A stretch of DNA of 64,000 bases from Lachnospiraceae bacterium. Lineage in GTDB: Bacteria; Bacillota; Clostridia; Lachnospirales; Lachnospiraceae. The stretch is from positions 62,001-126,000 of the forward strand of contig JAKSRM010000005.1 in assembly GCA_024403615.1 (NCBI GenBank). Reading direction: 5' to 3'. The notes under the pieces are model-generated. The model was given only the letters and a program-made list of their open reading frames with translations. It was not told where the DNA came from and did not search any database. The translations under genes and the position numbers were made by a program. This document shows, piece by piece, positions 1 to 64,000 of the stretch; positions within the stretch are counted from its first letter, which is position 1; every line of letters begins with the position of its first letter.

Positions 1-295
1 CCAGCATTACGATATCCGTATCTTTGGCTCCGCCATGTCCACCTTCCGCTGTCTCCGACAATGGGAAATGCGAAAAGAGGAAATGTCCGACGATTTCCCC
101 ATCCAATTCTGCTACAAAAGCGAGCTCTGGAATGTAATACTCCGAATCACGGATTTCCTCAATCAGTGCAACAATATCCGTGCCATCCGAATAATCCGTT
201 CCCTCTTTAAAAGAGCGAAGCACCAACGATACGATATCTTTATAATCTTTATGGGTCTCTGGTCGAATCGTTATTTGTTTCCTATTCGTTGTCAT
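1..295 (-). CDS. GNAT family N-acetyltransferase, partial (C-terminal part off the window)
   Basis: The first 98 codons are visible; the rest lies beyond the window edge. The protein starts MTTNRKQITIRPETHKDYKD and continues with a segment reading LAFVAELDGEIVGHFLFSHF, the usual beta2-beta4 pattern of GNAT acetyltransferases, which use acetyl-CoA to acetylate an amine. The small-molecule or protein substrate cannot be told. The ATG at 295-293 is preceded by GCGAGGTG, a fair ribosome binding site, and a TATAAT-like minus-strand -10 lies at 344-339. A plus-strand reading frame across the same region looks like a shadow. Family assignment is fairly secure; specific function is unknown. Confidence 0.75.
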   Translation of the reverse strand, partial: MTTNRKQITIRPETHKDYKDIVSLVLRSFKEGTDYSDGTDIVALIEEIRDSEYYIPELAFVAELDGEIVGHFLFSHFPLSETAEGGHGGAKDTDIVML

Positions 296-353
296 TATGT
301 CGTCACCTCGCAAGTTAAGAATATGTTCCTTTGGTTTCATTATAAAGGAGTTT

Positions 354-380
354 CGAAAAATGTGCGACTTCGATTTTTCG
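354..380. repeat. Inverted repeat CGAAAAAT / ATTTTTCG upstream of the acetyltransferase
   Basis: Arms at 354-361 and 373-380 are separated by 11 nt and lie just upstream of the -10-like element of the acetyltransferase gene. It could be an operator or simply a weak hairpin in AT-rich DNA. Confidence 0.35.
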
Positions 381-420
381 CTCTATAAAAAATAAAACAG
401 CAAAAACTTTTCAAATGTAA

Positions 421-456
421 AAAAACAGCCCTGAAAAGAAAGTTCTTTCCAGGGCT
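421..456 (-). terminator. Rho-independent terminator of the nifJ operon
   Basis: A stem with arms AGCCCTGAAAAGAA (427-440) and TTCTTTCCAGGGCT (443-456) has one mismatch and a 2-nt loop. In the minus direction it is followed by a U-tract (complement of the A-run at 421-425). It lies about 90 nt beyond the nifJ stop and closes the 12-kb minus-strand operon. A T-run at 462-467 means it could also work in the plus direction. Confidence 0.85.
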
Positions 457-468
457 CATTGTTTTTTC

Positions 469-519
469 TCGCGTTGCTTAATTCGCAACGGTTGATTTCG
501 CGTTGCTTAAATTCGCAAC
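469..519. repeat. Two near-identical small hairpin units TCGCGTTGCTTA(A)ATTCGCAAC
   Basis: Copy 1 is at 469-489 and copy 2 at 498-519; they differ by one inserted A. Each can fold on GTTGC/GCAAC. They lie in the 3' untranslated region of nifJ before its terminator. Function unknown. Confidence 0.6.
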
Positions 520-547
520 TTCTTTCTTTTCTCACGAAACATCTGTT

Positions 548-3500
548 TTACTGCAGTTCTAATTTCTTATATTTCTCGTATTTCCGCTTCGCTGCTTCTT
601 CGGCTTCGCCGAACAGTTTTTCTGCTCTCTCCGGGAAGGTTCCCTTCAAGGACTCGTAACGAACTTCTCCGCTTAAGAAATCCTGATAGGAAATGGTTGG
701 CTGCGCGCTGTCTACTTTCATCGGATGTTCCAGACGTGGATCATAATGATACAGATTAAAGTATCCGCTCTGAACTGCCTTCTTCATCTCCTGCTGTACG
801 GAGCACATTCCGGACTTAATGCCGTGAGCCGTACATGGAGTGTAAGCAACGATTACCGATGGTCCATCGTATTCTTCCGCTTCTTTTAATACTTTGATCA
901 GCTGGTTTGGATTAGCACCCATAGCTACCTGAGCTACATATACGTTTCCATAGCTCATCATGATGGCGCCTAAGTCCTTCTTGCCAGTGCCTTTACCTGC
1001 AGATGCAAACTGCGCAACAGCACCAAGCGGAGTCGCCTTGGAGCTCTGACCACCTGTGTTGGAATAAACTTCCGTGTCGATTACGAAGCAGTTAATATTC
1101 AGACCGGTAGCGATTACATGGTCTAAGCCACCGTATCCAATATCGTATGCCCAGCCATCGCCACCATACATCCAGAAGGTCTTCTTTGCCATGTAGTCTT
1201 TATTTTCATAAATTTCATCGATAAGAGCATTACCTTTTCCGATCTCTTTTTCCAGAAGAGCGATTACCGCGTCTGCTGTGGTTCTGGATTCTTCAAAGCT
1301 GTCAAAAGCATCGATGAATTTGATGCAAGCTTCTTTCAGTTCGGCATTTGCATTGTCCGCCTGAGAAAGAGTTTCGTCGTTTTTGCAAGCTTCAATCAGC
1401 TGATGGATTCTTGCTTTCTGGGCGTCTCTCTGCTGAGATACGGATAAATACATACCCAGCGTAAGCTCTGCGTTGTTTTCGAATAAGCTGTTGGTCCAAG
1501 CCGGGCCACGGCCGTCTTTATTTACAGTGTAAGGAATCTGTGGCATTGGAGCGCCCCAGGCCTGGGAGCATCCGGTTCCGTTTGCCCAATAAATACGGTC
1601 GCCGAACAGCTGAGTTAACAATTTTGCATAAGGAGTCTCTCCACAACCTGCACATGCTGCTGAGAATTCTACCAGAGGCTGCTTAAACTGGCTGCCTTTG
1701 ATGGAGTACAGGTTGAATACATCGCCTTTATCGGAAAGATGAAGGCCATACTCCCATGCCACTTTATCTTCTTCCTTAAGATTTGCAGGTTCCATGGTAA
1801 GAGCGCCTTCCTTCGGACATACGCTGGCGCAGCTTCCACAGCCCGTGCAATCGTAAGTAGATACTTTAACCGTAAAGTACAATCCATCGGCTCCCTTGGC
1901 AGGTGCTACGGAGTAGCCTTCCGGAGCATTCTTTACTTCCTCTTCGTTTAAGAGGTATGGACGAATTGCAGCATGTGGACAAACAAAGGAGCAAAGATTG
2001 CACTGAAGGCATTTTTGTGCATCCCAAGCCGGTACATGTACTGCGATTCCTCTCTTCTCATAAGCCGTAAGACCGAATTCAATAACACCATCCTCGCGGC
2101 CAACGAAAGTGCTGACTGGAATGTCGTCACCTTTCTGACGGTTTACCGGGAAGAGAATCTTTCTTACTACTTCCGGAAGAGCGGACTCATCCGGAGCAGG
2201 ATCATCTTCTGCGTTCATCCAAGAAGCTGGGATTTCTACTCTGTGAAGAGCGTTTGCTCCAGCGTCAATGGCATCAATATTTTTCTGAATTACTTCTTCG
2301 CCTTTTGCTGCATAAGTAGCTCGAGCGGCTTTTTTCATTTCGCCTAAAGCTTCCTCTAACGGAATCAGATTCGTCAAAGCGAAAAATGCAGCCTGAAGTA
2401 CGGTATTAGTATGGCTTCCCAAACCTAACTCGTCTGCAATCTTCGTAGCGTTAATGGTATAGAACTTAATATCATTCTGAGCAAGAAGTCTTCTGGCTTT
2501 TCCAGGAATGATGGTTTCCAGTTCTTCGTCTGGCAGATCACAGTTCAGCAGGAAAATTCCACCCGGCTTGATTTCATCTACAATATCAAACTGGCTGATA
2601 AAGCTCTGATTGTGACATGCCACAAAGTCTGCAGATTTTACATAGTAAGAGCCACGAATCGGTTCTGGTGAAAACTTCAGGTGAGACTTGGTAACACCGA
2701 AAGATTTCTTTGCGTCGTACTGGAAATATGCCTGAGAATACATATTGGCACAATCGCCCAAAATCTGAACGGTATTATGGTTTGCTCCAACAGTACCATC
2801 GCCACCAAGGCCCCAGAACTTAACCAACATAATGTTGCCCGGATTGAAGCCATCCATCTTTGCGTTTTCCAGACTTAAATGGGTAACATCATCGTTAATA
2901 CCAATGGTGAAACCATTCAGAGGATTCTCAGACGCAAGGTTATTAAATACCGCTGCAATCTGGGACGGATCCGTATCTTTGGAACTCAGTCCATAACGTC
3001 CACCGATAACCGAAATCTTGCGGTCACTCTTCATCAAAGCCGTACAAATGTCCTGGTAAAGAGGTTCTCCAGCTGCTCCTGGTTCTTTGGTACGGTCTAA
3101 AACTGCAATGCGCTGGGTACTCTTTGGAAGAGCATCCAGGAAATGCGGAATAGAAAACGGACGATATAAATGAACCTGTACATAACCTACCTTGCGGCCC
3201 AGACTACGAAGCCAATCAACAACTTCGCATACGGTTCCGCTAACGCTACCCATAGCTACGATAATATCCGTAGCATCTGAATCGCCGTAGTAATTAAACA
3301 GTTCATAGTTGCGTCCGCAGATTTTATTTATGTCATGTAAATAACCTTCTACAATACCTGGAAGGTCATCATAAAAATGATTTGCTGCTTCTCTGGTCTG
3401 GAAGAATACGTCGTCATTCTGAACCGTATTTCTCAGACGTGGATGCTCTGGATTTAACGCATATCTACGAAATCGTTTCAGGGCCTCTTTGTCCAAAAGG

Positions 3501-4078
3501 GCGGAAAGAGCCTTTTTGTCCGGAGCTTCAATTCTGCAAAGCTCATGAGAGGTACGGAATCCATCGAAGAAATGGATAAACGGCGTACTTCCTTTTAAAG
3601 CGGAAAGATGAGCTGCTGCCGCAATTTCTGCTGCCTCTTGAACGCTACCGGAGCTAAGCATGGCTACACCGGTCTGGCGACAAGCCATAACGTCACTATG
3701 ATCGCCGAAAATACTCATGCCATGAGTACCAACGGTTCTAGCTGCTACATGCAGAACTGCAGGAAGACGTTCTCCTACGATTCGGTAAAGGGTAGGTATC
3801 ATCAGCATTAAGCCCTGGCTGGAAGTATACGTAACTGCAAGGGCACCAGTCTGAAGAGCGCCATGAACTGCGCCGATAGCGCCAGCCTCGGACTGCATCT
3901 CCACCAGTTTTACCTGCTGTCCAAACAGATTCTTTCTGCCTTTTGCACTCCATGCATCGGTAGAACCTGCCATAGGGGAAGACGGCGTAATCGGATAGAT
4001 AGCCGCTACCTCTGAAAATTCATATGCGATATCCGCTGTGGCGGTATTACCATCCACAGTAATCATTTCTTTTGCCAT
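548..4078 (-). CDS. nifJ: Pyruvate:ferredoxin (flavodoxin) oxidoreductase, single-chain
   Basis: At 1176 aa it has the full length of the homodimeric enzyme that converts pyruvate and CoA to acetyl-CoA, CO2 and reduced ferredoxin, or the reverse. The N-terminal TPP pyrimidine domain (AAIYPITPSSPMA at about residue 26), the gamma-type domain (FWGLGGDGTVGAN near 421), two ferredoxin-type clusters (C690/C693/C696/C700 and C744/C747/C750/C754), the proximal-cluster cysteines C809, C812 and C837 and the TPP pyrophosphate motif (GDGWAYDIGYGG near 970) are all present. It is the last gene of the operon, 3 nt after ilvE, with a GAGGG ribosome site. Its position beside a second 2-oxoacid oxidoreductase and an aminotransferase suggests it supplies or consumes acetyl-CoA/pyruvate or balances ferredoxin for branched-acid metabolism. 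Cytoplasmic. Confidence 0.97.
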   Translation of the reverse strand: MAKEMITVDGNTATADIAYEFSEVAAIYPITPSSPMAGSTDAWSAKGRKNLFGQQVKLVEMQSEAGAIGAVHGALQTGALAVTYTSSQGLMLMIPTLYRIVGERLPAVLHVAARTVGTHGMSIFGDHSDVMACRQTGVAMLSSGSVQEAAEIAAAAHLSALKGSTPFIHFFDGFRTSHELCRIEAPDKKALSALLDKEALKRFRRYALNPEHPRLRNTVQNDDVFFQTREAANHFYDDLPGIVEGYLHDINKICGRNYELFNYYGDSDATDIIVAMGSVSGTVCEVVDWLRSLGRKVGYVQVHLYRPFSIPHFLDALPKSTQRIAVLDRTKEPGAAGEPLYQDICTALMKSDRKISVIGGRYGLSSKDTDPSQIAAVFNNLASENPLNGFTIGINDDVTHLSLENAKMDGFNPGNIMLVKFWGLGGDGTVGANHNTVQILGDCANMYSQAYFQYDAKKSFGVTKSHLKFSPEPIRGSYYVKSADFVACHNQSFISQFDIVDEIKPGGIFLLNCDLPDEELETIIPGKARRLLAQNDIKFYTINATKIADELGLGSHTNTVLQAAFFALTNLIPLEEALGEMKKAARATYAAKGEEVIQKNIDAIDAGANALHRVEIPASWMNAEDDPAPDESALPEVVRKILFPVNRQKGDDIPVSTFVGREDGVIEFGLTAYEKRGIAVHVPAWDAQKCLQCNLCSFVCPHAAIRPYLLNEEEVKNAPEGYSVAPAKGADGLYFTVKVSTYDCTGCGSCASVCPKEGALTMEPANLKEEDKVAWEYGLHLSDKGDVFNLYSIKGSQFKQPLVEFSAACAGCGETPYAKLLTQLFGDRIYWANGTGCSQAWGAPMPQIPYTVNKDGRGPAWTNSLFENNAELTLGMYLSVSQQRDAQKARIHQLIEACKNDETLSQADNANAELKEACIKFIDAFDSFEESRTTADAVIALLEKEIGKGNALIDEIYENKDYMAKKTFWMYGGDGWAYDIGYGGLDHVIATGLNINCFVIDTEVYSNTGGQSSKATPLGAVAQFASAGKGTGKKDLGAIMMSYGNVYVAQVAMGANPNQLIKVLKEAEEYDGPSVIVAYTPCTAHGIKSGMCSVQQEMKKAVQSGYFNLYHYDPRLEHPMKVDSAQPTISYQDFLSGEVRYESLKGTFPERAEKLFGEAEEAAKRKYEKYKKLELQ

Positions 4079-4081
4079 TCA

Positions 4082-5155
4082 TTATCCCTCAACAAGTGTA
4101 TAGGTCCATCCAAATGGATCTTCTTTTTTGCCCCACTGAATAGCTGTGAGTTCATCATAAAGTTTCTGTGTTAATTCGCCGATTTCTCCATTGTTAATGC
4201 AGAACATCTTGTCTTCAAAAGCAAGCCAGCCAACTGGAGAAACAACTGCTGCGGTTCCACATCCCCAAACTTCTTCCAGGCTTCCGTTTTCTGCACATTC
4301 CATAACTTCATCAATGCTGATTTTTCTTTCTTCTGCTTCGATGCCGTTCTTGCGGAGAAGTTCTAAGATACTCTTACGAGTAATTCCAGGAAGGATAGAG
4401 CCGTTCAGTTCTGGAGTAACAACTTTACCGTTAATCTTGAACATAATGTTCATAGCGCCAACTTCTTCAATATATTTTCTTTCTACGCCGTCCAGCCACA
4501 GAACCTGTGTGAAGCCTTTTTCTTCTGCACGGTCACCGGCACGAAGGGATGCTGCATAGTTTCCACCACATTTTGTGAAACCGGTACCACCACGTACGGC
4601 ACGAACGTCTTCGTCTTCGATCATAATCTTTACAGGAGCCATTCCTTCTGGATAGTAAGCTCCAGATGGGCTAAGAATAATCATGAAACGAGCATGAGAA
4701 ATTCCGTGAACACCCAGATGCTCGTCATCACCCATCATAAATGGACGGATGTAAAGGCTTGTTCCATCTTCATGAGGAACCCAGTCTTTGTCGATGGTTA
4801 CTAAGGTTTCGATTGCCTGAACAATATCTTCTTCTGGAATCGTAGGCATTGCCATACGGATTGCAGAGTTATTCAAACGTCTTGCGTTTTCAATTGGACG
4901 GAACAGACGGATGCTTCCATCTGCTGCACGGTAAGCTTTCAGGCCTTCAAAAATTTCAACGGCATAATGAAAAACTGTGGATGCCGGATGCACGCTGAGA
5001 TTTCCAAAAGGAATAATTCTGGCATCTTCCCAGCCTTTTCCTTTGTACCAATCCATGACAAACATGTGGTCTGTAAATACTCTACCAAAACCAAGCTTGC
5101 TTTCGTCTGTAGGTTTCTGAGCCGGATTAGGGTTCTTTTCAATTCTAATTTCCAT
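4082..5155 (-). CDS. ilvE: Branched-chain amino acid aminotransferase (class IV PLP enzyme)
   Basis: The 357-aa protein matches the larger bacterial/eukaryotic BCAT type (about 350 aa) rather than the 310-aa E. coli type. The PLP lysine is K195 in FTKCGGNYA, followed by QVLWLDG and EEVGAMNIMF, the standard fold-type IV signatures. It exchanges amino groups between Val, Leu or Ile and 2-oxoglutarate. It is 3 nt before nifJ and 51 nt after the ligase fusion in the same operon. Together with the 2-oxoacid:ferredoxin oxidoreductase it links branched amino acids to branched acyl-CoA. The start is fixed by GGAGG about 6 nt upstream of the ATG. Confidence 0.95.
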   Translation of the reverse strand: MEIRIEKNPNPAQKPTDESKLGFGRVFTDHMFVMDWYKGKGWEDARIIPFGNLSVHPASTVFHYAVEIFEGLKAYRAADGSIRLFRPIENARRLNNSAIRMAMPTIPEEDIVQAIETLVTIDKDWVPHEDGTSLYIRPFMMGDDEHLGVHGISHARFMIILSPSGAYYPEGMAPVKIMIEDEDVRAVRGGTGFTKCGGNYAASLRAGDRAEEKGFTQVLWLDGVERKYIEEVGAMNIMFKINGKVVTPELNGSILPGITRKSILELLRKNGIEAEERKISIDEVMECAENGSLEEVWGCGTAAVVSPVGWLAFEDKMFCINNGEIGELTQKLYDELTAIQWGKKEDPFGWTYTLVEG

Positions 5156-5206
5156 ACGATTACCTCCACTTATTTTAGGGATTTTCTCCCGCGTGATTTT
5201 TTATTT

Positions 5207-7684
5207 TCAAAGACCAAGCCTTTTCGCCGCATCTTCTCTCATCTTGTATTTCAAAACTTTTCCCGCTGCGTTCATTGGGAACTCATCCATTAATTCAATG
5301 TACTTCGGTACTTTATGGCGAGCCAAACGTTCCGTAATATATGTACGAAGTTTTTCTTCCGTCAAGCCGCTTCCCTCTTTCGCGATGACGCAGGCCATAA
5401 CTTCTTCTCCGTAGGTCTTGTCCGGAACACCAATGACCTGAACGTCCTGAACATCTTCATGGGTGTAAATAAATTCTTCGATTTCCTTCGGATAAATATT
5501 CTCACCGCCACGAATAATCATGTCTTTCAGACGACCAGTAATTTTGTAATAACCGTTTTCATCACAGCAAGCTAAGTCCCCGGAATGGAGCCATCCATCG
5601 GCATCAATCGCCGCCGCTGTCGCATCTGGCATCTTATAGTAACCCTTCATGGTGTTATAACCTCTGGAGCAGAACTCTCCGTTCTGTCCTGGCGGAAGAA
5701 TTTCTCCCGTCTCCGGGTCGATAATCTTGCACTGAATATGTGGGAAGGCGTTACCAACCGTATCACATCTCTTATCCAACGGATCCGTCCAGGAAGACAT
5801 AGTATTTCCAGGAGCGGACTCCGTCTGGCCATAAACCGATACGATGCCTGTCATATGCATTTCATCATCTCGAGCCGCGCGGCGCATAAGCTCCGGAGGA
5901 CAACCAGCACCAGCCATAATACCCGTTCTCATATGGGAGAAATCTGTCTTTCGGTAATCTGGATGATTAAACATGGCAATAAACATAGTCGGAACACCGT
6001 TAAAGCACGTAATCTTCTCCTGATTAATACAAGCCAGAGAACTCTTTGCTGAGAAATACGGAAGCGGACAAAGGGTGGTTCCATGGGTCATGGACGCGGT
6101 CATGGAAAGTACCATACCGAAGCAATGGAACATCGGCACCTGAATCATCATACGGTCTGCGGTAGAAAGACCCAGACGGTCTCCAATACATTTTCCGTTA
6201 TTTACTACGTTATAATGAGTCAGCATAACTCCCTTCGGGAAGCCCGTAGTACCAGAGGTATACTGCATATTTACTACATCATCTACCTTAACCTCTGCTG
6301 CCATTTTTGCCAGTTCCTGGGTAGAAACGTTTTCGCAACGGTCCATAGCTTCCTCAAAGGTTAAGCAACCCGGCATAGAGAAGCCTACGGAAATTACATT
6401 TCTTAAAAACGGAAGAGCCTTACAATGTAATGGCTTTCCAGGCTTCGAATCTTTAATTTCCGGACAAAGTTCGTTAATGATTTCTTTGTAATTTGAGTCA
6501 CGGCATTCATCAATCATGATCAGCGTATGGGTATCGGACTGACGGAACAGATACTCTGCCTCATGAATTTTATAAGCCGTATTTACGGTTACCAAAACGG
6601 CACCGATTTTCGCTGCTGCCCAGAATGCAATGTACCAGGCAGGAATGTTTGTTGCCCATACGGCAACTTTATATCCATGCTTCACGCCCAGACTCATTAA
6701 CGCACGGGCGAAGCGATCCACATCTTCCTGAAACTCGCGATAGGTGCGAGTGTAGTCCAAGGTCGTATAACGGAAGGCATACTGATCTGGAAATTCGTAA
6801 GCCATACGGTCCAAAACCTGAGAAAAAGTAAGAGAAATCAGCTCATCTTTTCTCCATACGTACTGGCCACTTCCGTCATGATTCAGATACAGGGTCGGTT
6901 TCTTACCACGAGTATCGCCAAAGCGGTTCATGTAGTTGCTAAAGAATGGCAGTACAATTCCCGGATCCGTAATTTCGCTGATATATTCCGGTTTCCAAAC
7001 CAAAGAAATAAATCCGTTATAGTCTACCGAGCCTAAAGCCCGGATTAAATCATCGATTGGGAAGGTTCCCTCTCCCGGAAGGTTATAGGTTCCGTCGTCG
7101 TTCAGGTCTCTTAAATGAACATGCTTCACATAAGCGCCCAGATTGGTAATAGTATCCGACGGAGTTTCTTTCATATCCCGGTAGGTATGCTGGGAATCCC
7201 ATAAAACCGCAAGATTATCACTTGCAAAAAAGTTCATCAGACTACGAAGCTTGGCAGAGTCCGCATAAAGGCCTTCCGTGGAAATCAAAAGAGTAATTCC
7301 CAAGCGTTCTGCTTCCGGCAAAAGCTTCTCAACGTTGGCATAGACCAGCTCTTCCAGTTCTGTCTCTGCTTTCACAGCAACATAAGGACTCTTCAGGGCA
7401 GACGCGATTTCCATAGTGTCCAGAATCAAATTCATGACCTCTTCCTTGTCGGAACTGATATCCAAAGAGGTATCAATACATGGAACGGTCAGTTTATTGT
7501 TTCTTAAAAACCTAGACGTAGCCTGAATATTATATTCATTTAAAGGACCGCCCTTTCCAACCAGTGCATCTTGTTTATGCACGTTGTAAAGTTCCAGCCC
7601 TTCGTATTTATTTTCTAAGGTAGTATCAATCAGTTCCTGCCAGGAAAGACTATGCCACCCTCTTGTGGAGAAGGTAAGTCTCAT
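5207..7684 (-). CDS. TIM-barrel (AP-endonuclease-2/xylose-isomerase-like) domain fused to an acyl-CoA synthetase
   Basis: This 825-aa protein has two clear parts. Residues 1-260 resemble the sugar phosphate isomerase/epimerase TIM barrel: MRLTFSTRGW start, E137, D163..H166 (LWDSQH) and HVHLRD at 188-193. The usual last-strand Glu seems to be Val229 (FISLVWKP). Residues about 280-825 are a complete AMP-forming acyl-CoA ligase with the P-loop YTSGTTGFPKG (475-485), YGQTES, GWLHSGDL, the GRLKDMIIRGGENIYPKEIE hinge and a C-terminal catalytic lysine in NAAGKVLKYK. It overlaps the upstream LeuA-like gene by 4 nt, so the two are translationally coupled. No stop or frameshift separates the halves, so this is a true fusion. 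The acid substrate is not known; context suggests a short or branched acid. The barrel's role is unknown. Confidence 0.85.
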   Translation of the reverse strand: MRLTFSTRGWHSLSWQELIDTTLENKYEGLELYNVHKQDALVGKGGPLNEYNIQATSRFLRNNKLTVPCIDTSLDISSDKEEVMNLILDTMEIASALKSPYVAVKAETELEELVYANVEKLLPEAERLGITLLISTEGLYADSAKLRSLMNFFASDNLAVLWDSQHTYRDMKETPSDTITNLGAYVKHVHLRDLNDDGTYNLPGEGTFPIDDLIRALGSVDYNGFISLVWKPEYISEITDPGIVLPFFSNYMNRFGDTRGKKPTLYLNHDGSGQYVWRKDELISLTFSQVLDRMAYEFPDQYAFRYTTLDYTRTYREFQEDVDRFARALMSLGVKHGYKVAVWATNIPAWYIAFWAAAKIGAVLVTVNTAYKIHEAEYLFRQSDTHTLIMIDECRDSNYKEIINELCPEIKDSKPGKPLHCKALPFLRNVISVGFSMPGCLTFEEAMDRCENVSTQELAKMAAEVKVDDVVNMQYTSGTTGFPKGVMLTHYNVVNNGKCIGDRLGLSTADRMMIQVPMFHCFGMVLSMTASMTHGTTLCPLPYFSAKSSLACINQEKITCFNGVPTMFIAMFNHPDYRKTDFSHMRTGIMAGAGCPPELMRRAARDDEMHMTGIVSVYGQTESAPGNTMSSWTDPLDKRCDTVGNAFPHIQCKIIDPETGEILPPGQNGEFCSRGYNTMKGYYKMPDATAAAIDADGWLHSGDLACCDENGYYKITGRLKDMIIRGGENIYPKEIEEFIYTHEDVQDVQVIGVPDKTYGEEVMACVIAKEGSGLTEEKLRTYITERLARHKVPKYIELMDEFPMNAAGKVLKYKMREDAAKRLGL

Positions 7685-9093
7685 TTTTCTTCCTCCTCGA
7701 AGACAATTTTATTTACTGCATTAATGTAAGCGCGAATACCGCTGCCGATAATGTCGGTAGAGATGCCTCGTCCGGAATAAAGTTTTCCGCCAGAACGGAG
7801 ACGTACTACAGTTTCACCCATAGCCTCATGTCCTTCGGTTACAGACTTAATCTGGAAATCATCCAGTTCGAAATGTCTTCCTAAAATCTGCTCGATGGCA
7901 AGGAAGGCTGCATCGATAGGACCATCTCCCAGGCAGACACTTTCTAAGACTTTGCCGTCTTTGACTAATTTCATATGGGCACTTGCGGTAATTGCGTTAC
8001 CTGAGTTAATAATAAAATTCTCGATAGAATAGGTTGCAGGAACCTGCATTGCTGCAGACGCGATAATGGCATCCAGTTCTCGTAAGCCAACCTGCTCTTT
8101 CTTTTCTGCGATATGAGCAAAGGCATTATAAACACGTTCTGCATCTTCCTCACTTAACTCGTAGCCTAACTGTTTTGCAGCCTGAGTAACTGCTGCCATA
8201 TCGTCCTTTGCCGTCAGGAATACGCCCTCTTCTTCCCGAACGCCAAAATCAAACGGCGTACGGTTGGAACGGGTAGTTTCACAGATTTCATGAATCTTGG
8301 AAATGATTCGCTGCATTTCGGTCGTCTTCACATTGGTGAACGCATCCAGGCTATCTCCTCTTGCTGAAAGAACGGCTACGATTTTATCTAATTCGGTTGT
8401 CTTCGTACCGCCGGCACAGGTCTTGATTTCATCAGCACCTGCACGAATAGCGGCTGCACAACTAGCGGTGGCCATGTAAAGATCGTTGGCACAACGGACT
8501 CCTAAGGTTACATTCTCCGGAACCTTTGCGCGAATGGCCGAAATTTTTTCAAATACTTCATCTGGAAGCAAGCTTCCTTCTGCGTCACAGACTGTAATTA
8601 CATTTGCCCCAGCTTCTAAAGCCACATCAATGGCCTGGAACAGGAACTCCTGCTCGCCACGGACAGCATCTTCGGCGATGAATTCCACATTCTCCGCATA
8701 CTGTTTGCAGGAACTTACGGATTCTTTAATCAGCTCTAATACGGCTGCCGGTTTTCTGCGGCAAATGTATTCCATCTGTACAGTACTTACAGGGATTACC
8801 ACCTGCATTCTATAAGAAGGAGCATCCTTCAGTGCCGCATGAACTTTTGCTGCACTTTCTTTATCTTCTGGGTCCACAAGTACCGCGATACAAGCATTCT
8901 TTACCGCGGTAGAGATGGCCTTGATCAACAGGCTATCGGTTTTTTCATTTGCAATTGCCCCAGCTTCGATCACATCCACATGTAGGCGGTCCAACAGCTT
9001 CGCGAGCTCAATTTTCTCGCGGAAATTCAGGGCGTTGCGCCCAGAATCAAGTGCGGTATTTAATGTAACGTCGCTGATACGGATGTTTTTCAT
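7681..9093 (-). CDS. 2-isopropylmalate synthase-like (LeuA/HMGL family) protein lacking canonical metal ligands
   Basis: At 470 aa it has an HMGL-like TIM barrel (about 1-270), a helical linker and a C-terminal LeuA dimer/regulatory domain (about 345-465, with YSIENFIINSG and a final RGISTDIIGSGIRAYINAVN). The family signature DTTLRDGEQ is replaced by DVTLNTALD at residues 8-16, losing the catalytic Arg. The HxHND metal motif reads RCAND at 200-204, losing both His ligands. Known family chemistry condenses acetyl-CoA with a 2-oxoacid. With these losses the protein is either inactive, changed in chemistry, or regulatory; the intact LeuA domain makes leucine sensing a reasonable guess. It is coupled by 4 nt to the ligase fusion and 17 nt after the gamma subunit gene. 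Confidence 0.75.
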   Translation of the reverse strand: MKNIRISDVTLNTALDSGRNALNFREKIELAKLLDRLHVDVIEAGAIANEKTDSLLIKAISTAVKNACIAVLVDPEDKESAAKVHAALKDAPSYRMQVVIPVSTVQMEYICRRKPAAVLELIKESVSSCKQYAENVEFIAEDAVRGEQEFLFQAIDVALEAGANVITVCDAEGSLLPDEVFEKISAIRAKVPENVTLGVRCANDLYMATASCAAAIRAGADEIKTCAGGTKTTELDKIVAVLSARGDSLDAFTNVKTTEMQRIISKIHEICETTRSNRTPFDFGVREEEGVFLTAKDDMAAVTQAAKQLGYELSEEDAERVYNAFAHIAEKKEQVGLRELDAIIASAAMQVPATYSIENFIINSGNAITASAHMKLVKDGKVLESVCLGDGPIDAAFLAIEQILGRHFELDDFQIKSVTEGHEAMGETVVRLRSGGKLYSGRGISTDIIGSGIRAYINAVNKIVFEEEEK

Positions 9094-9110
9094 TGGATTT
9101 GCTCCTTAAA

Positions 9111-9641
9111 TTATTTGGTAAGGTAATGTTCAAAAGCTTCCATGTTCATGGCAAGGAATTTTTCCTTACGGCCAGAGAACATGTGCTCGATTTCTTTACG
9201 GATGGTATCCGGTTCTACAACATGAGTCTCATTCAGGATGGCACCTAACATGATCATGTTGGCTGCTTTTTCGTTGCCCAGCTCTGCAGCAATATCATTT
9301 GCTGCAACTTTTACGGATTTAACATCGCTTCTGGAAGTATCAATATTAACCAGAGAGCTGTTAATCATAATCAATCCGTCTGGAACTACGATTGGCTCAA
9401 ATTTCACAAGAGATGGCAGGTTCATAGCTACTAACACATCTGCTTCGTTGATTAACGGACAGCTGATTGGCTTGTCAGAAACAACAACGGTACAGTTGGC
9501 AGTACCACCACGCATTTCCGGTCCATAGGAAGGAAGCCATGTTACTTCTTTTCCTTCTTCCATCGCAGCTTTTGCAATCATTTGGCCGATTGCCAGAGTT
9601 CCCTGTCCGCCGCTACCGGCAAAAAACATTTTCATCTTCAT
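9111..9641 (-). CDS. 2-oxoacid:ferredoxin oxidoreductase, gamma subunit
   Basis: The 176-aa protein starts MKMKMFFAGSGGQGTLAIGQ, the GxGGQG signature of the gamma (CoA-binding) subunit, followed by WLPSYGPEMRGGTANCTVVV, also typical. It completes a four-subunit enzyme with the three genes upstream. I chose the ATG at 9641 because GGAGG lies 10 nt upstream; an in-frame TTG six bases earlier is less likely. Its 5' end touches the beta subunit stop, so the two are translationally coupled. Confidence 0.93.
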   Translation of the reverse strand: MKMKMFFAGSGGQGTLAIGQMIAKAAMEEGKEVTWLPSYGPEMRGGTANCTVVVSDKPISCPLINEADVLVAMNLPSLVKFEPIVVPDGLIMINSSLVNIDTSRSDVKSVKVAANDIAAELGNEKAANMIMLGAILNETHVVEPDTIRKEIEHMFSGRKEKFLAMNMEAFEHYLTK

Positions 9642-9643
9642 AA

Positions 9644-10387
9644 TCAAAAGCCCTCCGGAGTTCTAAAATTCTGGACTGGATAATATTCTGCCATGTCGGA
9701 AGCAACCCATTTCAGAGCATCTTCTGGTGACATTCCCCAGTTGGTAGGACATGCAGACAAGAATTCAATAAAAGTAAATCCAAGTCTTGCTTCCTGAATA
9801 TCAAATGCTTTCTCAATAACTTTCTTTGCTTTTCTTACGTTTGCAGGAGTGTTCAGAATTACACGCTCTACAAAAACAGCACCCGGAATGGTTGCCAGCA
9901 TTTCGCAGACTCTTAAAGGAAGTCCAGCTTGCTCTACTGTACGTCCATCAACCGCTGTGGTAGCTCTCTGACCGATCAGGGTGGTAGGAGCCATCTGTCC
10001 ACCAGTCATACCGTAAATTGCATTGTTAATAAAGAAGGTAGTGAACTTCTCGCCTCTATGAGCTGCGTGAACGATTTCACCAGCACCGATGGAAGCTAAG
10101 TCACCATCGCCCTGATAAGTAAAAACAACTTTATCCGGGTGAACACGGCGGATACCTGTTGCAATGGCAGGAGCTCTTCCGTGAGTGGATTCGCACATAT
10201 CAATGTTCATAAAGTTATGAGCATTAATGGAGCATCCGATTGGAACAACACCGATGGTGCGTCCTAAATCTCCTCGTTCTTCCAGAACTTCCATGATAAG
10301 ACGATGTGCAATACCATGAGAGCAACCTGGACAATAACTTGTATCTACAGGGAGCATTCCCTTTGTTGGTTCAAATATAGTTTTCAT
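9644..10387 (-). CDS. 2-oxoacid:ferredoxin oxidoreductase, beta (TPP-binding) subunit
   Basis: The 247-aa protein has YCPGCSHGIAHRL near residue 18 and the TPP pyrophosphate/Mg motif GDGDLASIGAGEIVHAAHRG with downstream INNAIYGMTGGQMAPTT. These match the beta subunit of KOR/VOR-type enzymes, which decarboxylate the 2-oxoacid on thiamine diphosphate and pass electrons to Fe-S centres. It overlaps alpha upstream by 4 nt. Subunit identity is firm; whether valine-derived 2-oxoisovalerate, 2-oxoglutarate or another acid is preferred rests on the neighbouring ilvE. Confidence 0.94.
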   Translation of the reverse strand: MKTIFEPTKGMLPVDTSYCPGCSHGIAHRLIMEVLEERGDLGRTIGVVPIGCSINAHNFMNIDMCESTHGRAPAIATGIRRVHPDKVVFTYQGDGDLASIGAGEIVHAAHRGEKFTTFFINNAIYGMTGGQMAPTTLIGQRATTAVDGRTVEQAGLPLRVCEMLATIPGAVFVERVILNTPANVRKAKKVIEKAFDIQEARLGFTFIEFLSACPTNWGMSPEDALKWVASDMAEYYPVQNFRTPEGF

Positions 10388-11460
10388 TTCAGTTCCTCCA
10401 AATGTTTAATTGCCCGGTCAGCAATTTCAAGAGAGGACGGAACAATTCCGCCAGTACGGTTAATCAGTCTGACAGGGAAACGACCGCTTACTGCTGCCTT
10501 AACGTCCTGGATCATCTGGCCCATGCTAAGTTCGGTAGAAATAACAACTTTTGTCTTTGGACCGATTTCATCAAAGGCTTTCTCCGGGAATGGCCATAAG
10601 CTGATTGGACGAATTAATCCGGCTTTAATGCCACGTTCTTCCAGAATCTCAATAGCTTCTGCGCATAAACGGGACATCGTACCGAATGCTACAAATACGA
10701 TTTCCGCATCTTCCAGATTCATGGAGCTGTAACGAACCAGTTCCTTTTCTGCTTCTGCGTATTTCTCAAACATATGCTCAACATGAGACTCTAATACATC
10801 CGGTACCAGACGAAGGGAGAAAATAACGTTTCTTCCGTCGTGATTGTCGGTTCCGGTAATCGCCCATGGTTTCTTTTCGCTAATCTTATCTACTGGAGTA
10901 ATTTCCTTCTGTGGAGGAAGTTCTACCGGCTCCATCATCTGTCCAATCATACCGTCGGCAAGAATAAGAACTGGGTTACGATATTTCTCAGCGATATCGA
11001 AGCTTTCATAAATCATGTCAACACATTCCTGAATTCCGGAAGGAGCGAAAACAGGAATCTTCGCGTCGCCATTGTAACCGCCTCTGGTTGCCTGGAAATA
11101 GTCTGCCTGACCTGGCTGGATTCCACCAACGCCAGGGCCGCCTCTGGATACATTCAGAGCTACGATTGGAACTTCTGTACTGCAGATAAATCCAAGGCCT
11201 TCCTGCATTAACGCAAGACCTGGAGAACTGGTAGAAATAAATACACGTCCGCCTGCTGCTGCAGCGCCATAAGCCATATTAACAGCAGCCAGTTCGCTTT
11301 CTGCCTGTACAAATGCGCCACCTGCCTTTGGCAGTTCATGGCTCATATACTCAGGAACTTCATTCTGTGGTGTAATAGGGTAACCGAAATAGCACTTGCA
11401 GCCGGCACGAATTGCAGCTTCTCCAAAGGCTTCGTTGCCCTTCATAAGTACTTTGCTCAT
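10384..11460 (-). CDS. vorB: 2-oxoacid:ferredoxin oxidoreductase, alpha subunit (VorB-like)
   Basis: The 358-aa subunit begins MSKVLMKGNEAFGEAAIRAG and contains CYFGYPITPQNEVPEYMS, the TPP pyrimidine-binding domain of the alpha subunit, then SSPGLALMQEGLGF and SRGGPGVGGIQPGQADYFQA, both characteristic. It resembles proteins usually annotated as 3-methyl-2-oxobutanoate dehydrogenase subunit VorB. It overlaps the ferredoxin subunit upstream and beta downstream by 4 nt each, so the four subunits should be made in equal amounts. The reaction is 2-oxoacid + CoA + oxidised ferredoxin to acyl-CoA + CO2 + reduced ferredoxin, and it is reversible. Confidence 0.92.
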   Translation of the reverse strand: MSKVLMKGNEAFGEAAIRAGCKCYFGYPITPQNEVPEYMSHELPKAGGAFVQAESELAAVNMAYGAAAAGGRVFISTSSPGLALMQEGLGFICSTEVPIVALNVSRGGPGVGGIQPGQADYFQATRGGYNGDAKIPVFAPSGIQECVDMIYESFDIAEKYRNPVLILADGMIGQMMEPVELPPQKEITPVDKISEKKPWAITGTDNHDGRNVIFSLRLVPDVLESHVEHMFEKYAEAEKELVRYSSMNLEDAEIVFVAFGTMSRLCAEAIEILEERGIKAGLIRPISLWPFPEKAFDEIGPKTKVVISTELSMGQMIQDVKAAVSGRFPVRLINRTGGIVPSSLEIADRAIKHLEELK

Positions 11461-11687
11461 TCTTCTCCCTCCTCTAATTCATAAATACTGATGCAGCAAT
11501 CTGGGCACATGGTTGCGCAGCTGGTGCAACCGATGCACTCTGTTACATCTGTGATTCCTGCCGGGTGATATCCTTTGGAATTAACCTCTGGGTCAAAGGC
11601 AAGGATCTTTTTCGGGCAGAAGGAAATGCATAAGCCACAGCCTTTGCATTTGTCCCCATCGAAAACGACTTTAAAACGTCTCTTCAT
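11457..11687 (-). CDS. 2-oxoacid:ferredoxin oxidoreductase, delta (2x[4Fe-4S] ferredoxin) subunit
   Basis: This 76-aa protein is a two-cluster ferredoxin with CKGCGLCISFCPK and CIGCTSCATMCPD. It is the small electron-transfer subunit of the four-subunit enzyme and the first of the four genes. It overlaps alpha by 4 nt. A GAGG-like site precedes the ATG. Cytoplasmic, bound to the complex. Confidence 0.94.
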   Translation of the reverse strand: MKRRFKVVFDGDKCKGCGLCISFCPKKILAFDPEVNSKGYHPAGITDVTECIGCTSCATMCPDCCISIYELEEGEE

Positions 11688-11716
11688 TACAAGCCTCCTG
11701 AATATTTTTATGGTTT

Positions 11717-12421
11717 TTAAACCTGTTTATCTAAATAACTATCCCTCATGTACATTCCAATCGGGAAAATATCAAAATCACAACCGGAAAGTTCTTCTAC
11801 TAAGCTTTCCATACAACATGCACAAAGTACCGGAATTCCCGTAAGACGGGAAACTTCTCTGGTAAATTCCATGCCTTCGATTACGGTTTCCGCTGTGGTG
11901 TAGCGGATTAAGTGCGCATTGGAAACCAAACCCGTAACCTTTATGCCGGTAGTGGCCATGGTATTATTTATCTGGTCTGCAGCTTTTTGCGGCGTATCCG
12001 TTCCCGGACGGTTACAGTTTACAACGCTGATCAGCTGCGCATCCTCTTGCATGTACGGGCTGAACTGATTTAAAATCATGGCTCCCGTAGCATCTCCTCC
12101 GCAATCTAAGATGACTCTGCAAGTCGCATCTTCCAAAGGCGCCCGGATGGCGGCATCGATGGTCTGAAGCTCGCTTCCGTTCTTTCCTTTGAACGGATCG
12201 GAATAAACTTTGATTCCCGCTTCCTCCATCAAGCTCTGACGTTCCCTGGAACGGAAATATGGATTCTCCAGATCCAGATCGCATAGCGCCAGGTTCTTCA
12301 TATTTTCTTGCGCTAAGGCCATGGCAAGAGATACGCTGACCTCAGTTTTGCCACTTCCAAAATGACCCGTTATTGCAATTTTTCTAGGGCCTTCTGCCAT
12401 GGCTTTTAAAAATACATTCAT
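11717..12421 (-). CDS. P-loop ATPase of the MinD/CobQ (SIMIBI) type, first gene of the oxidoreductase operon
   Basis: Translation from the ATG at 12421 gives 234 aa. Walker A is GHFGSGKTE (about 19-27), followed by CDLDLENPYFRSRE near residue 50 and DCGGDATGA near 110, as in ParA/MinD/CooC-like ATPases. The P-loop lacks the KGG start of true ParA/MinD. A CACC cysteine cluster lies near the C-terminus (IPVLCACCMESL). I chose this start because GGAG lies 11 nt upstream; a longer frame reaches 12499 but without a ribosome site. It is 29 nt before the ferredoxin subunit. A cofactor-loading or maturation role for the Fe-S oxidoreductase is an inference from position; a regulatory nucleotide-binding role is also possible. 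Confidence 0.7.
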   Translation of the reverse strand: MNVFLKAMAEGPRKIAITGHFGSGKTEVSVSLAMALAQENMKNLALCDLDLENPYFRSRERQSLMEEAGIKVYSDPFKGKNGSELQTIDAAIRAPLEDATCRVILDCGGDATGAMILNQFSPYMQEDAQLISVVNCNRPGTDTPQKAADQINNTMATTGIKVTGLVSNAHLIRYTTAETVIEGMEFTREVSRLTGIPVLCACCMESLVEELSGCDFDIFPIGMYMRDSYLDKQV

Positions 12422-12491
12422 CTTATTTTTTTCTCCAGATACACGAAAAAGACCCTCGAAAATATTAGAGGATACAAAATCAAAACAAAGT

Positions 12492-12506
12492 TTCTGCAAG
12501 GCAGAA
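12492..12506. repeat. Perfect inverted repeat TTCTGC-AAG-GCAGAA in the operon leader
   Basis: The repeat is located about 11-25 nt downstream of the predicted minus-strand start site, so it could form a 5' hairpin in the mRNA or be an operator. The same arms with a different 3-nt loop occur at 19066-19080 in another leader. Confidence 0.45.
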
Positions 12507-12523
12507 TCCTTTGCTTTTTGGAG

Positions 12524-12553
12524 ATTATAAACCCACTTTTTTCATACAGTCAA
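12524..12553 (-). promoter_or_regulatory. Sigma-A promoter of the minus-strand branched-chain operon
   Basis: On the minus strand TTGACT (12553-12548), an 18-nt spacer and TATAAT (12529-12524) make a near-consensus promoter. The start site is expected near 12517, giving a leader of about 95 nt before the ATPase gene. The 317-nt gap 12422-12738 holds this promoter, a palindrome and the opposite promoter; I see no gene in it. Confidence 0.8.
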
Positions 12554-12590
12554 CGAATTACTTTTTTCTTTCGAAAAAATAAGCGAAATG

Positions 12591-12604
12591 CCTTGATATC
12601 AAGG
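12591..12604. promoter_or_regulatory. Perfect 14-bp palindrome CCTTGATATCAAGG, candidate operator
   Basis: It sits midway between the two divergent promoters, about 38 bp from the minus -35 and 33 bp from the plus -35. I did not find a second copy in the window. Because both products of the plus operon carry an N-terminal XRE-type helix-turn-helix, this is a reasonable binding site for them (inference). Confidence 0.5.
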
Positions 12605-12636
12605 GTTTTTTAGTGTTTGTTTGTGTAGTTTTTCTA

Positions 12637-12665
12637 TTGACTGTAAATAAAATTTTCTTTATTAT
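12637..12665 (+). promoter_or_regulatory. Sigma-A promoter of the HTH-cupin-ligase operon
   Basis: TTGACT (12637-12642), a 17-nt spacer and TATTAT (12660-12665) predict a start near 12672. GGAGGAG at 12726-12732 then serves the first gene. Confidence 0.8.
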
Positions 12666-12738
12666 TTAATAGTTTAAGATGGCAGAGTAGAATTAATTTA
12701 CAGTAGTAAAGAATTCTGGCCTTTTGGAGGAGAAAAAA

Positions 12739-15033
12739 ATGGCAGACAACAGTAATATGTTGATGGAAGTTGCACAACGTATCCGCGAACTTCGAATTGA
12801 CTATAATTACACAGAAGCCAAGATGGCGGAACTTACCGGCGTCAGCACCGAAGAATACATCCAGTATGAAACGGGAGCTGCTGACCTTCCTTTCACATTT
12901 ATTCACAAATGTGCGCTGTGTTTCGGCATTGAAATTACCGAATTGTTAGAGGGAAGTAATTCCCGTCTTACCAGCTATGCGATTACCCGTAACGGCAACG
13001 GCCAGCTTACGGCAAAAGAGCCTGGCATCGAAATTAAATCTATTGCTCCTCTTTTCAAAAATAAAAAAGCCGACCCATATTGGGTTCGTTATGAATATTC
13101 CGAAGCAGAACAAAATGAGCCGATTCATCAGGTAACTCATGGTGGCCAGGAGTTCGACCTTATTCTGGAAGGTAACATGAGAATTAAGATCGGTGACCAT
13201 GAAGAAGAATTAGGCCCTGGCGACAGCATCTTCTACAACTCTTCCACTCCTCACGGTATGATTGCAATCGGTGGAAAAGACGTTGTTTTCTGCGCCGTTA
13301 TTTTAAGCGGGGAAGAAGAACTAATCTGGAACCATGGCCGCATGATGAATGCAGAAGAAGTACAGAGACAGCTGAACAGCGTTCCTGCCATTGTTTCTGC
13401 TGGCGATTATCTGAATGATTTCATTGAAACTGCAACCGATGAAACAGGTGCTCCAGTTTCCATCAAGTTCTTTAATCCAGACAAATTTAATTTTGCATTC
13501 GATGTTGTAGATGCAATTGCAGATAAAGACCCAGACCGTCTTGCCATGGTTCATTTGGACCACAACCGCAAGGAACGTCGTTTCACTTTCCTGGACATGA
13601 AGAAAATGTCCGCAAGAGCTGCCAACTATTTCCGTGCTCTGGGCGTAGAAAAAGGCGACCGCGTTATGTTAGTTATGCGCCGGAACTGGGAATTCTGGCC
13701 AGTTATCGTAGGCCTTCATAAATTAGGCGCCATTGCAATTCCTGCAACCGACCAGTTAGTAGAAAAAGATTTTGAATATCGATTTAATGCAGCAAAAGTA
13801 AAAGCCATCGTATGTGCTGCCTTTGGAACCAGTGCAGATGAAGCAGAAAAAGCTGCTGCCAAATGCCCTACCGTTAAACTGAAAGTAATCAGCGGTGGCA
13901 AACGAGAAGGCTGGCATTGCTTCGATGAAGAATACGATATGTATTCCAGCCGTTTCACAAGAACCGACGATTCCATTTGTGGTGATGATTCCATGTTGAT
14001 GCTCTTCACCTCCGGAACCTCTGGTTATCCAAAGGCTGCTGTTCATAGCTGCAAATATCCGTTAGGCCATTATCTCACAGCCAAGTATTGGCATTGTGTA
14101 GATCCAGAAGGTCTTCACCTTACCATTTCCGATACCGGATGGGGCAAGGCTCTTTGGGGCAAGCTCTATGGCCAGTGGATGAACGGCGCTGCTACTTTCG
14201 TTTATGACTTTGACCGTTTCCATGCGGACGATATTTTATCCTTGTTCGCTCAATATCATATTACTTCTTTCTGTGCTCCTCCTACGATGTACCGTTTCTT
14301 CATCAAAGAGGATCTCAGTAAATACGATTTAAGCTCCGTAAAACATGCAAGTATTGCAGGCGAAGCCATGAATCCGGAAGTATACGAACAGTTCCGAAAG
14401 GCTACGGGTCTTTCCATTATGGAAGGCTTTGGCCAGACAGAAACCACCATGGTTATTGGTACCTTTGCCGGAATGATGGCAAAACCGGGCTCCATGGGCA
14501 AACCGAGTCCGCTGTATGACGTTCACCTTCTCAATGCAGATGGTCAGGAATGCGCAGACGGTGAAGTCGGAGAAATTGTTATTTACACCGGCAACGGCAT
14601 TCCTTGTGGTTTATTCAAAGGCTACTTTGAAGAGCCAGAAGCTACGGCCAACGCTTGGCATGATAATTATTACCACACCGGAGACCTTGCATGGCGCGAT
14701 GAGGACGAATACTTCTGGTATGTCGGCCGTGCAGACGATGTTATCAAATCCTCCGGATACCGTATCGGACCTTTCGAAATCGAAAGCGTACTTATGGAAC
14801 TTCCTTACGTTCTGGAATGTGGCGTTTCTGCTGTTCCGGATGAAGTCCGTGGACAGGTTGTTAAAGCAAGCATTGTTCTCGTAAAAGGAACCGTTCCTTC
14901 CGATGAATTAAAAGTTGAAATTCAGAACTACGTTAAAAGTCGTACTGCTCCTTATAAGTATCCTCGAATCGTTGATTTCAAGGAAGACCTGCCAAAGACT
15001 ACAAACGGTAAGATTAAACGTAATCTGTTGTAA
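12739..15033 (+). CDS. HTH (XRE) - cupin - AMP-forming acyl-CoA synthetase fusion, copy 1
   Basis: The 764-aa protein has three modules in one uninterrupted frame. Residues about 6-70 form an XRE-type helix-turn-helix (VAQRIRELRIDYNYTEAKMA, then GVSTEEYIQYE). About 120-195 is a cupin (THGGQEFDLILEG and GPGDSIFYNSSTPHG). About 235-764 is an acyl-CoA ligase with FTSGTSGYPK (about 423-432), EGFGQTETT, YYHTGDL, the hinge YVGRADDVIKSSGYRIGPFE and a C-terminal catalytic lysine in TTNGKIKRN. XRE-cupin regulators are known, as are ligases of this type (adenylate the acid, then form acyl-CoA); the combination suggests an enzyme that also binds DNA or a regulator that senses its substrate. The start is set by GGAGGAG; an upstream in-frame TTG is ignored. 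It is 17 nt before its paralogue. Confidence 0.88.
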   Translation: MADNSNMLMEVAQRIRELRIDYNYTEAKMAELTGVSTEEYIQYETGAADLPFTFIHKCALCFGIEITELLEGSNSRLTSYAITRNGNGQLTAKEPGIEIKSIAPLFKNKKADPYWVRYEYSEAEQNEPIHQVTHGGQEFDLILEGNMRIKIGDHEEELGPGDSIFYNSSTPHGMIAIGGKDVVFCAVILSGEEELIWNHGRMMNAEEVQRQLNSVPAIVSAGDYLNDFIETATDETGAPVSIKFFNPDKFNFAFDVVDAIADKDPDRLAMVHLDHNRKERRFTFLDMKKMSARAANYFRALGVEKGDRVMLVMRRNWEFWPVIVGLHKLGAIAIPATDQLVEKDFEYRFNAAKVKAIVCAAFGTSADEAEKAAAKCPTVKLKVISGGKREGWHCFDEEYDMYSSRFTRTDDSICGDDSMLMLFTSGTSGYPKAAVHSCKYPLGHYLTAKYWHCVDPEGLHLTISDTGWGKALWGKLYGQWMNGAATFVYDFDRFHADDILSLFAQYHITSFCAPPTMYRFFIKEDLSKYDLSSVKHASIAGEAMNPEVYEQFRKATGLSIMEGFGQTETTMVIGTFAGMMAKPGSMGKPSPLYDVHLLNADGQECADGEVGEIVIYTGNGIPCGLFKGYFEEPEATANAWHDNYYHTGDLAWRDEDEYFWYVGRADDVIKSSGYRIGPFEIESVLMELPYVLECGVSAVPDEVRGQVVKASIVLVKGTVPSDELKVEIQNYVKSRTAPYKYPRIVDFKEDLPKTTNGKIKRNLL

Positions 15034-15050
15034 TAACGGGGAGAGTTTCT

Positions 15051-17318
15051 ATGAAGGGATTAGAATTAAAAGTACAGGAAATTGCGGATCGTGTCCGTGA
15101 ACTTCGAACCATTGAAGGCTTATCCGAAGAGTACATGGCTCAGAAAATCGGCGTTACCGTCGAGGAATACCGATTGTATGAAGCCGGAAAACAGGAACTG
15201 GATTTCGCCTTCCTTTACACCTGTGCTACGGTCTTAAATGTTGACGTTACGGAGCTGATCGAAGGTATTACTCCTCGATTAAGTTCTTACATTATGACCC
15301 GTAAAGGCGAAGGTCTTCGTGTAGAGCAGGCTCATGGCATGACCTATTACAATTTGGCATATAAATTCCGTGACCGTGTTGCGGAGCCTTTGTTTGTACA
15401 TAGTACCTTCAGCGCAGAAGCTCAGCTGAAACCGATCGAAGTTACGGTCCATGAAGGACATGAATTTGATATTGTCATCAGCGGTCACTTAAAAGTTCAG
15501 TTAGGAAACCATACGGAAGTTTTAGGACCTGGCGATACCATTTACTATAACTCTTCTACTCCTCACGGAATGATTGCTACGGAAGGCGAAGATTGTGATT
15601 TCTACGCAATCGTTCTGGATCCAGACCGTAATGCGGTTGCGAAACCAGAAGCCATTCCGACCATCGCTCCAGTGGTTCAGACCAAGAAACGTGTTTGGGA
15701 AAAATTTGTGGATGTGGAAGAAACCGCTACTGGCGAATTAGCTGCTGTTTCCTTTAAAGATCCGGAATCCTTCAACTTTGCTTTTGATGTTGTAGATGAT
15801 TTAGGTTCTCGTCGTCCGGAAAAATTAGCGCTTCTCCATGTAAGCAACGACAAAGTAGAAAAACGCATGACCTTCCAGGACATGGCAAAACTTTCTTCCC
15901 GTGCTGCCAACTATTTCCGTTCCTTAGGCATCAAGAAGGGCGACCGCGTATTAATCGTATTAAGACGAAATTGGCAGTTCTGGCCGATTATTATTGGCTT
16001 GGAAAAATTAGGTGCCATTGCCATTCCGGCAGTTGACCAGTTATTAGAAAAAGATTTTCTTTACCGGTTTGAAGTTGCCGGCGTTTCTGCCGTTATCTGT
16101 TCCGCAGATGGCGATGTAATTAAGCAGGCAGAACCAGCAATCGAAAAATACGGTAAGATTGAAGTACAAATTGTTGCCAATGGAACTATCGAAGGCTGGC
16201 ATGCTTTCGACGAAGAGTACGCGATGTACTCCAGCCGTTTTGCAAGAAGCGAAGACAGTATTTCCGGCAGCGATCCAATGATGATGATTTTCACTTCCGG
16301 TTCCACTGGTTATCCAAAGCTTGCGGTTCATAACTGCAAATATCCTTTGGGACATTTCGTTACTGCGAAATACTGGCATTGCGTAGACCCAGACGGTCTG
16401 CACTTTACCATTTCCGATACTGGCTGGGCAAAAGCGATGTGGGGTAAACTCTTTGGACAGTGGCTGTGCGAAGCTCCTCTGTTCGTTTACGACTTTGACC
16501 GCTTCCAGGCTGGCGACATTCTTCCAATGTTTGCGAAGTATGGTATTACAACCTTCTGTGCTCCGCCTACTATGTTCCGTATGCTGATTAAGGAAGATCT
16601 TAGCAAATATGATTTAAGCTCTATCAAACATGCAAGCACTGCTGGCGAAGCGATGAATCCGGAAATCTTCCGAATCTTTATGGAAAACACGGGCTTATCT
16701 GTTATGGAAGGCTTCGGTCAGACCGAAACTACCGTTGTTGTTGGTAACTTTGCCGGTGTTGCTCCGAAGGTTGGTTCTATGGGTAAACCGAACCCTCAGT
16801 ATAAAGTTGCTTTACTTACTCCAGAAGGACAGATTGCAGAAGTCGGCGAAGCTGGTGAAATCTGTATTGATATTTCCGACGGCGCTCCATGTGGTCTCTT
16901 TGGCGGCTACTATCAGAACGACAAAGACACGGACGCTGTATGGCATGACGGTTATTACCATACTGGCGACTTGGCATGGTGCGATGAAGATGGATTCTTC
17001 TGGTACATTGGTAGAGCCGATGACCTGATCAAATCCTCTGGATATCGTATCGGACCTTTCGAAATCGAAAGCGTTATTATGGAACTTCCTTACGTTCTGG
17101 AATGTGGCGTTTCTGCAGTACCGGATGAAATCCGTGGACAGATTGTTAAAGCAAGCATCGTTCTGGTTGCTGGAAAACGTGGAACTGCGAAACTGAAAGA
17201 AGAAATTCAAAATTACGTAAAAGAGCATACCGCTCCTTACAAATATCCACGTATCGTTGAATTCAAAAAGTCTCTTCCAAAGACCGCCAGCGGAAAGATT
17301 ATCCGTAGCAAACTGTAA
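15051..17318 (+). CDS. HTH (XRE) - cupin - AMP-forming acyl-CoA synthetase fusion, copy 2
   Basis: The 755-aa tandem paralogue of the preceding gene has the same order: helix-turn-helix (about 6-65; IADRVRELRTIEGLSEEYMA), cupin (about 125-190; VHEGHEFDIVISG, GPGDTIYYNSSTPHG) and ligase (about 225-755; FTSGSTGYPK, EGFGQTETT, YYHTGDL, YIGRADDLIKSSGYRIGPFE, KTASGKIIRSKL). Long stretches around the hinge and C-terminus are identical to copy 1, while the HTH and cupin have diverged more. This suggests gene duplication followed by a change in what is sensed or bound. GGGGAGAG lies upstream of the ATG at 15051. Probably co-transcribed with copy 1, and ends at a strong terminator. Confidence 0.88.
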   Translation: MKGLELKVQEIADRVRELRTIEGLSEEYMAQKIGVTVEEYRLYEAGKQELDFAFLYTCATVLNVDVTELIEGITPRLSSYIMTRKGEGLRVEQAHGMTYYNLAYKFRDRVAEPLFVHSTFSAEAQLKPIEVTVHEGHEFDIVISGHLKVQLGNHTEVLGPGDTIYYNSSTPHGMIATEGEDCDFYAIVLDPDRNAVAKPEAIPTIAPVVQTKKRVWEKFVDVEETATGELAAVSFKDPESFNFAFDVVDDLGSRRPEKLALLHVSNDKVEKRMTFQDMAKLSSRAANYFRSLGIKKGDRVLIVLRRNWQFWPIIIGLEKLGAIAIPAVDQLLEKDFLYRFEVAGVSAVICSADGDVIKQAEPAIEKYGKIEVQIVANGTIEGWHAFDEEYAMYSSRFARSEDSISGSDPMMMIFTSGSTGYPKLAVHNCKYPLGHFVTAKYWHCVDPDGLHFTISDTGWAKAMWGKLFGQWLCEAPLFVYDFDRFQAGDILPMFAKYGITTFCAPPTMFRMLIKEDLSKYDLSSIKHASTAGEAMNPEIFRIFMENTGLSVMEGFGQTETTVVVGNFAGVAPKVGSMGKPNPQYKVALLTPEGQIAEVGEAGEICIDISDGAPCGLFGGYYQNDKDTDAVWHDGYYHTGDLAWCDEDGFFWYIGRADDLIKSSGYRIGPFEIESVIMELPYVLECGVSAVPDEIRGQIVKASIVLVAGKRGTAKLKEEIQNYVKEHTAPYKYPRIVEFKKSLPKTASGKIIRSKL

Positions 17319-17350
17319 TTCCAACGAAAGCTGGTATATAAAAATAAAAA

Positions 17351-17383
17351 AACGCCCGGAAAGCAAAAGCTCTTCCGGGCGTT
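17351..17383. terminator. Bidirectional Rho-independent terminator
   Basis: An 11-bp perfect stem AACGCCCGGAA / TTCCGGGCGTT (17351-17361 and 17373-17383) has A-rich sequence on the left and T-rich on the right. It separates the convergent ligase and RNase-like genes and can serve both. Confidence 0.9.
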
Positions 17384-17401
17384 TCTATTTCTTCGCGGGC
17401 C

Positions 17402-19009
17402 TTAATCCCACTTTTCGTATTTATCACATAAGGAATTAATTCGCTCTGCAAATTTCTCCAGGTCTTTGTTGGCTCCATACTTGTTGGCTTCCACAACCTT
17501 CATCAGTCGTTGTGCAGCCACCAGAAGATTCTGGTAAGCAGCGCTGATTTTTTCTTTGACAGAGCTCTTCTTCGCAATTCGTTGCGGAGTCGCTACTTCA
17601 ATAAAGCTTTCCTGCAGAAGATCATAAACGTCTCCACTATATGGAGCGACCGCATCAAAACCCAATTTCTCGCGAACCGATTCTACGAAAGTATCACATA
17701 CTTTGTCATCGCCATGGTTTACGAAAACTTTCTTCGGCGGCATTTTAATGTTCCCCAACCAGCCTAACAGCTGGTCCCGGTCGGAATGTCCGCTAATGCC
17801 AGCCATTTCTGTGATTTTCGCATTTACTGCAATATCGTCATTAAATAATTTTACGCTTTCCACACCATCTAACAGCTTGCGGCCTAAAGTACCTTCCGAC
17901 TGATAGCCGACAAATACGATGGTGGATTCTTTTCTCCACAGGTTGTGCTTCAGGTGATGACGGATTCTACCAGCTTCACACATACCGGAAGCAGAAAGAA
18001 TTACCTTTGGCTCCTTGTCCACGTTAATCTGTTTGGATTCCTCAGAGGACAAGGACAGATGCAGGTTCTCAAACTTAATCGGATTGATTCCCTGATCCAG
18101 CAAGCTTAAGGTTTCCTCATCAAAGAATTCTCTTAATGGAGAAGCATATATTTCCGTAGCTTCTACTGCCAAAGGACTGTCTACATAAACCGGGAAGTTT
18201 GGATGCCCTTTAATCAGCTCCTGGTCTTTAATGATGCGGATTAAATACAGAAGAAGCTGAGTTCTGCCGATGGCGAAAGAAGGAATGACTACATTTCCAC
18301 CTCGGTCGAAGGTGTCCTGAATAATTTCCGTCAGCTGACCTACATAATCCGGTCTTGGACCATGGAGACGGTCGCCATAGGTAGATTCAATAATAACAAA
18401 ATCTGCTGCCTCTGGTTTTTCCGGGTCCTTAATCAATGGACGCTCTACGTTTCCTAAGTCGCCAGAGAACAGAACCGTTCTGGTTTCCCCATCTTCCGTA
18501 AGAGTAACCAGAATGCTGGAAGAGCCTAACAGATGGCCTGCATCCAGAAAACGAATGGTAATGTTTTCAAAAATCGGATAGTCCTGGTCATAATAGCATG
18601 GAACAAATTTCTTTACTGCCTCTTCTGCATCCAAGGTCGTATACATTGGTACCACCATAGATTTTCCGGAACGTTTCGCTTTACGGTTTTTCCACTCTGC
18701 GTCGCTCTCTTGAATATGGGCGGAGTCCCGCAACATAATGTCGCAAAGACGTCTGGTGGCTTCCGTTGCATAAATCGGTTTATCATAGCCGCTGGCTACC
18801 AGCGCCGGAATTTTTCCGGAATGGTCTATATGGGCATGAGTCAAAAGAACCGCATCAATCTCCTTCGCTGGAACCGGAATTTCGCAATTCAAATAAGTGT
18901 CTGCTCCCTGTTCCAGTCCACAGTCCACGATGATTTTCTTTCCACATGCTTCAATTAATGTGCAGGAACCGGTTACTTCATGGTCCGCACCGATAAATGT
19001 CAATTTCAT
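17402..19009 (-). CDS. Metallo-beta-lactamase / beta-CASP family RNase-like protein
   Basis: The 535-aa protein starts MKLTFIGADHEVTGSCTLIE and has the zinc motif HAHIDH (H58-H63), then SGDLGNVERPL, the beta-CASP region (VVIPSFAIGRTQLLLYLI, GMCEAGRIRHHL) and the C-terminal RMMBL motif (GISGHSDRDQLLGWL, VFVNHGD). This is the architecture of the YSH1/CPSF-73-like exonucleases and endonucleases that process RNA in bacteria and archaea. A C-terminal tail of about 80 residues is helical and charged. GGAGG lies 4 nt before the ATG at 19009; an in-frame TTG inside the ribosome site is not the start. The substrate RNA is unknown. Confidence 0.9.
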   Translation of the reverse strand: MKLTFIGADHEVTGSCTLIEACGKKIIVDCGLEQGADTYLNCEIPVPAKEIDAVLLTHAHIDHSGKIPALVASGYDKPIYATEATRRLCDIMLRDSAHIQESDAEWKNRKAKRSGKSMVVPMYTTLDAEEAVKKFVPCYYDQDYPIFENITIRFLDAGHLLGSSSILVTLTEDGETRTVLFSGDLGNVERPLIKDPEKPEAADFVIIESTYGDRLHGPRPDYVGQLTEIIQDTFDRGGNVVIPSFAIGRTQLLLYLIRIIKDQELIKGHPNFPVYVDSPLAVEATEIYASPLREFFDEETLSLLDQGINPIKFENLHLSLSSEESKQINVDKEPKVILSASGMCEAGRIRHHLKHNLWRKESTIVFVGYQSEGTLGRKLLDGVESVKLFNDDIAVNAKITEMAGISGHSDRDQLLGWLGNIKMPPKKVFVNHGDDKVCDTFVESVREKLGFDAVAPYSGDVYDLLQESFIEVATPQRIAKKSSVKEKISAAYQNLLVAAQRLMKVVEANKYGANKDLEKFAERINSLCDKYEKWD

Positions 19010-19034
19010 AATTACCTCCAATCTTACATGAGGT

Positions 19035-19102
19035 GACAGCCCGCGCTGTCTTACTTTTTATGTTGTTCTGCTTTGCAGAACGTTTCTGACGAAATGATTA
19101 TA
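19035..19102 (-). promoter_or_regulatory. Promoter and structured leader of the beta-CASP gene
   Basis: On the minus strand an extended -10 (TGGTATAAT, with TATAAT at 19102-19097) predicts a start near 19090. The leader then holds two hairpins: GTTCTGC-TTT-GCAGAAC (19065-19081) and GACAGC-CCGC-GCTGTC (19035-19050). Both precede the GGAGG site, so the leader could affect RNA stability or translation. A good -35 was not evident. Confidence 0.5.
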
Positions 19103-19163
19103 CCATATTTTTATGAATCAAGCACCTACCCGCAGGTCTTCATTAAATCTTCATAAAAATTCA

Positions 19164-19192
19164 TTTTTTCATGGTCGGTTCTGTTGTATAAT
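19164..19192 (+). promoter_or_regulatory. Promoter whose start site coincides with the carboxypeptidase ATG
   Basis: A perfect TATAAT at 19187-19192 ends 6 nt before the ATG at 19199, which puts the expected transcription start on the A of ATG. A weak T-rich -35 (TTTTTT, 19164-19169) is at 17-nt spacing. Confidence 0.55.
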
Positions 19193-19198
19193 GTCTAC

Positions 19199-20485
19199 AT
19201 GAAAAAATTTCTGAAAATAATACTTCCAAGCATCATCGCTTTTATATTGATATTGAGCTGGGCAGTTCCGGTTTTCGCAGACGAAACCAATGGTCCGATT
19301 TGGCCTTCTGCGCCGGAAGTGGATACCCGTTCTGTTTTTGTTACCGGCATTGATAATGACCTGATTTTCTTAGAAAAAGAAGCGGACACCCAACGCTATC
19401 CTGCCAGCACCACGAAAATTCTGACCTGCCTTCTGGCCTTGGAAAACTGCTCTTTAGACGAAACCGTTGTATTCTCTGAACGGGCTTTAGATCTGGAAGA
19501 AGCTGCTACCACCATTAATTCAGAAGTTGGCGAAGAAATGTCCATGAAGGACTGCCTTTACGGCTTGATGTTGGCTTCTGGGAATGATTGCGCTATGGCC
19601 ATTGCGGAACATGTAGGCGGTTCCATCGAAGGCTTCGCTGACATGATGAACGCGAAAGCCGCGGAACTGGGATGCACCAATTCCCATTTCGTAAATCCAT
19701 CTGGTCTTTTTGACGAAGACCATTACACCACGGCCCGGGACATGGCTCTGATTGCCAAGGCTGCTTTTAAGAATTCTACTTTTATTGACCTCATCAGCAC
19801 CTTTACCTATTCCATGGGACCGACAAATAAACACGACAAACGGAAATTCTCCAACTGGAACCTTTGCATTGATCCAGATTCCGATGCTTTTTCTCCAGAT
19901 GTTATCGGTGGCAAAACTGGTTTCTTGGATGAAGCCGGCCGTTGCCTGGTTACCTATGCAGAAAAAAATAACATGCCAATCGTCATTGTCCAGTTCTGGG
20001 GCGACTACACCGGCATCTTTACGGAAGCGAAAAATTTAGTTAATTTTATTTACAACTACTTCGGCATGCAGAACATTTCTCTGGATGAGAGCCGCTTCTC
20101 CTACGTTTCCCCTCAGGCAAAGCTGTCCCTGGATCCTTCCGGCCGAATTCTGACTCTTAACAATATGTCTCTGGAAACCTATGATTCCAATATCCGTTTC
20201 GCAGAAGACATGTCCGAAGAAGAAAAAGCTACGGCCTTGAACGGAAGCGAGAAAGAGTTGTTTGCCGTAATCGACTATTCTTATGCAGACCATGAGCTGG
20301 GAAGCATCAACGTTTACAAAGACGATCGGCTGACCACTCGAAAAGCTTCCTTCATCAACGTGTATACCATCAGCCCGTTATATGTCATCATCTTCGTGCT
20401 GATTGTAATTATTCTGTTGGTAATTTTCTCAACATCGAAAAAGAAAAAACGCAGAGCTCCTGCAACTGCACAAAAAAGAAAATAA
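19199..20485 (+). CDS. D-alanyl-D-alanine carboxypeptidase (penicillin-binding, S11 family)
   Basis: The 428-aa protein has a signal peptide (MKKFLKIILPSIIAFILILS, cleavage probably after VFA at residue 27) and the three penicillin-binding motifs: S70-T-T-K73, S127-G-N129 and K239-T-G241. A C-terminal membrane segment (YVIIFVLIVIILLVIF) and a basic tail anchor it, rather than the amphipathic helix of classical PBP5. It trims the terminal D-Ala of cell-wall pentapeptides on the outer face of the membrane. No Shine-Dalgarno site precedes the ATG. It is on the opposite strand to most neighbours and starts divergently from the RNase-like gene. Confidence 0.93.
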   Translation: MKKFLKIILPSIIAFILILSWAVPVFADETNGPIWPSAPEVDTRSVFVTGIDNDLIFLEKEADTQRYPASTTKILTCLLALENCSLDETVVFSERALDLEEAATTINSEVGEEMSMKDCLYGLMLASGNDCAMAIAEHVGGSIEGFADMMNAKAAELGCTNSHFVNPSGLFDEDHYTTARDMALIAKAAFKNSTFIDLISTFTYSMGPTNKHDKRKFSNWNLCIDPDSDAFSPDVIGGKTGFLDEAGRCLVTYAEKNNMPIVIVQFWGDYTGIFTEAKNLVNFIYNYFGMQNISLDESRFSYVSPQAKLSLDPSGRILTLNNMSLETYDSNIRFAEDMSEEEKATALNGSEKELFAVIDYSYADHELGSINVYKDDRLTTRKASFINVYTISPLYVIIFVLIVIILLVIFSTSKKKKRRAPATAQKRK

Positions 20486-20495
20486 ATGTTAAAAA

Positions 20496-20519
20496 AAGGC
20501 GCACCTTTCGGTGCGCCTT
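20496..20519. terminator. Bidirectional terminator AAGGCGCACC-TTTC-GGTGCGCCTT
   Basis: A 10-bp perfect stem with a 4-nt loop has an A-run to the left (20491-20497) and T-rich DNA to the right. It lies between convergent genes and can end transcription from both sides. Confidence 0.88.
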
Positions 20520-20539
20520 AATCATTTTACAGGTTCTGT

Positions 20540-21337
20540 TTATTCAGGGATGGATTCTTCTTCCAATTCTTCGGCTTCTTTCCCTTTTTCATCGCCAGTG
20601 AAAACGTTCTCTATTCCTTCGATGTCTTCCAGATGTCTTTTCTGACAGTTCTTACAAAGCGCGGTGGCTTTCTGTTCGAACGCCGTATCAACTGTGCCAC
20701 TGTAAATGGTGTCATCCACTGCGTTTTTGAGTGAATAACAGTCGGAATCAATATGGTACTTATGTACTGTGTTACCATGTACAGTCCAATAAACAGTAGT
20801 GTCACCAAGAGCATTCTGTGCCGCCTGCAGCTGCTCAGAAGAAACAGGATTCCAGGTGTAGGAAGTCAATCCTGCTATAGCAAGCGCAATAGCTGCAACT
20901 ACCACAGCAATGATTTTTGTCTTCTTGTCATTGTTCTTGTCGGTAAGAGCTATAATGATAAATGGAACGAAAGCGATTACCGAAACGATAACGCCAATAT
21001 TGTTCCACAGCCAGAACTTAACTTTATCCTTTTCCGATGCCGGATCGATGCGGTTGGATTTTTTCCAAAGCTGGGAGCCGATAACCACGCAGATGAGGTC
21101 AAGAACAAGCGCGATTATGCACTGCCACAACGGTGATAAGAATGTAATACCAAGTTTGCTCTTTAATCCAAGTATTGCGACTACCTCGAATCCAATACCC
21201 AATATCCATAAGATTATTGCACCCACACGAAGACCGCCGGCATTGCCTGTAGGAGTCTTCTGCTTAATGGTTGCTGCCGCCTTTTTGGAATCCTCATTTT
21301 CCGGTACAGCAACAATTTTTTTCTCTTTATCTGCCAT
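20540..21337 (-). CDS. Membrane protein of unknown function with a His/Cys motif domain at the C-terminus
   Basis: The 265-aa protein has a charged N-terminus and four predicted membrane segments (about 38-60, 70-88, 108-130 and 142-162). The soluble C-terminal part contains VYWTVHGNTVHKYHIDSDCY followed by LCKNCQKRH. The pattern VY-x-T-x2-G ... H-x(3-4)-DC-x2-L ... C-x2-C also occurs twice in the TadE-like protein at 59997-60950, so this is a small recurring domain, perhaps metal-binding. A GGGAGG site precedes the ATG. It is monocistronic between a terminator and an AT-rich upstream region. No function can be assigned. Confidence 0.6.
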   Translation of the reverse strand: MADKEKKIVAVPENEDSKKAAATIKQKTPTGNAGGLRVGAIILWILGIGFEVVAILGLKSKLGITFLSPLWQCIIALVLDLICVVIGSQLWKKSNRIDPASEKDKVKFWLWNNIGVIVSVIAFVPFIIIALTDKNNDKKTKIIAVVVAAIALAIAGLTSYTWNPVSSEQLQAAQNALGDTTVYWTVHGNTVHKYHIDSDCYSLKNAVDDTIYSGTVDTAFEQKATALCKNCQKRHLEDIEGIENVFTGDEKGKEAEELEEESIPE

Positions 21338-21387
21338 TTTGAAACCTCCCTTTTTATTTTTACAATAAAAGTATAACGCCCAATATA

Positions 21388-21432
21388 TCGTACAATTACG
21401 ATACCCTTACGATTAATACTATATCATGATAT
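21388..21432. promoter_or_regulatory. Two short palindromes in the AT-rich gap upstream of the membrane protein
   Basis: TCGTA-CAAT-TACGA (21388-21401) and ATATCATGATAT (21421-21432) lie 50-95 nt upstream of the gene ending at 20540. A TATACT-like minus-strand -10 lies near 21375. They may be operator sites. The rest of 21338-21610 shows nothing further. Confidence 0.35.
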
Positions 21433-21610
21433 GGTAATTTGTCTCAATTTTTTTATAATAATCTGCCGTTTCCGTTATCAAATATATGTTATTATGCTGT
21501 TTTTGTCCTTTTTTCAAATGAATAAACCGTATTTTAGCTATATTAGAACAAATGGCGCCCGCCTTATTATTTGCAAATATTCACTTTTATAAATCAAGCG
21601 CCACGATTAA

Positions 21611-22330
21611 TTAAAATAATCCGCTAAAATTCTCTGCTGTCAGAAGCGCTACTTTCGCATCTTCCTGTTTTCTCTTGGTGCAGATGGCCATTCGGTAACT
21701 GTTATCAAACTTCCAGTCCGCATTTTCAATTTCATTGGATTTATAAATATGGACATAGCGTTTCTTTAAGTCTGCACGCTGGGTTTCCATCTTGTCTTCG
21801 CTAACCATGAACTCTCCCGGCCGAATTGCTAGACCACAGCCTAAATTTTTCAAATAGCTTTCTTTCGTTACCCAACACTCGTAGAAATACTTTTTCTTTT
21901 CTTCTGGATTGGTAACAAAACTTAAAACCAGAACTTCCTGCTCATGAAGAATTTTGTCCATGTGCTCTACATCTCTTGTCTTTACGCACTCGATGTCGAT
22001 GCCCACTGGCTCATCGGATACTGCACAAGCAGCATACTCTTTGGAATGAGAAAGATTAAAGTACAGTGGCTGTTCTTCGCCATTCACTTTTACTTTGGAT
22101 TCCAATAATAAATTTCCGGATTCTTCTTCTTTAATCTGAAGCGGAAGGGCAACTTCGCCATCCAACTGCTTTAAGGCATAGATGAGCAAAAGTTCTACTG
22201 CTGCAGAAAGCTGCTTATCGTCTTCCTGTTTTACTTTTTCTATTTTCTGCAAACGGCCTTCCGAAAAAATAGAAGGGTCGTATGCAATATGTTCCAACTG
22301 ATTTCTGTTTAAAATATAAGCTCGGATCAT
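21611..22330 (-). CDS. 4'-phosphopantetheinyl transferase superfamily protein (Sfp-like)
   Basis: Translation from the ATG at 22330 gives 239 aa, the Sfp length. The motifs FNLSHS (91-96), VGIDIE (109-114; D112 and E114 bind Mg) and W153VTKES (K156, E157) are those of Sfp/HetI-type transferases, which move phosphopantetheine from CoA to a carrier protein serine. The start overlaps the metal permease stop as ATGA, so it is translationally coupled. A longer open frame to 22447 overlaps the permease and lacks a ribosome site. No carrier protein or synthase gene is in the window, so its target is unknown. Confidence 0.88.
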   Translation of the reverse strand: MIRAYILNRNQLEHIAYDPSIFSEGRLQKIEKVKQEDDKQLSAAVELLLIYALKQLDGEVALPLQIKEEESGNLLLESKVKVNGEEQPLYFNLSHSKEYAACAVSDEPVGIDIECVKTRDVEHMDKILHEQEVLVLSFVTNPEEKKKYFYECWVTKESYLKNLGCGLAIRPGEFMVSEDKMETQRADLKKRYVHIYKSNEIENADWKFDNSYRMAICTKRKQEDAKVALLTAENFSGLF

Positions 22331-23142
22331 TTTTTCAATTTCCCCACAATATAGAAAATAATAAATGCAATAATATTGATAACGACTACCGTCGCGCCTA
22401 CTGGTGTGGCAATGATGTAAGAAAGGAAAATTCCAATTACAAAACAAACCACGGCCAGAATGGCTGCACAGATGGTAACTTTTTTATAATTCTTAAACAC
22501 CCGCATAGAGGAAAGGGCCGGGAAAATAATAAGAGCGGAAATTAATAAGGCGCCCATTAATCTCATTCCCAGAACAATGGTGACTGCTGTCAACAGGGCA
22601 ATCAGCATGTTGTAAATGCCAGACCGCATCTGAGTAGCTTTCGCAAAATTCTCATCGAAGGTTACGGCAAAAATCCGGTTGTAGAACAAAACGAAGAGAA
22701 CGATTACGACAACGCAAAGAATAACGGAAAGCCAAAGGTTTTCCTTATCGATAGCCAAAATGCTACCAAACATGTAATTATAAATGTCGATATTTACACC
22801 CGTTGTCAGAGAAACAACCAAAATACCAATGGCCAAAGCGCCTGTAGAAATCAAAGCGATGGCTGCATCTCCTTTGATTCGGGTATTTTCATTGAGTCGC
22901 AACAGGAAAAAGGCTGCAATAATTACAACGGGAATGGAAACTGCCATTGGCGCCCAGTTGAAGGCGGTAGCTACGGCCAAAGCGCCAAAGCCCACATGGC
23001 TCAGACCGTCACCAATCATGGAATAACGTTTCAATACCAGGCTGACACCCATCACTGCTGCACACAAAGAAATCAGAATGCCACAGACAATGGCCCTCAC
23101 CATAAACGGATAGAAGAATATTTCAGCGATTACTCTAAACAT
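22327..23142 (-). CDS. Zinc/manganese-type metal ABC transporter permease (ZnuB/MntB family)
   Basis: The 271-aa membrane protein starts MFRVIAEIFFYPFMVRAIVC and contains KRYSMIGDGLSHVGFGALAV, the ABC-3 family signature, with about eight hydrophobic segments. It pairs with the ATPase gene it overlaps by 8 nt and would move a divalent metal inward. GGAGGAG precedes the ATG at 23142. No substrate-binding lipoprotein (ZnuA) gene is nearby, so it must be supplied from elsewhere. Confidence 0.9.
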   Translation of the reverse strand: MFRVIAEIFFYPFMVRAIVCGILISLCAAVMGVSLVLKRYSMIGDGLSHVGFGALAVATAFNWAPMAVSIPVVIIAAFFLLRLNENTRIKGDAAIALISTGALAIGILVVSLTTGVNIDIYNYMFGSILAIDKENLWLSVILCVVVIVLFVLFYNRIFAVTFDENFAKATQMRSGIYNMLIALLTAVTIVLGMRLMGALLISALIIFPALSSMRVFKNYKKVTICAAILAVVCFVIGIFLSYIIATPVGATVVVINIIAFIIFYIVGKLKK

Positions 23143-24028
23143 GGTTCTCCTCCTGTCCTGCTGCCATAACCTCTGCCTCATGAGCTTCCTCCTCGCAGAT
23201 TTCGCAATCATGATCATGCATATGCGCATGGGTATGACCTAACAGATGCTCCTGCTCATTGCAGATTTCACAATTGTCGTCATGATGCAGATGTCCCGGA
23301 ATGTGGCACAGATAGTGCTCGCACAGTTCCGTATGTCGATACTCCTCGGTAGTTCCGAAAAAGTCCATGTCCTTATTCAGATGAAGCACATGGTTGGAAT
23401 ATTCTAAAGCGGCCTCGATGTCATGAGAAATCATAACGATGGTGATTCCGATTTCATTCAAGGTCCGGATAATTTCATACATATCCAGGGTTACTTTCGG
23501 ATCCAGTCCGGCTACTGGTTCATCCAGGAATAAAATGTCCTGGGTGGAACAAAGGGCCCTGGCCAAAAGTACTCTCTGCTGCTGTCCGCCGGAAAGCTCC
23601 ATATAAGAAGCCTTTTTCAGGTCCGAAATTCCCAGACTTTCCATCGCGCTCAGCGCTTTTTTCTTATCTTCCTTTGTGTAAAACGGCTTGAAGGCTTTTC
23701 CATTTAAGGTTCCAGATAAAACGATTTCCATAACCGTCGCCGGAAAATCTTTTTGGAAGTTGGTCTGCTGTGGCAGATAACCGATTTTATGAACTCTCTT
23801 ACAAGAAGCGTCCGCGCTTTTTCCAACACTGCAACCGTCACCAAAAAGGACCTGACCTTTGTCCGGTTTTTTCAGTCCCAGAAGGGTTTTCATCAGCGTA
23901 GTCTTACCAGATCCGTTTTCTCCAAGAATACACAAATAGTCTCCGGCGTTGATACTAAAAGATACGTCGGAAACTATTGTTTTTCCTTCATAGGATACAG
24001 ATAAATTTTTACAATCAATAATACTCAT
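23135..24028 (-). CDS. Metal ABC transporter ATP-binding protein (ZnuC family) with a His/Cys-rich tail
   Basis: The 297-aa protein has Walker A GENGSGKTT (36-44), the signature LSGGQQQR and Walker B ILFLDEP. After the normal ATPase fold ends near residue 235 there is an extra tail of about 60 residues rich in His, Cys and acidic residues. It contains HLHHDD-x-CEIC, HTHAHMHDHD and a second CEIC. The tail looks like a cytoplasmic metal-binding or metal-sensing extension, which supports a zinc-type substrate. The start codon shares one base with the livF stop, so it is read as part of the liv operon. Confidence 0.9.
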   Translation of the reverse strand: MSIIDCKNLSVSYEGKTIVSDVSFSINAGDYLCILGENGSGKTTLMKTLLGLKKPDKGQVLFGDGCSVGKSADASCKRVHKIGYLPQQTNFQKDFPATVMEIVLSGTLNGKAFKPFYTKEDKKKALSAMESLGISDLKKASYMELSGGQQQRVLLARALCSTQDILFLDEPVAGLDPKVTLDMYEIIRTLNEIGITIVMISHDIEAALEYSNHVLHLNKDMDFFGTTEEYRHTELCEHYLCHIPGHLHHDDNCEICNEQEHLLGHTHAHMHDHDCEICEEEAHEAEVMAAGQEENHV

Positions 24029-24738
24029 CAGCCACCTAAGTAAGCTTTCTTGATTTCCTCAGAACCAGCAAGTTCTGCACCAGTTCCCTGATGGGTAATT
24101 TCACCATTCGCCAAAACGTAAGCTCTGTCTGCAATAGCTAAAGCCTTCTCTGCATTCTGCTCAACTAAAAGAATGGTAATACCTTTCTTGTTCATGTCTT
24201 TGATGATGTCAAATACCTGGCTAACCAGCAATGGAGAAAGTCCCATAGAAGGCTCATCCAACATTAACAGTTTCGGGTTTGCCATCAGGGCACGGCTCAT
24301 TGCCAGCATCTGCTGCTCACCACCGGATAAGGTTCCTGCAATCTGGCTTCTTCTTTCCTGCAGGATTGGGAACTGTTCGAAACAGTTCTCGATTCTCTCT
24401 TTAATAACATTCGCATCTTTTTCCAGATATGCGCCTAACATCAGATTATCATATACGGTCAGTTCCTGGAAAATACGTCTTCCTTCCGGAACCTGGCTCA
24501 TGCCCATACCTACGATTTTGTGGGATGGGAACTTTGTGATATCTGTGCCTTCATATACAATTGAACCGCCTTTGGAAGGAATGAGTCCGATAACGGTCTG
24601 CATGGTTGTAGTTTTTCCTGCGCCGTTGGCACCAATCAGCGTTACGATCTCGCCTTCGTTTACTTCGAAACTGATTCCTTTAAGGGCCTGAATTACTCCA
24701 TAATAAACCTGAAGGTCTTTTACTTCTAATAATGCCAT
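24028..24738 (-). CDS. livF: Branched-chain amino acid ABC transporter ATP-binding protein LivF
   Basis: The 236-aa protein starts MALLEVKDLQVYYGVIQALK and has Walker A GANGAGKTT, the signature LSGGEQQMLAMSRAL and LLMLDEPSMGLSP. This is the LivF type that works with LivG. GGAGG lies 9 nt before the ATG at 24738. It is 4 nt after livG and its stop overlaps the metal ATPase start by 1 nt. Confidence 0.95.
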   Translation of the reverse strand: MALLEVKDLQVYYGVIQALKGISFEVNEGEIVTLIGANGAGKTTTMQTVIGLIPSKGGSIVYEGTDITKFPSHKIVGMGMSQVPEGRRIFQELTVYDNLMLGAYLEKDANVIKERIENCFEQFPILQERRSQIAGTLSGGEQQMLAMSRALMANPKLLMLDEPSMGLSPLLVSQVFDIIKDMNKKGITILLVEQNAEKALAIADRAYVLANGEITHQGTGAELAGSEEIKKAYLGG

Positions 24739-24742
24739 ATGG

Positions 24743-25513
24743 TCAACCTCCAATGTATGCTTTGATAACTTCCGGATCGTTCAGACAATCCTCTGTCTTA
24801 CCTTGTGCCAATACGGTACCAAAGTTCAGAACCGTCAGTTCTTCACAAAGACCGGAAACGAATTTCATATCATGCTCGATTAAGAGAACGGTTAAATCGA
24901 ATTCATCACGAATTTTCTTAACGATTCTTACCAGATCCGCTGTTTCCTGCGGGTTCATACCAGCTGCAGGCTCATCCAAAAGAAGAAGCTTTGGATTGGT
25001 AGCTAAAGCTCTGGCAATTTCCAGTTTTCTCTGTTTACCATAAGGCAGGTTGCATGCTAAGTTATTTCTTTCTTCATCCAGTCCAAATACTTTCAGAATT
25101 TCACGAGCGTGTTCCTGCATTGCCTTTTCTGTTTTGAAATGTTTTGGCAGACGGAACATACTAGTTAAGAAATTGCATTTATACTGTGGCTGGTTGTGAA
25201 GTCCAACCATAACGTTTCGGATTACGGACATGTTGCTGAACAGACGGATATTCTGGAAGGTTCTTGCGATTCCTTTATGGTTAATCTGTTCCTGAGTTTT
25301 TCCTTTCAGTTCTTCTCCATCCAAGTAGAAGGTTCCTGTGGTAGGAATATATACACCAGTCAGCATGTTGAATACGGTAGTTTTTCCAGCGCCATTCGGG
25401 CCTACCATACCGTAAATCTGTCCTTTTTTAATTTTAATATTTGCATTCTGAACGGCTTTCAAACCACCGAAGGAGATTCCTAAGTCTTTTGTCTCTAAAA
25501 TATATTCTGACAT
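24743..25513 (-). CDS. livG: Branched-chain amino acid ABC transporter ATP-binding protein LivG
   Basis: The 256-aa protein has Walker A GPNGAGKTTVFNMLTGVY, the LivG-specific RTFQNIRLFSNMSVIRNVMVG and LLLDEPAAGMNPQE. It lacks a strict LSGGQ, having LPYGKQRKLEIARAL as LivG proteins do. It sits between livM (1-nt gap) and livF. Confidence 0.95.
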   Translation of the reverse strand: MSEYILETKDLGISFGGLKAVQNANIKIKKGQIYGMVGPNGAGKTTVFNMLTGVYIPTTGTFYLDGEELKGKTQEQINHKGIARTFQNIRLFSNMSVIRNVMVGLHNQPQYKCNFLTSMFRLPKHFKTEKAMQEHAREILKVFGLDEERNNLACNLPYGKQRKLEIARALATNPKLLLLDEPAAGMNPQETADLVRIVKKIRDEFDLTVLLIEHDMKFVSGLCEELTVLNFGTVLAQGKTEDCLNDPEVIKAYIGG

Positions 25514-25514
25514 T

Positions 25515-26723
25515 TTACTTCTCCTCCTTTCCTGATTCTATCGGCCGATACATTTCATCTTTTGACCGCTCCATTGGAATTACATCTGCTCCCGGAGGAA
25601 CCGGAGCATCCGCATAATTAGATCTGGTATCTGCGCTTAATACCTCATCCATATCAATCTTTGTAGGGATGCGATCCCATTTTGCTTCGTCCTTACGTTC
25701 GATTGCTTCTGCAACTTCCGGAGTTTTTGGCTTTCGCCTAAATAGCTTTTTCGGATTAAACTTCTCACGGAAGCTCTTCATTGCTGGCGCATTGCTGAAG
25801 ATAACGATGACAATCAGAATTAATGCGTAAACAATATTTTTGACAGGAGCTAAAGCACCAGATAACTGCTGCTGCAGAACGATATTCAGGTAAGTAATGA
25901 CTGCTGCTGCAATCATGGAACCATTGATGGAACCCATACCGCCTAAAACTACCATAACCAGAATTTCGATGGAGTAGTTATAAGAGAACGTCTCCTGACG
26001 GATGGTACCGATGGTGGAGCCATAAAGTACGCCAGCCATTCCTGCGAAGAAAGCTGCAACGATGAAAATCAGCAGTTTATAGAAAGTAACATTAATGCCC
26101 ATAGCTTTTGCTGCGATTTCATTATCACGGATTGCAATAACTGCGCGGCCATGTTTACTGTTAATCAGGTTCTGGCAGCAGAACAAAACAACCAGTAAAA
26201 CTACGAAAGCAAGAATGTATAAGGTGTTGCCATTATATAATTTTGTGCTCATACCCATAGCGCCGCCGAATATTTTCAGGTTCTTGAAAATACAACGAAC
26301 GATTTCGCCAAAAGCCAGAGTTGCAATTGCCAGGTAGTCGCCTTTCAGTCGTAATGCAGGAAGTCCGATAATGAAACCAAAGATTGCTGCAACGAAGCCA
26401 CCAACGATCATGGCAATAATAACGGTTAATAATTCCGGCATGCTGCCGCCTGCACGAATGGTGTTTGCAATATAGCATCCTAAGTAAGCACCAACGCACA
26501 TGAATCCCGCATGACCTAAGGACAGCTCGCCTAAGAAACCAACAACTAAGTTTAAGGATACTGCCAGAATACAGCTAAATGCGATTCGAGGCAGAGTACT
26601 CTTATCGGAATATCCCAGACCTACGGTTGAGTTAATGATAATCATTACGATAACGAAAGCAATAATAATTGCGTAGTTAAGGTAATTACTGATTTTGAAT
26701 TTTTTCTTTTCTCCCATAATCAT
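25515..26723 (-). CDS. livM: Branched-chain amino acid ABC transporter permease LivM, with a long C-terminal extension
   Basis: The 402-aa permease has the LivM core of about 325 residues (GHAGFMCVGAYLGCYIA; LPALRLKGDYLAIATLAFGE; AFFAGMAGVLYGS). A hydrophilic tail of about 75 residues follows (from about FNPKKLFRRKPKTPE), rich in charged residues and Pro. The tail is not part of the usual fold and probably lies in the cytoplasm. The start overlaps the livH stop (ATGA). Confidence 0.93.
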   Translation of the reverse strand: MIMGEKKKFKISNYLNYAIIIAFVIVMIIINSTVGLGYSDKSTLPRIAFSCILAVSLNLVVGFLGELSLGHAGFMCVGAYLGCYIANTIRAGGSMPELLTVIIAMIVGGFVAAIFGFIIGLPALRLKGDYLAIATLAFGEIVRCIFKNLKIFGGAMGMSTKLYNGNTLYILAFVVLLVVLFCCQNLINSKHGRAVIAIRDNEIAAKAMGINVTFYKLLIFIVAAFFAGMAGVLYGSTIGTIRQETFSYNYSIEILVMVVLGGMGSINGSMIAAAVITYLNIVLQQQLSGALAPVKNIVYALILIVIVIFSNAPAMKSFREKFNPKKLFRRKPKTPEVAEAIERKDEAKWDRIPTKIDMDEVLSADTRSNYADAPVPPGADVIPMERSKDEMYRPIESGKEEK

Positions 26724-27610
26724 ACCTTAACCCTTCTCTTCTTTCCTAAGAGACCGATAGGTCTGACTAACAGGATGATAATTAATACTGCAAATTCGAT
26801 TGCGGTTGTATAACTTGCAACGCCTTCAATACTGTTGCATACAACTTCGATAACACCAAGAAGTACGCCACCTACCATAGCGCCAGGGATGGAACCGATG
26901 CCACCGATAACTGCGGCTGCGAAAGCTTTGATACCAGGCATGGAACCTAAAGTTGGGCTGATCGCGGTTGTTGGCAGATAAAGAAGAGCTGCAAAGGTTG
27001 CAAGACCGGAACCAATTGCAAACGTAACGGATACGATCTTGTTAACATTAATACCCATCATCTGAGCTGCGCCCTTATCTTCCGATACTGCTAACATGGC
27101 ACGACCGGTACGGGTCTTCTTAACAAACAGTGTCAGGCATACCATGATGATTGCTCCAACTACCAGAGTAATAATACTGCTCCACTTAATGGTGTAGGAA
27201 CCAGCATGAAGGTTTCCTAATTTATCCAAAATTGCTAAGGTCTTCTGATCTGCTCCCCAGATTAACTGTGCAAGACCCTGAAGGAGGTAACTTACACCGA
27301 TTGCGGTAATCAGGGCTGCTAATGGAGAGGCTCCACGAAGAGGCTTATAAGCAACTTTTTCAATTGTCATTCCTAAAACAGTGCAGACGACGACGGCCAC
27401 GACGAATGCAATAAGAGCTCCTGCCCAAATTGGCAAGCCTCCTGTTGTCCATGTGAGTGTACACATTGTGTAAATCATATAAGCTCCGACCATGATGACA
27501 TCACCATGTGCGAAGTTCAGCATTTTTGCAATACCGTAAACCATCGTATAGCCCAAGGCTATAAGCGCATATATGGCACCTAAGCTGAGGCCGTCAATTG
27601 CTACTACCAT
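26720..27610 (-). CDS. livH: Branched-chain amino acid ABC transporter permease LivH
   Basis: The 296-aa protein starts MVVAIDGLSLGAIYALIALG, with LNFAHGDVIMVGAYM and PTLGSMPGIKAFAAAVIGGIGSIPGAMVGG, all typical of LivH. About eight hydrophobic segments. AAGGAG lies 10 nt before the ATG. It follows livK after a 167-nt spacer with strong inverted repeats. Confidence 0.95.
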   Translation of the reverse strand: MVVAIDGLSLGAIYALIALGYTMVYGIAKMLNFAHGDVIMVGAYMIYTMCTLTWTTGGLPIWAGALIAFVVAVVVCTVLGMTIEKVAYKPLRGASPLAALITAIGVSYLLQGLAQLIWGADQKTLAILDKLGNLHAGSYTIKWSSIITLVVGAIIMVCLTLFVKKTRTGRAMLAVSEDKGAAQMMGINVNKIVSVTFAIGSGLATFAALLYLPTTAISPTLGSMPGIKAFAAAVIGGIGSIPGAMVGGVLLGVIEVVCNSIEGVASYTTAIEFAVLIIILLVRPIGLLGKKRRVKV

Positions 27611-27653
27611 AGTTTGCTGCTCCTTTTCTGTTTTTTCTAATTTCTCTTAATCC

Positions 27654-27711
27654 TTAAAAAGATATTAAGCACGTTTCAGCGGTATCTGAAACATGTTTAA
27701 TATTCTTTTAA
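27654..27711. repeat. Long imperfect inverted repeat between livK and livH
   Basis: The left arm (27654-27679: TTAAAAAGATATTAA then GTTTCAG) pairs with the right arm (27686-27711: CTGAAAC then TTAATATTCTTTTAA) around a 6-nt loop, with a 4-nt unmatched segment in the middle of each arm. As RNA it would be a stable stem 43 nt before livH. Likely role: processing or partial termination that makes livK more abundant than the membrane genes (inference). Confidence 0.6.
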
Positions 27712-27733
27712 AGAAATCCCATCGGTTTTATAT

Positions 27734-27761
27734 GCAGCCAGAGGCGAAACGCCCCGGCTGC
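27734..27761 (-). terminator. GC-rich hairpin just after livK, without a good U-tract
   Basis: GCAGCC and GGCTGC arms plus inner GGCG/CGCC pairs form a stem about 16 nt beyond the livK stop. The minus-strand 3' flank is not a U-run, so it is more likely a partial terminator or 3' stabiliser than a full stop. Confidence 0.5.
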
Positions 27762-27777
27762 AAAATATAAAAACGAA

Positions 27778-28950
27778 TTAGTTAAGAACAACGATTACAG
27801 GAACCTTTGTGCATGCACCAGATGCATCCCAAGTCATCATACCTGTAACACCTGTGTAACCAAAGCTTGGATCTGTCAGAACAGCTACTAAGTCGTCTGC
27901 AATGTCAGAAGCTTTAACGCTGTCATCCTGAACACCAGCTCTTTCCAGAGCGTTCTTTAAGATATAAACTGCATCGTATCCATCAGCTGCGAACTGGTCA
28001 GGAGCTACACCGTATTTATCTGTGTAGTTCTTAACGAATTTAGCTGTGAATTCGTCTGTAGAATCAACGTCGAATGGTGTGATGTAACGGATAGGGTTCT
28101 TTACGTTCTCTTCAAGGATTGGAGCAAGTCCGTCGAAACCATCGCATCCGAAAAGTTCGATGTTATCGAATTCTTTTGCTGCGCATGCTCTAGCTACTAA
28201 GCTAGCTTCTGTGTAGTAGAATGGGCAGAAGATAACTTCGCAATCTTTCAGAGCTTCAACCTGTGCGGAGAAGTCTTTCTTGTTGTCTGCATCGAAAGTA
28301 CGTGTTGTATATTCAACGCCGAGTTCTTTCATCTTTGCATCGAATGCATCATAGATACCTGATGAATATGTATCAGATGTATCATAGATACAACCAATCT
28401 TTGTGTACTTACTTGTTAATTCTTCAGCTGCTAAGATACCCTGGTCTGGGTCGCCGAAGCAAACACGGAAAGCATAGTTGCTGGTTTCAATAACAGATGC
28501 TGCTGAAGCTGAAGGAGTAATGAAGAATACCTTTGCTTCTGCTGCCTGTGCGCCAAAAGCTTCACAAGAGCCAGATGTAACTGCACCTAAGGAAACCTGC
28601 ATGCCTTCGTCCATTAACTGACCGAATGCTGTAGAAGCGTCTGCTGCTGTAGCTTTGTCGTCTTTCATGTTGAAAGCGAATTTCATGCCGAAGCAATTTC
28701 CGCCGTTAGCGTTGATTTCATCAACTGCAAGCTGAGCACCTTTCTGTACGGAGATACCGTAAGAAGAAGCGTCGCCTGTTAAAGGACCTGAAGCACCGAT
28801 AACGATTGTGCCGCCTGCTGGAGCATCGCTGCCACTGCCTGAACCTACAGGAGTTGGTTCTGGTTCACTTCCGCCACATGCTGTAAGAGCGAGAAGAGAG
28901 AGAGCCATAACTGCTGCTAAAACTGTTGCTAATAACTTTGTTCTTTTCAT
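27778..28950 (-). CDS. livK: Branched-chain amino acid ABC transporter substrate-binding lipoprotein
   Basis: The 390-aa protein has a lipoprotein signal (MKRTKLLATVLAAVMALSLL then ALTAC, with acylated C25), a Gly/Pro/Ser linker and a periplasmic-binding-type fold of the Leu/Ile/Val family (IVIGASGPLTGDASSYG; GAQLAVDEINANGG; FDADNKKDFSAQVEALK). AAAGGGAAA precedes the ATG. It is the first liv gene and supplies ligand to LivHMGF. Ligand specificity (branched amino acids versus others) is by family and context. Confidence 0.94.
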   Translation of the reverse strand: MKRTKLLATVLAAVMALSLLALTACGGSEPEPTPVGSGSGSDAPAGGTIVIGASGPLTGDASSYGISVQKGAQLAVDEINANGGNCFGMKFAFNMKDDKATAADASTAFGQLMDEGMQVSLGAVTSGSCEAFGAQAAEAKVFFITPSASAASVIETSNYAFRVCFGDPDQGILAAEELTSKYTKIGCIYDTSDTYSSGIYDAFDAKMKELGVEYTTRTFDADNKKDFSAQVEALKDCEVIFCPFYYTEASLVARACAAKEFDNIELFGCDGFDGLAPILEENVKNPIRYITPFDVDSTDEFTAKFVKNYTDKYGVAPDQFAADGYDAVYILKNALERAGVQDDSVKASDIADDLVAVLTDPSFGYTGVTGMMTWDASGACTKVPVIVVLN

Positions 28951-29053
28951 GTTTTTCCCTTTCTATATTTTTGCCCGTGGGCTTTTTTTACCCTTTCGGG
29001 CATTATTTCGAGAGGTATCATTCATAAAACTTAACGATCAGGTGCCTCTCAAG

Positions 29054-29125
29054 CGCCCCCTACAGGAATCGAACCTGTAACTAGCCCTTAGGAGGGGCTT
29101 ATTATATCCATTTAACTAAGGAGGC
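29054..29125 (-). tRNA. tRNA-Arg, anticodon CCU (reads AGG)
   Basis: The minus-strand sequence folds as a tRNA: acceptor GCCTCCT/AGGGGGC, anticodon stem AGCCC/GGGCT with loop CTCCTAA (anticodon CCT), T-stem ACAGG/CCTGT with TTCGATT loop, and discriminator G. CCA is not encoded. The D-arm is short (GTTA/TAAT). The gene lies between serS and livK on the same strand. Confidence 0.93.
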
Positions 29126-29130
29126 TCGGC

Positions 29131-29188
29131 TTATACGTTATTTGTATAAGCAGTTCTTTTTCGTTTTAGTTATACGTTTTACGTATAA
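29131..29188. promoter_or_regulatory. Paired 19-bp palindromes TTATAC-N7-GTATAA, locus A
   Basis: Copies at 29131-29149 and 29170-29188 (centres 39 bp apart) fill the gap between the serS stop and the tRNA-Arg 5' end, the nearer one 6 bp from the tRNA. The second copy extends to an 8-bp stem. The same element is found at 36.0 and 53.0 kb. Confidence 0.8.
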
Positions 29189-29221
29189 CGCAATTTCAGT
29201 TTTACGTTTTTCCAAACGGTA

Positions 29222-30511
29222 TTATTTATTTTTTGGAGTCAGAACTTTCTTTCCGCCCATGTATGGCCACAGTACTTCTGGAATCGTTACGGAGCCATCT
29301 GCCTGATAGTGGTTCTCTAAGAATGCAATCAGCATACGAGGAGGAGCAACTACGGTATTATTTAAGGTATGAGCTAAGTATCTGCCTTCTTTTCCTTTTA
29401 CACGGATCTGAAGTCTTCTTGCCTGAGCGTCGCCTAAGTTGGAGCAACTACCTACTTCAAAGTATTTCTTCTGACGTGGGGACCATGCTTCAACGTCGCA
29501 AGATTTTACTTTCAGGTCAGCTAAGTCGCCGGAGCAGCATTCCAAAGTACGTACTGGAATGTCCATGGAACGGAACAGGTCTACGGTGTTCTGCCACAGT
29601 TTGTCATACCAGATCATGCTGTCTTCTGGTTTGCAGATAACAACCATTTCCTGTTTTTCAAACTGGTGAATTCTGTAAACACCACGCTCCTCGATACCAT
29701 GAGCGCCTTTTTCCTTACGGAAGCAAGGCGAATAGCTGGTAAGAGTGTATGGAAGTTTGTCTTCGTCTAACATCTGGTCGATGAATTTACCGATCATGGA
29801 ATGCTCACTGGTTCCGATCAGGTAAAGGTCTTCGCCTTCAATCTTGTACATCATTGCTTCCATTTCCGCGAAGCTCATAACGCCGGTAACAACATCGCTT
29901 CGAATCATGAAAGGAGGTACGCAATAAGTGAAGCCTCTGTCGATCATGAAATCTCTTGCATAGGTAAGAACTGCTGAATGAAGTCTGGCAATGTCGCCCA
30001 TCAGGTAGTAGAAACCATTTCCTGCTACTCTACCTGCAGAATCCAGGTCGATGCCGTCAAAGCTTTCCATAATGTCGGTATGATATGGAACTTCGTAATC
30101 CGGAACAACCGGGTCACCATATTTCTGAATTTCCACGTTCATGCTGTCATCTTTTCCAATAGGAACCGATGGATCAATAATCTGTGGAATGATCATCATT
30201 TTTTTCTTTAATTCTTCTTCTACCTCACGCTCACGGTTGGTAAGCTCGGTAACTCTCTCGCTATTGGCGGTAACCTGAGCTTTTGCTTTTTCAGCTTCTT
30301 CTTTTTCGCCCTTTGCCATGAATGCGCCAATCTGTTTGGAGATTTTGTTTCTCTCAGCTCTTAAAGCTTCTACTTCATTTTTGATTGCTCTGTTTTCTTT
30401 GTCTAAAGCAATTACTTCATCCACTAATGGAAGTTTTTCATCCTGAAATTTATTACGGATGTTCTGTTTTACGATTTCCGGGTTTTCTCTTACAAATTTA
30501 ATATCCAGCAT
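29222..30511 (-). CDS. serS: Seryl-tRNA synthetase
   Basis: The 429-aa class II synthetase starts MLDIKFVRENPEIVKQNIRN, followed by the coiled-coil tRNA-binding arm (about 30-110). Its motif 2/3 regions include SYSPCFRKEKGAHGIEERGVYRIHQF and LNNTVVAPPRMLIAFLENHY. It charges tRNA-Ser with serine. The start shares one base with the parB stop (TAATG), so it is translationally coupled to the segregation genes. Confidence 0.97.
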   Translation of the reverse strand: MLDIKFVRENPEIVKQNIRNKFQDEKLPLVDEVIALDKENRAIKNEVEALRAERNKISKQIGAFMAKGEKEEAEKAKAQVTANSERVTELTNREREVEEELKKKMMIIPQIIDPSVPIGKDDSMNVEIQKYGDPVVPDYEVPYHTDIMESFDGIDLDSAGRVAGNGFYYLMGDIARLHSAVLTYARDFMIDRGFTYCVPPFMIRSDVVTGVMSFAEMEAMMYKIEGEDLYLIGTSEHSMIGKFIDQMLDEDKLPYTLTSYSPCFRKEKGAHGIEERGVYRIHQFEKQEMVVICKPEDSMIWYDKLWQNTVDLFRSMDIPVRTLECCSGDLADLKVKSCDVEAWSPRQKKYFEVGSCSNLGDAQARRLQIRVKGKEGRYLAHTLNNTVVAPPRMLIAFLENHYQADGSVTIPEVLWPYMGGKKVLTPKNK

Positions 30512-31392
30512 TATCTTGCTCCCTTATTTAAAATTCCATAAAGCCGATCTAATTCGTCATCGGAAAAATAACTGATTTCAATTTTCCCTTTGCCTTTTTC
30601 GTTGTGGCTTAATTTTACTTTTGTTCCTAAGACGGAAGTTAATTTCTTTTCCAGGTCTCGATAAACGAAATCCATCTTATCTTCCGTTGCTTTTTCCTTT
30701 TTCGGCTTCTTTTCGCTTAACGCTTTTACCAAGTCTTCGGTCTGTCTTACGCTTAAGCTCTTCTCTACGATATCCTTTGCCAGCTTCAGCTGCTGCTCTG
30801 GTTTTTCCAGTCCCAGTAACGCTCTGGCATGACCTGCGCTTAGTTCGCCGGCAATCAGCATCTGCTGAACTTCCGGATGAAGCTTCAAAAGACGCATGGC
30901 ATTGGTAATAACCGTTCTGCTCTTGGAAACTCTCTGGGCCAGCTCTTCCTGGGTCAGGTTGTAGTCTTCAATCAGCTGCTTATAGCTTTGAGCCTCTTCA
31001 ATCGGATTTAAATCTTCTCTTTGGATATTCTCAATAAGAGAGATTTCTGCGATTTCCTTATCGGTATATTCTTTTATTACTACAGGCACTTCCTTGAGGC
31101 CGGCTTTCTTTGCCGCTCTCCACCGTCTTTCACCCGCAATAATCTGATAATAATCATCTTTCTTGCTGACAATAATCGGCTGGATAATGCCATATTGTTT
31201 TATGGATTCTGCCAATTCTGCAATTCGTTCGTCATCAAAGGTCTTTCTAGGCTGGTCCTTATTTGGCTCCAACATGGATGTCTTTAAAACAACCACGTCT
31301 TTGGATTCTTTTTCTTCCTCGACACCACTTGGAATCAACAGATCCAAACCTTTTCCAAGGCCTCCTAAACCGGATTTTTTCTTTGTTGCCAT
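30511..31392 (-). CDS. parB: Chromosome partitioning protein ParB (Spo0J)
   Basis: The 293-aa protein has the N-terminal ParB/CTPase domain (LEPNKDQPRKTFDDERIAEL; GERRWRAAKKAGLKEVPVVI; NIQREDLNPIEEA), the helix-turn-helix (LTQEELAQRVSKSRTVITN) and a C-terminal dimer domain. It binds parS, three copies of which lie 0.9-2.7 kb away. It is 66 nt after parA. Cytoplasmic, on the nucleoid near oriC. Confidence 0.96.
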   Translation of the reverse strand: MATKKKSGLGGLGKGLDLLIPSGVEEEKESKDVVVLKTSMLEPNKDQPRKTFDDERIAELAESIKQYGIIQPIIVSKKDDYYQIIAGERRWRAAKKAGLKEVPVVIKEYTDKEIAEISLIENIQREDLNPIEEAQSYKQLIEDYNLTQEELAQRVSKSRTVITNAMRLLKLHPEVQQMLIAGELSAGHARALLGLEKPEQQLKLAKDIVEKSLSVRQTEDLVKALSEKKPKKEKATEDKMDFVYRDLEKKLTSVLGTKVKLSHNEKGKGKIEISYFSDDELDRLYGILNKGAR

Positions 31393-31458
31393 AGCTTTTC
31401 TCCCAAAATTCTTTCGAGTTTCTTCCTATTATAATAGGGGCTTAAAATACTGAAACAA

Positions 31459-32223
31459 CTATACCTTGTGGTCTATTACTTCCATTGCCAACAACCTGTA
31501 GCTATCTGCTCCTGGTGACGTTGGTGCATAAGCGGTAATTGGCATTCCATAACTTGGTGCTTCTGCCAGCTTGATGCTTCTTGGAATAATTGTATTATAT
31601 ATATTCTCCTTTAAAGTCCGTTTTACGTTCTCAACTACCTGCATGGACAGCTTCGTTCTAGCGTCATACATGGTGAAAACTACACCCTCTAAAGTCAGAT
31701 CCGGATTCAGTTTCTTTTTTACTAAGTTGATGGTATGAATCAGCTGTGACAATCCTTCCAATGCATAGTATTCGCATTGAATCGGAACCAGAACCGTATC
31801 TGCTGCCGTCATCGCATTTACCGTAAGCATATTCAGCGACGGCGGACAATCAATCATAATGAAATCATATTCTTCTTTTACTTCGTCCAGAGTATTTTTT
31901 AAGCAATACTCTCGGTCTTCCATGTCCAACAAATCAATTTCCACGCCGGAAAGATTAATGTTTGACGGAAGAACGGACAAGTTAAGAAAATCTGTTTCGA
32001 CGAGACACTCTTCTAAGGTAATTTCGTCCAATAACAGCTCGTAAACCGTATTTTCCAACTCTCTTTTGTCCACGCCAACTCCACTGGTTGCGTTTCCCTG
32101 CGGATCCAAATCAACCAGTAAAACCTTTTTCCCCTGTTCTGCAAGAGAGGCTGACAAATTAATGGTCGTTGTCGTTTTGCCTACGCCACCTTTTTGGTTG
32201 GCAACAGCTATGATTCTGCCCAT
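31459..32223 (-). CDS. parA: Chromosome partitioning ATPase ParA (Soj)
   Basis: The 254-aa protein starts MGRIIAVANQKGGVGKTTTT, carrying the deviant Walker A KGGVGKTT, with DLDPQGNATSG and DCPPSLNMLTVNAM. It acts with ParB to separate origins and usually regulates DnaA. The ATG at 32223 is preceded by GGGAG; an in-frame upstream Met is not used. A perfect parS lies 77 nt upstream. Confidence 0.96.
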   Translation of the reverse strand: MGRIIAVANQKGGVGKTTTTINLSASLAEQGKKVLLVDLDPQGNATSGVGVDKRELENTVYELLLDEITLEECLVETDFLNLSVLPSNINLSGVEIDLLDMEDREYCLKNTLDEVKEEYDFIMIDCPPSLNMLTVNAMTAADTVLVPIQCEYYALEGLSQLIHTINLVKKKLNPDLTLEGVVFTMYDARTKLSMQVVENVKRTLKENIYNTIIPRSIKLAEAPSYGMPITAYAPTSPGADSYRLLAMEVIDHKV

Positions 32224-32299
32224 ACAATTCTCCCATTTTCTCAATAGGCGTCATTATAACAAATGCATATAGCCTATTCAAGACTTTTCTGTGTTTTTC

Positions 32300-32315
32300 T
32301 GTTTCACGTGAAACA
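32300..32315. promoter_or_regulatory. parS site 1, TGTTTCACGTGAAACA
   Basis: A perfect 16-bp palindrome matching the known bacterial parS consensus (one base from the Bacillus form). It is intergenic between parA and the divergent hydrolase gene. The 337-nt gap 32224-32560 otherwise holds AT-rich DNA and the hydrolase promoter. Confidence 0.95.
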
Positions 32316-32445
32316 TTTTCAGTTCGTTATTTCTATAGATGAGTTATTTTCATCTTTTGCGTGCTTTTTTTTCAAGTTTCTGTATTTTTTCGCTTATTAT
32401 GCTCTACTTTTTTCAGATTATTTCTATTCCCAGTGTGATTTCACA

Positions 32446-32474
32446 TTGTAAACATAAAGCAATTATAATATAAT
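32446..32474 (+). promoter_or_regulatory. Sigma-A promoter of the hydrolase-like gene
   Basis: TTGTAA (32446-32451), 17-nt spacer, TATAAT (32469-32474); start expected near 32481. The 80-nt leader contains a TTTCTCT...AGAGAAA hairpin. Confidence 0.7.
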
Positions 32475-32560
32475 TTCAGTGTATGTAATTCTTTCTCTGA
32501 TTCTAGAGAAAAGCTCTTACATATGAGTTTTGATTGAAACAATCACACTGGAGTTTTTAT

Positions 32561-33331
32561 ATGAAGTTTTTTAAGTTCATTTTTAAAATTATCATGGCCT
32601 TGCTGAAAGCCGTAATTGCAATTGCCGGCATTAATATGATTTTCTCTTTTATCGAAGAACGAAAACATGATAAAGCTATGGACGGCGGCAATTTCTATGT
32701 TTGGAAGTATGGCCGGATTTATTATCATAAACGTGGCCATGGTAGCCCAGTTCTTTTACTTCATGGTCTGGAGCCATCTCAGTCCGGACGTAGTCTGGAT
32801 ACCCTTTCTAAGGTTTTATCCGGAAAACATACGGTTTATACCATTGACCTGTTAGGTTTTGGTCTTTCTGACAAACCATGGATTACTTATACCAACTTCC
32901 TGTATGTTCGTCTGGTTCTTGACTTCATTAAGGAAGTTATTGGCGATTACACTGATATTGTTGCTTGCGACGGTTCTGCCCTAAGCATGCTGCAGGCTTA
33001 CAACTTTGATCCAGCGATGATTGGAAAAGTTGTTCTGGTAAATCCTTCTCGTAAGGAAACCATTAATATGCCAAAGGTTTTCGCCTTGAAACTGAAAAAA
33101 GTTTTAGATTTACCATTAATCGGTACTTTTATCTACAACCTTTACAGCCTTTCTGGTGCAGCTCCTTTTGACAAAGAAGGACGTCACGTATTTGCCAGCC
33201 GACTTTCCGGACATTTAACTTCTGATATTACAACCAGACCGGACCTTATGAAGCCAGAAATCATTGTGTTTGATCAGACAGAAGATGACCAACCTTTCAC
33301 CTTTGGTGATATTGGAACTTCTTTAATCTGA
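32561..33331 (+). CDS. Alpha/beta hydrolase-fold membrane-anchored protein, catalytic residues degenerate
   Basis: Translation from the ATG at 32561 (GGAG 7 nt upstream) gives 256 aa. A hydrophobic N-terminal segment (about 5-30) is followed by an alpha/beta hydrolase core: PVLLLHGLEPSQSGR, VYTIDLLGFGLSDKP. The nucleophile elbow reads CDGSAL (S139) instead of G-x-S-x-G, and the protein ends about where the catalytic His should be (FTFGDIGTSLI), so a triad is not apparent. It is the only plus-strand gene between parA and rsmG. It may be a structural or binding protein rather than an enzyme. Confidence 0.75.
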   Translation: MKFFKFIFKIIMALLKAVIAIAGINMIFSFIEERKHDKAMDGGNFYVWKYGRIYYHKRGHGSPVLLLHGLEPSQSGRSLDTLSKVLSGKHTVYTIDLLGFGLSDKPWITYTNFLYVRLVLDFIKEVIGDYTDIVACDGSALSMLQAYNFDPAMIGKVVLVNPSRKETINMPKVFALKLKKVLDLPLIGTFIYNLYSLSGAAPFDKEGRHVFASRLSGHLTSDITTRPDLMKPEIIVFDQTEDDQPFTFGDIGTSLI

Positions 33332-33338
33332 TAATTGA

Positions 33339-34094
33339 TTATTTAATAGGGGATTTTGAAGGTTTTCCCGAGCGACGTGGATATTTATCTGGCGTCGCTT
33401 TTATTTTTTTGATCAGAATCAGGCATCTGCCGGCATCGGTCTCTGGAAGAGTAAATTCCTCGATTCCAGCCAATTCGCCGCCAAGAACTTCCATAGCTTT
33501 CTTTGCATTTTCTAATTCTTCCTGAAAATCGCCTGATTTATATAAAATACAATAGCCACCTACCGTAACCATCGGCAGACAGTATTCTAAAAGGACCGAC
33601 ATGTCGGCTACCGCCCTGGAAACGCAAAAGTCAAATGTTTCACGTGAAACACTTCCAACTTTTGCAAAATCTTCCGCGCGACTGGAAACTGCCTCAATAT
33701 TTTCCAGCTGTAATTGGTTAATGACTTTGTTAAGAAAGAGTATTCGTTTGTTTAAAGAGTCGAGTAGAGTAAAGTGGGCGTTTTTAAAGTAGATTTTTAA
33801 AGGAATTCCCGGGAAGCCAGCGCCAGTGCCCACATCAACCAGACGGAAGGTTTCCTCTGGTCCCTGGTTCTCACTCCAAAGACGGTTAATAGCCGTTGCT
33901 GCTTCCAAAGAATCGATAAAGTGTTTAATTTCTATTTCATCCGGGTCGTCAATAGCTGTCAGATTCATGACTTTGTTTTCGGCAATCAAAGTAGAGCAGA
34001 ACTGAGAAAATTTTTCCAGATCTTCTGCGCTCAATACTAAATTATTCTTTTCCGCAAACTGTGACAGCTTTTCAAAACGTTTCACGTGAAACAT
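33339..34094 (-). CDS. rsmG: 16S rRNA (guanine-527-N7) methyltransferase RsmG (GidB)
   Basis: The 251-aa protein has the SAM-binding motif VDVGTGAGFPGIPLKIYF and KRILFLNKVINQL; CVSRAVADMSVLLEYCLP also fits RsmG. It methylates G527 in 16S rRNA. Its first codons (MFHVKR) are encoded by a parS site, a known arrangement in Firmicutes. The C-terminal tail is basic and longer than usual, and its coding DNA holds the terminator of the converging hydrolase gene. It starts on the last base of the mnmG stop. Confidence 0.95.
   Translation of the reverse strand: MFHVKRFEKLSQFAEKNNLVLSAEDLEKFSQFCSTLIAENKVMNLTAIDDPDEIEIKHFIDSLEAATAINRLWSENQGPEETFRLVDVGTGAGFPGIPLKIYFKNAHFTLLDSLNKRILFLNKVINQLQLENIEAVSSRAEDFAKVGSVSRETFDFCVSRAVADMSVLLEYCLPMVTVGGYCILYKSGDFQEELENAKKAMEVLGGELAGIEEFTLPETDAGRCLILIKKIKATPDKYPRRSGKPSKSPIK
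33371..33410 (+). terminator. Plus-strand terminator inside the 3' end of rsmG
   Basis: AGCGACG (33371-33377) pairs with CGTCGCT (33393-33399), with inner GATA/TATC pairing, followed by TTTTATTTTTTT. It lies 40 nt beyond the hydrolase stop and within the rsmG coding sequence. Confidence 0.75.
33636..33651. promoter_or_regulatory. parS site 2, TGTTTCACGTGAAACA, inside rsmG
   Basis: A perfect 16-bp copy identical to parS site 1, within the rsmG coding sequence. As a ParB nucleation site it does not need to be intergenic. Confidence 0.95.
34078..34093. promoter_or_regulatory. parS site 3, CGTTTCACGTGAAACA, at the rsmG start codon
   Basis: 15 of 16 bases match sites 1 and 2. On the minus strand it overlaps the rsmG ATG and encodes residues FHVKR. 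Confidence 0.9.
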
Positions 34095-35971
34095 TACTTC
34101 CCTTCTTTTGACAAATATACGAGCAGTACCGCAATATCAGCAGGAGAAACGCCAGAGATTCTAGATGCTTGTCCAATAGATAATGGTTTAAACTTATCCA
34201 ACTTCTGTCCAGCTTCAATTCTCAAGCCGCTGATACTCTTATAATCAATATCTTCACTGAGTTTTCTACGTTCTACGCGCTTAAAATTCTCTACCTGTTT
34301 CTGCTGACGTACTATATATCCCTCATATTTTATCTCAATATTGATTTGGTCTACTATATCTTGTGGTAAGTTTTTATATTCCGGATCCAATTCTTTCAGT
34401 TTTTCGTAATCCAGTTCTGGTCTTCGGATCAGTTCATCCAAAGTCATACCCGTATTTAATGGGGAACTTCCATACCGTTCTACGATTTCCTGGGTCCGTT
34501 TATTTGCTCCCAGAGGAATCTGCTTAATTCTGGCAACTTCCTCTGCAATAATCTGTTTCTTACGTTCTACATATTCATAACGTTCATCGCTGACAAGACC
34601 GATTTCATGTCCAATGGCCGTAAGTCGTAAGTCCGCATTGTCCTGACGAAGAAGCAACCGGTATTCTGCACGGCTGGTCATCATACGATATGGTTCCGTA
34701 TTTTCTTTTGTAACCAGATCATCAATCAAAACGCCGATATACGCCTGGCTTCGGTCAAGAATGATCGGTTCTTTTCCCTGAACCTTTCTTGCAGCGTTAA
34801 CACCGGCCATAAATCCCTGAACGGCAGCTTCCTCATAGCCGGAGCTTCCGTTAATCTGGCCAGCAGCAAACAAACCGGAAATCGATTTGAATTCCAGGCT
34901 AGCCTTTATATCATTGGCATTAATGCAGTCATATTCGATTGCATAGGCATTACGAACAATTTTAACATTTTCCAAACCAGGCAGAGTCCGATACATTGCA
35001 TACTGAACATCTTCCGGAAGAGAAGAACTCATGCCGGACAAATACATTTCGTTGGTATAATTACCTTCCGGCTCCACGAAAATCTGATGTCTCGGTTTAT
35101 CTGGAAACTTTACTACTTTGTCCTCAATGGAAGGGCAGTATCTCGGACCAGTTCCTTCAATCGCACCAGAAAAGAGGGGAGAGCGGTCAATATTATCACG
35201 AATGATTTTATGAGTCTCTTCGCTGGTATAAGTCAGCCAACAAGAAACCTGTTCTTTCTGAACCGTCGCCGGATCTGTAGAAAAAGAAAACGGCACAATT
35301 GGAGTATCTCCCTTTTGCTCCTGCATTTTTGAAAAATCAATACTTCTCTTATCTACACGAGCTGGAGTTCCCGTTTTAAACCGACGAATCGGAATTCCGT
35401 TCTCTACTAAAGAATCACTTAAATGGTTGGCAGCCTGAAGTCCGTTAGGACCTGTATAGTTGCAAACGTCACCATAAATACACCGAGCCTTCAGATAAGT
35501 ACCCGTAGCCAAGACTACCGCCTTTGCGCGGTATTCTGCCTTAGAAAAAGTCTTAACGCCGGCAATTTTTCCGTCTTCTACAATCAGTTCTGCTACTTCT
35601 GCCTGACGAATGGTTAAATTCTCTGTATTCTCCAGAGTTTTTCTCATGGCTCTGGAATAGTCCTGCTTATCGGCCTGGGCTCTCAAAGAATGAACTGCCG
35701 GACCCTTCGAGGTATTCAGCATACGTGACTGAATAAACGTCTTATCGATGTTCTTGCCCATTTCACCACCAAGGGCATCCAGTTCTCTTACTAAATGTCC
35801 TTTACTGCTGCCACCAATATTCGGATTACATGGCATCAGAGCAATACTGTCTACGCTGACCGTAAACATAATGGTCTGTAAGCCTAACCGGGCGGAAGCT
35901 AAAGCTGCTTCACATCCAGCATGGCCTGCGCCAACGATAACTACATCATATTCTTCCGTTACAACTGACAT
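34094..35971 (-). CDS. mnmG: tRNA uridine-34 5-carboxymethylaminomethyl modification enzyme MnmG (GidA)
   Basis: The 625-aa FAD enzyme has the dinucleotide fold [41 protein letters not shown] and the GidA signature [15 protein letters not shown]. With MnmE, encoded just upstream, it modifies the wobble uridine of several tRNAs. It is followed by rsmG with a 1-nt overlap. The 98-nt gap between mnmE and mnmG contains the paired palindrome of locus B. Confidence 0.97.
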
Positions 35972-36006
35972 ATATATTTCCTCACGTTAATATGGAATCT
36001 TCTCTC

Positions 36007-36062
36007 TTATACAAATATCGTATAAGTGATGTTTCTCAATCAATTATACACAATTCGTATAA
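36007..36062. promoter_or_regulatory. Paired 19-bp palindromes TTATAC-N7-GTATAA, locus B
   Basis: Copies at 36007-36025 and 36044-36062 (centres 37 bp apart) occupy the mnmE-mnmG gap, ending 36 bp before the mnmG ATG. Outer bases pair too (C..G in the first, AA..TT in the second), extending the arms to 7 and 8 bp. Confidence 0.8.
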
Positions 36063-36069
36063 TTACTTT

Positions 36070-37452
36070 TTATTTGCCCATACAGAATTTCGCAAAAATC
36101 TCATCGGCTAAATCGTCTTCTATGGCTTCGCCGATAACGCTTCCCAAATAAGTATAAGCATCCATCAAATCGATGGTATAAAAATCCTCCGGCATATCCA
36201 TCTCAATGCTTTCCGTCGCCTTGCGCAAAGCTTCCTTGGCAGAAAGCAGAGCAGACTTCTGTCTGGCATTGGTGATATATACCTGGTCGTTAAAGTTTAT
36301 CTCTTTGTTGTAGAACATTTCCCGGACCGTTTTTGCAAACAAATCCAGTCCTACATTTTCCGTAATGGACGTTTCGATAACCGGAACCGAATTCAGTCGA
36401 GCCTTGATCAAATCTAAGTCTGCAGCTAAAGCTAAATCCGTCTTGTTAAACAAAGCGATTGCCTTCTTGTCTTTTATTATATTCAAAATTTCAAAATCGT
36501 CATCATCTAAAGGCCGGGAAGTATCTACTACAAATACAACCAGATCTGCCTCCTGGGCATAATCCTTCGCCTTATCTACTCCGATTTTTTCAATAATATC
36601 GTCTGTATTTCGAATGCCTGCCGTATCAATGATGTTTAAGGTAACATCGTTTAATCTCAGGCTTTCTTCCAACGCATCTCTCGTGGTGCCGGCAATATCG
36701 GTAACGATAGCCCGGTCCTGGCCTAAAAGTGCATTCAACAAGGAAGACTTTCCAACATTCGGCTTCCCTAAAATAACCGTCTTGATGCCTTCCTTGATAA
36801 TTCTTCCATCGTTAGCGGTAGCTAATAATTCATCAATATCGCTTTCACATTGGCGAACAATTGGAAGCAGGGTAGAACCATAGCCTTCCATTTCGATGTG
36901 CTCCGGATCATCCAAAGCCGCCTCAATATACGCAATCTGCTCTAATAAAATTGCACGCTCTCTTTTTATCTTTTCCGACACGCTTCCTTTTAACTGGGTA
37001 AGGGCGCTGCTTAACGCAAAATCGTTTTCTGCATTGATAACATCAATAACCGCTTCCGCCTGGCTTAAATCAATTCGACCATTTAAGAAAGCACGTTTCG
37101 TAAATTCTCCTGGTTCTGCAGCGCGGGCGCCATTCTTCAAAACCAGTTCTAAAGTTTTATTCAAAACATACATACCGCCGTGACAGTCAATCTCGACCGT
37201 ATCTTCTCGGGTGTAAGTATGTGGACCTTTCATAATAAGGACCAGCACTTCGTCGACTACTGTTTCTCCATCCATAATCGTTCCATAATGAACGGTATGA
37301 GAACCAACGGCGGACATATCTTTCTCTCGTGCCGGTTTAAATATTTTCTTAATAATATCAAAGGAATCGCTGCCACTGACCCGGATAATACCGATGCCAG
37401 AATTATTCATGGCGGTAGCAATTGCTGCGATGGTTTCTGTCTGATTTAACAT
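36070..37452 (-). CDS. mnmE: tRNA modification GTPase MnmE (TrmE)
   Basis: The 460-aa protein has an N-terminal formyl-THF-binding domain, the inserted Ras-like G domain (GKPNVGKSSLLNALLGQDRA; DIAGTTRDALEE; DTAGIRNTDD; NKTD) and the C-terminal cysteine motif, here FCMGK instead of the usual FCIGK. It works with MnmG on tRNA wobble uridine. The leader upstream contains two strong hairpins. Confidence 0.97.
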   Translation of the reverse strand: MLNQTETIAAIATAMNNSGIGIIRVSGSDSFDIIKKIFKPAREKDMSAVGSHTVHYGTIMDGETVVDEVLVLIMKGPHTYTREDTVEIDCHGGMYVLNKTLELVLKNGARAAEPGEFTKRAFLNGRIDLSQAEAVIDVINAENDFALSSALTQLKGSVSEKIKRERAILLEQIAYIEAALDDPEHIEMEGYGSTLLPIVRQCESDIDELLATANDGRIIKEGIKTVILGKPNVGKSSLLNALLGQDRAIVTDIAGTTRDALEESLRLNDVTLNIIDTAGIRNTDDIIEKIGVDKAKDYAQEADLVVFVVDTSRPLDDDDFEILNIIKDKKAIALFNKTDLALAADLDLIKARLNSVPVIETSITENVGLDLFAKTVREMFYNKEINFNDQVYITNARQKSALLSAKEALRKATESIEMDMPEDFYTIDLMDAYTYLGSVIGEAIEDDLADEIFAKFCMGK

Positions 37453-37480
37453 GTTTTGAACCTTTAATAATCACCGAAAG

Positions 37481-37551
37481 CCGCACAAGGCGGCGTTTCG
37501 TGATTGTCTTGCGGTCGTCAAATGCATTCGTGCAAGCACAATGCACTTGAC
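37481..37551. repeat. Two GC-rich inverted repeats in the mnmE leader
   Basis: Hairpin 1 is 37481-37514 (CCGCACAAG/CTTGCGG, with a bulge). Hairpin 2 is 37517-37551, arms of about 17 nt (GTCAAATGCATTCGTGC on the left, GCACAATGCACTTGAC on the right) with a 2-nt loop. They lie between the jag terminator and the mnmE ATG and could form a structured leader or terminator for any read-through. Confidence 0.6.
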
Positions 37552-37564
37552 TCGTCGCTAATGC

Positions 37565-37595
37565 AAAAAGCGCCCCTTTCTTTCAAAGGGGCGCT
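37565..37595 (-). terminator. Terminator after jag
   Basis: An 11-bp perfect stem AGCGCCCCTTT / AAAGGGGCGCT (37569-37579 and 37585-37595), followed in the minus direction by a U-run. It ends the rpmH-jag transcript 10 nt after the jag stop. Confidence 0.9.
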
Positions 37596-37604
37596 GATAA
37601 ACGA

Positions 37605-38231
37605 CTATCGTTTGTAATAAACAACAACTTTTCTGTTTGGCTCCTCGCCTTCGCTCTTGGTTGTTACATATTTGTCACCTTGGAGATAAGAATGGATAAT
37701 TCTTCTCTCATATGGATTCATTGGCTCAAGAACTACTTTATGTCTAGACTTCTTTACTTTTGCAGCAACATTCTTTGCTAAGTTTTCTAAAGTTTTCTGT
37801 CTTCTCTCTCTGTAATTCTTTGTGTCTAATTTTACTTTATAGTAATCTTCGGAATCCTTATTTGCCAAAATACTGATCAGATACTGTAAGGAATCTAAGG
37901 TCTGACCACGTTTTCCAATCAAATCACCGGTATCTTCGCCTTCCAGATCGATACTGATAACTCTTTCTTCTTCATCAATCTCAATCTTTGGCTCTGCTGC
38001 GAAGTCCATTTTTTCCAGAACTTCTTTAATAAAGTCATAAAGCTTATCGCTAAGGCCTTGTTTTTTTCTAACTCTTACAACTGCTGGCTTAGAGAACATT
38101 CCGAACAGTCCTCCACTGCCTTCTTCTACTACTTCATATTCAACTTTATCACTTGTAGTTTCGAGGGCTATTAAAGCTTCAGTGATGGCTTCGTCAACAG
38201 TTTTTCCTTTAAACTCTCTAAATTCCATCAT
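37605..38231 (-). CDS. jag: RNA-binding protein Jag/KhpB (SpoIIIJ-associated; Jag-N, KH, R3H domains)
   Basis: The 208-aa protein has the Jag N-terminal domain (FKGKTVDEAITEALIALETT), a linker with GGLFGMFSKPAVVRVRKK, a KH domain (GDLIGKRGQTLDSLQYLI) and a C-terminal R3H domain (NPYERRIIHSYLQGDKYVTT). It binds RNA and affects cell elongation or sporulation in relatives. It is 9 nt after yidC, its usual partner. Confidence 0.95.
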   Translation of the reverse strand: MMEFREFKGKTVDEAITEALIALETTSDKVEYEVVEEGSGGLFGMFSKPAVVRVRKKQGLSDKLYDFIKEVLEKMDFAAEPKIEIDEEERVISIDLEGEDTGDLIGKRGQTLDSLQYLISILANKDSEDYYKVKLDTKNYRERRQKTLENLAKNVAAKVKKSRHKVVLEPMNPYERRIIHSYLQGDKYVTTKSEGEEPNRKVVVYYKR

Positions 38232-38240
38232 TTCCTCCCA

Positions 38241-39578
38241 CTACTTTTTATATTTTCTCTTAGCTCTTGCCTGAACAACTTCAATGTCTTCGATAACTTC
38301 GCCTTGCTCTTCGTTGAACTGGCTTACCATACTAGCTTTTGCTGCAAGAGAATTTGGATGAGCTGTAATATCAGTCTTTACGTCCTGGTTAACATTCATG
38401 TTTGCTTTTGCTGCAAGAGAATTGGAATTCTTTGTTTCAATAACTTTTGCATTTGTATTTGCAGCGTTAATTAAAGTACCAGCGCTAACATGACCTTTTT
38501 TCTTACGGGTTTTTGCTCTCTTTTTCTCTTCTTTTTCTTTTGCTTTTTCTATGTTCTTCTTTACGAACTCTTCCATATCCATCTTTCTGTAGCTCTTGTT
38601 AATGATGATCTGAAGAACTACCTGGAATAAGGAGCTGGCTGCCCAGTAAAGACCTAAGCCGGTGTTCATGGTGAGGCAGAGGAATACAGAGAACAGAGGC
38701 ATTGCTAATCCCATGGAATTAGACATAGCACTCATAGAGTCCTTAGAAGCTGCACTTTCCTTTGTCTGGGTTAACTTGAAGGATAACCACTGAGAAGCAC
38801 CTGCGATAATAGGAAGGATAATAGCAATAATACCAATGCCGCCGCCTTTAATTAAGTTCAAAGGAGTCTGGGCAATATCCATTCCTAAGAAGGTGTTAAC
38901 AGAAAGAACCTGGTTATGCAACTCTGCAACCTGAGCGCCCTGTGCCGCTGGCAACATGGATGTGATAGCTTCCCATCCTTTATTAGATAAAGAATAGATA
39001 GCAGACATCTGGTTATTTAAATCAACACCAGAAGCTAAGTTTGCAGAAACGGTTGAAAAATCTAAACCGCTTTTTGCTAAAATATCAACAATAGACTTAA
39101 TAGGCTGAGCTAATACATCTAAAACCAGTGGTAACTGTCTTAATGCTCCGAACAGAGCGATGATGATTGGCATCTGAATACCAGTCTGAAGACATCCACT
39201 TGCCTGGCTTGTTCCGTATTTTGCATAAACCTGTTTGATTTCCAGCTGCTGAGCCTGCATGGAAAGGCTGTCGCTTTTTCCTTTATACTTATTCTGAATC
39301 GCTTTGATTTCAGGCTGTATAATGGAATTCAATTTTGCGGATTTCTGCTGTTTAATTGTCAGTGGTAACAGAACAAATTTTACGAGAAGGGTGAATACAA
39401 TAATAACAAGACCGATATTTCCAATACCGATCATGTCAAAGAATTTAAAAATGTACTCAAGAATCCAACCGAAAAAAGTGATGATCTGTTTGATTACTGG
39501 CCAATTATAACAACCTGCATTGACATTCTCTGCAGTGTTTGCGGCTGCTCCGCATGCTGCCATTAAAAAATTAATCAT
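38241..39578 (-). CDS. yidC: Membrane protein insertase YidC/Oxa1 (SpoIIIJ)
   Basis: The 445-aa membrane protein has the YidC core: hydrophobic segments near 26-75, then QQKSAKLNSIIQPEIKAIQNKYKGK, GCLQTGIQMPIIIALFGALRQL and late segments ending in YWAASSLFQVVLQIIINK. The N-terminus (FLMAAC) resembles a lipobox, as in Gram-positive YidC, but the hydrophobic run is short. The C-terminal tail of about 110 residues is basic (KEKEEKKRAKTRKKKGH) and contains two SLAAKA repeats; such tails contact the ribosome. Confidence 0.95.
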   Translation of the reverse strand: MINFLMAACGAAANTAENVNAGCYNWPVIKQIITFFGWILEYIFKFFDMIGIGNIGLVIIVFTLLVKFVLLPLTIKQQKSAKLNSIIQPEIKAIQNKYKGKSDSLSMQAQQLEIKQVYAKYGTSQASGCLQTGIQMPIIIALFGALRQLPLVLDVLAQPIKSIVDILAKSGLDFSTVSANLASGVDLNNQMSAIYSLSNKGWEAITSMLPAAQGAQVAELHNQVLSVNTFLGMDIAQTPLNLIKGGGIGIIAIILPIIAGASQWLSFKLTQTKESAASKDSMSAMSNSMGLAMPLFSVFLCLTMNTGLGLYWAASSLFQVVLQIIINKSYRKMDMEEFVKKNIEKAKEKEEKKRAKTRKKKGHVSAGTLINAANTNAKVIETKNSNSLAAKANMNVNQDVKTDITAHPNSLAAKASMVSQFNEEQGEVIEDIEVVQARAKRKYKK

Positions 39579-39587
39579 AGATCCTCC

Positions 39588-39803
39588 TTATGGTACCGGG
39601 TCGTAACCACCCTTGGAGAATGGATTGCATCTTAAGATTCGATAGATGGCTAATCCCAGTCCTTTAAGCGGACCATACTTCTCAATCGCCTCAATCGCGT
39701 ATTGAGAACAGGTAGGGTAATATTTACAACTGCTATATTTTTTATGCCCGGAAATATATTTTTGATAAAATTTGATCGGCGCAATTAAAATCTTCTTTGC
39801 CAT
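39588..39803 (-). CDS. yidD: Membrane protein insertion efficiency factor YidD
   Basis: The 71-aa protein starts [20 protein letters not shown], with [20 protein letters not shown] and [17 protein letters not shown], the full YidD pattern and length. It helps YidC-dependent membrane insertion. The ATG at 39803 lies 4 nt after the rnpA stop with little ribosome site, which suggests translational coupling. Confidence 0.95.
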
Positions 39804-39807
39804 AAAA

Positions 39808-40134
39808 TTATACCAAGTTTTGCTTTCTACACAAATGAAGCAAGGCTTCCTCGACTTCCTGCTGTTTTTTTCCAACTACGCCGATTCTCCCAATAACTAC
39901 CAAAGCTGTATCTTCCGGAAGCTGATCTTTTAATGACCGATAACTTTCCCGGATCAGTCTGGCAGTTCTGTGCCTTACTACACTATTTCCAACTTTTTTA
40001 CTTACGGATATACCCAGCTTTTTCCCTTTCGTGGGAGCTGAGTATAATACCAACAGCCGGTTGGCTGTAGATTTTCCGTTTTCATATACTTCCCGAAACT
40101 GGAGAGTATTTTTTAAAGAATCAATATTTCTCAC
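39808..40134 (-). CDS. rnpA: Ribonuclease P protein component
   Basis: The 108-aa basic protein starts [20 protein letters not shown] and has the RNR-like motif [20 protein letters not shown]. It binds the RNase P RNA and helps tRNA 5' processing. It lies between rpmH and yidD in the conserved order. Confidence 0.95.
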
Positions 40135-40162
40135 GCTTAATCCTTCCTCAAAGTAGAAGAAA

Positions 40163-40186
40163 GACCACCTTCTTCATTTGGTGGCC
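40163..40186 (-). other. Small hairpin between rpmH and rnpA
   Basis: CCACC/GGTGG arms with a 10-nt loop immediately follow the rpmH stop. It could slow transcription or protect the rpmH message, which is needed in larger amounts than rnpA. Confidence 0.45.
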
Positions 40187-40324
40187 TTAAGCTGATAATT
40201 CTTTTCTTCCTTTTGCTCTTCTAGCTGCTAAAACTTTTCTTCCGCCAGGAGTGCTCATTCTTGCTCTAAAACCATGAACTTTTGCTCTAGATCTCTTTTT
40301 TGGCTGAAATGTCATTTTTGCCAT
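40187..40324 (-). CDS. rpmH: 50S ribosomal protein L34
   Basis: The 45-aa protein [20 protein letters not shown]... continues with [23 protein letters not shown], the L34 sequence. GGAGG lies 10 nt before the ATG at 40324. It is the first gene of the rpmH-rnpA-yidD-yidC-jag group facing away from dnaA. Confidence 0.97.
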
Positions 40325-40404
40325 AAGGTTTCCACCTCCTTGTTATTTCTTAAAAAATAGCATGTATTATTATATTCACGACTCCTATATTCGTCAAGAC
40401 CTTT

Positions 40405-40690
40405 TTATCCACAAAAATAATTGGCATCATTTTGGTAATCGTGTACTCCAAAACGAACATTTTTTTCTACATATGTTTTTGAATACTTTTTCTTAACCTT
40501 TTAAAAACCTTGAATTATCAAGAAAAACTCTCTGTAAAAAGTTATCCACCTCCTGTGGATAACCTGTAGTTAACTTTTTTTTTCAAAAATTATTAACATA
40601 CTTTCCACAAGTTATCCACTAAATTTTGGGTATTTCTTTTGCCAGTATTTTATTGAAAACTTTCCTTATTTATATTATTATATACATATA
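40405..40690. other. oriC, dnaA-upstream part: DnaA boxes and AT-rich element
   Basis: Boxes: TTATCCACA (40405-40413, plus), TTATCCACC (40542-40550, plus), TGTGGATAA (40554-40562, a minus TTATCCACA facing the former) and TTATCCACT (40612-40620, plus). A TTTCCACAA half-match is next to the last. A very AT-rich stretch at about 40660-40690 could be an unwinding element. No gene is present in 40325-40743. Confidence 0.85.
40653..40681 (+). promoter_or_regulatory. dnaA promoter
   Basis: TTGAAA (40653-40658), 17-nt spacer, TATTAT (40676-40681); start expected near 40688. It lies just downstream of the DnaA boxes, so DnaA can control its own gene. AAAGGAG then precedes the ATG. Confidence 0.65.
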
Positions 40691-40743
40691 GATTTCAAGG
40701 CGGCTTTGATTAACCGCCCTTATTCTTGTAAAGGAGAACTTTT

Positions 40744-42108
40744 ATGTTAGAGACTATAAAAAATAAGTGGCCTGACATTTTAAATCATTTAAAGCAGGAA
40801 TATGACATTTCTGATGTATCTTTTAATACCTGGCTCCTGCCTTTAAAAGTAGAGTCTGTGGAAAACGATACGATTATTTTAGTTGTTCCGGAAGAGTCCG
40901 TAGGCCTTCAGATCATCAAGAAAAAATATTATCTTCCATTAAAAGTATCCGTTGAAGAAGTTGTTGGAGCTCCTTTTGAGATAGAATTTGTTTTACCAAC
41001 AGAATTAAAACAGACCGCTGCTGCCCTTTCGAAACAGGAAGCTTCCGAGCAGATGGATGTTTTTGAAAAAGCTGGTTTAAATCCAAAATATACTTTTTCA
41101 TCTTTCGTTGTAGGTGAAAATAATAATTTGGCTCATGCTGCAGCTTTAGCTGTTGCAGAGTCTCCTGCAGAAATTTATAACCCTCTGTACATTTACGGTG
41201 GTGTTGGTCTTGGCAAAACTCATCTAATGCAAGCCATTGCTCATTTTATTCTGCAGCATAATCCTTCCATGAAGGTTCTCTATGTTACCAGTGAAACTTT
41301 TACTAACGAGATTATTGATGCCATTCGTGTTCGTAATGATAATCCGATGGCCAATACTCTGTTCCGTGAAAAATACCGTAATGTAGATGTTCTTTTAATT
41401 GACGATATTCAGTTCATTAGTGGAAAAGAAAGTACGCAGCAGGAGTTTTTCCACACTTTCAACGCTTTATATGAAAATAAAAAACAGATCATTATTTCTT
41501 CCGATAAACCTCCAAAAGAGATTGATAACTTGGAAGAAAGATTATGTTCCCGTTTCTTATGGGGACTTCCGGTTGATATCCAGTCTCCAAACTATGAGAC
41601 CCGTGTCGCTATCCTGAAGAAAAAAATTGAATTAGAAGGCGTTACCGGTATTGATGATTCTGTAATTAATTATATTGCAACCAACGTAAATTCGAATATT
41701 CGTGAGCTGGAAGGCGCGTTAACGAAAATTGTTGCTTATTCTAAACTTACTTCTTCCGAAATTACTTTGGAATTTGCAGGAAATGTTTTACATGATCTTT
41801 TTAATGAAGCTCAGCAGGAAATTACTCCGGATATCATCATTAAAATTGTTGCAGAACATTTCAACGTTTCTATCAGTGATATCTGCTCCAAGAAAAAGAG
41901 CGCAGACATCGTATATCCACGCCAGCTGATTATGTATCTGTGCAGAACTCTGACCGATGTTGCGTTATCTCTGATTGGTAAAAAATTAGGTAACAGAGAT
42001 CATACAACCATTCTTCATGGATATGAAAAAATCCAGAAGGATATTGAAAAGAATGAAAAAGTTCATAACGACGTAGAAATTTTGAAGAAAAAAATTATTC
42101 CTTCATAA
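40744..42108 (+). CDS. dnaA: Chromosomal replication initiator protein DnaA
   Basis: The 454-aa protein has domain I (1-80), a short linker, the AAA+ domain (FVVGENNNLAHAAALAVAES; Walker A GGVGLGKTHL; Walker B VLLIDDIQFI) and the C-terminal DNA-binding domain with CRTLTDVALSLIGKKLGNRDHTTILH. It binds the boxes on both sides of its own gene and opens the origin. Confidence 0.98.
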   Translation: MLETIKNKWPDILNHLKQEYDISDVSFNTWLLPLKVESVENDTIILVVPEESVGLQIIKKKYYLPLKVSVEEVVGAPFEIEFVLPTELKQTAAALSKQEASEQMDVFEKAGLNPKYTFSSFVVGENNNLAHAAALAVAESPAEIYNPLYIYGGVGLGKTHLMQAIAHFILQHNPSMKVLYVTSETFTNEIIDAIRVRNDNPMANTLFREKYRNVDVLLIDDIQFISGKESTQQEFFHTFNALYENKKQIIISSDKPPKEIDNLEERLCSRFLWGLPVDIQSPNYETRVAILKKKIELEGVTGIDDSVINYIATNVNSNIRELEGALTKIVAYSKLTSSEITLEFAGNVLHDLFNEAQQEITPDIIIKIVAEHFNVSISDICSKKKSADIVYPRQLIMYLCRTLTDVALSLIGKKLGNRDHTTILHGYEKIQKDIEKNEKVHNDVEILKKKIIPS

Positions 42109-42198
42109 ATTCACAAGTTATAAACATATCAAGTTTTTTTGTGTTTATAGAATGTTGAATACATTTCATAACTATTTTTTACAAAATCAACCAAAAAG

Positions 42199-42340
42199 TT
42201 ATACACAAGTTATGGGGTGAATTTATACAGAACCTTAAACATCAGAATTTGTTGATAAATCAAGGCTTAGAGGCCATTTTCACAAATTCACAGAACCTAC
42301 TAATACTACGGAAATATTATATATATATATTTATAAATGT
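42199..42340. other. oriC, dnaA-dnaN part: further DnaA-box-like sites and AT run
   Basis: The dnaA-dnaN gap (42109-42365) has TTATACACA (42199-42207) and TGTTGATAA (42250-42258, minus TTATCAACA), each one base from the box consensus, and an alternating TA tract at about 42317-42340. This resembles a bipartite origin of the Bacillus type. No gene is present. Confidence 0.6.
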
Positions 42341-42365
42341 TCTTTTGTGAAAGGGGAAATCCACA

Positions 42366-43466
42366 ATGAAAATATCTTGTTCCAAAAATGACTTACTTTA
42401 TGGAATCAATGTTGCTTTAAGAGCTGTTCCTGGAAAGACTACTCTTCCTATTTTGGAATCTTTTTTAATCGATGCTTCAGATTCTATAAAGATTGTTTCT
42501 AATGATAATGACATGGGTATTGAAACTATCGTTGATGGTAGAGTTGAAGTTCCTGGAAAAATTGCTATTAATGCAAGAATTTTCAGTGATATTGTAAGAA
42601 AACTTCCGGAAAACCAGGTAATTATTGAAACCAGTGTGAATTATAAAGTCCGTATTACCTGTGAAGATTCTGAATTTGTTTTAAATGGAAATAATGCAAA
42701 TGAGTTTCCAGATCTTCCTAGAGAAAATACAGAAAACAAAATTACGATTTCTCAGTTTACATTAAAAGAACTTATCCGTCAGACCATCTTCTCTATTGCA
42801 GCAAATGATGCCAATGCAATCATGAGAGGTGAATTGTTTGAAATTAAAGATAATAAAATTAAGATTATTTCTTTAGACAGCCATAGAATTTCTATTCGTA
42901 ATGAAGAATTAGCTTTCAATTACAATCCTTGCAAAGTCATCGTTCCTGGAAAGACCTTAAATGAAATCAGTAGAATTTTAGGCAGTGAAAAAGATGAAAT
43001 GGTAGATATTACCTTTGATAAAAAATTTATCAAATTTGCGTTTGGAAATACCAAAGTTATTTCTCGTTTGATTGAAGGCGAATACTTTAATGTAGAGCAG
43101 ATGATTTCTTCCGATTATGAAACTGCAATTAAAGTAAACAGAAATGATTTCTTAAATACCATTGATAGAGCTTTCACTCTTACCAGAGAAGGAGAAAAGA
43201 AGCCAATCATCTTTGATATTCGTGATGGTGAAATGAATATTGAAATTTCATCTTCTTTAGGTTCTATGAACAGTCATATTTATATCAATAAAGATGGTAA
43301 AGATCTGGTCATTGGATTTAATCCTAGATTCTTCTTGGAAGCTTTAAGAGTAATTGATGATGAGGAAGTTGATATTTACTTTGTAAATTCTAACGCTCCA
43401 TGTTTCATCCGTAACAAAGAAGGAGAATATATTTACATTATTCTTCCTGTAAACATTAATCGATAA
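42366..43466 (+). CDS. dnaN: DNA polymerase III beta subunit (sliding clamp)
   Basis: The 366-aa protein starts MKISCSKNDLLYGINVALRA, with KTTLPILESFLIDA and SDYETAIKVNRNDFLNTIDR. It has the three-domain clamp length and ends in an INILPVN-like tail (IYIILPVNINR). It tethers the polymerase to DNA. GAAAGGGGAAA lies upstream of the ATG. Confidence 0.97.
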   Translation: MKISCSKNDLLYGINVALRAVPGKTTLPILESFLIDASDSIKIVSNDNDMGIETIVDGRVEVPGKIAINARIFSDIVRKLPENQVIIETSVNYKVRITCEDSEFVLNGNNANEFPDLPRENTENKITISQFTLKELIRQTIFSIAANDANAIMRGELFEIKDNKIKIISLDSHRISIRNEELAFNYNPCKVIVPGKTLNEISRILGSEKDEMVDITFDKKFIKFAFGNTKVISRLIEGEYFNVEQMISSDYETAIKVNRNDFLNTIDRAFTLTREGEKKPIIFDIRDGEMNIEISSSLGSMNSHIYINKDGKDLVIGFNPRFFLEALRVIDDEEVDIYFVNSNAPCFIRNKEGEYIYIILPVNINR

Positions 43467-43470
43467 AAAA

Positions 43471-43680
43471 ATGGAAAAGATATATTTAAGAGAAGATTAC
43501 ATTAAATTAGGACAGGCATTAAAAGCTGCAGGTTTAGTTGGCAGCGGTATTGATGCGAAAATGGTAATTACAGATGGTCAGGTCCTCGTCAATGGAAACG
43601 TTGAAGTACAACGTGGAAAAAAATTATATGACGGGGATGTTGTGGAATATAACGGAGAAAGCATTCTTATATGCAAATAA
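43471..43680 (+). CDS. Small S4-domain RNA-binding protein (YaaA type)
   Basis: The 69-aa protein has an S4 RNA-binding fold (YIKLGQALKAAGLVGSGIDA, VLVNGNVEVQRGKKLYDGDV). It sits in the classical place between dnaN and recF, 4 nt after dnaN and overlapping recF by 10 nt. Known relatives bind ribosomal RNA. Confidence 0.93.
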   Translation: MEKIYLREDYIKLGQALKAAGLVGSGIDAKMVITDGQVLVNGNVEVQRGKKLYDGDVVEYNGESILICK

Positions 43681-44768
43681 AAAGCCTTGAGTTAAATAAT
43701 TTCAGAAATTATGAAAGTCTTTCCATAAATTTTGATGCGGGAACCAACATTATTTATGGAGAAAACGCTCAGGGAAAAACCAATATTCTGGAAGCGATTT
43801 ATATGTGCGGCCTTGGAAAAAGCCATCGTCATAATAAAGAAAACGAAATTATCCGGTTTTCCAATAAAGAGGCACATATAAAAAGTGAATTTATTCGAGA
43901 TACGTTTCCATTAAGAATTGATATTCATTTAAAAAAGAATGGAAAAAAAGGCGTTGCCATCAACCGGATTCCTATTAAACGAGTAAGTGAATTATATGGA
44001 AATGTCAGTGTGGTTATTTTTTCACCGGAGGATCTGGATATTATTAAACGAGGTCCTTCCGTAAGAAGAGATTTTATTGACCAGGAAGTTTGCCAGATAG
44101 ATCCGATATATGTCAGTGACCTGATTAATTATTCTAGAATTCTTCATCAACGCCATGAATTATTTAAAACCATGGATGCGCAGCCAGAGAGAAAAGAAGA
44201 ATTAACAGAAACTTTAGATATATGGGATTTGCAGCTGGTAAATTTCGGCACAAAAATCATTCAACGAAGAAGAAGTTTTATTGAGGAACTGAACAATATT
44301 ATTTTTGATATTCATCATGAAATCACCGATGGTCGGGAAGAATTAAAATTAGTCTATGAACCGAGCGTTTCGGAAGAAGAATTTTACGAAGATCTTTTAA
44401 AAAACAGAGAGAAAGACCGAATTTATAAAAGTACTTCCGTAGGTCCTCATCGAGATGACTTTTCATTTTATGAAAAAGATAAAAATTTAAAAATATATGG
44501 AAGCCAGGGACAACAGAGAACTTGTGTTATTTCTTTAAAACTGGCGGAAATAAAAATGATTGACTCCGTAAAAAAGGAGACGCCAATACTTTTGCTGGAT
44601 GATGTTTTATCGGAATTAGACCGGATCCGTCAGCAGAAATTATTAAAGAGTATTGGTCAGACCCAAACCATTATCACCTGTACCGGGGTGGATGAGTTTG
44701 TGGAAAATGAAATTGGTACAGCAAAGAAATTTTATATAAAAGACGCGAAACTAATTAGTAATAACTAG
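43671..44768 (+). CDS. recF: DNA replication and repair protein RecF
   Basis: The 365-aa SMC-like ATPase starts [20 protein letters not shown], with Walker [35 protein letters not shown], the signature [18 protein letters not shown] and Walker [14 protein letters not shown]. It loads or stabilises RecA at gaps. It overlaps the S4 gene, with gyrB following after 17 nt. Confidence 0.97.
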
Positions 44769-44785
44769 AAGTAAGAAGGAAAATT

Positions 44786-46732
44786 ATGGCAGAAGAGAAA
44801 AATTTGCAGAATACGGAAGTAACCAATGAATATGACGCGGACAATATTCAGGTTTTAGAAGGTCTGGAAGCAGTTCGTAAGCGTCCTGGCATGTATATCG
44901 GAAGCATTTCCTCCAGAGGTCTTCACCATCTGGTATATGAAATTGTAGATAATGCAGTTGATGAGGCCTTAGCTGGCTACTGTAAAGAAATTACCGTAAC
45001 CATTAATCCGGATGATTCCATTACGGTTGAAGATAATGGCCGTGGTATTCCTACGGGCATTAACTCAAAAGAAGGCGTATCTGCAGTTGAATTAGTATTT
45101 ACGAAACTTCATGCCGGTGGAAAATTCGGTGGTGGAGGTTATAAAGTATCTGGCGGCTTACATGGTGTAGGTGCGTCTGTTGTGAATGCTCTTTCTGAAA
45201 AATTAGATGTTACGATTTATCGTGAAGGAAAAATCCATCATCAGGAATATTCCAGAGGAAAAGCTCAGCATGATTTGGAAGTTTTAGGTGAATGTCCGTT
45301 AGAAAAAACCGGAACTACCGTAACCTTCCTTCCAGATAAACAGATTTTTGAAGAAACGGTTTATGACTTTAAGATTCTTCAGACCAGACTTCGTGAAATG
45401 GCTTTCCTTACCAAGGGACTGAAAATCAATCTGGTAGATACTCGTCCGGAAAAAGAACAGAAGAAGACCTACCATTACGAAGGCGGTATTAAGGAATTCG
45501 TTGCTTATATTAATAAGAGCACGGCTCCTTTATATGAAGACATTCTGTATTTTGAAGGAATGAAAAATAACGTAGCTGTCGAAGTAGCAATGCAGCACAA
45601 CGATGGTTATAACGAAGGAATCTATACATTCGTAAATAATATTAACACCCCAGAAGGCGGTACTCACTTAGAGGGCTTTAAGAGAGCAATTACTTCCATC
45701 TTTAATGATTACGCTAGAAAGAACAAAATCTTAAGAGAAAAAGATGAAAATCTTACTGGCGAAGATATTCGCGAAGGCTTAAGTGCCATCGTTTCTGTAA
45801 AAGTAGAAGATCCTCAGTTTGAAGGACAGACGAAACAGAAACTTGGAAACTCCGAAGCTAGAAATGCTGTAGAAGGAGTTGTCCGTGAACAGCTTACGTA
45901 TTATCTGGAACAGAATCCGGCCATTGCGAAAATGATTTGTGAAAAATCTCTTCTTGCACAAAGAGCTAGAGCTGCTGCTAGAAAAGCAAAAGAAGCTACC
46001 AGAAAGAGTCCGTTAGGAAGCGGTTCCCTTCCTGGAAAATTAGCAGATTGTACCGATAAGAATCCAGAGAACTGCGAAATCTTTATCGTCGAGGGAGATT
46101 CCGCTGGTGGTAGTGCAAAGACCGCTCGTACCAGAAGCAACCAGGCTATTCTTCCTTTAAGAGGAAAAATCTTAAACGTAGAAAAAGCCCGTTTGGATAA
46201 GATTCTTTCCAATGCAGAAATCCGTACCATGATTACTGCTTTTGGTGCAGGAATCCATGAAGATTTTGATATTACAAAACTGAGATATCATAAGATTATT
46301 ATCATGACCGATGCCGACGTAGATGGAGCTCATATCGCTACTCTGCTCTTGACCTTCTTCTACCGTTTCATGCCAGAACTGATTCGTGGTGGCTATGTAT
46401 ATTTGGCAAAACCTCCTCTGTATCAGATCAGCCGTGGTCAAAAGAAATATTACGCTTACAGCGATGAAGAATTAAATCAGAAATTAAATGAACTGGGAAG
46501 AGATAACCAGAACAAGATTCAGCGTTACAAAGGTTTAGGTGAAATGGATGCCAGTCAGCTTTGGGAAACCACTATGGATCCGAAGACCCGAGTTCTTTCC
46601 AGAGTATTGATTGATGAAGAAAATCCTCAGGAATTAGACTTAACTTTCACCACCTTAATGGGTGACGAAGTAGAGCCTCGTAGAGAATTTATTGAAACCA
46701 ACGCAAAATACGCAACTAACATTGATATCTGA
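44786..46732 (+). CDS. gyrB: DNA gyrase subunit B
   Basis: The 648-aa protein has the GHKL ATPase ([51 protein letters not shown]), the TOPRIM region ([38 protein letters not shown]) and the C-terminal [19 protein letters not shown]. With GyrA it introduces negative supercoils. GAAGGAA precedes the ATG. Confidence 0.98.
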
Positions 46733-46758
46733 TCACCGTTTTTGAAATGGAGAAATAA

Positions 46759-49296
46759 ATGGACGAACATATTTTTGACAACATTGAAGAAGTCGACCTG
46801 AAAAAGACCATGGAAAATTCTTACATTGACTATGCCATGAGCGTTATTGCTTCCCGTGCATTGCCAGATGTAAGAGATGGCTTAAAGCCAGTACAGCGAA
46901 GAGTTCTCTACTCTATGATCGAACTGAATAACGGCCCGGACAAGCCTCACAGAAAATGCGCACGTATCGTCGGAGATACCATGGGTAAATACCATCCACA
47001 TGGAGACTCCTCTATTTACGGTGCTTTGGTAAATATGGCTCAGGACTGGTCTACCAGATATCCATTAGTAGACGGACATGGAAACTTTGGTTCGGTGGAT
47101 GGCGACGGCGCTGCTGCGATGCGTTATACCGAAGCCAGACTGTCCAAGATTGCCATGGAAATGCTGGCAGACATTAATAAAAATACCGTAGACTTCATCC
47201 CGAACTTTGATGAAACCGAAAAAGAACCGACGGTTCTTCCTGCAAGATATCCAAACCTTCTTGCCAACGGAACTACTGGTATCGCTGTAGGTATGGCTAC
47301 CAACATTCCTCCTCATAATCTGGGAGAGTTAATCGATGCGGTTACTTTGATTATTGATAACAAAGTAGAAGACAAAGAAACCACCATTGACGATATCATG
47401 GGAATCATTAAAGGACCGGACTTCCCTACCGGCGCTACTATTTTAGGCAGAAAAGGTATCGAAGAAGCTTACCGTACTGGTCGTGGAAAAATTAAAATCC
47501 GTGCCGTATCGGAAATCGAGCCAATGGATAATGGGAAGAACCGTATCGTCATTACGGAACTTCCATACTTAGTAAATAAAGCAAAACTGGTTGAAAAAAT
47601 CGGTGACTTACATAAAGAGAAAAAGATTGACGGTATTGTAGACCTTCGTGATGAGACGGACCAGAACGGTACCCGTGTCGTTATCGAATTAAGAAAAGAC
47701 GTTAATCCGAATGTTATTTTAAATCAGCTTTACAAGCAAACTCAACTGCAGGACAGCTTCGGTGTTATCATGCTTGCTCTGGTAAATAACGAGCCAAAGA
47801 TTTTCAATTTATATGAAATGCTGGCTTACTACCTGAAACATCAGGAAGACGTTGTTACCAGAAGAACTAAATATGATTTGAACAAAGCAGAAGAGCGTGC
47901 TCATATTTTAGAGGGTCTCTTAAAAGCTTTAGACAATATCGATGAAGTAATTAAAATCGTTCGTGGCAGCAGAACGACCCAGGACGCAAAAGATGCATTA
48001 ATCCTCCGCTTCGGTCTGGATGATATTCAGGCGCAGGCTATCATCGATATGAGAATCCGTGCCCTGACTGGTTTGGAACGAGAAAAACTGGAAACCGAAT
48101 TAGCAGAGCTGACTGCAAAAATCAAATACTATAAAGAAATCTTAGCAGATGAGAAAAAACTCTTAGGCGTTATTAAAGAAGAAATTCTCGTCATGAAAGA
48201 AAAATACGGAGATGAAAGAAGAACAAAAATCGGCATCGACGATGGAGAAATCGAAGACGAAGATCTGATTCCGGATGAAAGCACCGTAATTACTATGACC
48301 AGACTTGGTTATGTAAAGAGAATGGACATTGATAATTTCAAAGCCCAGAATCGTGGTGGTAAAGGCGTTAAGGGAATGAACGTTATCGATGAAGACGTTA
48401 CCGATAAGATGTTCATTACTACGACTCATCATAACATCTGGTTCTTTACGAATACTGGACGAGTATATCAGATGAAAGCTTACCAGATTCCGGAAGCTTC
48501 CAGAACGGCTCGCGGAAACAACATTATCAACCTGCTGCAGCTTCAGCCGGGAGAAAAGATTGCGACTGCGATGGTTGTAGAAGATTTGGAAAGCTCCAAG
48601 AATCTTTTGATGGCTACCAAGAACGGAATGATCAAGAAGACTCCGTTAGAAGAATATAATAACATTCGTCAGACCGGTATTATTGCCATTGGTTTAAGAG
48701 AAGGCGATGAACTGATTGATGTAGATATGACCGACGGTGAAAGAGAAATCGTCATGATCTCCAGACAGGGCCATAGCATCCGCTTCAACGAAACCGAAGT
48801 AAGACCGACAGGCAGAAGCTCCATGGGTGTTACCGGTATGAATCTGGAAGAAGGCGATGAAATCATTACCTTAGCGTTAGATATCCAGGGCGAATGCATC
48901 CTCTTTGCTACCGAAAACGGCATGGGCAAGAGAACCCGCTTCAGCGAGTTCAACGCACAGCACCGTGGTGGTAAAGGTGTTCTCTGCTACAAGTTAAGCG
49001 ATAAGACCGGAAATCTGGCAGCAGCGGTAGCGGTAGATGACGGCGACCAGATTATGCTGATTACCAACGCAGGTATTGTAATGCGAATGCCAATCCATGG
49101 CGTTTCCATTATTGGTAGAAATACTTCTGGCGTAAAACTTATGAATATCAGCAAAGATGAAAATATCAAAGTATCTGGTATCGCAAGAGTTTTAGCAGAT
49201 TGGGTAGAAGAAGAAACGGATGAGGAAAACCTGGAAGTAGTCGACGCGGAGATAACAGCGGAAGAGACTCCTTCGGAACCAGCTCCGGAAGAATAA
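46759..49296 (+). CDS. gyrA: DNA gyrase subunit A
   Basis: The 845-aa subunit has the breakage-rejoining core ([36 protein letters not shown], active Tyr in [11 protein letters not shown]), the coiled-coil and six-bladed C-terminal beta-pinwheel with the GyrA box ([10 protein letters not shown]). The quinolone region keeps Ser at GDSS. The acidic tail ([11 protein letters not shown]...) is typical. The transcript is closed by a terminator 40 nt downstream. Confidence 0.98.
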
Positions 49297-49332
49297 GAAG
49301 AAATTACCAAAACTGAATTATAAAAATATTTC

Positions 49333-49368
49333 AAAAAAGGACAATATAAAAAAATGTTGTCCTTTTTT
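49333..49368 (+). terminator. Terminator of the dnaA-gyrA side
   Basis: Arms AAAAAAGGACAA (33-44 of 49300s) and TTGTCCTTTTTT (49357-49368) around a 12-nt loop, ending in a T-run. Confidence 0.85.
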
Positions 49369-49385
49369 TGTTGAAGTAGTATGAT
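49357..49385 (+). promoter_or_regulatory. Candidate promoter of the PocR/AraC operon overlapping the gyrA terminator
   Basis: TTGTCC (49357-49362), 17-nt spacer, TATGAT (49380-49385). The -35 is the right arm of the preceding terminator. Start expected near 49392. Between it and the gene (to 49525) is AT-rich DNA with nothing else clear. Confidence 0.45.
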
Positions 49386-49525
49386 AGTCGAAATAAATCT
49401 TTGTAAAAATTAAAGATTTTTAAAACAAAAAATCAAAAAGCCGAAAATTTGATTCAAAAAAATTTATATGATTTTTTTACAAAAGCACCGAAAATATTCA
49501 TTTAAAAAAGGGAAATGGTAAAAAA

Positions 49526-50770
49526 ATGGAAAAATCATTAAAAGATCAGGCAATTAAATATGCAAATCATTTTGCGGTTGTTTTAGAGGCTCCGGTTTCT
49601 GTTGTAGATCTAGCGGAAAGAACTTATACTCCGGCAGGCGATAGAACCCAGTTTGAAGTCTGTGAACATTGTCCGCATAAGAATTGCAAAGGCTATGAGC
49701 AGTTTGCTTATGGTTGCAGAGAGGCTTATCGTTGGGATGGCTTATACACCTTCCATTGTTCTCAGGAAATGGTTTTAGTCTGCACTTCCATCGCCAGCGA
49801 AAAAGGCGATTTAGCAGGCGGATTGGTCATCGGACCTTTATTCCTGGATAACAAAGAGGAAATGCTGAATTCTGTAAGCGATAAGAAATTATTGAAAGCT
49901 TTAAATGAAGTGTCCGAATATTCTCCTCATAAAATCCAGGCCATGGCAGAACTCCTGGCTGGAATCGCAGGAAATATTTCCGATCTTTCTCATGGAAAAG
50001 CTGGCCGGTATTTCTATCGTCAGGAAAGTCTTCTGAATGCAATCTATATTGAGAAAATGAAGAAGAGCGAAATCTCGGATTACTATACTTATCCGATCGC
50101 CATTGAAAGAAAACTGCGTACTGCCGTAAGAAGCCGTGACAAAGAAGGCTCCCAGACTTTGTTAAATCAGATTCTGGCTCATATTTACGTTTCCAATAAC
50201 AACAATATCGAAGCAATCAAGCCGAGAATTACAGAGCTGATCGTTGTTATCTCCAGAGCAGCTGTGGATGCTGGTGCGGACATTAACGAAATCTTCCTGA
50301 TTAACGAAAACTTTACGACCAACATCGAAGAGTTTACGAACCTGGAAGACTTAAGCGCATGGGTTTCCAACATGCTCCAGCGATTCATTTCCTTTACGTT
50401 TGAGTTTGATAAAGTAAAACATGCAGACGCTGTTTATAAGGTAATCGAATATATTAAATCCAACTATCGCCGGCATATGTCTTTGGAAGATATTGCAGCC
50501 AGCACCTACTTAAGCAAGACCTATTTAAGTTCCCTGTTTAAGAAAGAAACGGGCTACAGCATTTCTGAATATATTAACATCGTAAGAATTGAACGAAGCA
50601 AATCTCTCCTTATGGAAGAGAACATGAGCATTATTGAAATTGCAAACCTCTGCGGTTTTGAAGACCAAAGCTACTTCACCAAAGTATTCAAACATATTGT
50701 TGGAATTACTCCAAAGAAGTACCGCGAAAACAGAGGAAAAAATGATAAAAAGGACATGATATTAAAATGA
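49526..50770 (+). CDS. PocR-domain / AraC-family transcriptional regulator
   Basis: The 414-aa protein has an N-terminal PocR sensory domain (about 15-175) with the Cys pattern CEHCPHKNC...GCREAY...FHC...VLVC, a middle helical region and a C-terminal AraC double helix-turn-helix (about 305-405: [40 protein letters not shown]). PocR domains in known regulators respond to small molecules such as propanediol-type compounds. It overlaps the next gene by 4 nt, so it probably controls the hydratase. AAAGGGAAA lies before the ATG. Confidence 0.88.
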
Positions 50771-53022
50771 TGAAATTAAGTGATACTCCTGTTGTTATGA
50801 CAGGAATGCAGAAACCAGTTGCAGCAGGACCTGAAAAGAAAAACTTAAAAGAAGGCACCATCGCGTATCAGATCTTAAAAAACCATAACACATCCGGAAA
50901 CATGGACAAGCTCCAGCTTCGTTTTGATAAGCTGACTTCCCATGATATTACCTACGTTGGTATTATCCAGACCGCAAGAGCTTCGGGCTTGGAAAAATTC
51001 CCGATGCCTTACGTTTTAACCAACTGCCATAATTCTCTTTGTGCCGTAGGCGGAACCATTAACGAAGACGACCATGTTTTCGGTTTAACCTGTGCACAGA
51101 AATATGGCGGAGTATATGTACCTCCTCATCAGGCAGTTATCCATCAGTTCGCAAGAGAAATGATGGCAGAAGCTGGTTCTATGATTTTAGGAAGCGACTC
51201 CCACACCCGTTACGGCGCTTTAGGCTGTATGGCAATCGGAGAAGGCGGCGGAGAATTAGCAAAACAGCTGTTGATGAAAACTTATGATGTAGATATGCCG
51301 GAAATCATCTGTGTTTATCTCACAGGAAAACCAGAAAAAGGCGTAGGCCCACAGGACGTAGCCTTAAGCTTAGTCGGCGCAACCTTTGGAAACGGCTATG
51401 TAAAAAATAAAGTATTAGAATTCGTAGGACCAGGCGTTGAAAATCTTTCCGTAGATTTCCGTATCGGTATCGACGTAATGACCACTGAAACCACTTGTCT
51501 TTCTTCCGTATGGCAGACCGACCTTCAGGTAAAAGACTATTATGCAATCCATGGAAGAAGCGAAGCTTATAAAGAATTAAAACCAGCAAACGAAGTATAT
51601 TATGATGGTTGCGTAGAAATCGACTTAAGCCAGATTAAGCCAGTCATCGCAATGCCGTTCCATCCAAGCAACGTATATACCATCGAAGAAGTAAACGAAA
51701 ACTTGGAAGACATCTTAGCAGAAGTAGAGAAGAATGCAGCAGTTAGCTTAGAAGGCGCTGTGGACTATTCCTTAAGAGATAAAATCCGTGACGGAAAACT
51801 TTATGTAGAGCAGGGAATTATTGCAGGTTGTGCTGGCGGCGGATTTGAAAATATCTGTGCAGCAGCAGACATCCTGAGAGGAAAAGAAATCGGAAACGGC
51901 GAATTTACCTTAAGCGTATATCCAGCAAGTATGCCGATTTATATGGAACTGATCAAGAATGGTGTGGCAGCAGATATCCTTCAGACCGGCGCAGTTCTGA
52001 AGACCGCATTCTGTGGACCATGCTTCGGCGCAGGAGATACTCCGGCAAACAACGCCTTCAGTATCCGTCATTCTACCCGTAACTTCCCGAACCGGGAAGG
52101 TAGCAAACCGCAGAGCGGACAGATTGCTTCTGTAGCCTTAATGGATGCAAGATCCATCGCCGCAACCGCAGCAAACAAAGGCTTCTTAACCGCAGCTACG
52201 GACTTCGACGTAGATTACACAAAGAGAAATTACTACTTCGATAAGAGCATCTACGAAAAACGAGTATATGACAGCAAGGGCGTAGCAGACCCTAGCGTAG
52301 AAATTAAATTCGGTCCAAACATCAAAGACTGGCCAAAGATGGAAAACTTAAAGAAAGACATCTTGCTGAAAGTTGTCAGCGAAATCCATGATCCAGTTAC
52401 CACAACCGACGAATTAATTCCTTCCGGCGAAACCTCTTCCTATCGTTCCAATCCATTAGGACTGGCAGAGTTTACGCTTTCCAGAAAAGATCCAGCTTAC
52501 GTAGGCGAAGCAAAGAAAGTTCAGAAAGCAGAAAACGCCAGAGTAAACGGAACCTGTCAGGTAGAAGCTCTTCCGGAAATGAAAGAAGTAAAAGAAATTA
52601 TCGGGGAACATTTCGAACTGAAAGACGATAGCTTCTGCATCGGCAGCACCATCTACGCAGTAAAACCAGGTGACGGCAGCGCGAGAGAACAGGCCGCTTC
52701 CTGCCAGAAAGTTTTAGGCGGATGGGCAAACATCGCGAAAGAATATGCAACCAAGAGATACCGCTCCAACCTGATTAACTGGGGTATGATTCCATTCCTG
52801 TGGCAGGAAGAAGAACTTCCATTTGCAAAAGGAAATTGGATTTTCGTGCCGGACGTTGCAGAAAAAATCGCAGCAGGAGCAACAAGCTTTGAAGCTTATG
52901 TTGTAAATCCAGAGGATAAGGAAAACAACTTCAAGCAGATTACATTGAAGATGGATCCGCTGACAGAAGATGAAAAGACCATCGTTCTGAAAGGCTGTCT
53001 GATTAATTATTATAAGGCGTGA
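50767..53022 (+). CDS. Aconitase-superfamily hydratase (YbhJ-like), 4Fe-4S
   Basis: The 751-aa protein has the aconitase N-terminal fold ([20 protein letters not shown], about 142-161), the Fe-S cysteines C355 (AGCAGGG) and C416/C419 (CGPC), the [18 protein letters not shown] loop near 438 and a C-terminal swivel domain ([11 protein letters not shown] near 675). The active-site surroundings differ from citrate aconitase ([15 protein letters not shown] in place of the usual SFNRNFxGR), closer to YbhJ-type hydratases of unknown substrate. It is translationally coupled to the PocR/AraC regulator. Likely hydrates or isomerises a dicarboxylic or tricarboxylic acid; the real substrate cannot be read from sequence. 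Confidence 0.85.
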
Positions 53023-53026
53023 AAAT

Positions 53027-53108
53027 TTATACAAATAATGTATAAGTAGATTTCTGCGAATATCTTCTATATATACTGTTACGAAACCATTATACAAAAT
53101 ATGTATAA
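53027..53108. promoter_or_regulatory. Paired 19-bp palindromes TTATAC-N7-GTATAA, locus C
   Basis: Copies at 53027-53045 and 53090-53108 (centres 63 bp apart) begin 5 nt after the hydratase stop and end 24 bp upstream of the Tad promoter -35. Same 6-7-6 layout as loci A and B. Confidence 0.8.
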
Positions 53109-53122
53109 CAAAATGTTTACGC

Positions 53123-53161
53123 GTATACCTCATTGACAAAAGAAGTATACAAGAATAGAAT
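53123..53161 (+). promoter_or_regulatory. Sigma-A promoter of the Tad cluster with two GTATAC palindromes
   Basis: TTGACA (53133-53138), 17-nt spacer, TAGAAT (53156-53161); start expected near 53168. GTATAC occurs at 53123-53128, just upstream of the -35, and at 53145-53150, inside the spacer, where a bound repressor would block RNA polymerase. Confidence 0.75.
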
Positions 53162-53164
53162 TCG

Positions 53165-53195
53165 AGGCACATCGGAAAACGATGTGCCTTTTCTT
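53165..53195 (+). terminator. Terminator of the hydratase operon, overlapping the Tad start site
   Basis: AGGCACATCG / CGATGTGCCT (53165-53174 and 53180-53189) with GAAAA loop and T-run. Because the Tad promoter starts near 53168, transcripts from it lack part of the left arm, so the hairpin should mainly stop read-through from upstream. Confidence 0.85.
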
Positions 53196-53247
53196 ATGAG
53201 TGGTGAGTTCTTGCCACAATAAAAATCCATAAAAAAGAGGACTGCAA

Positions 53248-54168
53248 ATGAAAAAAATAGTCTTAGCCGTTTTTGACTGCAGCCGGGAGTATATTGATAA
53301 ATTTTCGGATTACATCAAACGAAAGAAAAATCTGCCGTTTGAAATTCTAGGGTTTTCCAATCGGGAAGCTCTATGGAATTATGTGGAATCTAACAAAATT
53401 CATGTGCTTTTATTTTCGCAAGAAGAGCTGGTAGATGATGAAAAATCGGGAGAAGAAACTTGTGAACAATTTATCTCTCATAGCAATGTGGGAAAGTTCA
53501 TCTATCTGGGAAAACAACGAAAAAGCAAATCTACGCTCCGGTATATCAATAAATACCAGTCAATGGAAACGATTATAAAAGAACTACTGGAATTGATGGA
53601 AGTGGATGACACCGAGGAACTACCACAGTCCTTTAAAATGATGGGAATCTATTCGGTTGTTCCAGGAGAGGAAACCTTCCAGGCGTCCTTATCACTGGCA
53701 TCCAATCTGGCAATGGGAAGTTCCATCCTTTATCTTAGTTTCGACCGATTTTCAATTCTTGATCCAGAACAGACCGGGAATTCTTCGATATCCGATTTAA
53801 TTTATTTCTTTAAAACCAATCCAAAACAAATCAAAGAAGAATTGAATAAAGCAGTTGGCCACTATCGAGGCTTTGATTACCTTACGGCGCCATTAGAGCA
53901 AAGTGATATGGAGGAATTGACTTCTACAGAGTGGAAAGAATTCTTTTCCCGATTGGCGGCGGAAGGAAATTACGAAGGGATTGTCGTGGATATGTATGAG
54001 GCTTTTAAAAATCTAGAAGAAATTTTTCATTGTTGCGAGAAAGTCTATGTTCCCATAGCAGGAAATGAATATGCATTGAAAAAAGCAAGAATGCTGAAAG
54101 CGTACTTATCAGAAAGAGGAAGACAGGACCTAGTGGAAAAATTGGTGATGATGAATCTGGATGGTTAG
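53248..54168 (+). CDS. TadZ/CpaE-like pilus assembly protein, degenerate ATPase
   Basis: The 306-aa protein has an N-terminal receiver-like fold (about 1-110: KIVLAVFDCSREYIDKFSDY, IHVLLFSQEEL) and a C-terminal ParA/MinD-like fold (about 125-300: GIYSVVPGEETFQASLSLAS, SILYLSFDRFS, YEGIVVDMYEAF). The Walker A position reads VVPGEETFQA, without the GK(T/S) lysine, so ATP binding is doubtful. TadZ-type proteins mark the assembly site of Tad pili. It is the first gene of the cluster; AAGAGG precedes the ATG. Identification is by fold pattern and position. Confidence 0.75.
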   Translation: MKKIVLAVFDCSREYIDKFSDYIKRKKNLPFEILGFSNREALWNYVESNKIHVLLFSQEELVDDEKSGEETCEQFISHSNVGKFIYLGKQRKSKSTLRYINKYQSMETIIKELLELMEVDDTEELPQSFKMMGIYSVVPGEETFQASLSLASNLAMGSSILYLSFDRFSILDPEQTGNSSISDLIYFFKTNPKQIKEELNKAVGHYRGFDYLTAPLEQSDMEELTSTEWKEFFSRLAAEGNYEGIVVDMYEAFKNLEEIFHCCEKVYVPIAGNEYALKKARMLKAYLSERGRQDLVEKLVMMNLDG

Positions 54169-54233
54169 AGAATTGTAAAAAATAATTCTGGAAAAATAAA
54201 ACTGTTCCGAAGAAAGAAGACGAAGGAGAACCT

Positions 54234-55502
54234 ATGGGATTAACGGAAGAATTAAAAAAAAGATTGGTGAATAGTATCGATTTATCAAGAAATATTAGCG
54301 ATGAAGAATTGAATGATATTATTTCCAAGCTAGTTTTTGAAGAGTACCGGGAAAAACACTTGTCTTTGAAGGAAAAAGAAAAAGTATGCCGGGAACTGTT
54401 TCATTCCATCCGTGGGTTGGACATTTTAGAAGAAGCCTTAGCAGAGGATGAAATTACGGAAATCATGGTGAATGGGCCGAATCATATTTTTATTGAAAAG
54501 CAAGGAATCTTGCAAAAATATGAGGGAACATTTTCTTCCGAAGAGAAGTTGATGGACATTATCCAGCAGATTGTGGCAGGAGCCAATAAACGGGTAAATG
54601 AAGCCTCACCGATTGTAGATACCAGACTGAAAGATGGAAGCAGAGTAAATATTGTATTGAGTCCCATCGCTATTAACGGGCCGGTAATGACCATCCGAAA
54701 ATTTCCAAAAGAAGCCATAACCATGGAGAAATTAATTGCCATGAAAAGCATTACGTCACAGGCAGCAGATTTTTTGGAACGACGGGTAAAAGGTGGAAGC
54801 AATATATTTATCAGTGGAGGAACGGGATCGGGAAAGACCACATTTTTGAATATTTTGGCCGGATTTATTCCTAAAGAAGAACGAGTTGTAACCATAGAAG
54901 ATTCTGCGGAGCTTCAGATTAAAGGAATTGAAAACTTGGTAAGTCTTGAGTGTAGGCCAGCAAATACGGAAGGAGAAAACGAAATAACCGTTCGGGATTT
55001 AATAAAAGCTTCTTTGCGAATGAGGCCGAATCGGATTGTTGTGGGAGAAGTAAGAGGAGCAGAAGCTTTAGATATGCTTCAGGCCATGAATACCGGCCAT
55101 GATGGAAGTTTGTCAACGGGCCATGGAAATTCCCCAACGGATATGCTGACCAGACTCGAGACTATGGTGATGATGGGAGCGGATATTCCCCTAGAAGCAA
55201 TACGAAACCAAATTGCATCGGCTATCGATCTTATGGTCCATCTGGCAAGAATGAAGGATGGAAGCCGAAAGGTTGTGGAAATTACGGAAGTTGCAGGATA
55301 TGAAAATGGAGCCTATGTGATGAATCCCCTATTCGTATATGGCAAACGGGAGATTACGGATGGAAAAGAACATCCAGGGATTTTAAATGGGCAAGGGAAA
55401 AAATATTCCGCTCGTCTTTATCCAACCGGAAGAAAAATGACAAGAAAGAAAGGTGCAGAATTATGGACCTCCTTACAAAAATCAAAGACGGAAATAAAAT
55501 AA
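54234..55502 (+). CDS. tadA: Tad pilus assembly ATPase TadA/CpaF
   Basis: The 422-aa secretion ATPase has Walker A GGTGSGKTT (195-203), the Asp box and CpaF patterns TEIMVNGPNHIFIEK, VNEASPIVDTRLKDGSRVNI, RMRPNRIVVGEVRGAEALDM, and the His-box-like TGHDGSLSTGHGNSPTDMLT. It powers pilus assembly at the inner membrane face. Its 3' end overlaps tadB by 40 nt if the first tadB ATG is used. Confidence 0.95.
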   Translation: MGLTEELKKRLVNSIDLSRNISDEELNDIISKLVFEEYREKHLSLKEKEKVCRELFHSIRGLDILEEALAEDEITEIMVNGPNHIFIEKQGILQKYEGTFSSEEKLMDIIQQIVAGANKRVNEASPIVDTRLKDGSRVNIVLSPIAINGPVMTIRKFPKEAITMEKLIAMKSITSQAADFLERRVKGGSNIFISGGTGSGKTTFLNILAGFIPKEERVVTIEDSAELQIKGIENLVSLECRPANTEGENEITVRDLIKASLRMRPNRIVVGEVRGAEALDMLQAMNTGHDGSLSTGHGNSPTDMLTRLETMVMMGADIPLEAIRNQIASAIDLMVHLARMKDGSRKVVEITEVAGYENGAYVMNPLFVYGKREITDGKEHPGILNGQGKKYSARLYPTGRKMTRKKGAELWTSLQKSKTEIK

Positions 55503-56224
55503 AAATCGAAATGTCCCGCAGGGACAAAATAAAGGAAATAATAACTTATACGATATTGGTATTAATCCTCTATATGTTTTTCCATTCGGTTTTCGTTTTT
55601 TTCTTGCTCCCGGGAATTATTTATTTTTATCACGGATGCTATAAGAGAAGCTTGCTGCAACAAAAACTAGAAAAAATAAATTTGCAGTTTAAGGATGCCA
55701 TAAAAGCTTTGGCTGCAGCCTTACGAGCGGGAAAATCCGTGGAGAATGCACTAAGAGAAAGCCTGAGAGAAATGCTGGTGATTTATGGAGTGGAAGCGCC
55801 CATCAGCAGAGAACTGATCATTATGGTAAACCAAGTGTCCTTGGGAATTCCTTTGGAAAAAGCATTTGAAGAGTTCGCTCTTCGTAATCCAATCGAAGAC
55901 ATCAACACCTTTGTCTCTGTTTTCAAAATTGCAAAACGAACGGGAGGTGATTTAGTGGAGATTATCAATAATACTGCCGATAGTATTGCCGACAAAATAG
56001 ATACGAGGAATGAAATTTCCGTTGTAATTAGTTCCAAGAAATTAGAACAGAAAATTATGTCAATTATGCCATTAGGAATTTTGTGTTATATCCAGGTCGC
56101 TGCTCCAGACATGTTGACGCCATTGTACGGAAATCTAAAAGGATTCTTGATTATGATACTTTGTCTTTTGGTTTATGTAGCCGCTTATTTCCTATCCGTA
56201 AAGATTATGAAGATCGAGGTGTGA
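55463..56224 (+). CDS. Tad inner-membrane protein TadB (type II secretion F domain)
   Basis: The 253-aa protein has two N-terminal hydrophobic segments (about 30-60), the T2SSF cytoplasmic domain (about 75-205: FKDAIKALAAALRAGKSVEN; TFVSVFKIAKRTGGDLVEII) and a C-terminal pair of membrane segments. It forms the platform with TadC. The start is uncertain: the ATG at 55463 lies inside tadA, and another in-frame ATG (MSRRDK) is at 55511. It ends 1 nt before tadC. Confidence 0.9.
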   Translation: MDLLTKIKDGNKIKIEMSRRDKIKEIITYTILVLILYMFFHSVFVFFLLPGIIYFYHGCYKRSLLQQKLEKINLQFKDAIKALAAALRAGKSVENALRESLREMLVIYGVEAPISRELIIMVNQVSLGIPLEKAFEEFALRNPIEDINTFVSVFKIAKRTGGDLVEIINNTADSIADKIDTRNEISVVISSKKLEQKIMSIMPLGILCYIQVAAPDMLTPLYGNLKGFLIMILCLLVYVAAYFLSVKIMKIEV

Positions 56225-56225
56225 C

Positions 56226-57659
56226 ATGATTTATGTATATGGAGGCATTACGATTCTTATCAGCATCTTATTGCTTATATGTAAATCGTATAAAAAAACT
56301 CTGTTTGAAAATGTGGATAAAAGAGAACATCCGTTGAAATTTTTCTATCCTCTTTCTGCTAGATGTCTGGATTTCTTCCGAAAAATCGTTCCGGAAAAAC
56401 ATGGGACAAAAATCGAAACCATGTTAAAACGTCTTTACGTAAAAGAAAATATTGAGAAAGAAAAATATATTTATGATGTCCGAAAAATCGCCTATGCCTT
56501 GGTAATTGTTGGTTTTATCGGAATTATGGGAACGGCGGTTTGCTTTACCAATCAGAAAATTCAGATCATAAATCAACTAGAACGAAAGGAACCAGGGGAA
56601 GGTTCTGACAGTGTTCCGATTCAAGTAGATTACGATGGAAAGACAGAAAATATCAATCTGGAGATTGAGGAACGACAGTATTCCAAGGACGAAATCAATG
56701 AGATTTTTGACAGGGTAAGCGAAGAAATTAAACAAGAAATCCTGGGAAAAAACGAGAGTCTTGACAAGGTAAATCAACCCTTAAATTTAATTTCCGAATA
56801 TCAGAATGTGAAAATCTATTGGGAAATAGAGGATTTAGACTATGTTGCGTATAATGGGGATATCTCGGTGGATAATGTGGATAACCAGGGTAAATTGGTT
56901 AATTTATATGCAAATTTAGCATTAAACGAGGATAAAAGGACCGTACTTATCCCCATTTTACTAGTTCCGAAGGAAACGAGTGAGAAAGAAATCCTGATTG
57001 AAAATATCAAAAAGTCTATAGAAGAAACGAATAACATCTATGATTCTAAGGTAAATCTACCTGAAAAAATCAACGAGAAAGAAATTCAATTTAAAAAAAT
57101 AAAAGAGAACAAAGATCTGGCATTGTTACTTTTGGCGCTGGTAGGTCTTGCTGCCTTAATGGGGCTTTATGACAAAACTCTGGAAAAGAAAATCACGAAG
57201 CGAAGTGAAGAGATGATGATCGATTTTACAGAAATTGTTTCCAAGCTTTGTCTGTTATATGAAGCGGGCTTAAGTGTGTTGAAAGCATGGGAAAGAATCG
57301 TAGAGGATTACGAGAAAAAAGGAATCACGAGATTTGCCTATCAGGAAATGCGTTTGGTATTAGAAAAAATAAAAAGTGGAGAAAGCGAACGAGTCGCTTA
57401 TTCCGAATTTGGAAAGCGCTGCGGACTTCACCCGTATATCAAGCTAGCGAATATTTTGGAGCAGAACATTGCCTTAGGGTCGAAAGGATTAAAGGCTAGT
57501 TTGCAAACAGAAGTAGAAGAAGCGTTTGAAGAAAGAAAACGATTGGCGAGAAAAAAAGGAGAAGAAGCCAGCACAAAGCTGTTGGTTCCTATGATTCTAA
57601 TGTTGATTGTAGTCATTGTAATAATAGCGGTACCGGCATTCATGTCCATTACGTTTTAA
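56226..57659 (+). CDS. TadC-like platform protein with a large extra domain
   Basis: The 477-aa protein ends in a T2SSF domain (about 325-470: FTEIVSKLCLLYEAGLSVLK; GLKASLQTEVEEAFEERKRL) and final membrane segment (LLVPMILMLIVVIVIIAVPA). Unlike the usual TadC of about 300 aa, about 190 residues (100-290) are inserted between two membrane segments (near 80-100 and 292-312). The insert is hydrophilic with mixed charged helices and strands and probably faces outside. It follows tadB at 1 nt. Confidence 0.85.
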   Translation: MIYVYGGITILISILLLICKSYKKTLFENVDKREHPLKFFYPLSARCLDFFRKIVPEKHGTKIETMLKRLYVKENIEKEKYIYDVRKIAYALVIVGFIGIMGTAVCFTNQKIQIINQLERKEPGEGSDSVPIQVDYDGKTENINLEIEERQYSKDEINEIFDRVSEEIKQEILGKNESLDKVNQPLNLISEYQNVKIYWEIEDLDYVAYNGDISVDNVDNQGKLVNLYANLALNEDKRTVLIPILLVPKETSEKEILIENIKKSIEETNNIYDSKVNLPEKINEKEIQFKKIKENKDLALLLLALVGLAALMGLYDKTLEKKITKRSEEMMIDFTEIVSKLCLLYEAGLSVLKAWERIVEDYEKKGITRFAYQEMRLVLEKIKSGESERVAYSEFGKRCGLHPYIKLANILEQNIALGSKGLKASLQTEVEEAFEERKRLARKKGEEASTKLLVPMILMLIVVIVIIAVPAFMSITF

Positions 57660-57701
57660 GGACATAGAGTCGATGAAATAAAAAACAAAGGAGGGAGACA
57701 T

Positions 57702-57908
57702 ATGATTAAAACAATAACTGGTAAATTAAAAAATATTTTTTCCTTCGGTTTAAACAAGATTCTGAGGGATGACGATGGAGTAGGGGTTGTGGAAGTAATT
57801 TTGATTCTGCTGGTTTTAGTCGGATTGGTAATTATTTTCAAAGATCAAGTTGTAGCTTTGGCCAAGACTATTTTCCAGAACATTAATAGTCAGGTTAATT
57901 CTATCTAA
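57702..57908 (+). CDS. Flp-type major pilin (Flp1-like, type IVb)
   Basis: The 68-aa protein has a basic leader and the pilin hydrophobic helix GVGVVEVILILLVLVGLVII (about residues 27-46) with the conserved Glu at position five after the Gly (G-VGVVE). It would be cut by the prepilin peptidase encoded 3 kb downstream and polymerised into the pilus. A strong GGAGGGAG site suggests high expression. Confidence 0.9.
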   Translation: MIKTITGKLKNIFSFGLNKILRDDDGVGVVEVILILLVLVGLVIIFKDQVVALAKTIFQNINSQVNSI

Positions 57909-57934
57909 AGGAGCGGCAAGGCCGGAGGAACATG

Positions 57935-59977
57935 ATGCAAGTGGAAGGAAAGAAAAAAAGAAAAGAATGGAAAGCAAGCATTACCATTTATTTGACTTTA
58001 ATGTTAGTCCTTGTCATGGCACTGATTTGCACTTTAGTGGAATCCGGCCGTGTAAGCGCCATTAATTCTAAGCTTCGAAGTATCACTTATATGTCTGTAG
58101 ATTCTTGCTTTGCGGAGTTTGCAGAACCTTTATTTTCCCAATATGGAGTAATGTTCCTTTGGAACGATGAAAACGAGTTTATTGAAAAGTTTAATAATTA
58201 TGTGACACAGAATCTGACTCTTGCCGGAACCGCAGCAAGAAATGATTTGGTGTTATATCGGATGAATCATGAAGGAAGCGAATTGACCGATATCACTTGG
58301 GCAACCGATGACGATGGCAAAGTATTTGCGGATCAGGTGGAAGAATATATGAAGTATCACGTAACCCAGACCATGATTCAAAAAATCTTATCGGATATCG
58401 GAATTTTTGAGCAGAGTGATCAGATTAGTGGCTTTATGGATCAAGTACAAAGGTACAAAGACATCTTTGTAAAAGTAGAAAAGTCCGTATCGAACATTAG
58501 TGACAAAATCGATAAGGCAAAAAATCTGGCTCAAAATCCAAAGAACTTATTACACGAATTAATGGAAAGTGTGGAAGGCTATGAACAAGAGGGAAATGAA
58601 AAACAGGTCAAAGAGTTTCATTCTCAAATCTCAGAATTAGAAAAAACGAAAAATAAATTAACAGAATATCTAGAAGATATTAATGAAGAAACAGAAACTT
58701 ATTATAGCAGCGTGGCGGAAGCGAAAGAGGCGGTTGGTTATTTGGAAACGGAACTGAAGGAAAACGAAACTGTCTATGACAAAGAAGTCTATAAGGTTGT
58801 AGAAGAAGAACTACAGGATATCAAAACGAAAAGTGCAGATACCGATGCCGATTATTATCACGTTGTGGAAAATGCCAACATCACGAATGGCTATATACAG
58901 AAATTAAATGAGTTGGACGGGTTGATTGAAGATGGAAAAGCGGGTTTAACACCGGAAAGCGCAGCAAGTTTGAAATCGGAAATTGCAGAGTATGAAACGA
59001 TGTTTTCTGATTTTAATTTGGATCAGTTAGGCGTTAATTTTGAGAGCTTGTCTGTGGATCAGGAAAGTGATGATTTTTTAACGGCGATAGCCGATTTGTT
59101 TGAAGGTGGGGTAATGAAATTTATTGCCGGAGAACTATCGGAAAAAATAACCGATTTGTCCGATGTTCCTTCCAAAACGGTGGCCAAGGGAAAAATCCAG
59201 GAAGACCAGTCTTTGAATGGGACCGAAGAAGAGGACAAAGAAAGTTTGTTAGATGTCGGAATCAATAAGGGATTGTTCAGTGAATACGTGATTGAATTTT
59301 TTGGAAATAAATTGGAAGGAAAGAAAAATACAGCACTGGATTATGAGACCGAATACATAATTTCCGGTAAGAAAAGCGATAAAGAAAATTTAGAGTCCGT
59401 TATCAATCGAATCATTATAATCCGTATGGGATTGAATTATATCAGCTTGTTAAAAGACCCTGCAAAAAAGTCGGAAACCTATGCGCTGGCCACATCGATT
59501 ATTGGATTTACCGGTCAACCGCTGTTAATCAAAATCATGCAGCTTCTCATTATGTCTGCCTGGACCATGGCGGAAAGCATGATCGATGTGAAGGTTTTGC
59601 TAGAAGGAAAAAAGATTGCCACTCTGAAAAGTGGCGATGATTGGAATCTGTCTCTGGAGGGACTGAAGAATTTCGCGCCAGATTCGATAGAAGGAACGGA
59701 CAGTAAAAAGGGAATGGGTTATGAAGATTATTTAAGATTGTTGCTGCTAATGGAAAACCGGACAAAGTTATATTTTCGGACTATGGATATGATTCAGGCC
59801 AATATGTGCAAAAACGAAAATGAAAACTTTCGGTTTAAAGATTCTATGCAGGCAGTAAAGATAACAGCAACCTACAACTCACCGAGACTGTTTGTTCTGT
59901 TGCCAATGGCAAATAACGCTTTAAAAGTCGGTGATGGGGGCTATCAGTTCTCTATCCAGCAGGAGTATGCATATTAA
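57935..59977 (+). CDS. DUF5702-type Tad-associated protein
   Basis: The 680-aa protein has an N-terminal membrane segment typical of pseudopilin-like Tad proteins (KASITIYLTLMLVLVMALIC, then LVESGRVSAINSKLRSITYM). It is followed by a long, helical, charged middle region with coiled-coil character (about 170-330) and a hydrophobic stretch near 505-555. It is located outside the membrane if the N-terminal segment is the only anchor. Function is unknown; similar proteins occur in clostridial Tad clusters. I prefer the ATG at 57935, 6 nt after GGAGG. Confidence 0.8.
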   Translation: MQVEGKKKRKEWKASITIYLTLMLVLVMALICTLVESGRVSAINSKLRSITYMSVDSCFAEFAEPLFSQYGVMFLWNDENEFIEKFNNYVTQNLTLAGTAARNDLVLYRMNHEGSELTDITWATDDDGKVFADQVEEYMKYHVTQTMIQKILSDIGIFEQSDQISGFMDQVQRYKDIFVKVEKSVSNISDKIDKAKNLAQNPKNLLHELMESVEGYEQEGNEKQVKEFHSQISELEKTKNKLTEYLEDINEETETYYSSVAEAKEAVGYLETELKENETVYDKEVYKVVEEELQDIKTKSADTDADYYHVVENANITNGYIQKLNELDGLIEDGKAGLTPESAASLKSEIAEYETMFSDFNLDQLGVNFESLSVDQESDDFLTAIADLFEGGVMKFIAGELSEKITDLSDVPSKTVAKGKIQEDQSLNGTEEEDKESLLDVGINKGLFSEYVIEFFGNKLEGKKNTALDYETEYIISGKKSDKENLESVINRIIIIRMGLNYISLLKDPAKKSETYALATSIIGFTGQPLLIKIMQLLIMSAWTMAESMIDVKVLLEGKKIATLKSGDDWNLSLEGLKNFAPDSIEGTDSKKGMGYEDYLRLLLLMENRTKLYFRTMDMIQANMCKNENENFRFKDSMQAVKITATYNSPRLFVLLPMANNALKVGDGGYQFSIQQEYAY

Positions 59978-59996
59978 AAAATTGAGGCAGAGAAAA

Positions 59997-60950
59997 ATGT
60001 CCTTTGTTTATAAGAAAGACCGTCCTATGAAAACTACCATAATAAAAATCAATAAAAAAGGCACCCTCGTGAACAAACAAGGTCTTCATCTGATTAGAGA
60101 AAGGGCATTTTTCTCTGCCTGGAAAGAAAAAGCAAGTCTGACCCTAGAGGCCGCATTAGCACTTCCTATTTTCATGTTCTTCATCATTGCCATTTTGAAT
60201 TTTCTGGTGATTCTTTCCTTGCAGTCGGAAATTCAACTGACTATGGAAGAGACGGCAAGAAGTATTGGCAAGAAGGCTTATCTGGCCGGCTGTGCAGAGG
60301 AATGGATTTCTTCAAGCGATTCCGATGTAGATTCAGATACGGAAAGTCTTCTGTCTGCAGGAATCAATTCGTTAACCATTAAAACATGGATGTTGAAGGA
60401 TGGATTGAAAGAACGGTTGGATCGTTCTCAAATCATTGATGGGTCTGCAGGATTCTACACCTACAATTCTTCTTATGACGAACCATCTGGAATTTTGGAT
60501 ATTGTTGTTAACTACAATTATCAGATTCCGTTTCTCCCCAAATCCATAGGAACGGTTGCCTTGGCGCAACGCAGTTACAGTCATGTGTGGATAGGTAAGG
60601 ACCTAGATAAGTCCGATGGTGGAAAACAAGAAAAGGAGACACATACCGTTTATGTAACTCCTTATGGAACGGTTTATCACACATCGAAGGATTGTAATTA
60701 TCTGGATTTGTCCATTCGTCAGATTCCGGTTTCTGAGATATCAAGTGCAAGAAATGCGGACGGGAAGATCTATGAAAAATGTACCTGTGCGAATCATGTG
60801 GCAACAGGAGATACGGTTTATATTACCGATTATGGAACGAATTGGCATACCGATATTAATTGTTATGGATTAAAGAGAACGGTGAACGAAATCGATATAT
60901 CCGAAATTGGCTCCATGCACGTATGCCCAAAATGTGGAGAAAATCATTGA
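59997..60950 (+). CDS. TadE-like pseudopilin with two C-terminal His/Cys motif repeats
   Basis: Translation from the ATG at 59997 gives 317 aa. The motif ASLTLEAALALPIFMFFIIA (about 45-64) is the TadE processing/anchor segment. Two repeats follow at the C-terminus: VYVTPYGTVYHTSKDCNYL...CTC and VYITDYGTNWHTDINCYGL...CPKC. They share spacing with the end of the membrane protein at 20540-21337. The repeats may bind a metal or form disulphides outside the cell. An ATG at 59967 overlapping the previous gene is less likely because its AGGAG is only 1 nt away. Confidence 0.82.
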   Translation: MSFVYKKDRPMKTTIIKINKKGTLVNKQGLHLIRERAFFSAWKEKASLTLEAALALPIFMFFIIAILNFLVILSLQSEIQLTMEETARSIGKKAYLAGCAEEWISSSDSDVDSDTESLLSAGINSLTIKTWMLKDGLKERLDRSQIIDGSAGFYTYNSSYDEPSGILDIVVNYNYQIPFLPKSIGTVALAQRSYSHVWIGKDLDKSDGGKQEKETHTVYVTPYGTVYHTSKDCNYLDLSIRQIPVSEISSARNADGKIYEKCTCANHVATGDTVYITDYGTNWHTDINCYGLKRTVNEIDISEIGSMHVCPKCGENH

Positions 60951-60951
60951 A

Positions 60952-61383
60952 ATGCAAATGGAAGAAATTGTAAGAGAGATCCTTTTATTAGGCTTTTTGT
61001 TTGTGGCCGCTTGGATAGATTACAAGAAAAAGGAACTTCCCTTGGTATTGATTGTATCAATGGGGCTTTCCGGAATCGTTTTTCAAATCATTGTAAGACA
61101 GATGAGTTTTTTGAATCTGCTTTTCGGAAGTCTCATCGGAATTCTGTTTTTGGGAATTGGGAAAATCACAAGACAAGCATTGGGCTACGGAGACGGATTC
61201 ATCTTAGTCGCGACAGGAATTTTTTTAGGCTTTTCGGAAAATGTGCTTTTGCTTCTGTTAGGAGTTTTGTTGGCGGCAGGTTTTTCTATTGGGCTGATGA
61301 TTTTTCGAAAGAAAACAAAGAAAGATGAGATTCCATTTCTACCGTTTTTATTTACTGGCTATGTACTCTTGTTGATGTTCTAA
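60952..61383 (+). CDS. Prepilin peptidase (A24 family, TadV/CpaA type)
   Basis: The 143-aa membrane protein has the two catalytic aspartates in AAWIDYKKKELP and GYGDGFIL, and about five hydrophobic segments. It is the short, methylase-lacking type typical of Tad systems and cleaves Flp and TadE-like leaders. The ATG at 60952 directly follows the previous stop. Confidence 0.92.
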   Translation: MQMEEIVREILLLGFLFVAAWIDYKKKELPLVLIVSMGLSGIVFQIIVRQMSFLNLLFGSLIGILFLGIGKITRQALGYGDGFILVATGIFLGFSENVLLLLLGVLLAAGFSIGLMIFRKKTKKDEIPFLPFLFTGYVLLLMF

Positions 61384-61400
61384 AAAACCGGAGGATGAAA

Positions 61401-61871
61401 ATGAAAAAAAGAAAATTAAAGGCTGCCTTTACGTTAGAAGCGGCAGTCGTAGTACCGATTGCGATGGTGATTATTGTATCCATGTTGTTTGTTGCGTTCT
61501 TTATTCATGATTGTGTGGTGATGAATACCGTTAGCTCATACATGATTATGGAAAATGCAACAAGATATTCGGAGCAGCCCGAGGCGTTAAGTGACGAAAT
61601 TTTGCAATTGCTTTCCAGGCGGATGATTATTGCTAAAAATATTTCTGCAGAAGTAACGGGTGAGGAAGATCAACTTTCTGTGAAAGGAAGTAGTGATTTT
61701 TATATGCCGATTCCTATGGTACAGGAGTTAACGGATATCTCTAATGCAACCACATCCCTTCGTATTTCTAATTTGAATGGAAGAAAGACGTTGCTGAAAT
61801 ATAAGGTCCTATGTGATGGATTTCGGGATGTAATTGGAAACGCGGAAGAATCGGAGATAGAGGAAACATAA
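61401..61871 (+). CDS. TadE/TadF-like minor pseudopilin
   Basis: The 156-aa protein has a basic leader (MKKRKLKAAF), the motif TLEAAVVVPIAMVIIVSMLF and an outer domain of about 115 residues. It is likely processed by the peptidase and forms part of the pilus base. GGAGG lies 6 nt before the ATG at 61401; an earlier ATG at 61395 is too close. Confidence 0.87.
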   Translation: MKKRKLKAAFTLEAAVVVPIAMVIIVSMLFVAFFIHDCVVMNTVSSYMIMENATRYSEQPEALSDEILQLLSRRMIIAKNISAEVTGEEDQLSVKGSSDFYMPIPMVQELTDISNATTSLRISNLNGRKTLLKYKVLCDGFRDVIGNAEESEIEET

Positions 61872-61898
61872 AATGGACGGTTGTCCAAGAGGCAAGAA

Positions 61899-62834
61899 AT
61901 GAATATTAATTTTAAGAAAAATATCAACCGTAATTATATGGTAATAGAGGACGTTTCGGAGTTTAAGGAAAATAATTTTAAAGTCCAAATGTTACTGAAT
62001 AATCGAATCACGGGAATATTGAAGTTTGATTATGAAGTCATCAATGGAGAAGTAAATTTCCTTTATGACGTCTCCTCTAAGCAGGTTTTTTCAAAACAAT
62101 ATGAAAAGCGAAGAATGTCTTTTGATAATTTGCGAGTTTTGTTGTTGTCTTTGAAGACTATGGTTTATGCGCTAGATGAATACCTATTGGATCCTGACGA
62201 CGTAATCATAAAAAAAGAATGCATCTTTGTTGACCAAAGCGAAAACAATTTTGAATTTTGTTATTATCCATTTTATAACGGGAACATTGTTTTAGAGTTG
62301 CGTGAATTGTTTGGAAATATCCTTCCTATTGTGGATTATGAGGATGACCGCGCGGTAAGGCTGGCTTATGAGTTATACGAAAAAACCCAGAATGATAATT
62401 TTACGATCAGCGATTTGCTGGAAATATTAAGCGAAGAAAATACCAAAGGATTTACCATGATAGATATAACAGAGGACATTTCTTTGAAAGAACAGGAAAC
62501 CTATCCGACAGCATTCAAAGAACCAGAGAAAAAAATATATTCCGGAGAAGTCGAAGAGCAATCATTTTTTGTAAAGTTGTCTCGCTATCTAAAAGGCCGG
62601 GGCGTTCTGGACGTATTGGAAGATATTAATAACGGAGAATTCATGGATCGGGTTCGGGAGTATGGGTATGGAGAAGAAGAATTCAGCTATAAAAATATTA
62701 TGAATACCTATGCAGTGGAAACCGTAAAAGAAGAATCGGATTATGATCTGGGCTTTGAGTTTTATGATTTTGGAAAAGATATATTTGCAGAATCTGGTAG
62801 TAAAAAGCGGATTGACGAAAACAGAAAATTTTAA
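61899..62834 (+). CDS. DUF6382-like protein, without an FHA domain
   Basis: The 311-aa protein starts MNINFKKNINRNYMVIEDVS, with KFDYEVINGEVNFLYDVSSK and FEFCYYPFYNGNIVLELREL. This resembles the domain found at the N-terminus of clostridial FHA-domain proteins in Tad clusters. No FHA domain or membrane segment is visible after it. AGAGG is 7 nt before the ATG. Its role may be regulation or scaffolding of the pilus system; family assignment is from memory and not certain. Confidence 0.6.
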   Translation: MNINFKKNINRNYMVIEDVSEFKENNFKVQMLLNNRITGILKFDYEVINGEVNFLYDVSSKQVFSKQYEKRRMSFDNLRVLLLSLKTMVYALDEYLLDPDDVIIKKECIFVDQSENNFEFCYYPFYNGNIVLELRELFGNILPIVDYEDDRAVRLAYELYEKTQNDNFTISDLLEILSEENTKGFTMIDITEDISLKEQETYPTAFKEPEKKIYSGEVEEQSFFVKLSRYLKGRGVLDVLEDINNGEFMDRVREYGYGEEEFSYKNIMNTYAVETVKEESDYDLGFEFYDFGKDIFAESGSKKRIDENRKF

Positions 62835-62839
62835 CATCA

Positions 62840-62868
62840 TTGAACATCAATAAAAATGTTGTTAAAAT
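62840..62868 (+). promoter_or_regulatory. Promoter whose start site coincides with the rhomboid ATG
   Basis: TTGAAC (62840-62845), 17-nt spacer, TAAAAT (62863-62868). Six bases separate the -10 from the ATG at 62875, so the predicted start is the A of ATG. Confidence 0.65.
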
Positions 62869-62874
62869 AAATGT

Positions 62875-63957
62875 ATGGTTTATGACGAGTTAATTCAATT
62901 TTTTGGACAACAGAATTTTGCGCAGACAAATGTCTCCGGACCTTATTACACCATTGTTGTGAATCGGGTGGATGGAGAGATGATTTTCTGTGTGCTTTTG
63001 CATAGTACCCAAAGCCGGGTTATGTTGGAAAGCACGGTCCTGAATTTTAATAGTCAGATGTTATCTCATGCATCGGAAGACAATATTTTGTTTCTTCTGG
63101 TAACAGACGATATTGAACGAGATAAGCATTTTGTCCGGCTTCCGAACATCAACTTATGGATGATAGAGGAAGAGGAACGGCAGCTTCAGATTTATGATGA
63201 AATGCCGGATGATTTCTATGGAATGCGGTATGGAATCGAAAAGACGCTGATTGCCGGAAAAACCAATGCTTGGGGAACCGTAGGAACCACAACCAGAGCG
63301 ACGTCTTCTAGGGGAACGACCAGTGCATCGACTTCTTCTGTATCTGCAAAAAGGATGAAAAATAAACTGAAGAGTTTTCCTTTTGTGACCGTTGCATTGA
63401 TTGCCATTAATGTGATTTGGTTTATCGTTCTTCTTTTCAAAGGAGATCCGAGCAAGGCTAGTTACATGGCAGAGATGGGCGCAAGCTACGGACCGTACGT
63501 TTTTGAAGACCATCAGTTCTGGCGGATTCTGACCAGTATGTTCATGCATTTTAATTTTCAGCATCTGCTGGGAAATATGATATATTTAGGTATCGCAGGA
63601 TTTAACTTAGAGAAGACCATCGGTCATGTGAAGTATATTTTAATTTATATGCTTTCCGGTATCGGTGCAGGGTTGCTCTCTTGTGCGTACTATTATTTTA
63701 CGGGAGTTAACACGGTATGTGCCGGAGCCAGTGGAGCGATTTATGGTTTAATCGGAGCGGTAATTGTTTTAACCTTTAAGAGCAGAGGACGATTAAGCAA
63801 GAGCATGATGTGGGTGCGGATTGGCATCGTTTTACTGTTCCTGTTTTATTCCAACTTTACGAATTCACAAGTTGATGCAGTGGCACACATTGCAGGCTTC
63901 TTGTTCGGTATAATTTTAACATTATCTTTTTACGGTGGGAGGAAGAAAAAAACATGA
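62875..63957 (+). CDS. Rhomboid family intramembrane serine protease
   Basis: The 360-aa protein has an N-terminal soluble domain (about 1-125), a Thr/Ser-rich linker (about 135-158), and six or seven membrane segments from residue 165. The catalytic serine is S286 in GASGAIYG and the histidine H338 in AHIAGFLFG; the HFNFQHLLGNM segment (near 225-235) is also conserved. It cleaves membrane proteins within the bilayer; its substrate is unknown. No Shine-Dalgarno site precedes the ATG. It overlaps the next gene by 4 nt. Confidence 0.93.
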   Translation: MVYDELIQFFGQQNFAQTNVSGPYYTIVVNRVDGEMIFCVLLHSTQSRVMLESTVLNFNSQMLSHASEDNILFLLVTDDIERDKHFVRLPNINLWMIEEEERQLQIYDEMPDDFYGMRYGIEKTLIAGKTNAWGTVGTTTRATSSRGTTSASTSSVSAKRMKNKLKSFPFVTVALIAINVIWFIVLLFKGDPSKASYMAEMGASYGPYVFEDHQFWRILTSMFMHFNFQHLLGNMIYLGIAGFNLEKTIGHVKYILIYMLSGIGAGLLSCAYYYFTGVNTVCAGASGAIYGLIGAVIVLTFKSRGRLSKSMMWVRIGIVLLFLFYSNFTNSQVDAVAHIAGFLFGIILTLSFYGGRKKKT

Positions 63958-64000
63958 AAGATCCAGAATGCATTTTTTGTAAATTAGCAAACGGCGACAT
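63954..64000 (+). CDS. HIT-family (histidine triad) protein, N-terminal fragment
   Basis: Only the first 15 codons are in the window: MKDPECIFCKLANGD. The pattern CIFCKxxxGD is the usual start of HIT hydrolases, which act on nucleotide phosphoramidates. GGGAGGAAG lies upstream, and the ATG overlaps the rhomboid stop (ATGA). Confidence 0.75.
   Translation, partial: MKDPECIFCKLANGD

Follow-up and report, generated by a model that had tools for sequence, protein, structure and literature searches.

A predicted leaderless rhomboid protease gene with an extended -10 promoter adjoining its start codon in Lachnospiraceae

The rhomboid locus

The window, by which we mean the whole stretch of 64,000 nucleotides from a Lachnospiraceae bacterium that was analysed, carries close to its end a gene encoding a rhomboid protease (Table 1). 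The rhomboid domain (PF01694) covers residues 213-350 (E 3.9e-32). Ser286 of a GASG motif and His338, which we take to be the catalytic residues of a rhomboid protease (the serine being that of GxSG), are invariant in the nine sequences compared. This domain, with its conserved GxSG serine and its histidine, is shared with the GlpG-type rhomboid proteases, whose structures match the same profile, whereas the protein of the window differs from them by an additional N-terminal domain of about 125 residues (window 62875-63250). No Pfam match was obtained for this N-terminal domain in any of the nine orthologues, and its AlphaFold model, obtained from two sequences, had a mean pLDDT of 41 and was too poor to use. 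The closest named relative for the rhomboid protein is "Lachnospiraceae bacterium isolate Horse_feces254", with 93% protein identity.

The gene upstream of the rhomboid is the last of a Tad-type cluster and encodes a DUF6382 protein; no clear terminator was found between these two genes in the window. This DUF6382 gene shows no FHA domain, which is present at the C-terminus of its orthologues in three other genomes of the genus (G011, G006 and G008; here and below G numbers designate genomes and L numbers loci). On the downstream side, the HIT-domain gene is probably the second gene of the predicted rhomboid transcript, because its ATG overlaps the rhomboid stop codon. A HIT-domain neighbour is also found in L002, L003, L006, L007, L008 and L012 (PF01230 in L002). 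In G011 (L004 2190-2756), and apparently also in G010 (L005), a MazE/MazF-type pair is found in place of the downstream HIT gene.

Table 1. Features of the window that bear on the rhomboid start and on the second gene with the same gap
Feature	Position	Strand	Remark
D-alanyl-D-alanine carboxypeptidase (PF00768), TATAAT and 6-nt gap	19187..19198	+	TATAAT 19187-19192; ATG 19199
DUF6382 gene (PF19909), last of Tad-type cluster	61881..62834	+	40 nt before rhomboid ATG
-35-like hexamer TTGAAC	62840..62845	+	read in sequence
17-nt spacer ending in TGT	62846..62862	+	TG of extended -10 at 62860-62861
-10 hexamer TAAAAT	62863..62868	+	read in sequence
6-nt gap AAATGT between -10 and ATG	62869..62874	+	pyrimidine at -1
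Out-of-frame ATG within gap	62871..62873	+	reads ATG TAT GGT TTA TGA
Rhomboid protease gene, 360 aa	62875..63957	+	predicted leaderless start at ATG 62875
HIT-domain gene, start	63954..64000	+	ATG overlaps rhomboid stop (ATGA)

The original prediction had described TTGAAC-N17-TAAAAT placed 6 nt before the rhomboid ATG at 62875, with no ribosome site, and reading the sequence confirmed this. Between the upstream stop (62834) and the ATG there is nothing resembling a Shine-Dalgarno sequence, and the Shine-Dalgarno score of this start is 0. Two features had been overlooked, namely the TG of an extended -10 and the out-of-frame ATG in the gap; the latter also occurs in L002 and is absent from the remaining orthologues. 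The combination of TGT-TAAAAT with TTGAAC at 17 nt has the form of a sigma-A extended -10 promoter (TGn-TAnnnT, with the -35 at 16-18 nt). Moreover, the first T of TAAAAT lies 12 nt before the ATG, as in the TA-led class of leaderless genes, where the -10 precedes the start codon by about 10-12 bp.

Conservation within the genus

The genus comparison comprised 14 genomes, nine of which carry the rhomboid gene with the same N-terminal domain. Eight of these nine orthologues have an extended -10 (TGn-TAnnnT) separated by exactly 6 nt from the homologous ATG. When gaps of 0 to 24 nt are compared, the highest promoter score is likewise obtained at 6 nt in eight of nine. The box itself is variable and reads TGT-TAAAAT in the genome of the window (G000), G004 and G011, TGC-TAAAAT in G010 and G003, TGG-TATTTT in G005, TGT-TATTTT in G002 and TGG-TAGATT in G006. 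All eight box-bearing orthologues have a -35-like hexamer 17 nt upstream, which is TTGAAC or TTGAAT in five of them (L001, L002, L004, L005 and L006), TAGAAC in L007 and L008, and CTTGCA in L012. By eye, no Shine-Dalgarno sequence was seen upstream of the other box-bearing orthologues of the genus. The exception is G008 (L003), which is without the promoter-ATG arrangement and whose start codon is ambiguous.

The mean pairwise identity, calculated over five lineages with one sequence taken per close pair, was 0.73 for the TGn and 0.72 for the -10, and dropped to 0.31 in the rest of the spacer, 0.24 in the flank and 0.20 in the 6-nt gap. As background, TGnTAnnnT was counted 120 times in 46,640 positions upstream of genes. 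The start codon is ATG with T or C at -1 in eight of the nine orthologues, and a T or C at -1 followed by A at +1 is what is expected for a pyrimidine-purine start of transcription. The protein alignment begins at residue 1, with ATG, in these same eight orthologues, and the start codon at 62875 is therefore supported as the true N-terminus.

A second genus and the wider family

In a second genus of the family a rhomboid match was found in 27 of 37 genomes, and 12 of the loci were read (L215-L226). TGn-TATAAT stands before the ATG in 11 of the 12, at a gap of 6 nt in ten and of 7 nt in one, and TTAACA is placed 17 nt upstream of the -10 in ten loci. The leaderless reading thus gains support in the first genus from the extended -10, its spacing, the ATG and the pyrimidine at -1, and likewise in the second.

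Two of the second-genus loci (L224 and L225) have lost the N-terminal domain, yet their extended -10 still stands 6 or 7 nt in front of the ATG now used. In most loci of this genus (among L215-L225) a cacttttgnccaaa-like stretch is found just upstream of the TTAACA -35, perhaps an operator or an UP element.

Across the family, 242 of the 299 sampled genomes gave a rhomboid match. Our survey took in 88 loci outside the genus of the window, drawn from among the matches in these 242 genomes; they comprise 28 of the 30 loci of a first set, whose other two belong to the genus of the window, and 60 more, and their start codons are provisional. Shine-Dalgarno-like starts only were seen in 53 of the 88 loci and neither signal in 24, while 11 showed a candidate -10 box at 5-9 nt. 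The only clear case among these 11 is L123, which belongs to the second genus. L263, with TGT-TATAAT at 8 nt and no Shine-Dalgarno sequence, is a possible case, and L122 is AT-rich and ambiguous. The other eight loci have a Shine-Dalgarno-like start elsewhere in frame. The predicted leaderless arrangement is thus a stable trait of two genera and occurs rarely among the other family loci read, where Shine-Dalgarno starts prevail.

Transcription start and source of the rhomboid mRNA

We consider it probable (about 0.8), judging from the sequence comparisons above, that transcription of the rhomboid gene starts from a promoter of its own, joined directly to the start codon, and gives rise to a leaderless mRNA. 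From one and the same -10, transcription can begin at sites a few nucleotides apart, and the box of the HolB gene described below is found at 6, 8 and 9 nt among species. In keeping with this, the promoter could be real and transcription begin a few nucleotides upstream of the ATG, for instance at 62869-62872, leaving a very short leader; this leader could include the out-of-frame ATG at 62871, which would lower translation of the rhomboid. Such a start is unlikely, given that eight of the nine orthologues of the genus combine a distance of exactly 6 nt with a pyrimidine at -1 and an A at +1, and that the distance is 6 nt in ten of the 11 box-bearing loci of the second genus.

The rhomboid could also be made mainly from read-through of the Tad cluster, with ribosomes starting at an internal AUG that lacks a Shine-Dalgarno sequence, either by way of an AT-rich leader, by S1-type binding or by re-initiation after the stop codon 40 nt upstream. 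The 40-nt gap between genes on the same strand, free of a clear terminator, is compatible with this, as is the fact that starts lacking a Shine-Dalgarno sequence are common in this genome (190 of 587 called starts). Read-through from the DUF6382 gene may indeed also occur in the window, but it is quite unlikely to be the main source of the protein. The DUF6382 gene is found upstream of the rhomboid in G000, G006, G008 and G011, whereas in G003, G005 and G002 the end of a UvrD-type helicase gene occupies that place, and the promoter box is kept in all three. Between the UvrD-type gene and the rhomboid, a hairpin with a T-rich stretch behind it was seen by eye in two of these three (L007 and L008, from G005 and G002). 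The box is also present in G004 and G010, where the contig begins close upstream of the rhomboid. Since it is present behind differing upstream genes, the box goes with the rhomboid gene itself and is not tied to one particular gene order, and co-transcription with the Tad cluster as the sole source of the mRNA, a circumstance named as adverse to the original prediction, is unlikely. Moreover, the gap sequence that would be needed for an AT-rich signal is not conserved.

Other candidate leaderless genes in the genome

A scan for -10 boxes close to start codons was carried out on 803,588 bases (48% of the genome), in which the 587 genes were called, and a box was taken as TAnnnT with at least 4 of 6 matches. 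Before the 190 starts without a Shine-Dalgarno sequence we counted 11 boxes at gap 6 and 9 at gap 7, whereas gaps 10-40 averaged 3.13 each (20 versus about 6; Poisson P 9.4e-6). The genome-wide excess is small and corresponds to about 2.3% of genes. In a first scoring of the starts, that of the carboxypeptidase had been misplaced at an internal TTG and that of the rhomboid was missing from the hits; a rescoring that favoured longer starts and ATG recovered both of these expected starts. The counts at gaps 6 and 7 rose in this way from 9 and 6 of 187 to 11 and 9 of 190, and the later figure is flattered because the rescoring was tuned on the two expected genes.

In the genes with a box at 6-8 nt the base at -1 was T in 12, C in 7 and A in 5, so that a pyrimidine is found in 19 of 24, compared with 138 of 251 genes with a strong Shine-Dalgarno sequence (Fisher P 0.03). 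Partial samples of further genomes gave 5 boxes at gaps 6-7 in G006 (P 0.2) and 4 in G216 (P 0.29), neither of them significant, and a weak peak of 7 in G375, from the second genus (P 0.035).

The carboxypeptidase of the window had rightly been credited with the same 6-nt gap as the rhomboid (Table 1), and its arrangement recurs in 5 of 12 loci of the genus (gaps judged by eye). An M23 peptidase also has the 6-nt arrangement in this genome, and 2 of 12 genus loci share it (by eye). Among the other candidates tested (HolB, carboxypeptidase, O-methyltransferase and M23 peptidase) the best conserved is HolB, the delta' subunit of DNA polymerase III, with TATAAT kept in 8 of 12 genus loci (L133-L144), at 6 nt in five, 8 nt in two and 9 nt in one. 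The HolB gene of this genome lies outside the window (G000:C25:18330-19322, minus strand) and has TGATATAAT 6 nt before its ATG.

The O-methyltransferase gene (G000:C12:47718-48368, minus strand) has TATAAT 7 nt before the ATG, directly after a terminator-like hairpin. Its arrangement was found, by eye, in 4 of 14 genus loci (L147-L160), at 7 or 8 nt; in several other O-methyltransferase loci a hairpin ends within about 30 nt of the ATG, again by eye. Further starts without a Shine-Dalgarno sequence and with a box at 6-7 nt belong to genes for a homocysteine methyltransferase, a HemN-type radical SAM enzyme, a GTPase and a tRNA-deaminase-type protein. In both G375 and G000 a -10-like box at 6-7 nt, with no Shine-Dalgarno sequence, precedes the starts of a TadA-type deaminase gene and a NifS-type aminotransferase gene; the TadA-type and NifS-type designations are presumptive, though the deaminase family was assigned by analysis.

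The original prediction had looked to such a scan for boxes 6 nt from ATG to reveal which functions are enriched, and had taken the rhomboid and the carboxypeptidase as a hint that cell-envelope genes share a translational control by way of leaderless starts. A peak at gaps 6-7 did emerge in the 48% of the genome covered, but the functions are mixed, in a set of about 20 genes of which a good part is probably background. The sharing of the 6-nt arrangement by rhomboid, carboxypeptidase and M23 peptidase in this genome is in line with the hint, which would add to the leaderless reading and not replace it. The same class nevertheless includes replication, deaminase, methyltransferase and radical SAM genes, and the M23 peptidase (2 of 12 loci) and the carboxypeptidase (5 of 12) fall behind HolB (8 of 12, at 6-9 nt), which besides the rhomboid is the best conserved. 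Because the functions of the candidate genes are so mixed the hint was not borne out, and we hold a common control of this kind to be very improbable.

That an AT-rich intergenic stretch merely resembles a promoter by chance would agree with a consensus scan of 53000-64000 (11 kb), which gave 25 promoter-like sites against 31.0 (sd 5.8) in shuffled sequences and so nothing above chance, but it is hardly credible when box and spacing are kept in eight of nine orthologues amid diverged surroundings and recur in the second genus; it is by this conservation in relatives, and not by the scan, that the rhomboid match stands above chance.

Comparison with known leaderless systems

The TA-led leaderless genes described by Zheng et al. 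(2011; PMC3160421) have TANNNT about 12 bp before the start and no Shine-Dalgarno sequence, and a TG before the box is described there for low-GC genomes such as Lactococcus. The rhomboid gene resembles them, as the first T of its TAAAAT is exactly 12 nt before the ATG and a Shine-Dalgarno sequence is lacking. That survey places the TA-led genes of Firmicutes in Lactobacillales and Mycoplasma, with no mention of Clostridia or Clostridium in the text consulted, whereas the rhomboid case comes from a genus of Lachnospiraceae and a second genus of its family.

In Deinococcus-Thermus (PMC12340547), leaderless mRNA is transcribed from a -10 motif lying a few bp ahead of the ORF, with a -35 region as an enhancing element. 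The rhomboid -10 likewise adjoins the ORF and is accompanied by a -35-like hexamer, but there about one third of genes are concerned, whereas the excess seen here amounts to about 2% of the called genes. For Clostridium phytofermentans, which belongs to the same family Lachnospiraceae and whose promoters also show TG before the Pribnow box, PMC5171806 gives potentially leaderless starts as 4% of intergenic sense transcription start sites (TSS), and the genes concerned as a rule possessed a further TSS upstream, together with a typical ribosome site. The rhomboid gene differs from these in being without a Shine-Dalgarno sequence and in the retention of its box across species. In the mouse caecum, leaderless transcripts are reported to account for 10-15% of the TSS of Akkermansia and Bifidobacterium (PMC4782308). 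A literature search covering titles and abstract openings found no leaderless rhomboid gene; the kind of gene being known, we count the rhomboid as a further, predicted case of the established leaderless genes.

Proposed mechanism and biological meaning

If the leaderless reading is right, RNA polymerase with the main (sigma-A type) sigma factor would use the extended -10 and start at the A of the ATG at 62875. The rhomboid mRNA would then have no 5' leader, and the ribosome would start directly on the 5'-terminal AUG, entering, as on other leaderless mRNAs, as a 70S particle or as 30S with IF2. This mRNA probably runs on into the HIT-domain gene.

The arrangement may bring a benefit. RNA reading through from upstream would carry a leader without a ribosome site and would be poorly translated, so that only transcription from the gene's own promoter would lead to protein. 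For leaderless genes in general it has been suggested (PMC3160421) that they keep RNA leaking from upstream operons untranslated, and the position of the rhomboid beside the Tad cluster fits such an insulation from read-through. Insulation would not be the whole reason, because the box persists behind a terminator-like hairpin in two relatives.

A broader proposal, which we put forward as speculative and rather doubtful, is that a small set of leaderless genes (rhomboid, HolB, perhaps the TadA-type deaminase and the NifS-type aminotransferase) has been maintained by evolution in some Lachnospiraceae, each with its start codon tied to an extended -10. If this is true, the output of the set would be insulated from read-through and could shift with the state of the ribosomes (70S or stress) independently of the Shine-Dalgarno genes. 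In the Lachnospiraceae transcriptome mentioned above (PMC5171806) leaderless genes are reported as rare and mostly still provided with ribosome sites. Start annotation based on Shine-Dalgarno sequences can misplace leaderless starts. The distance of 6 nt between promoter and ATG, held across species, offers a concrete case in which to ask whether these bacteria translate leaderless mRNAs and why such mRNAs are kept.
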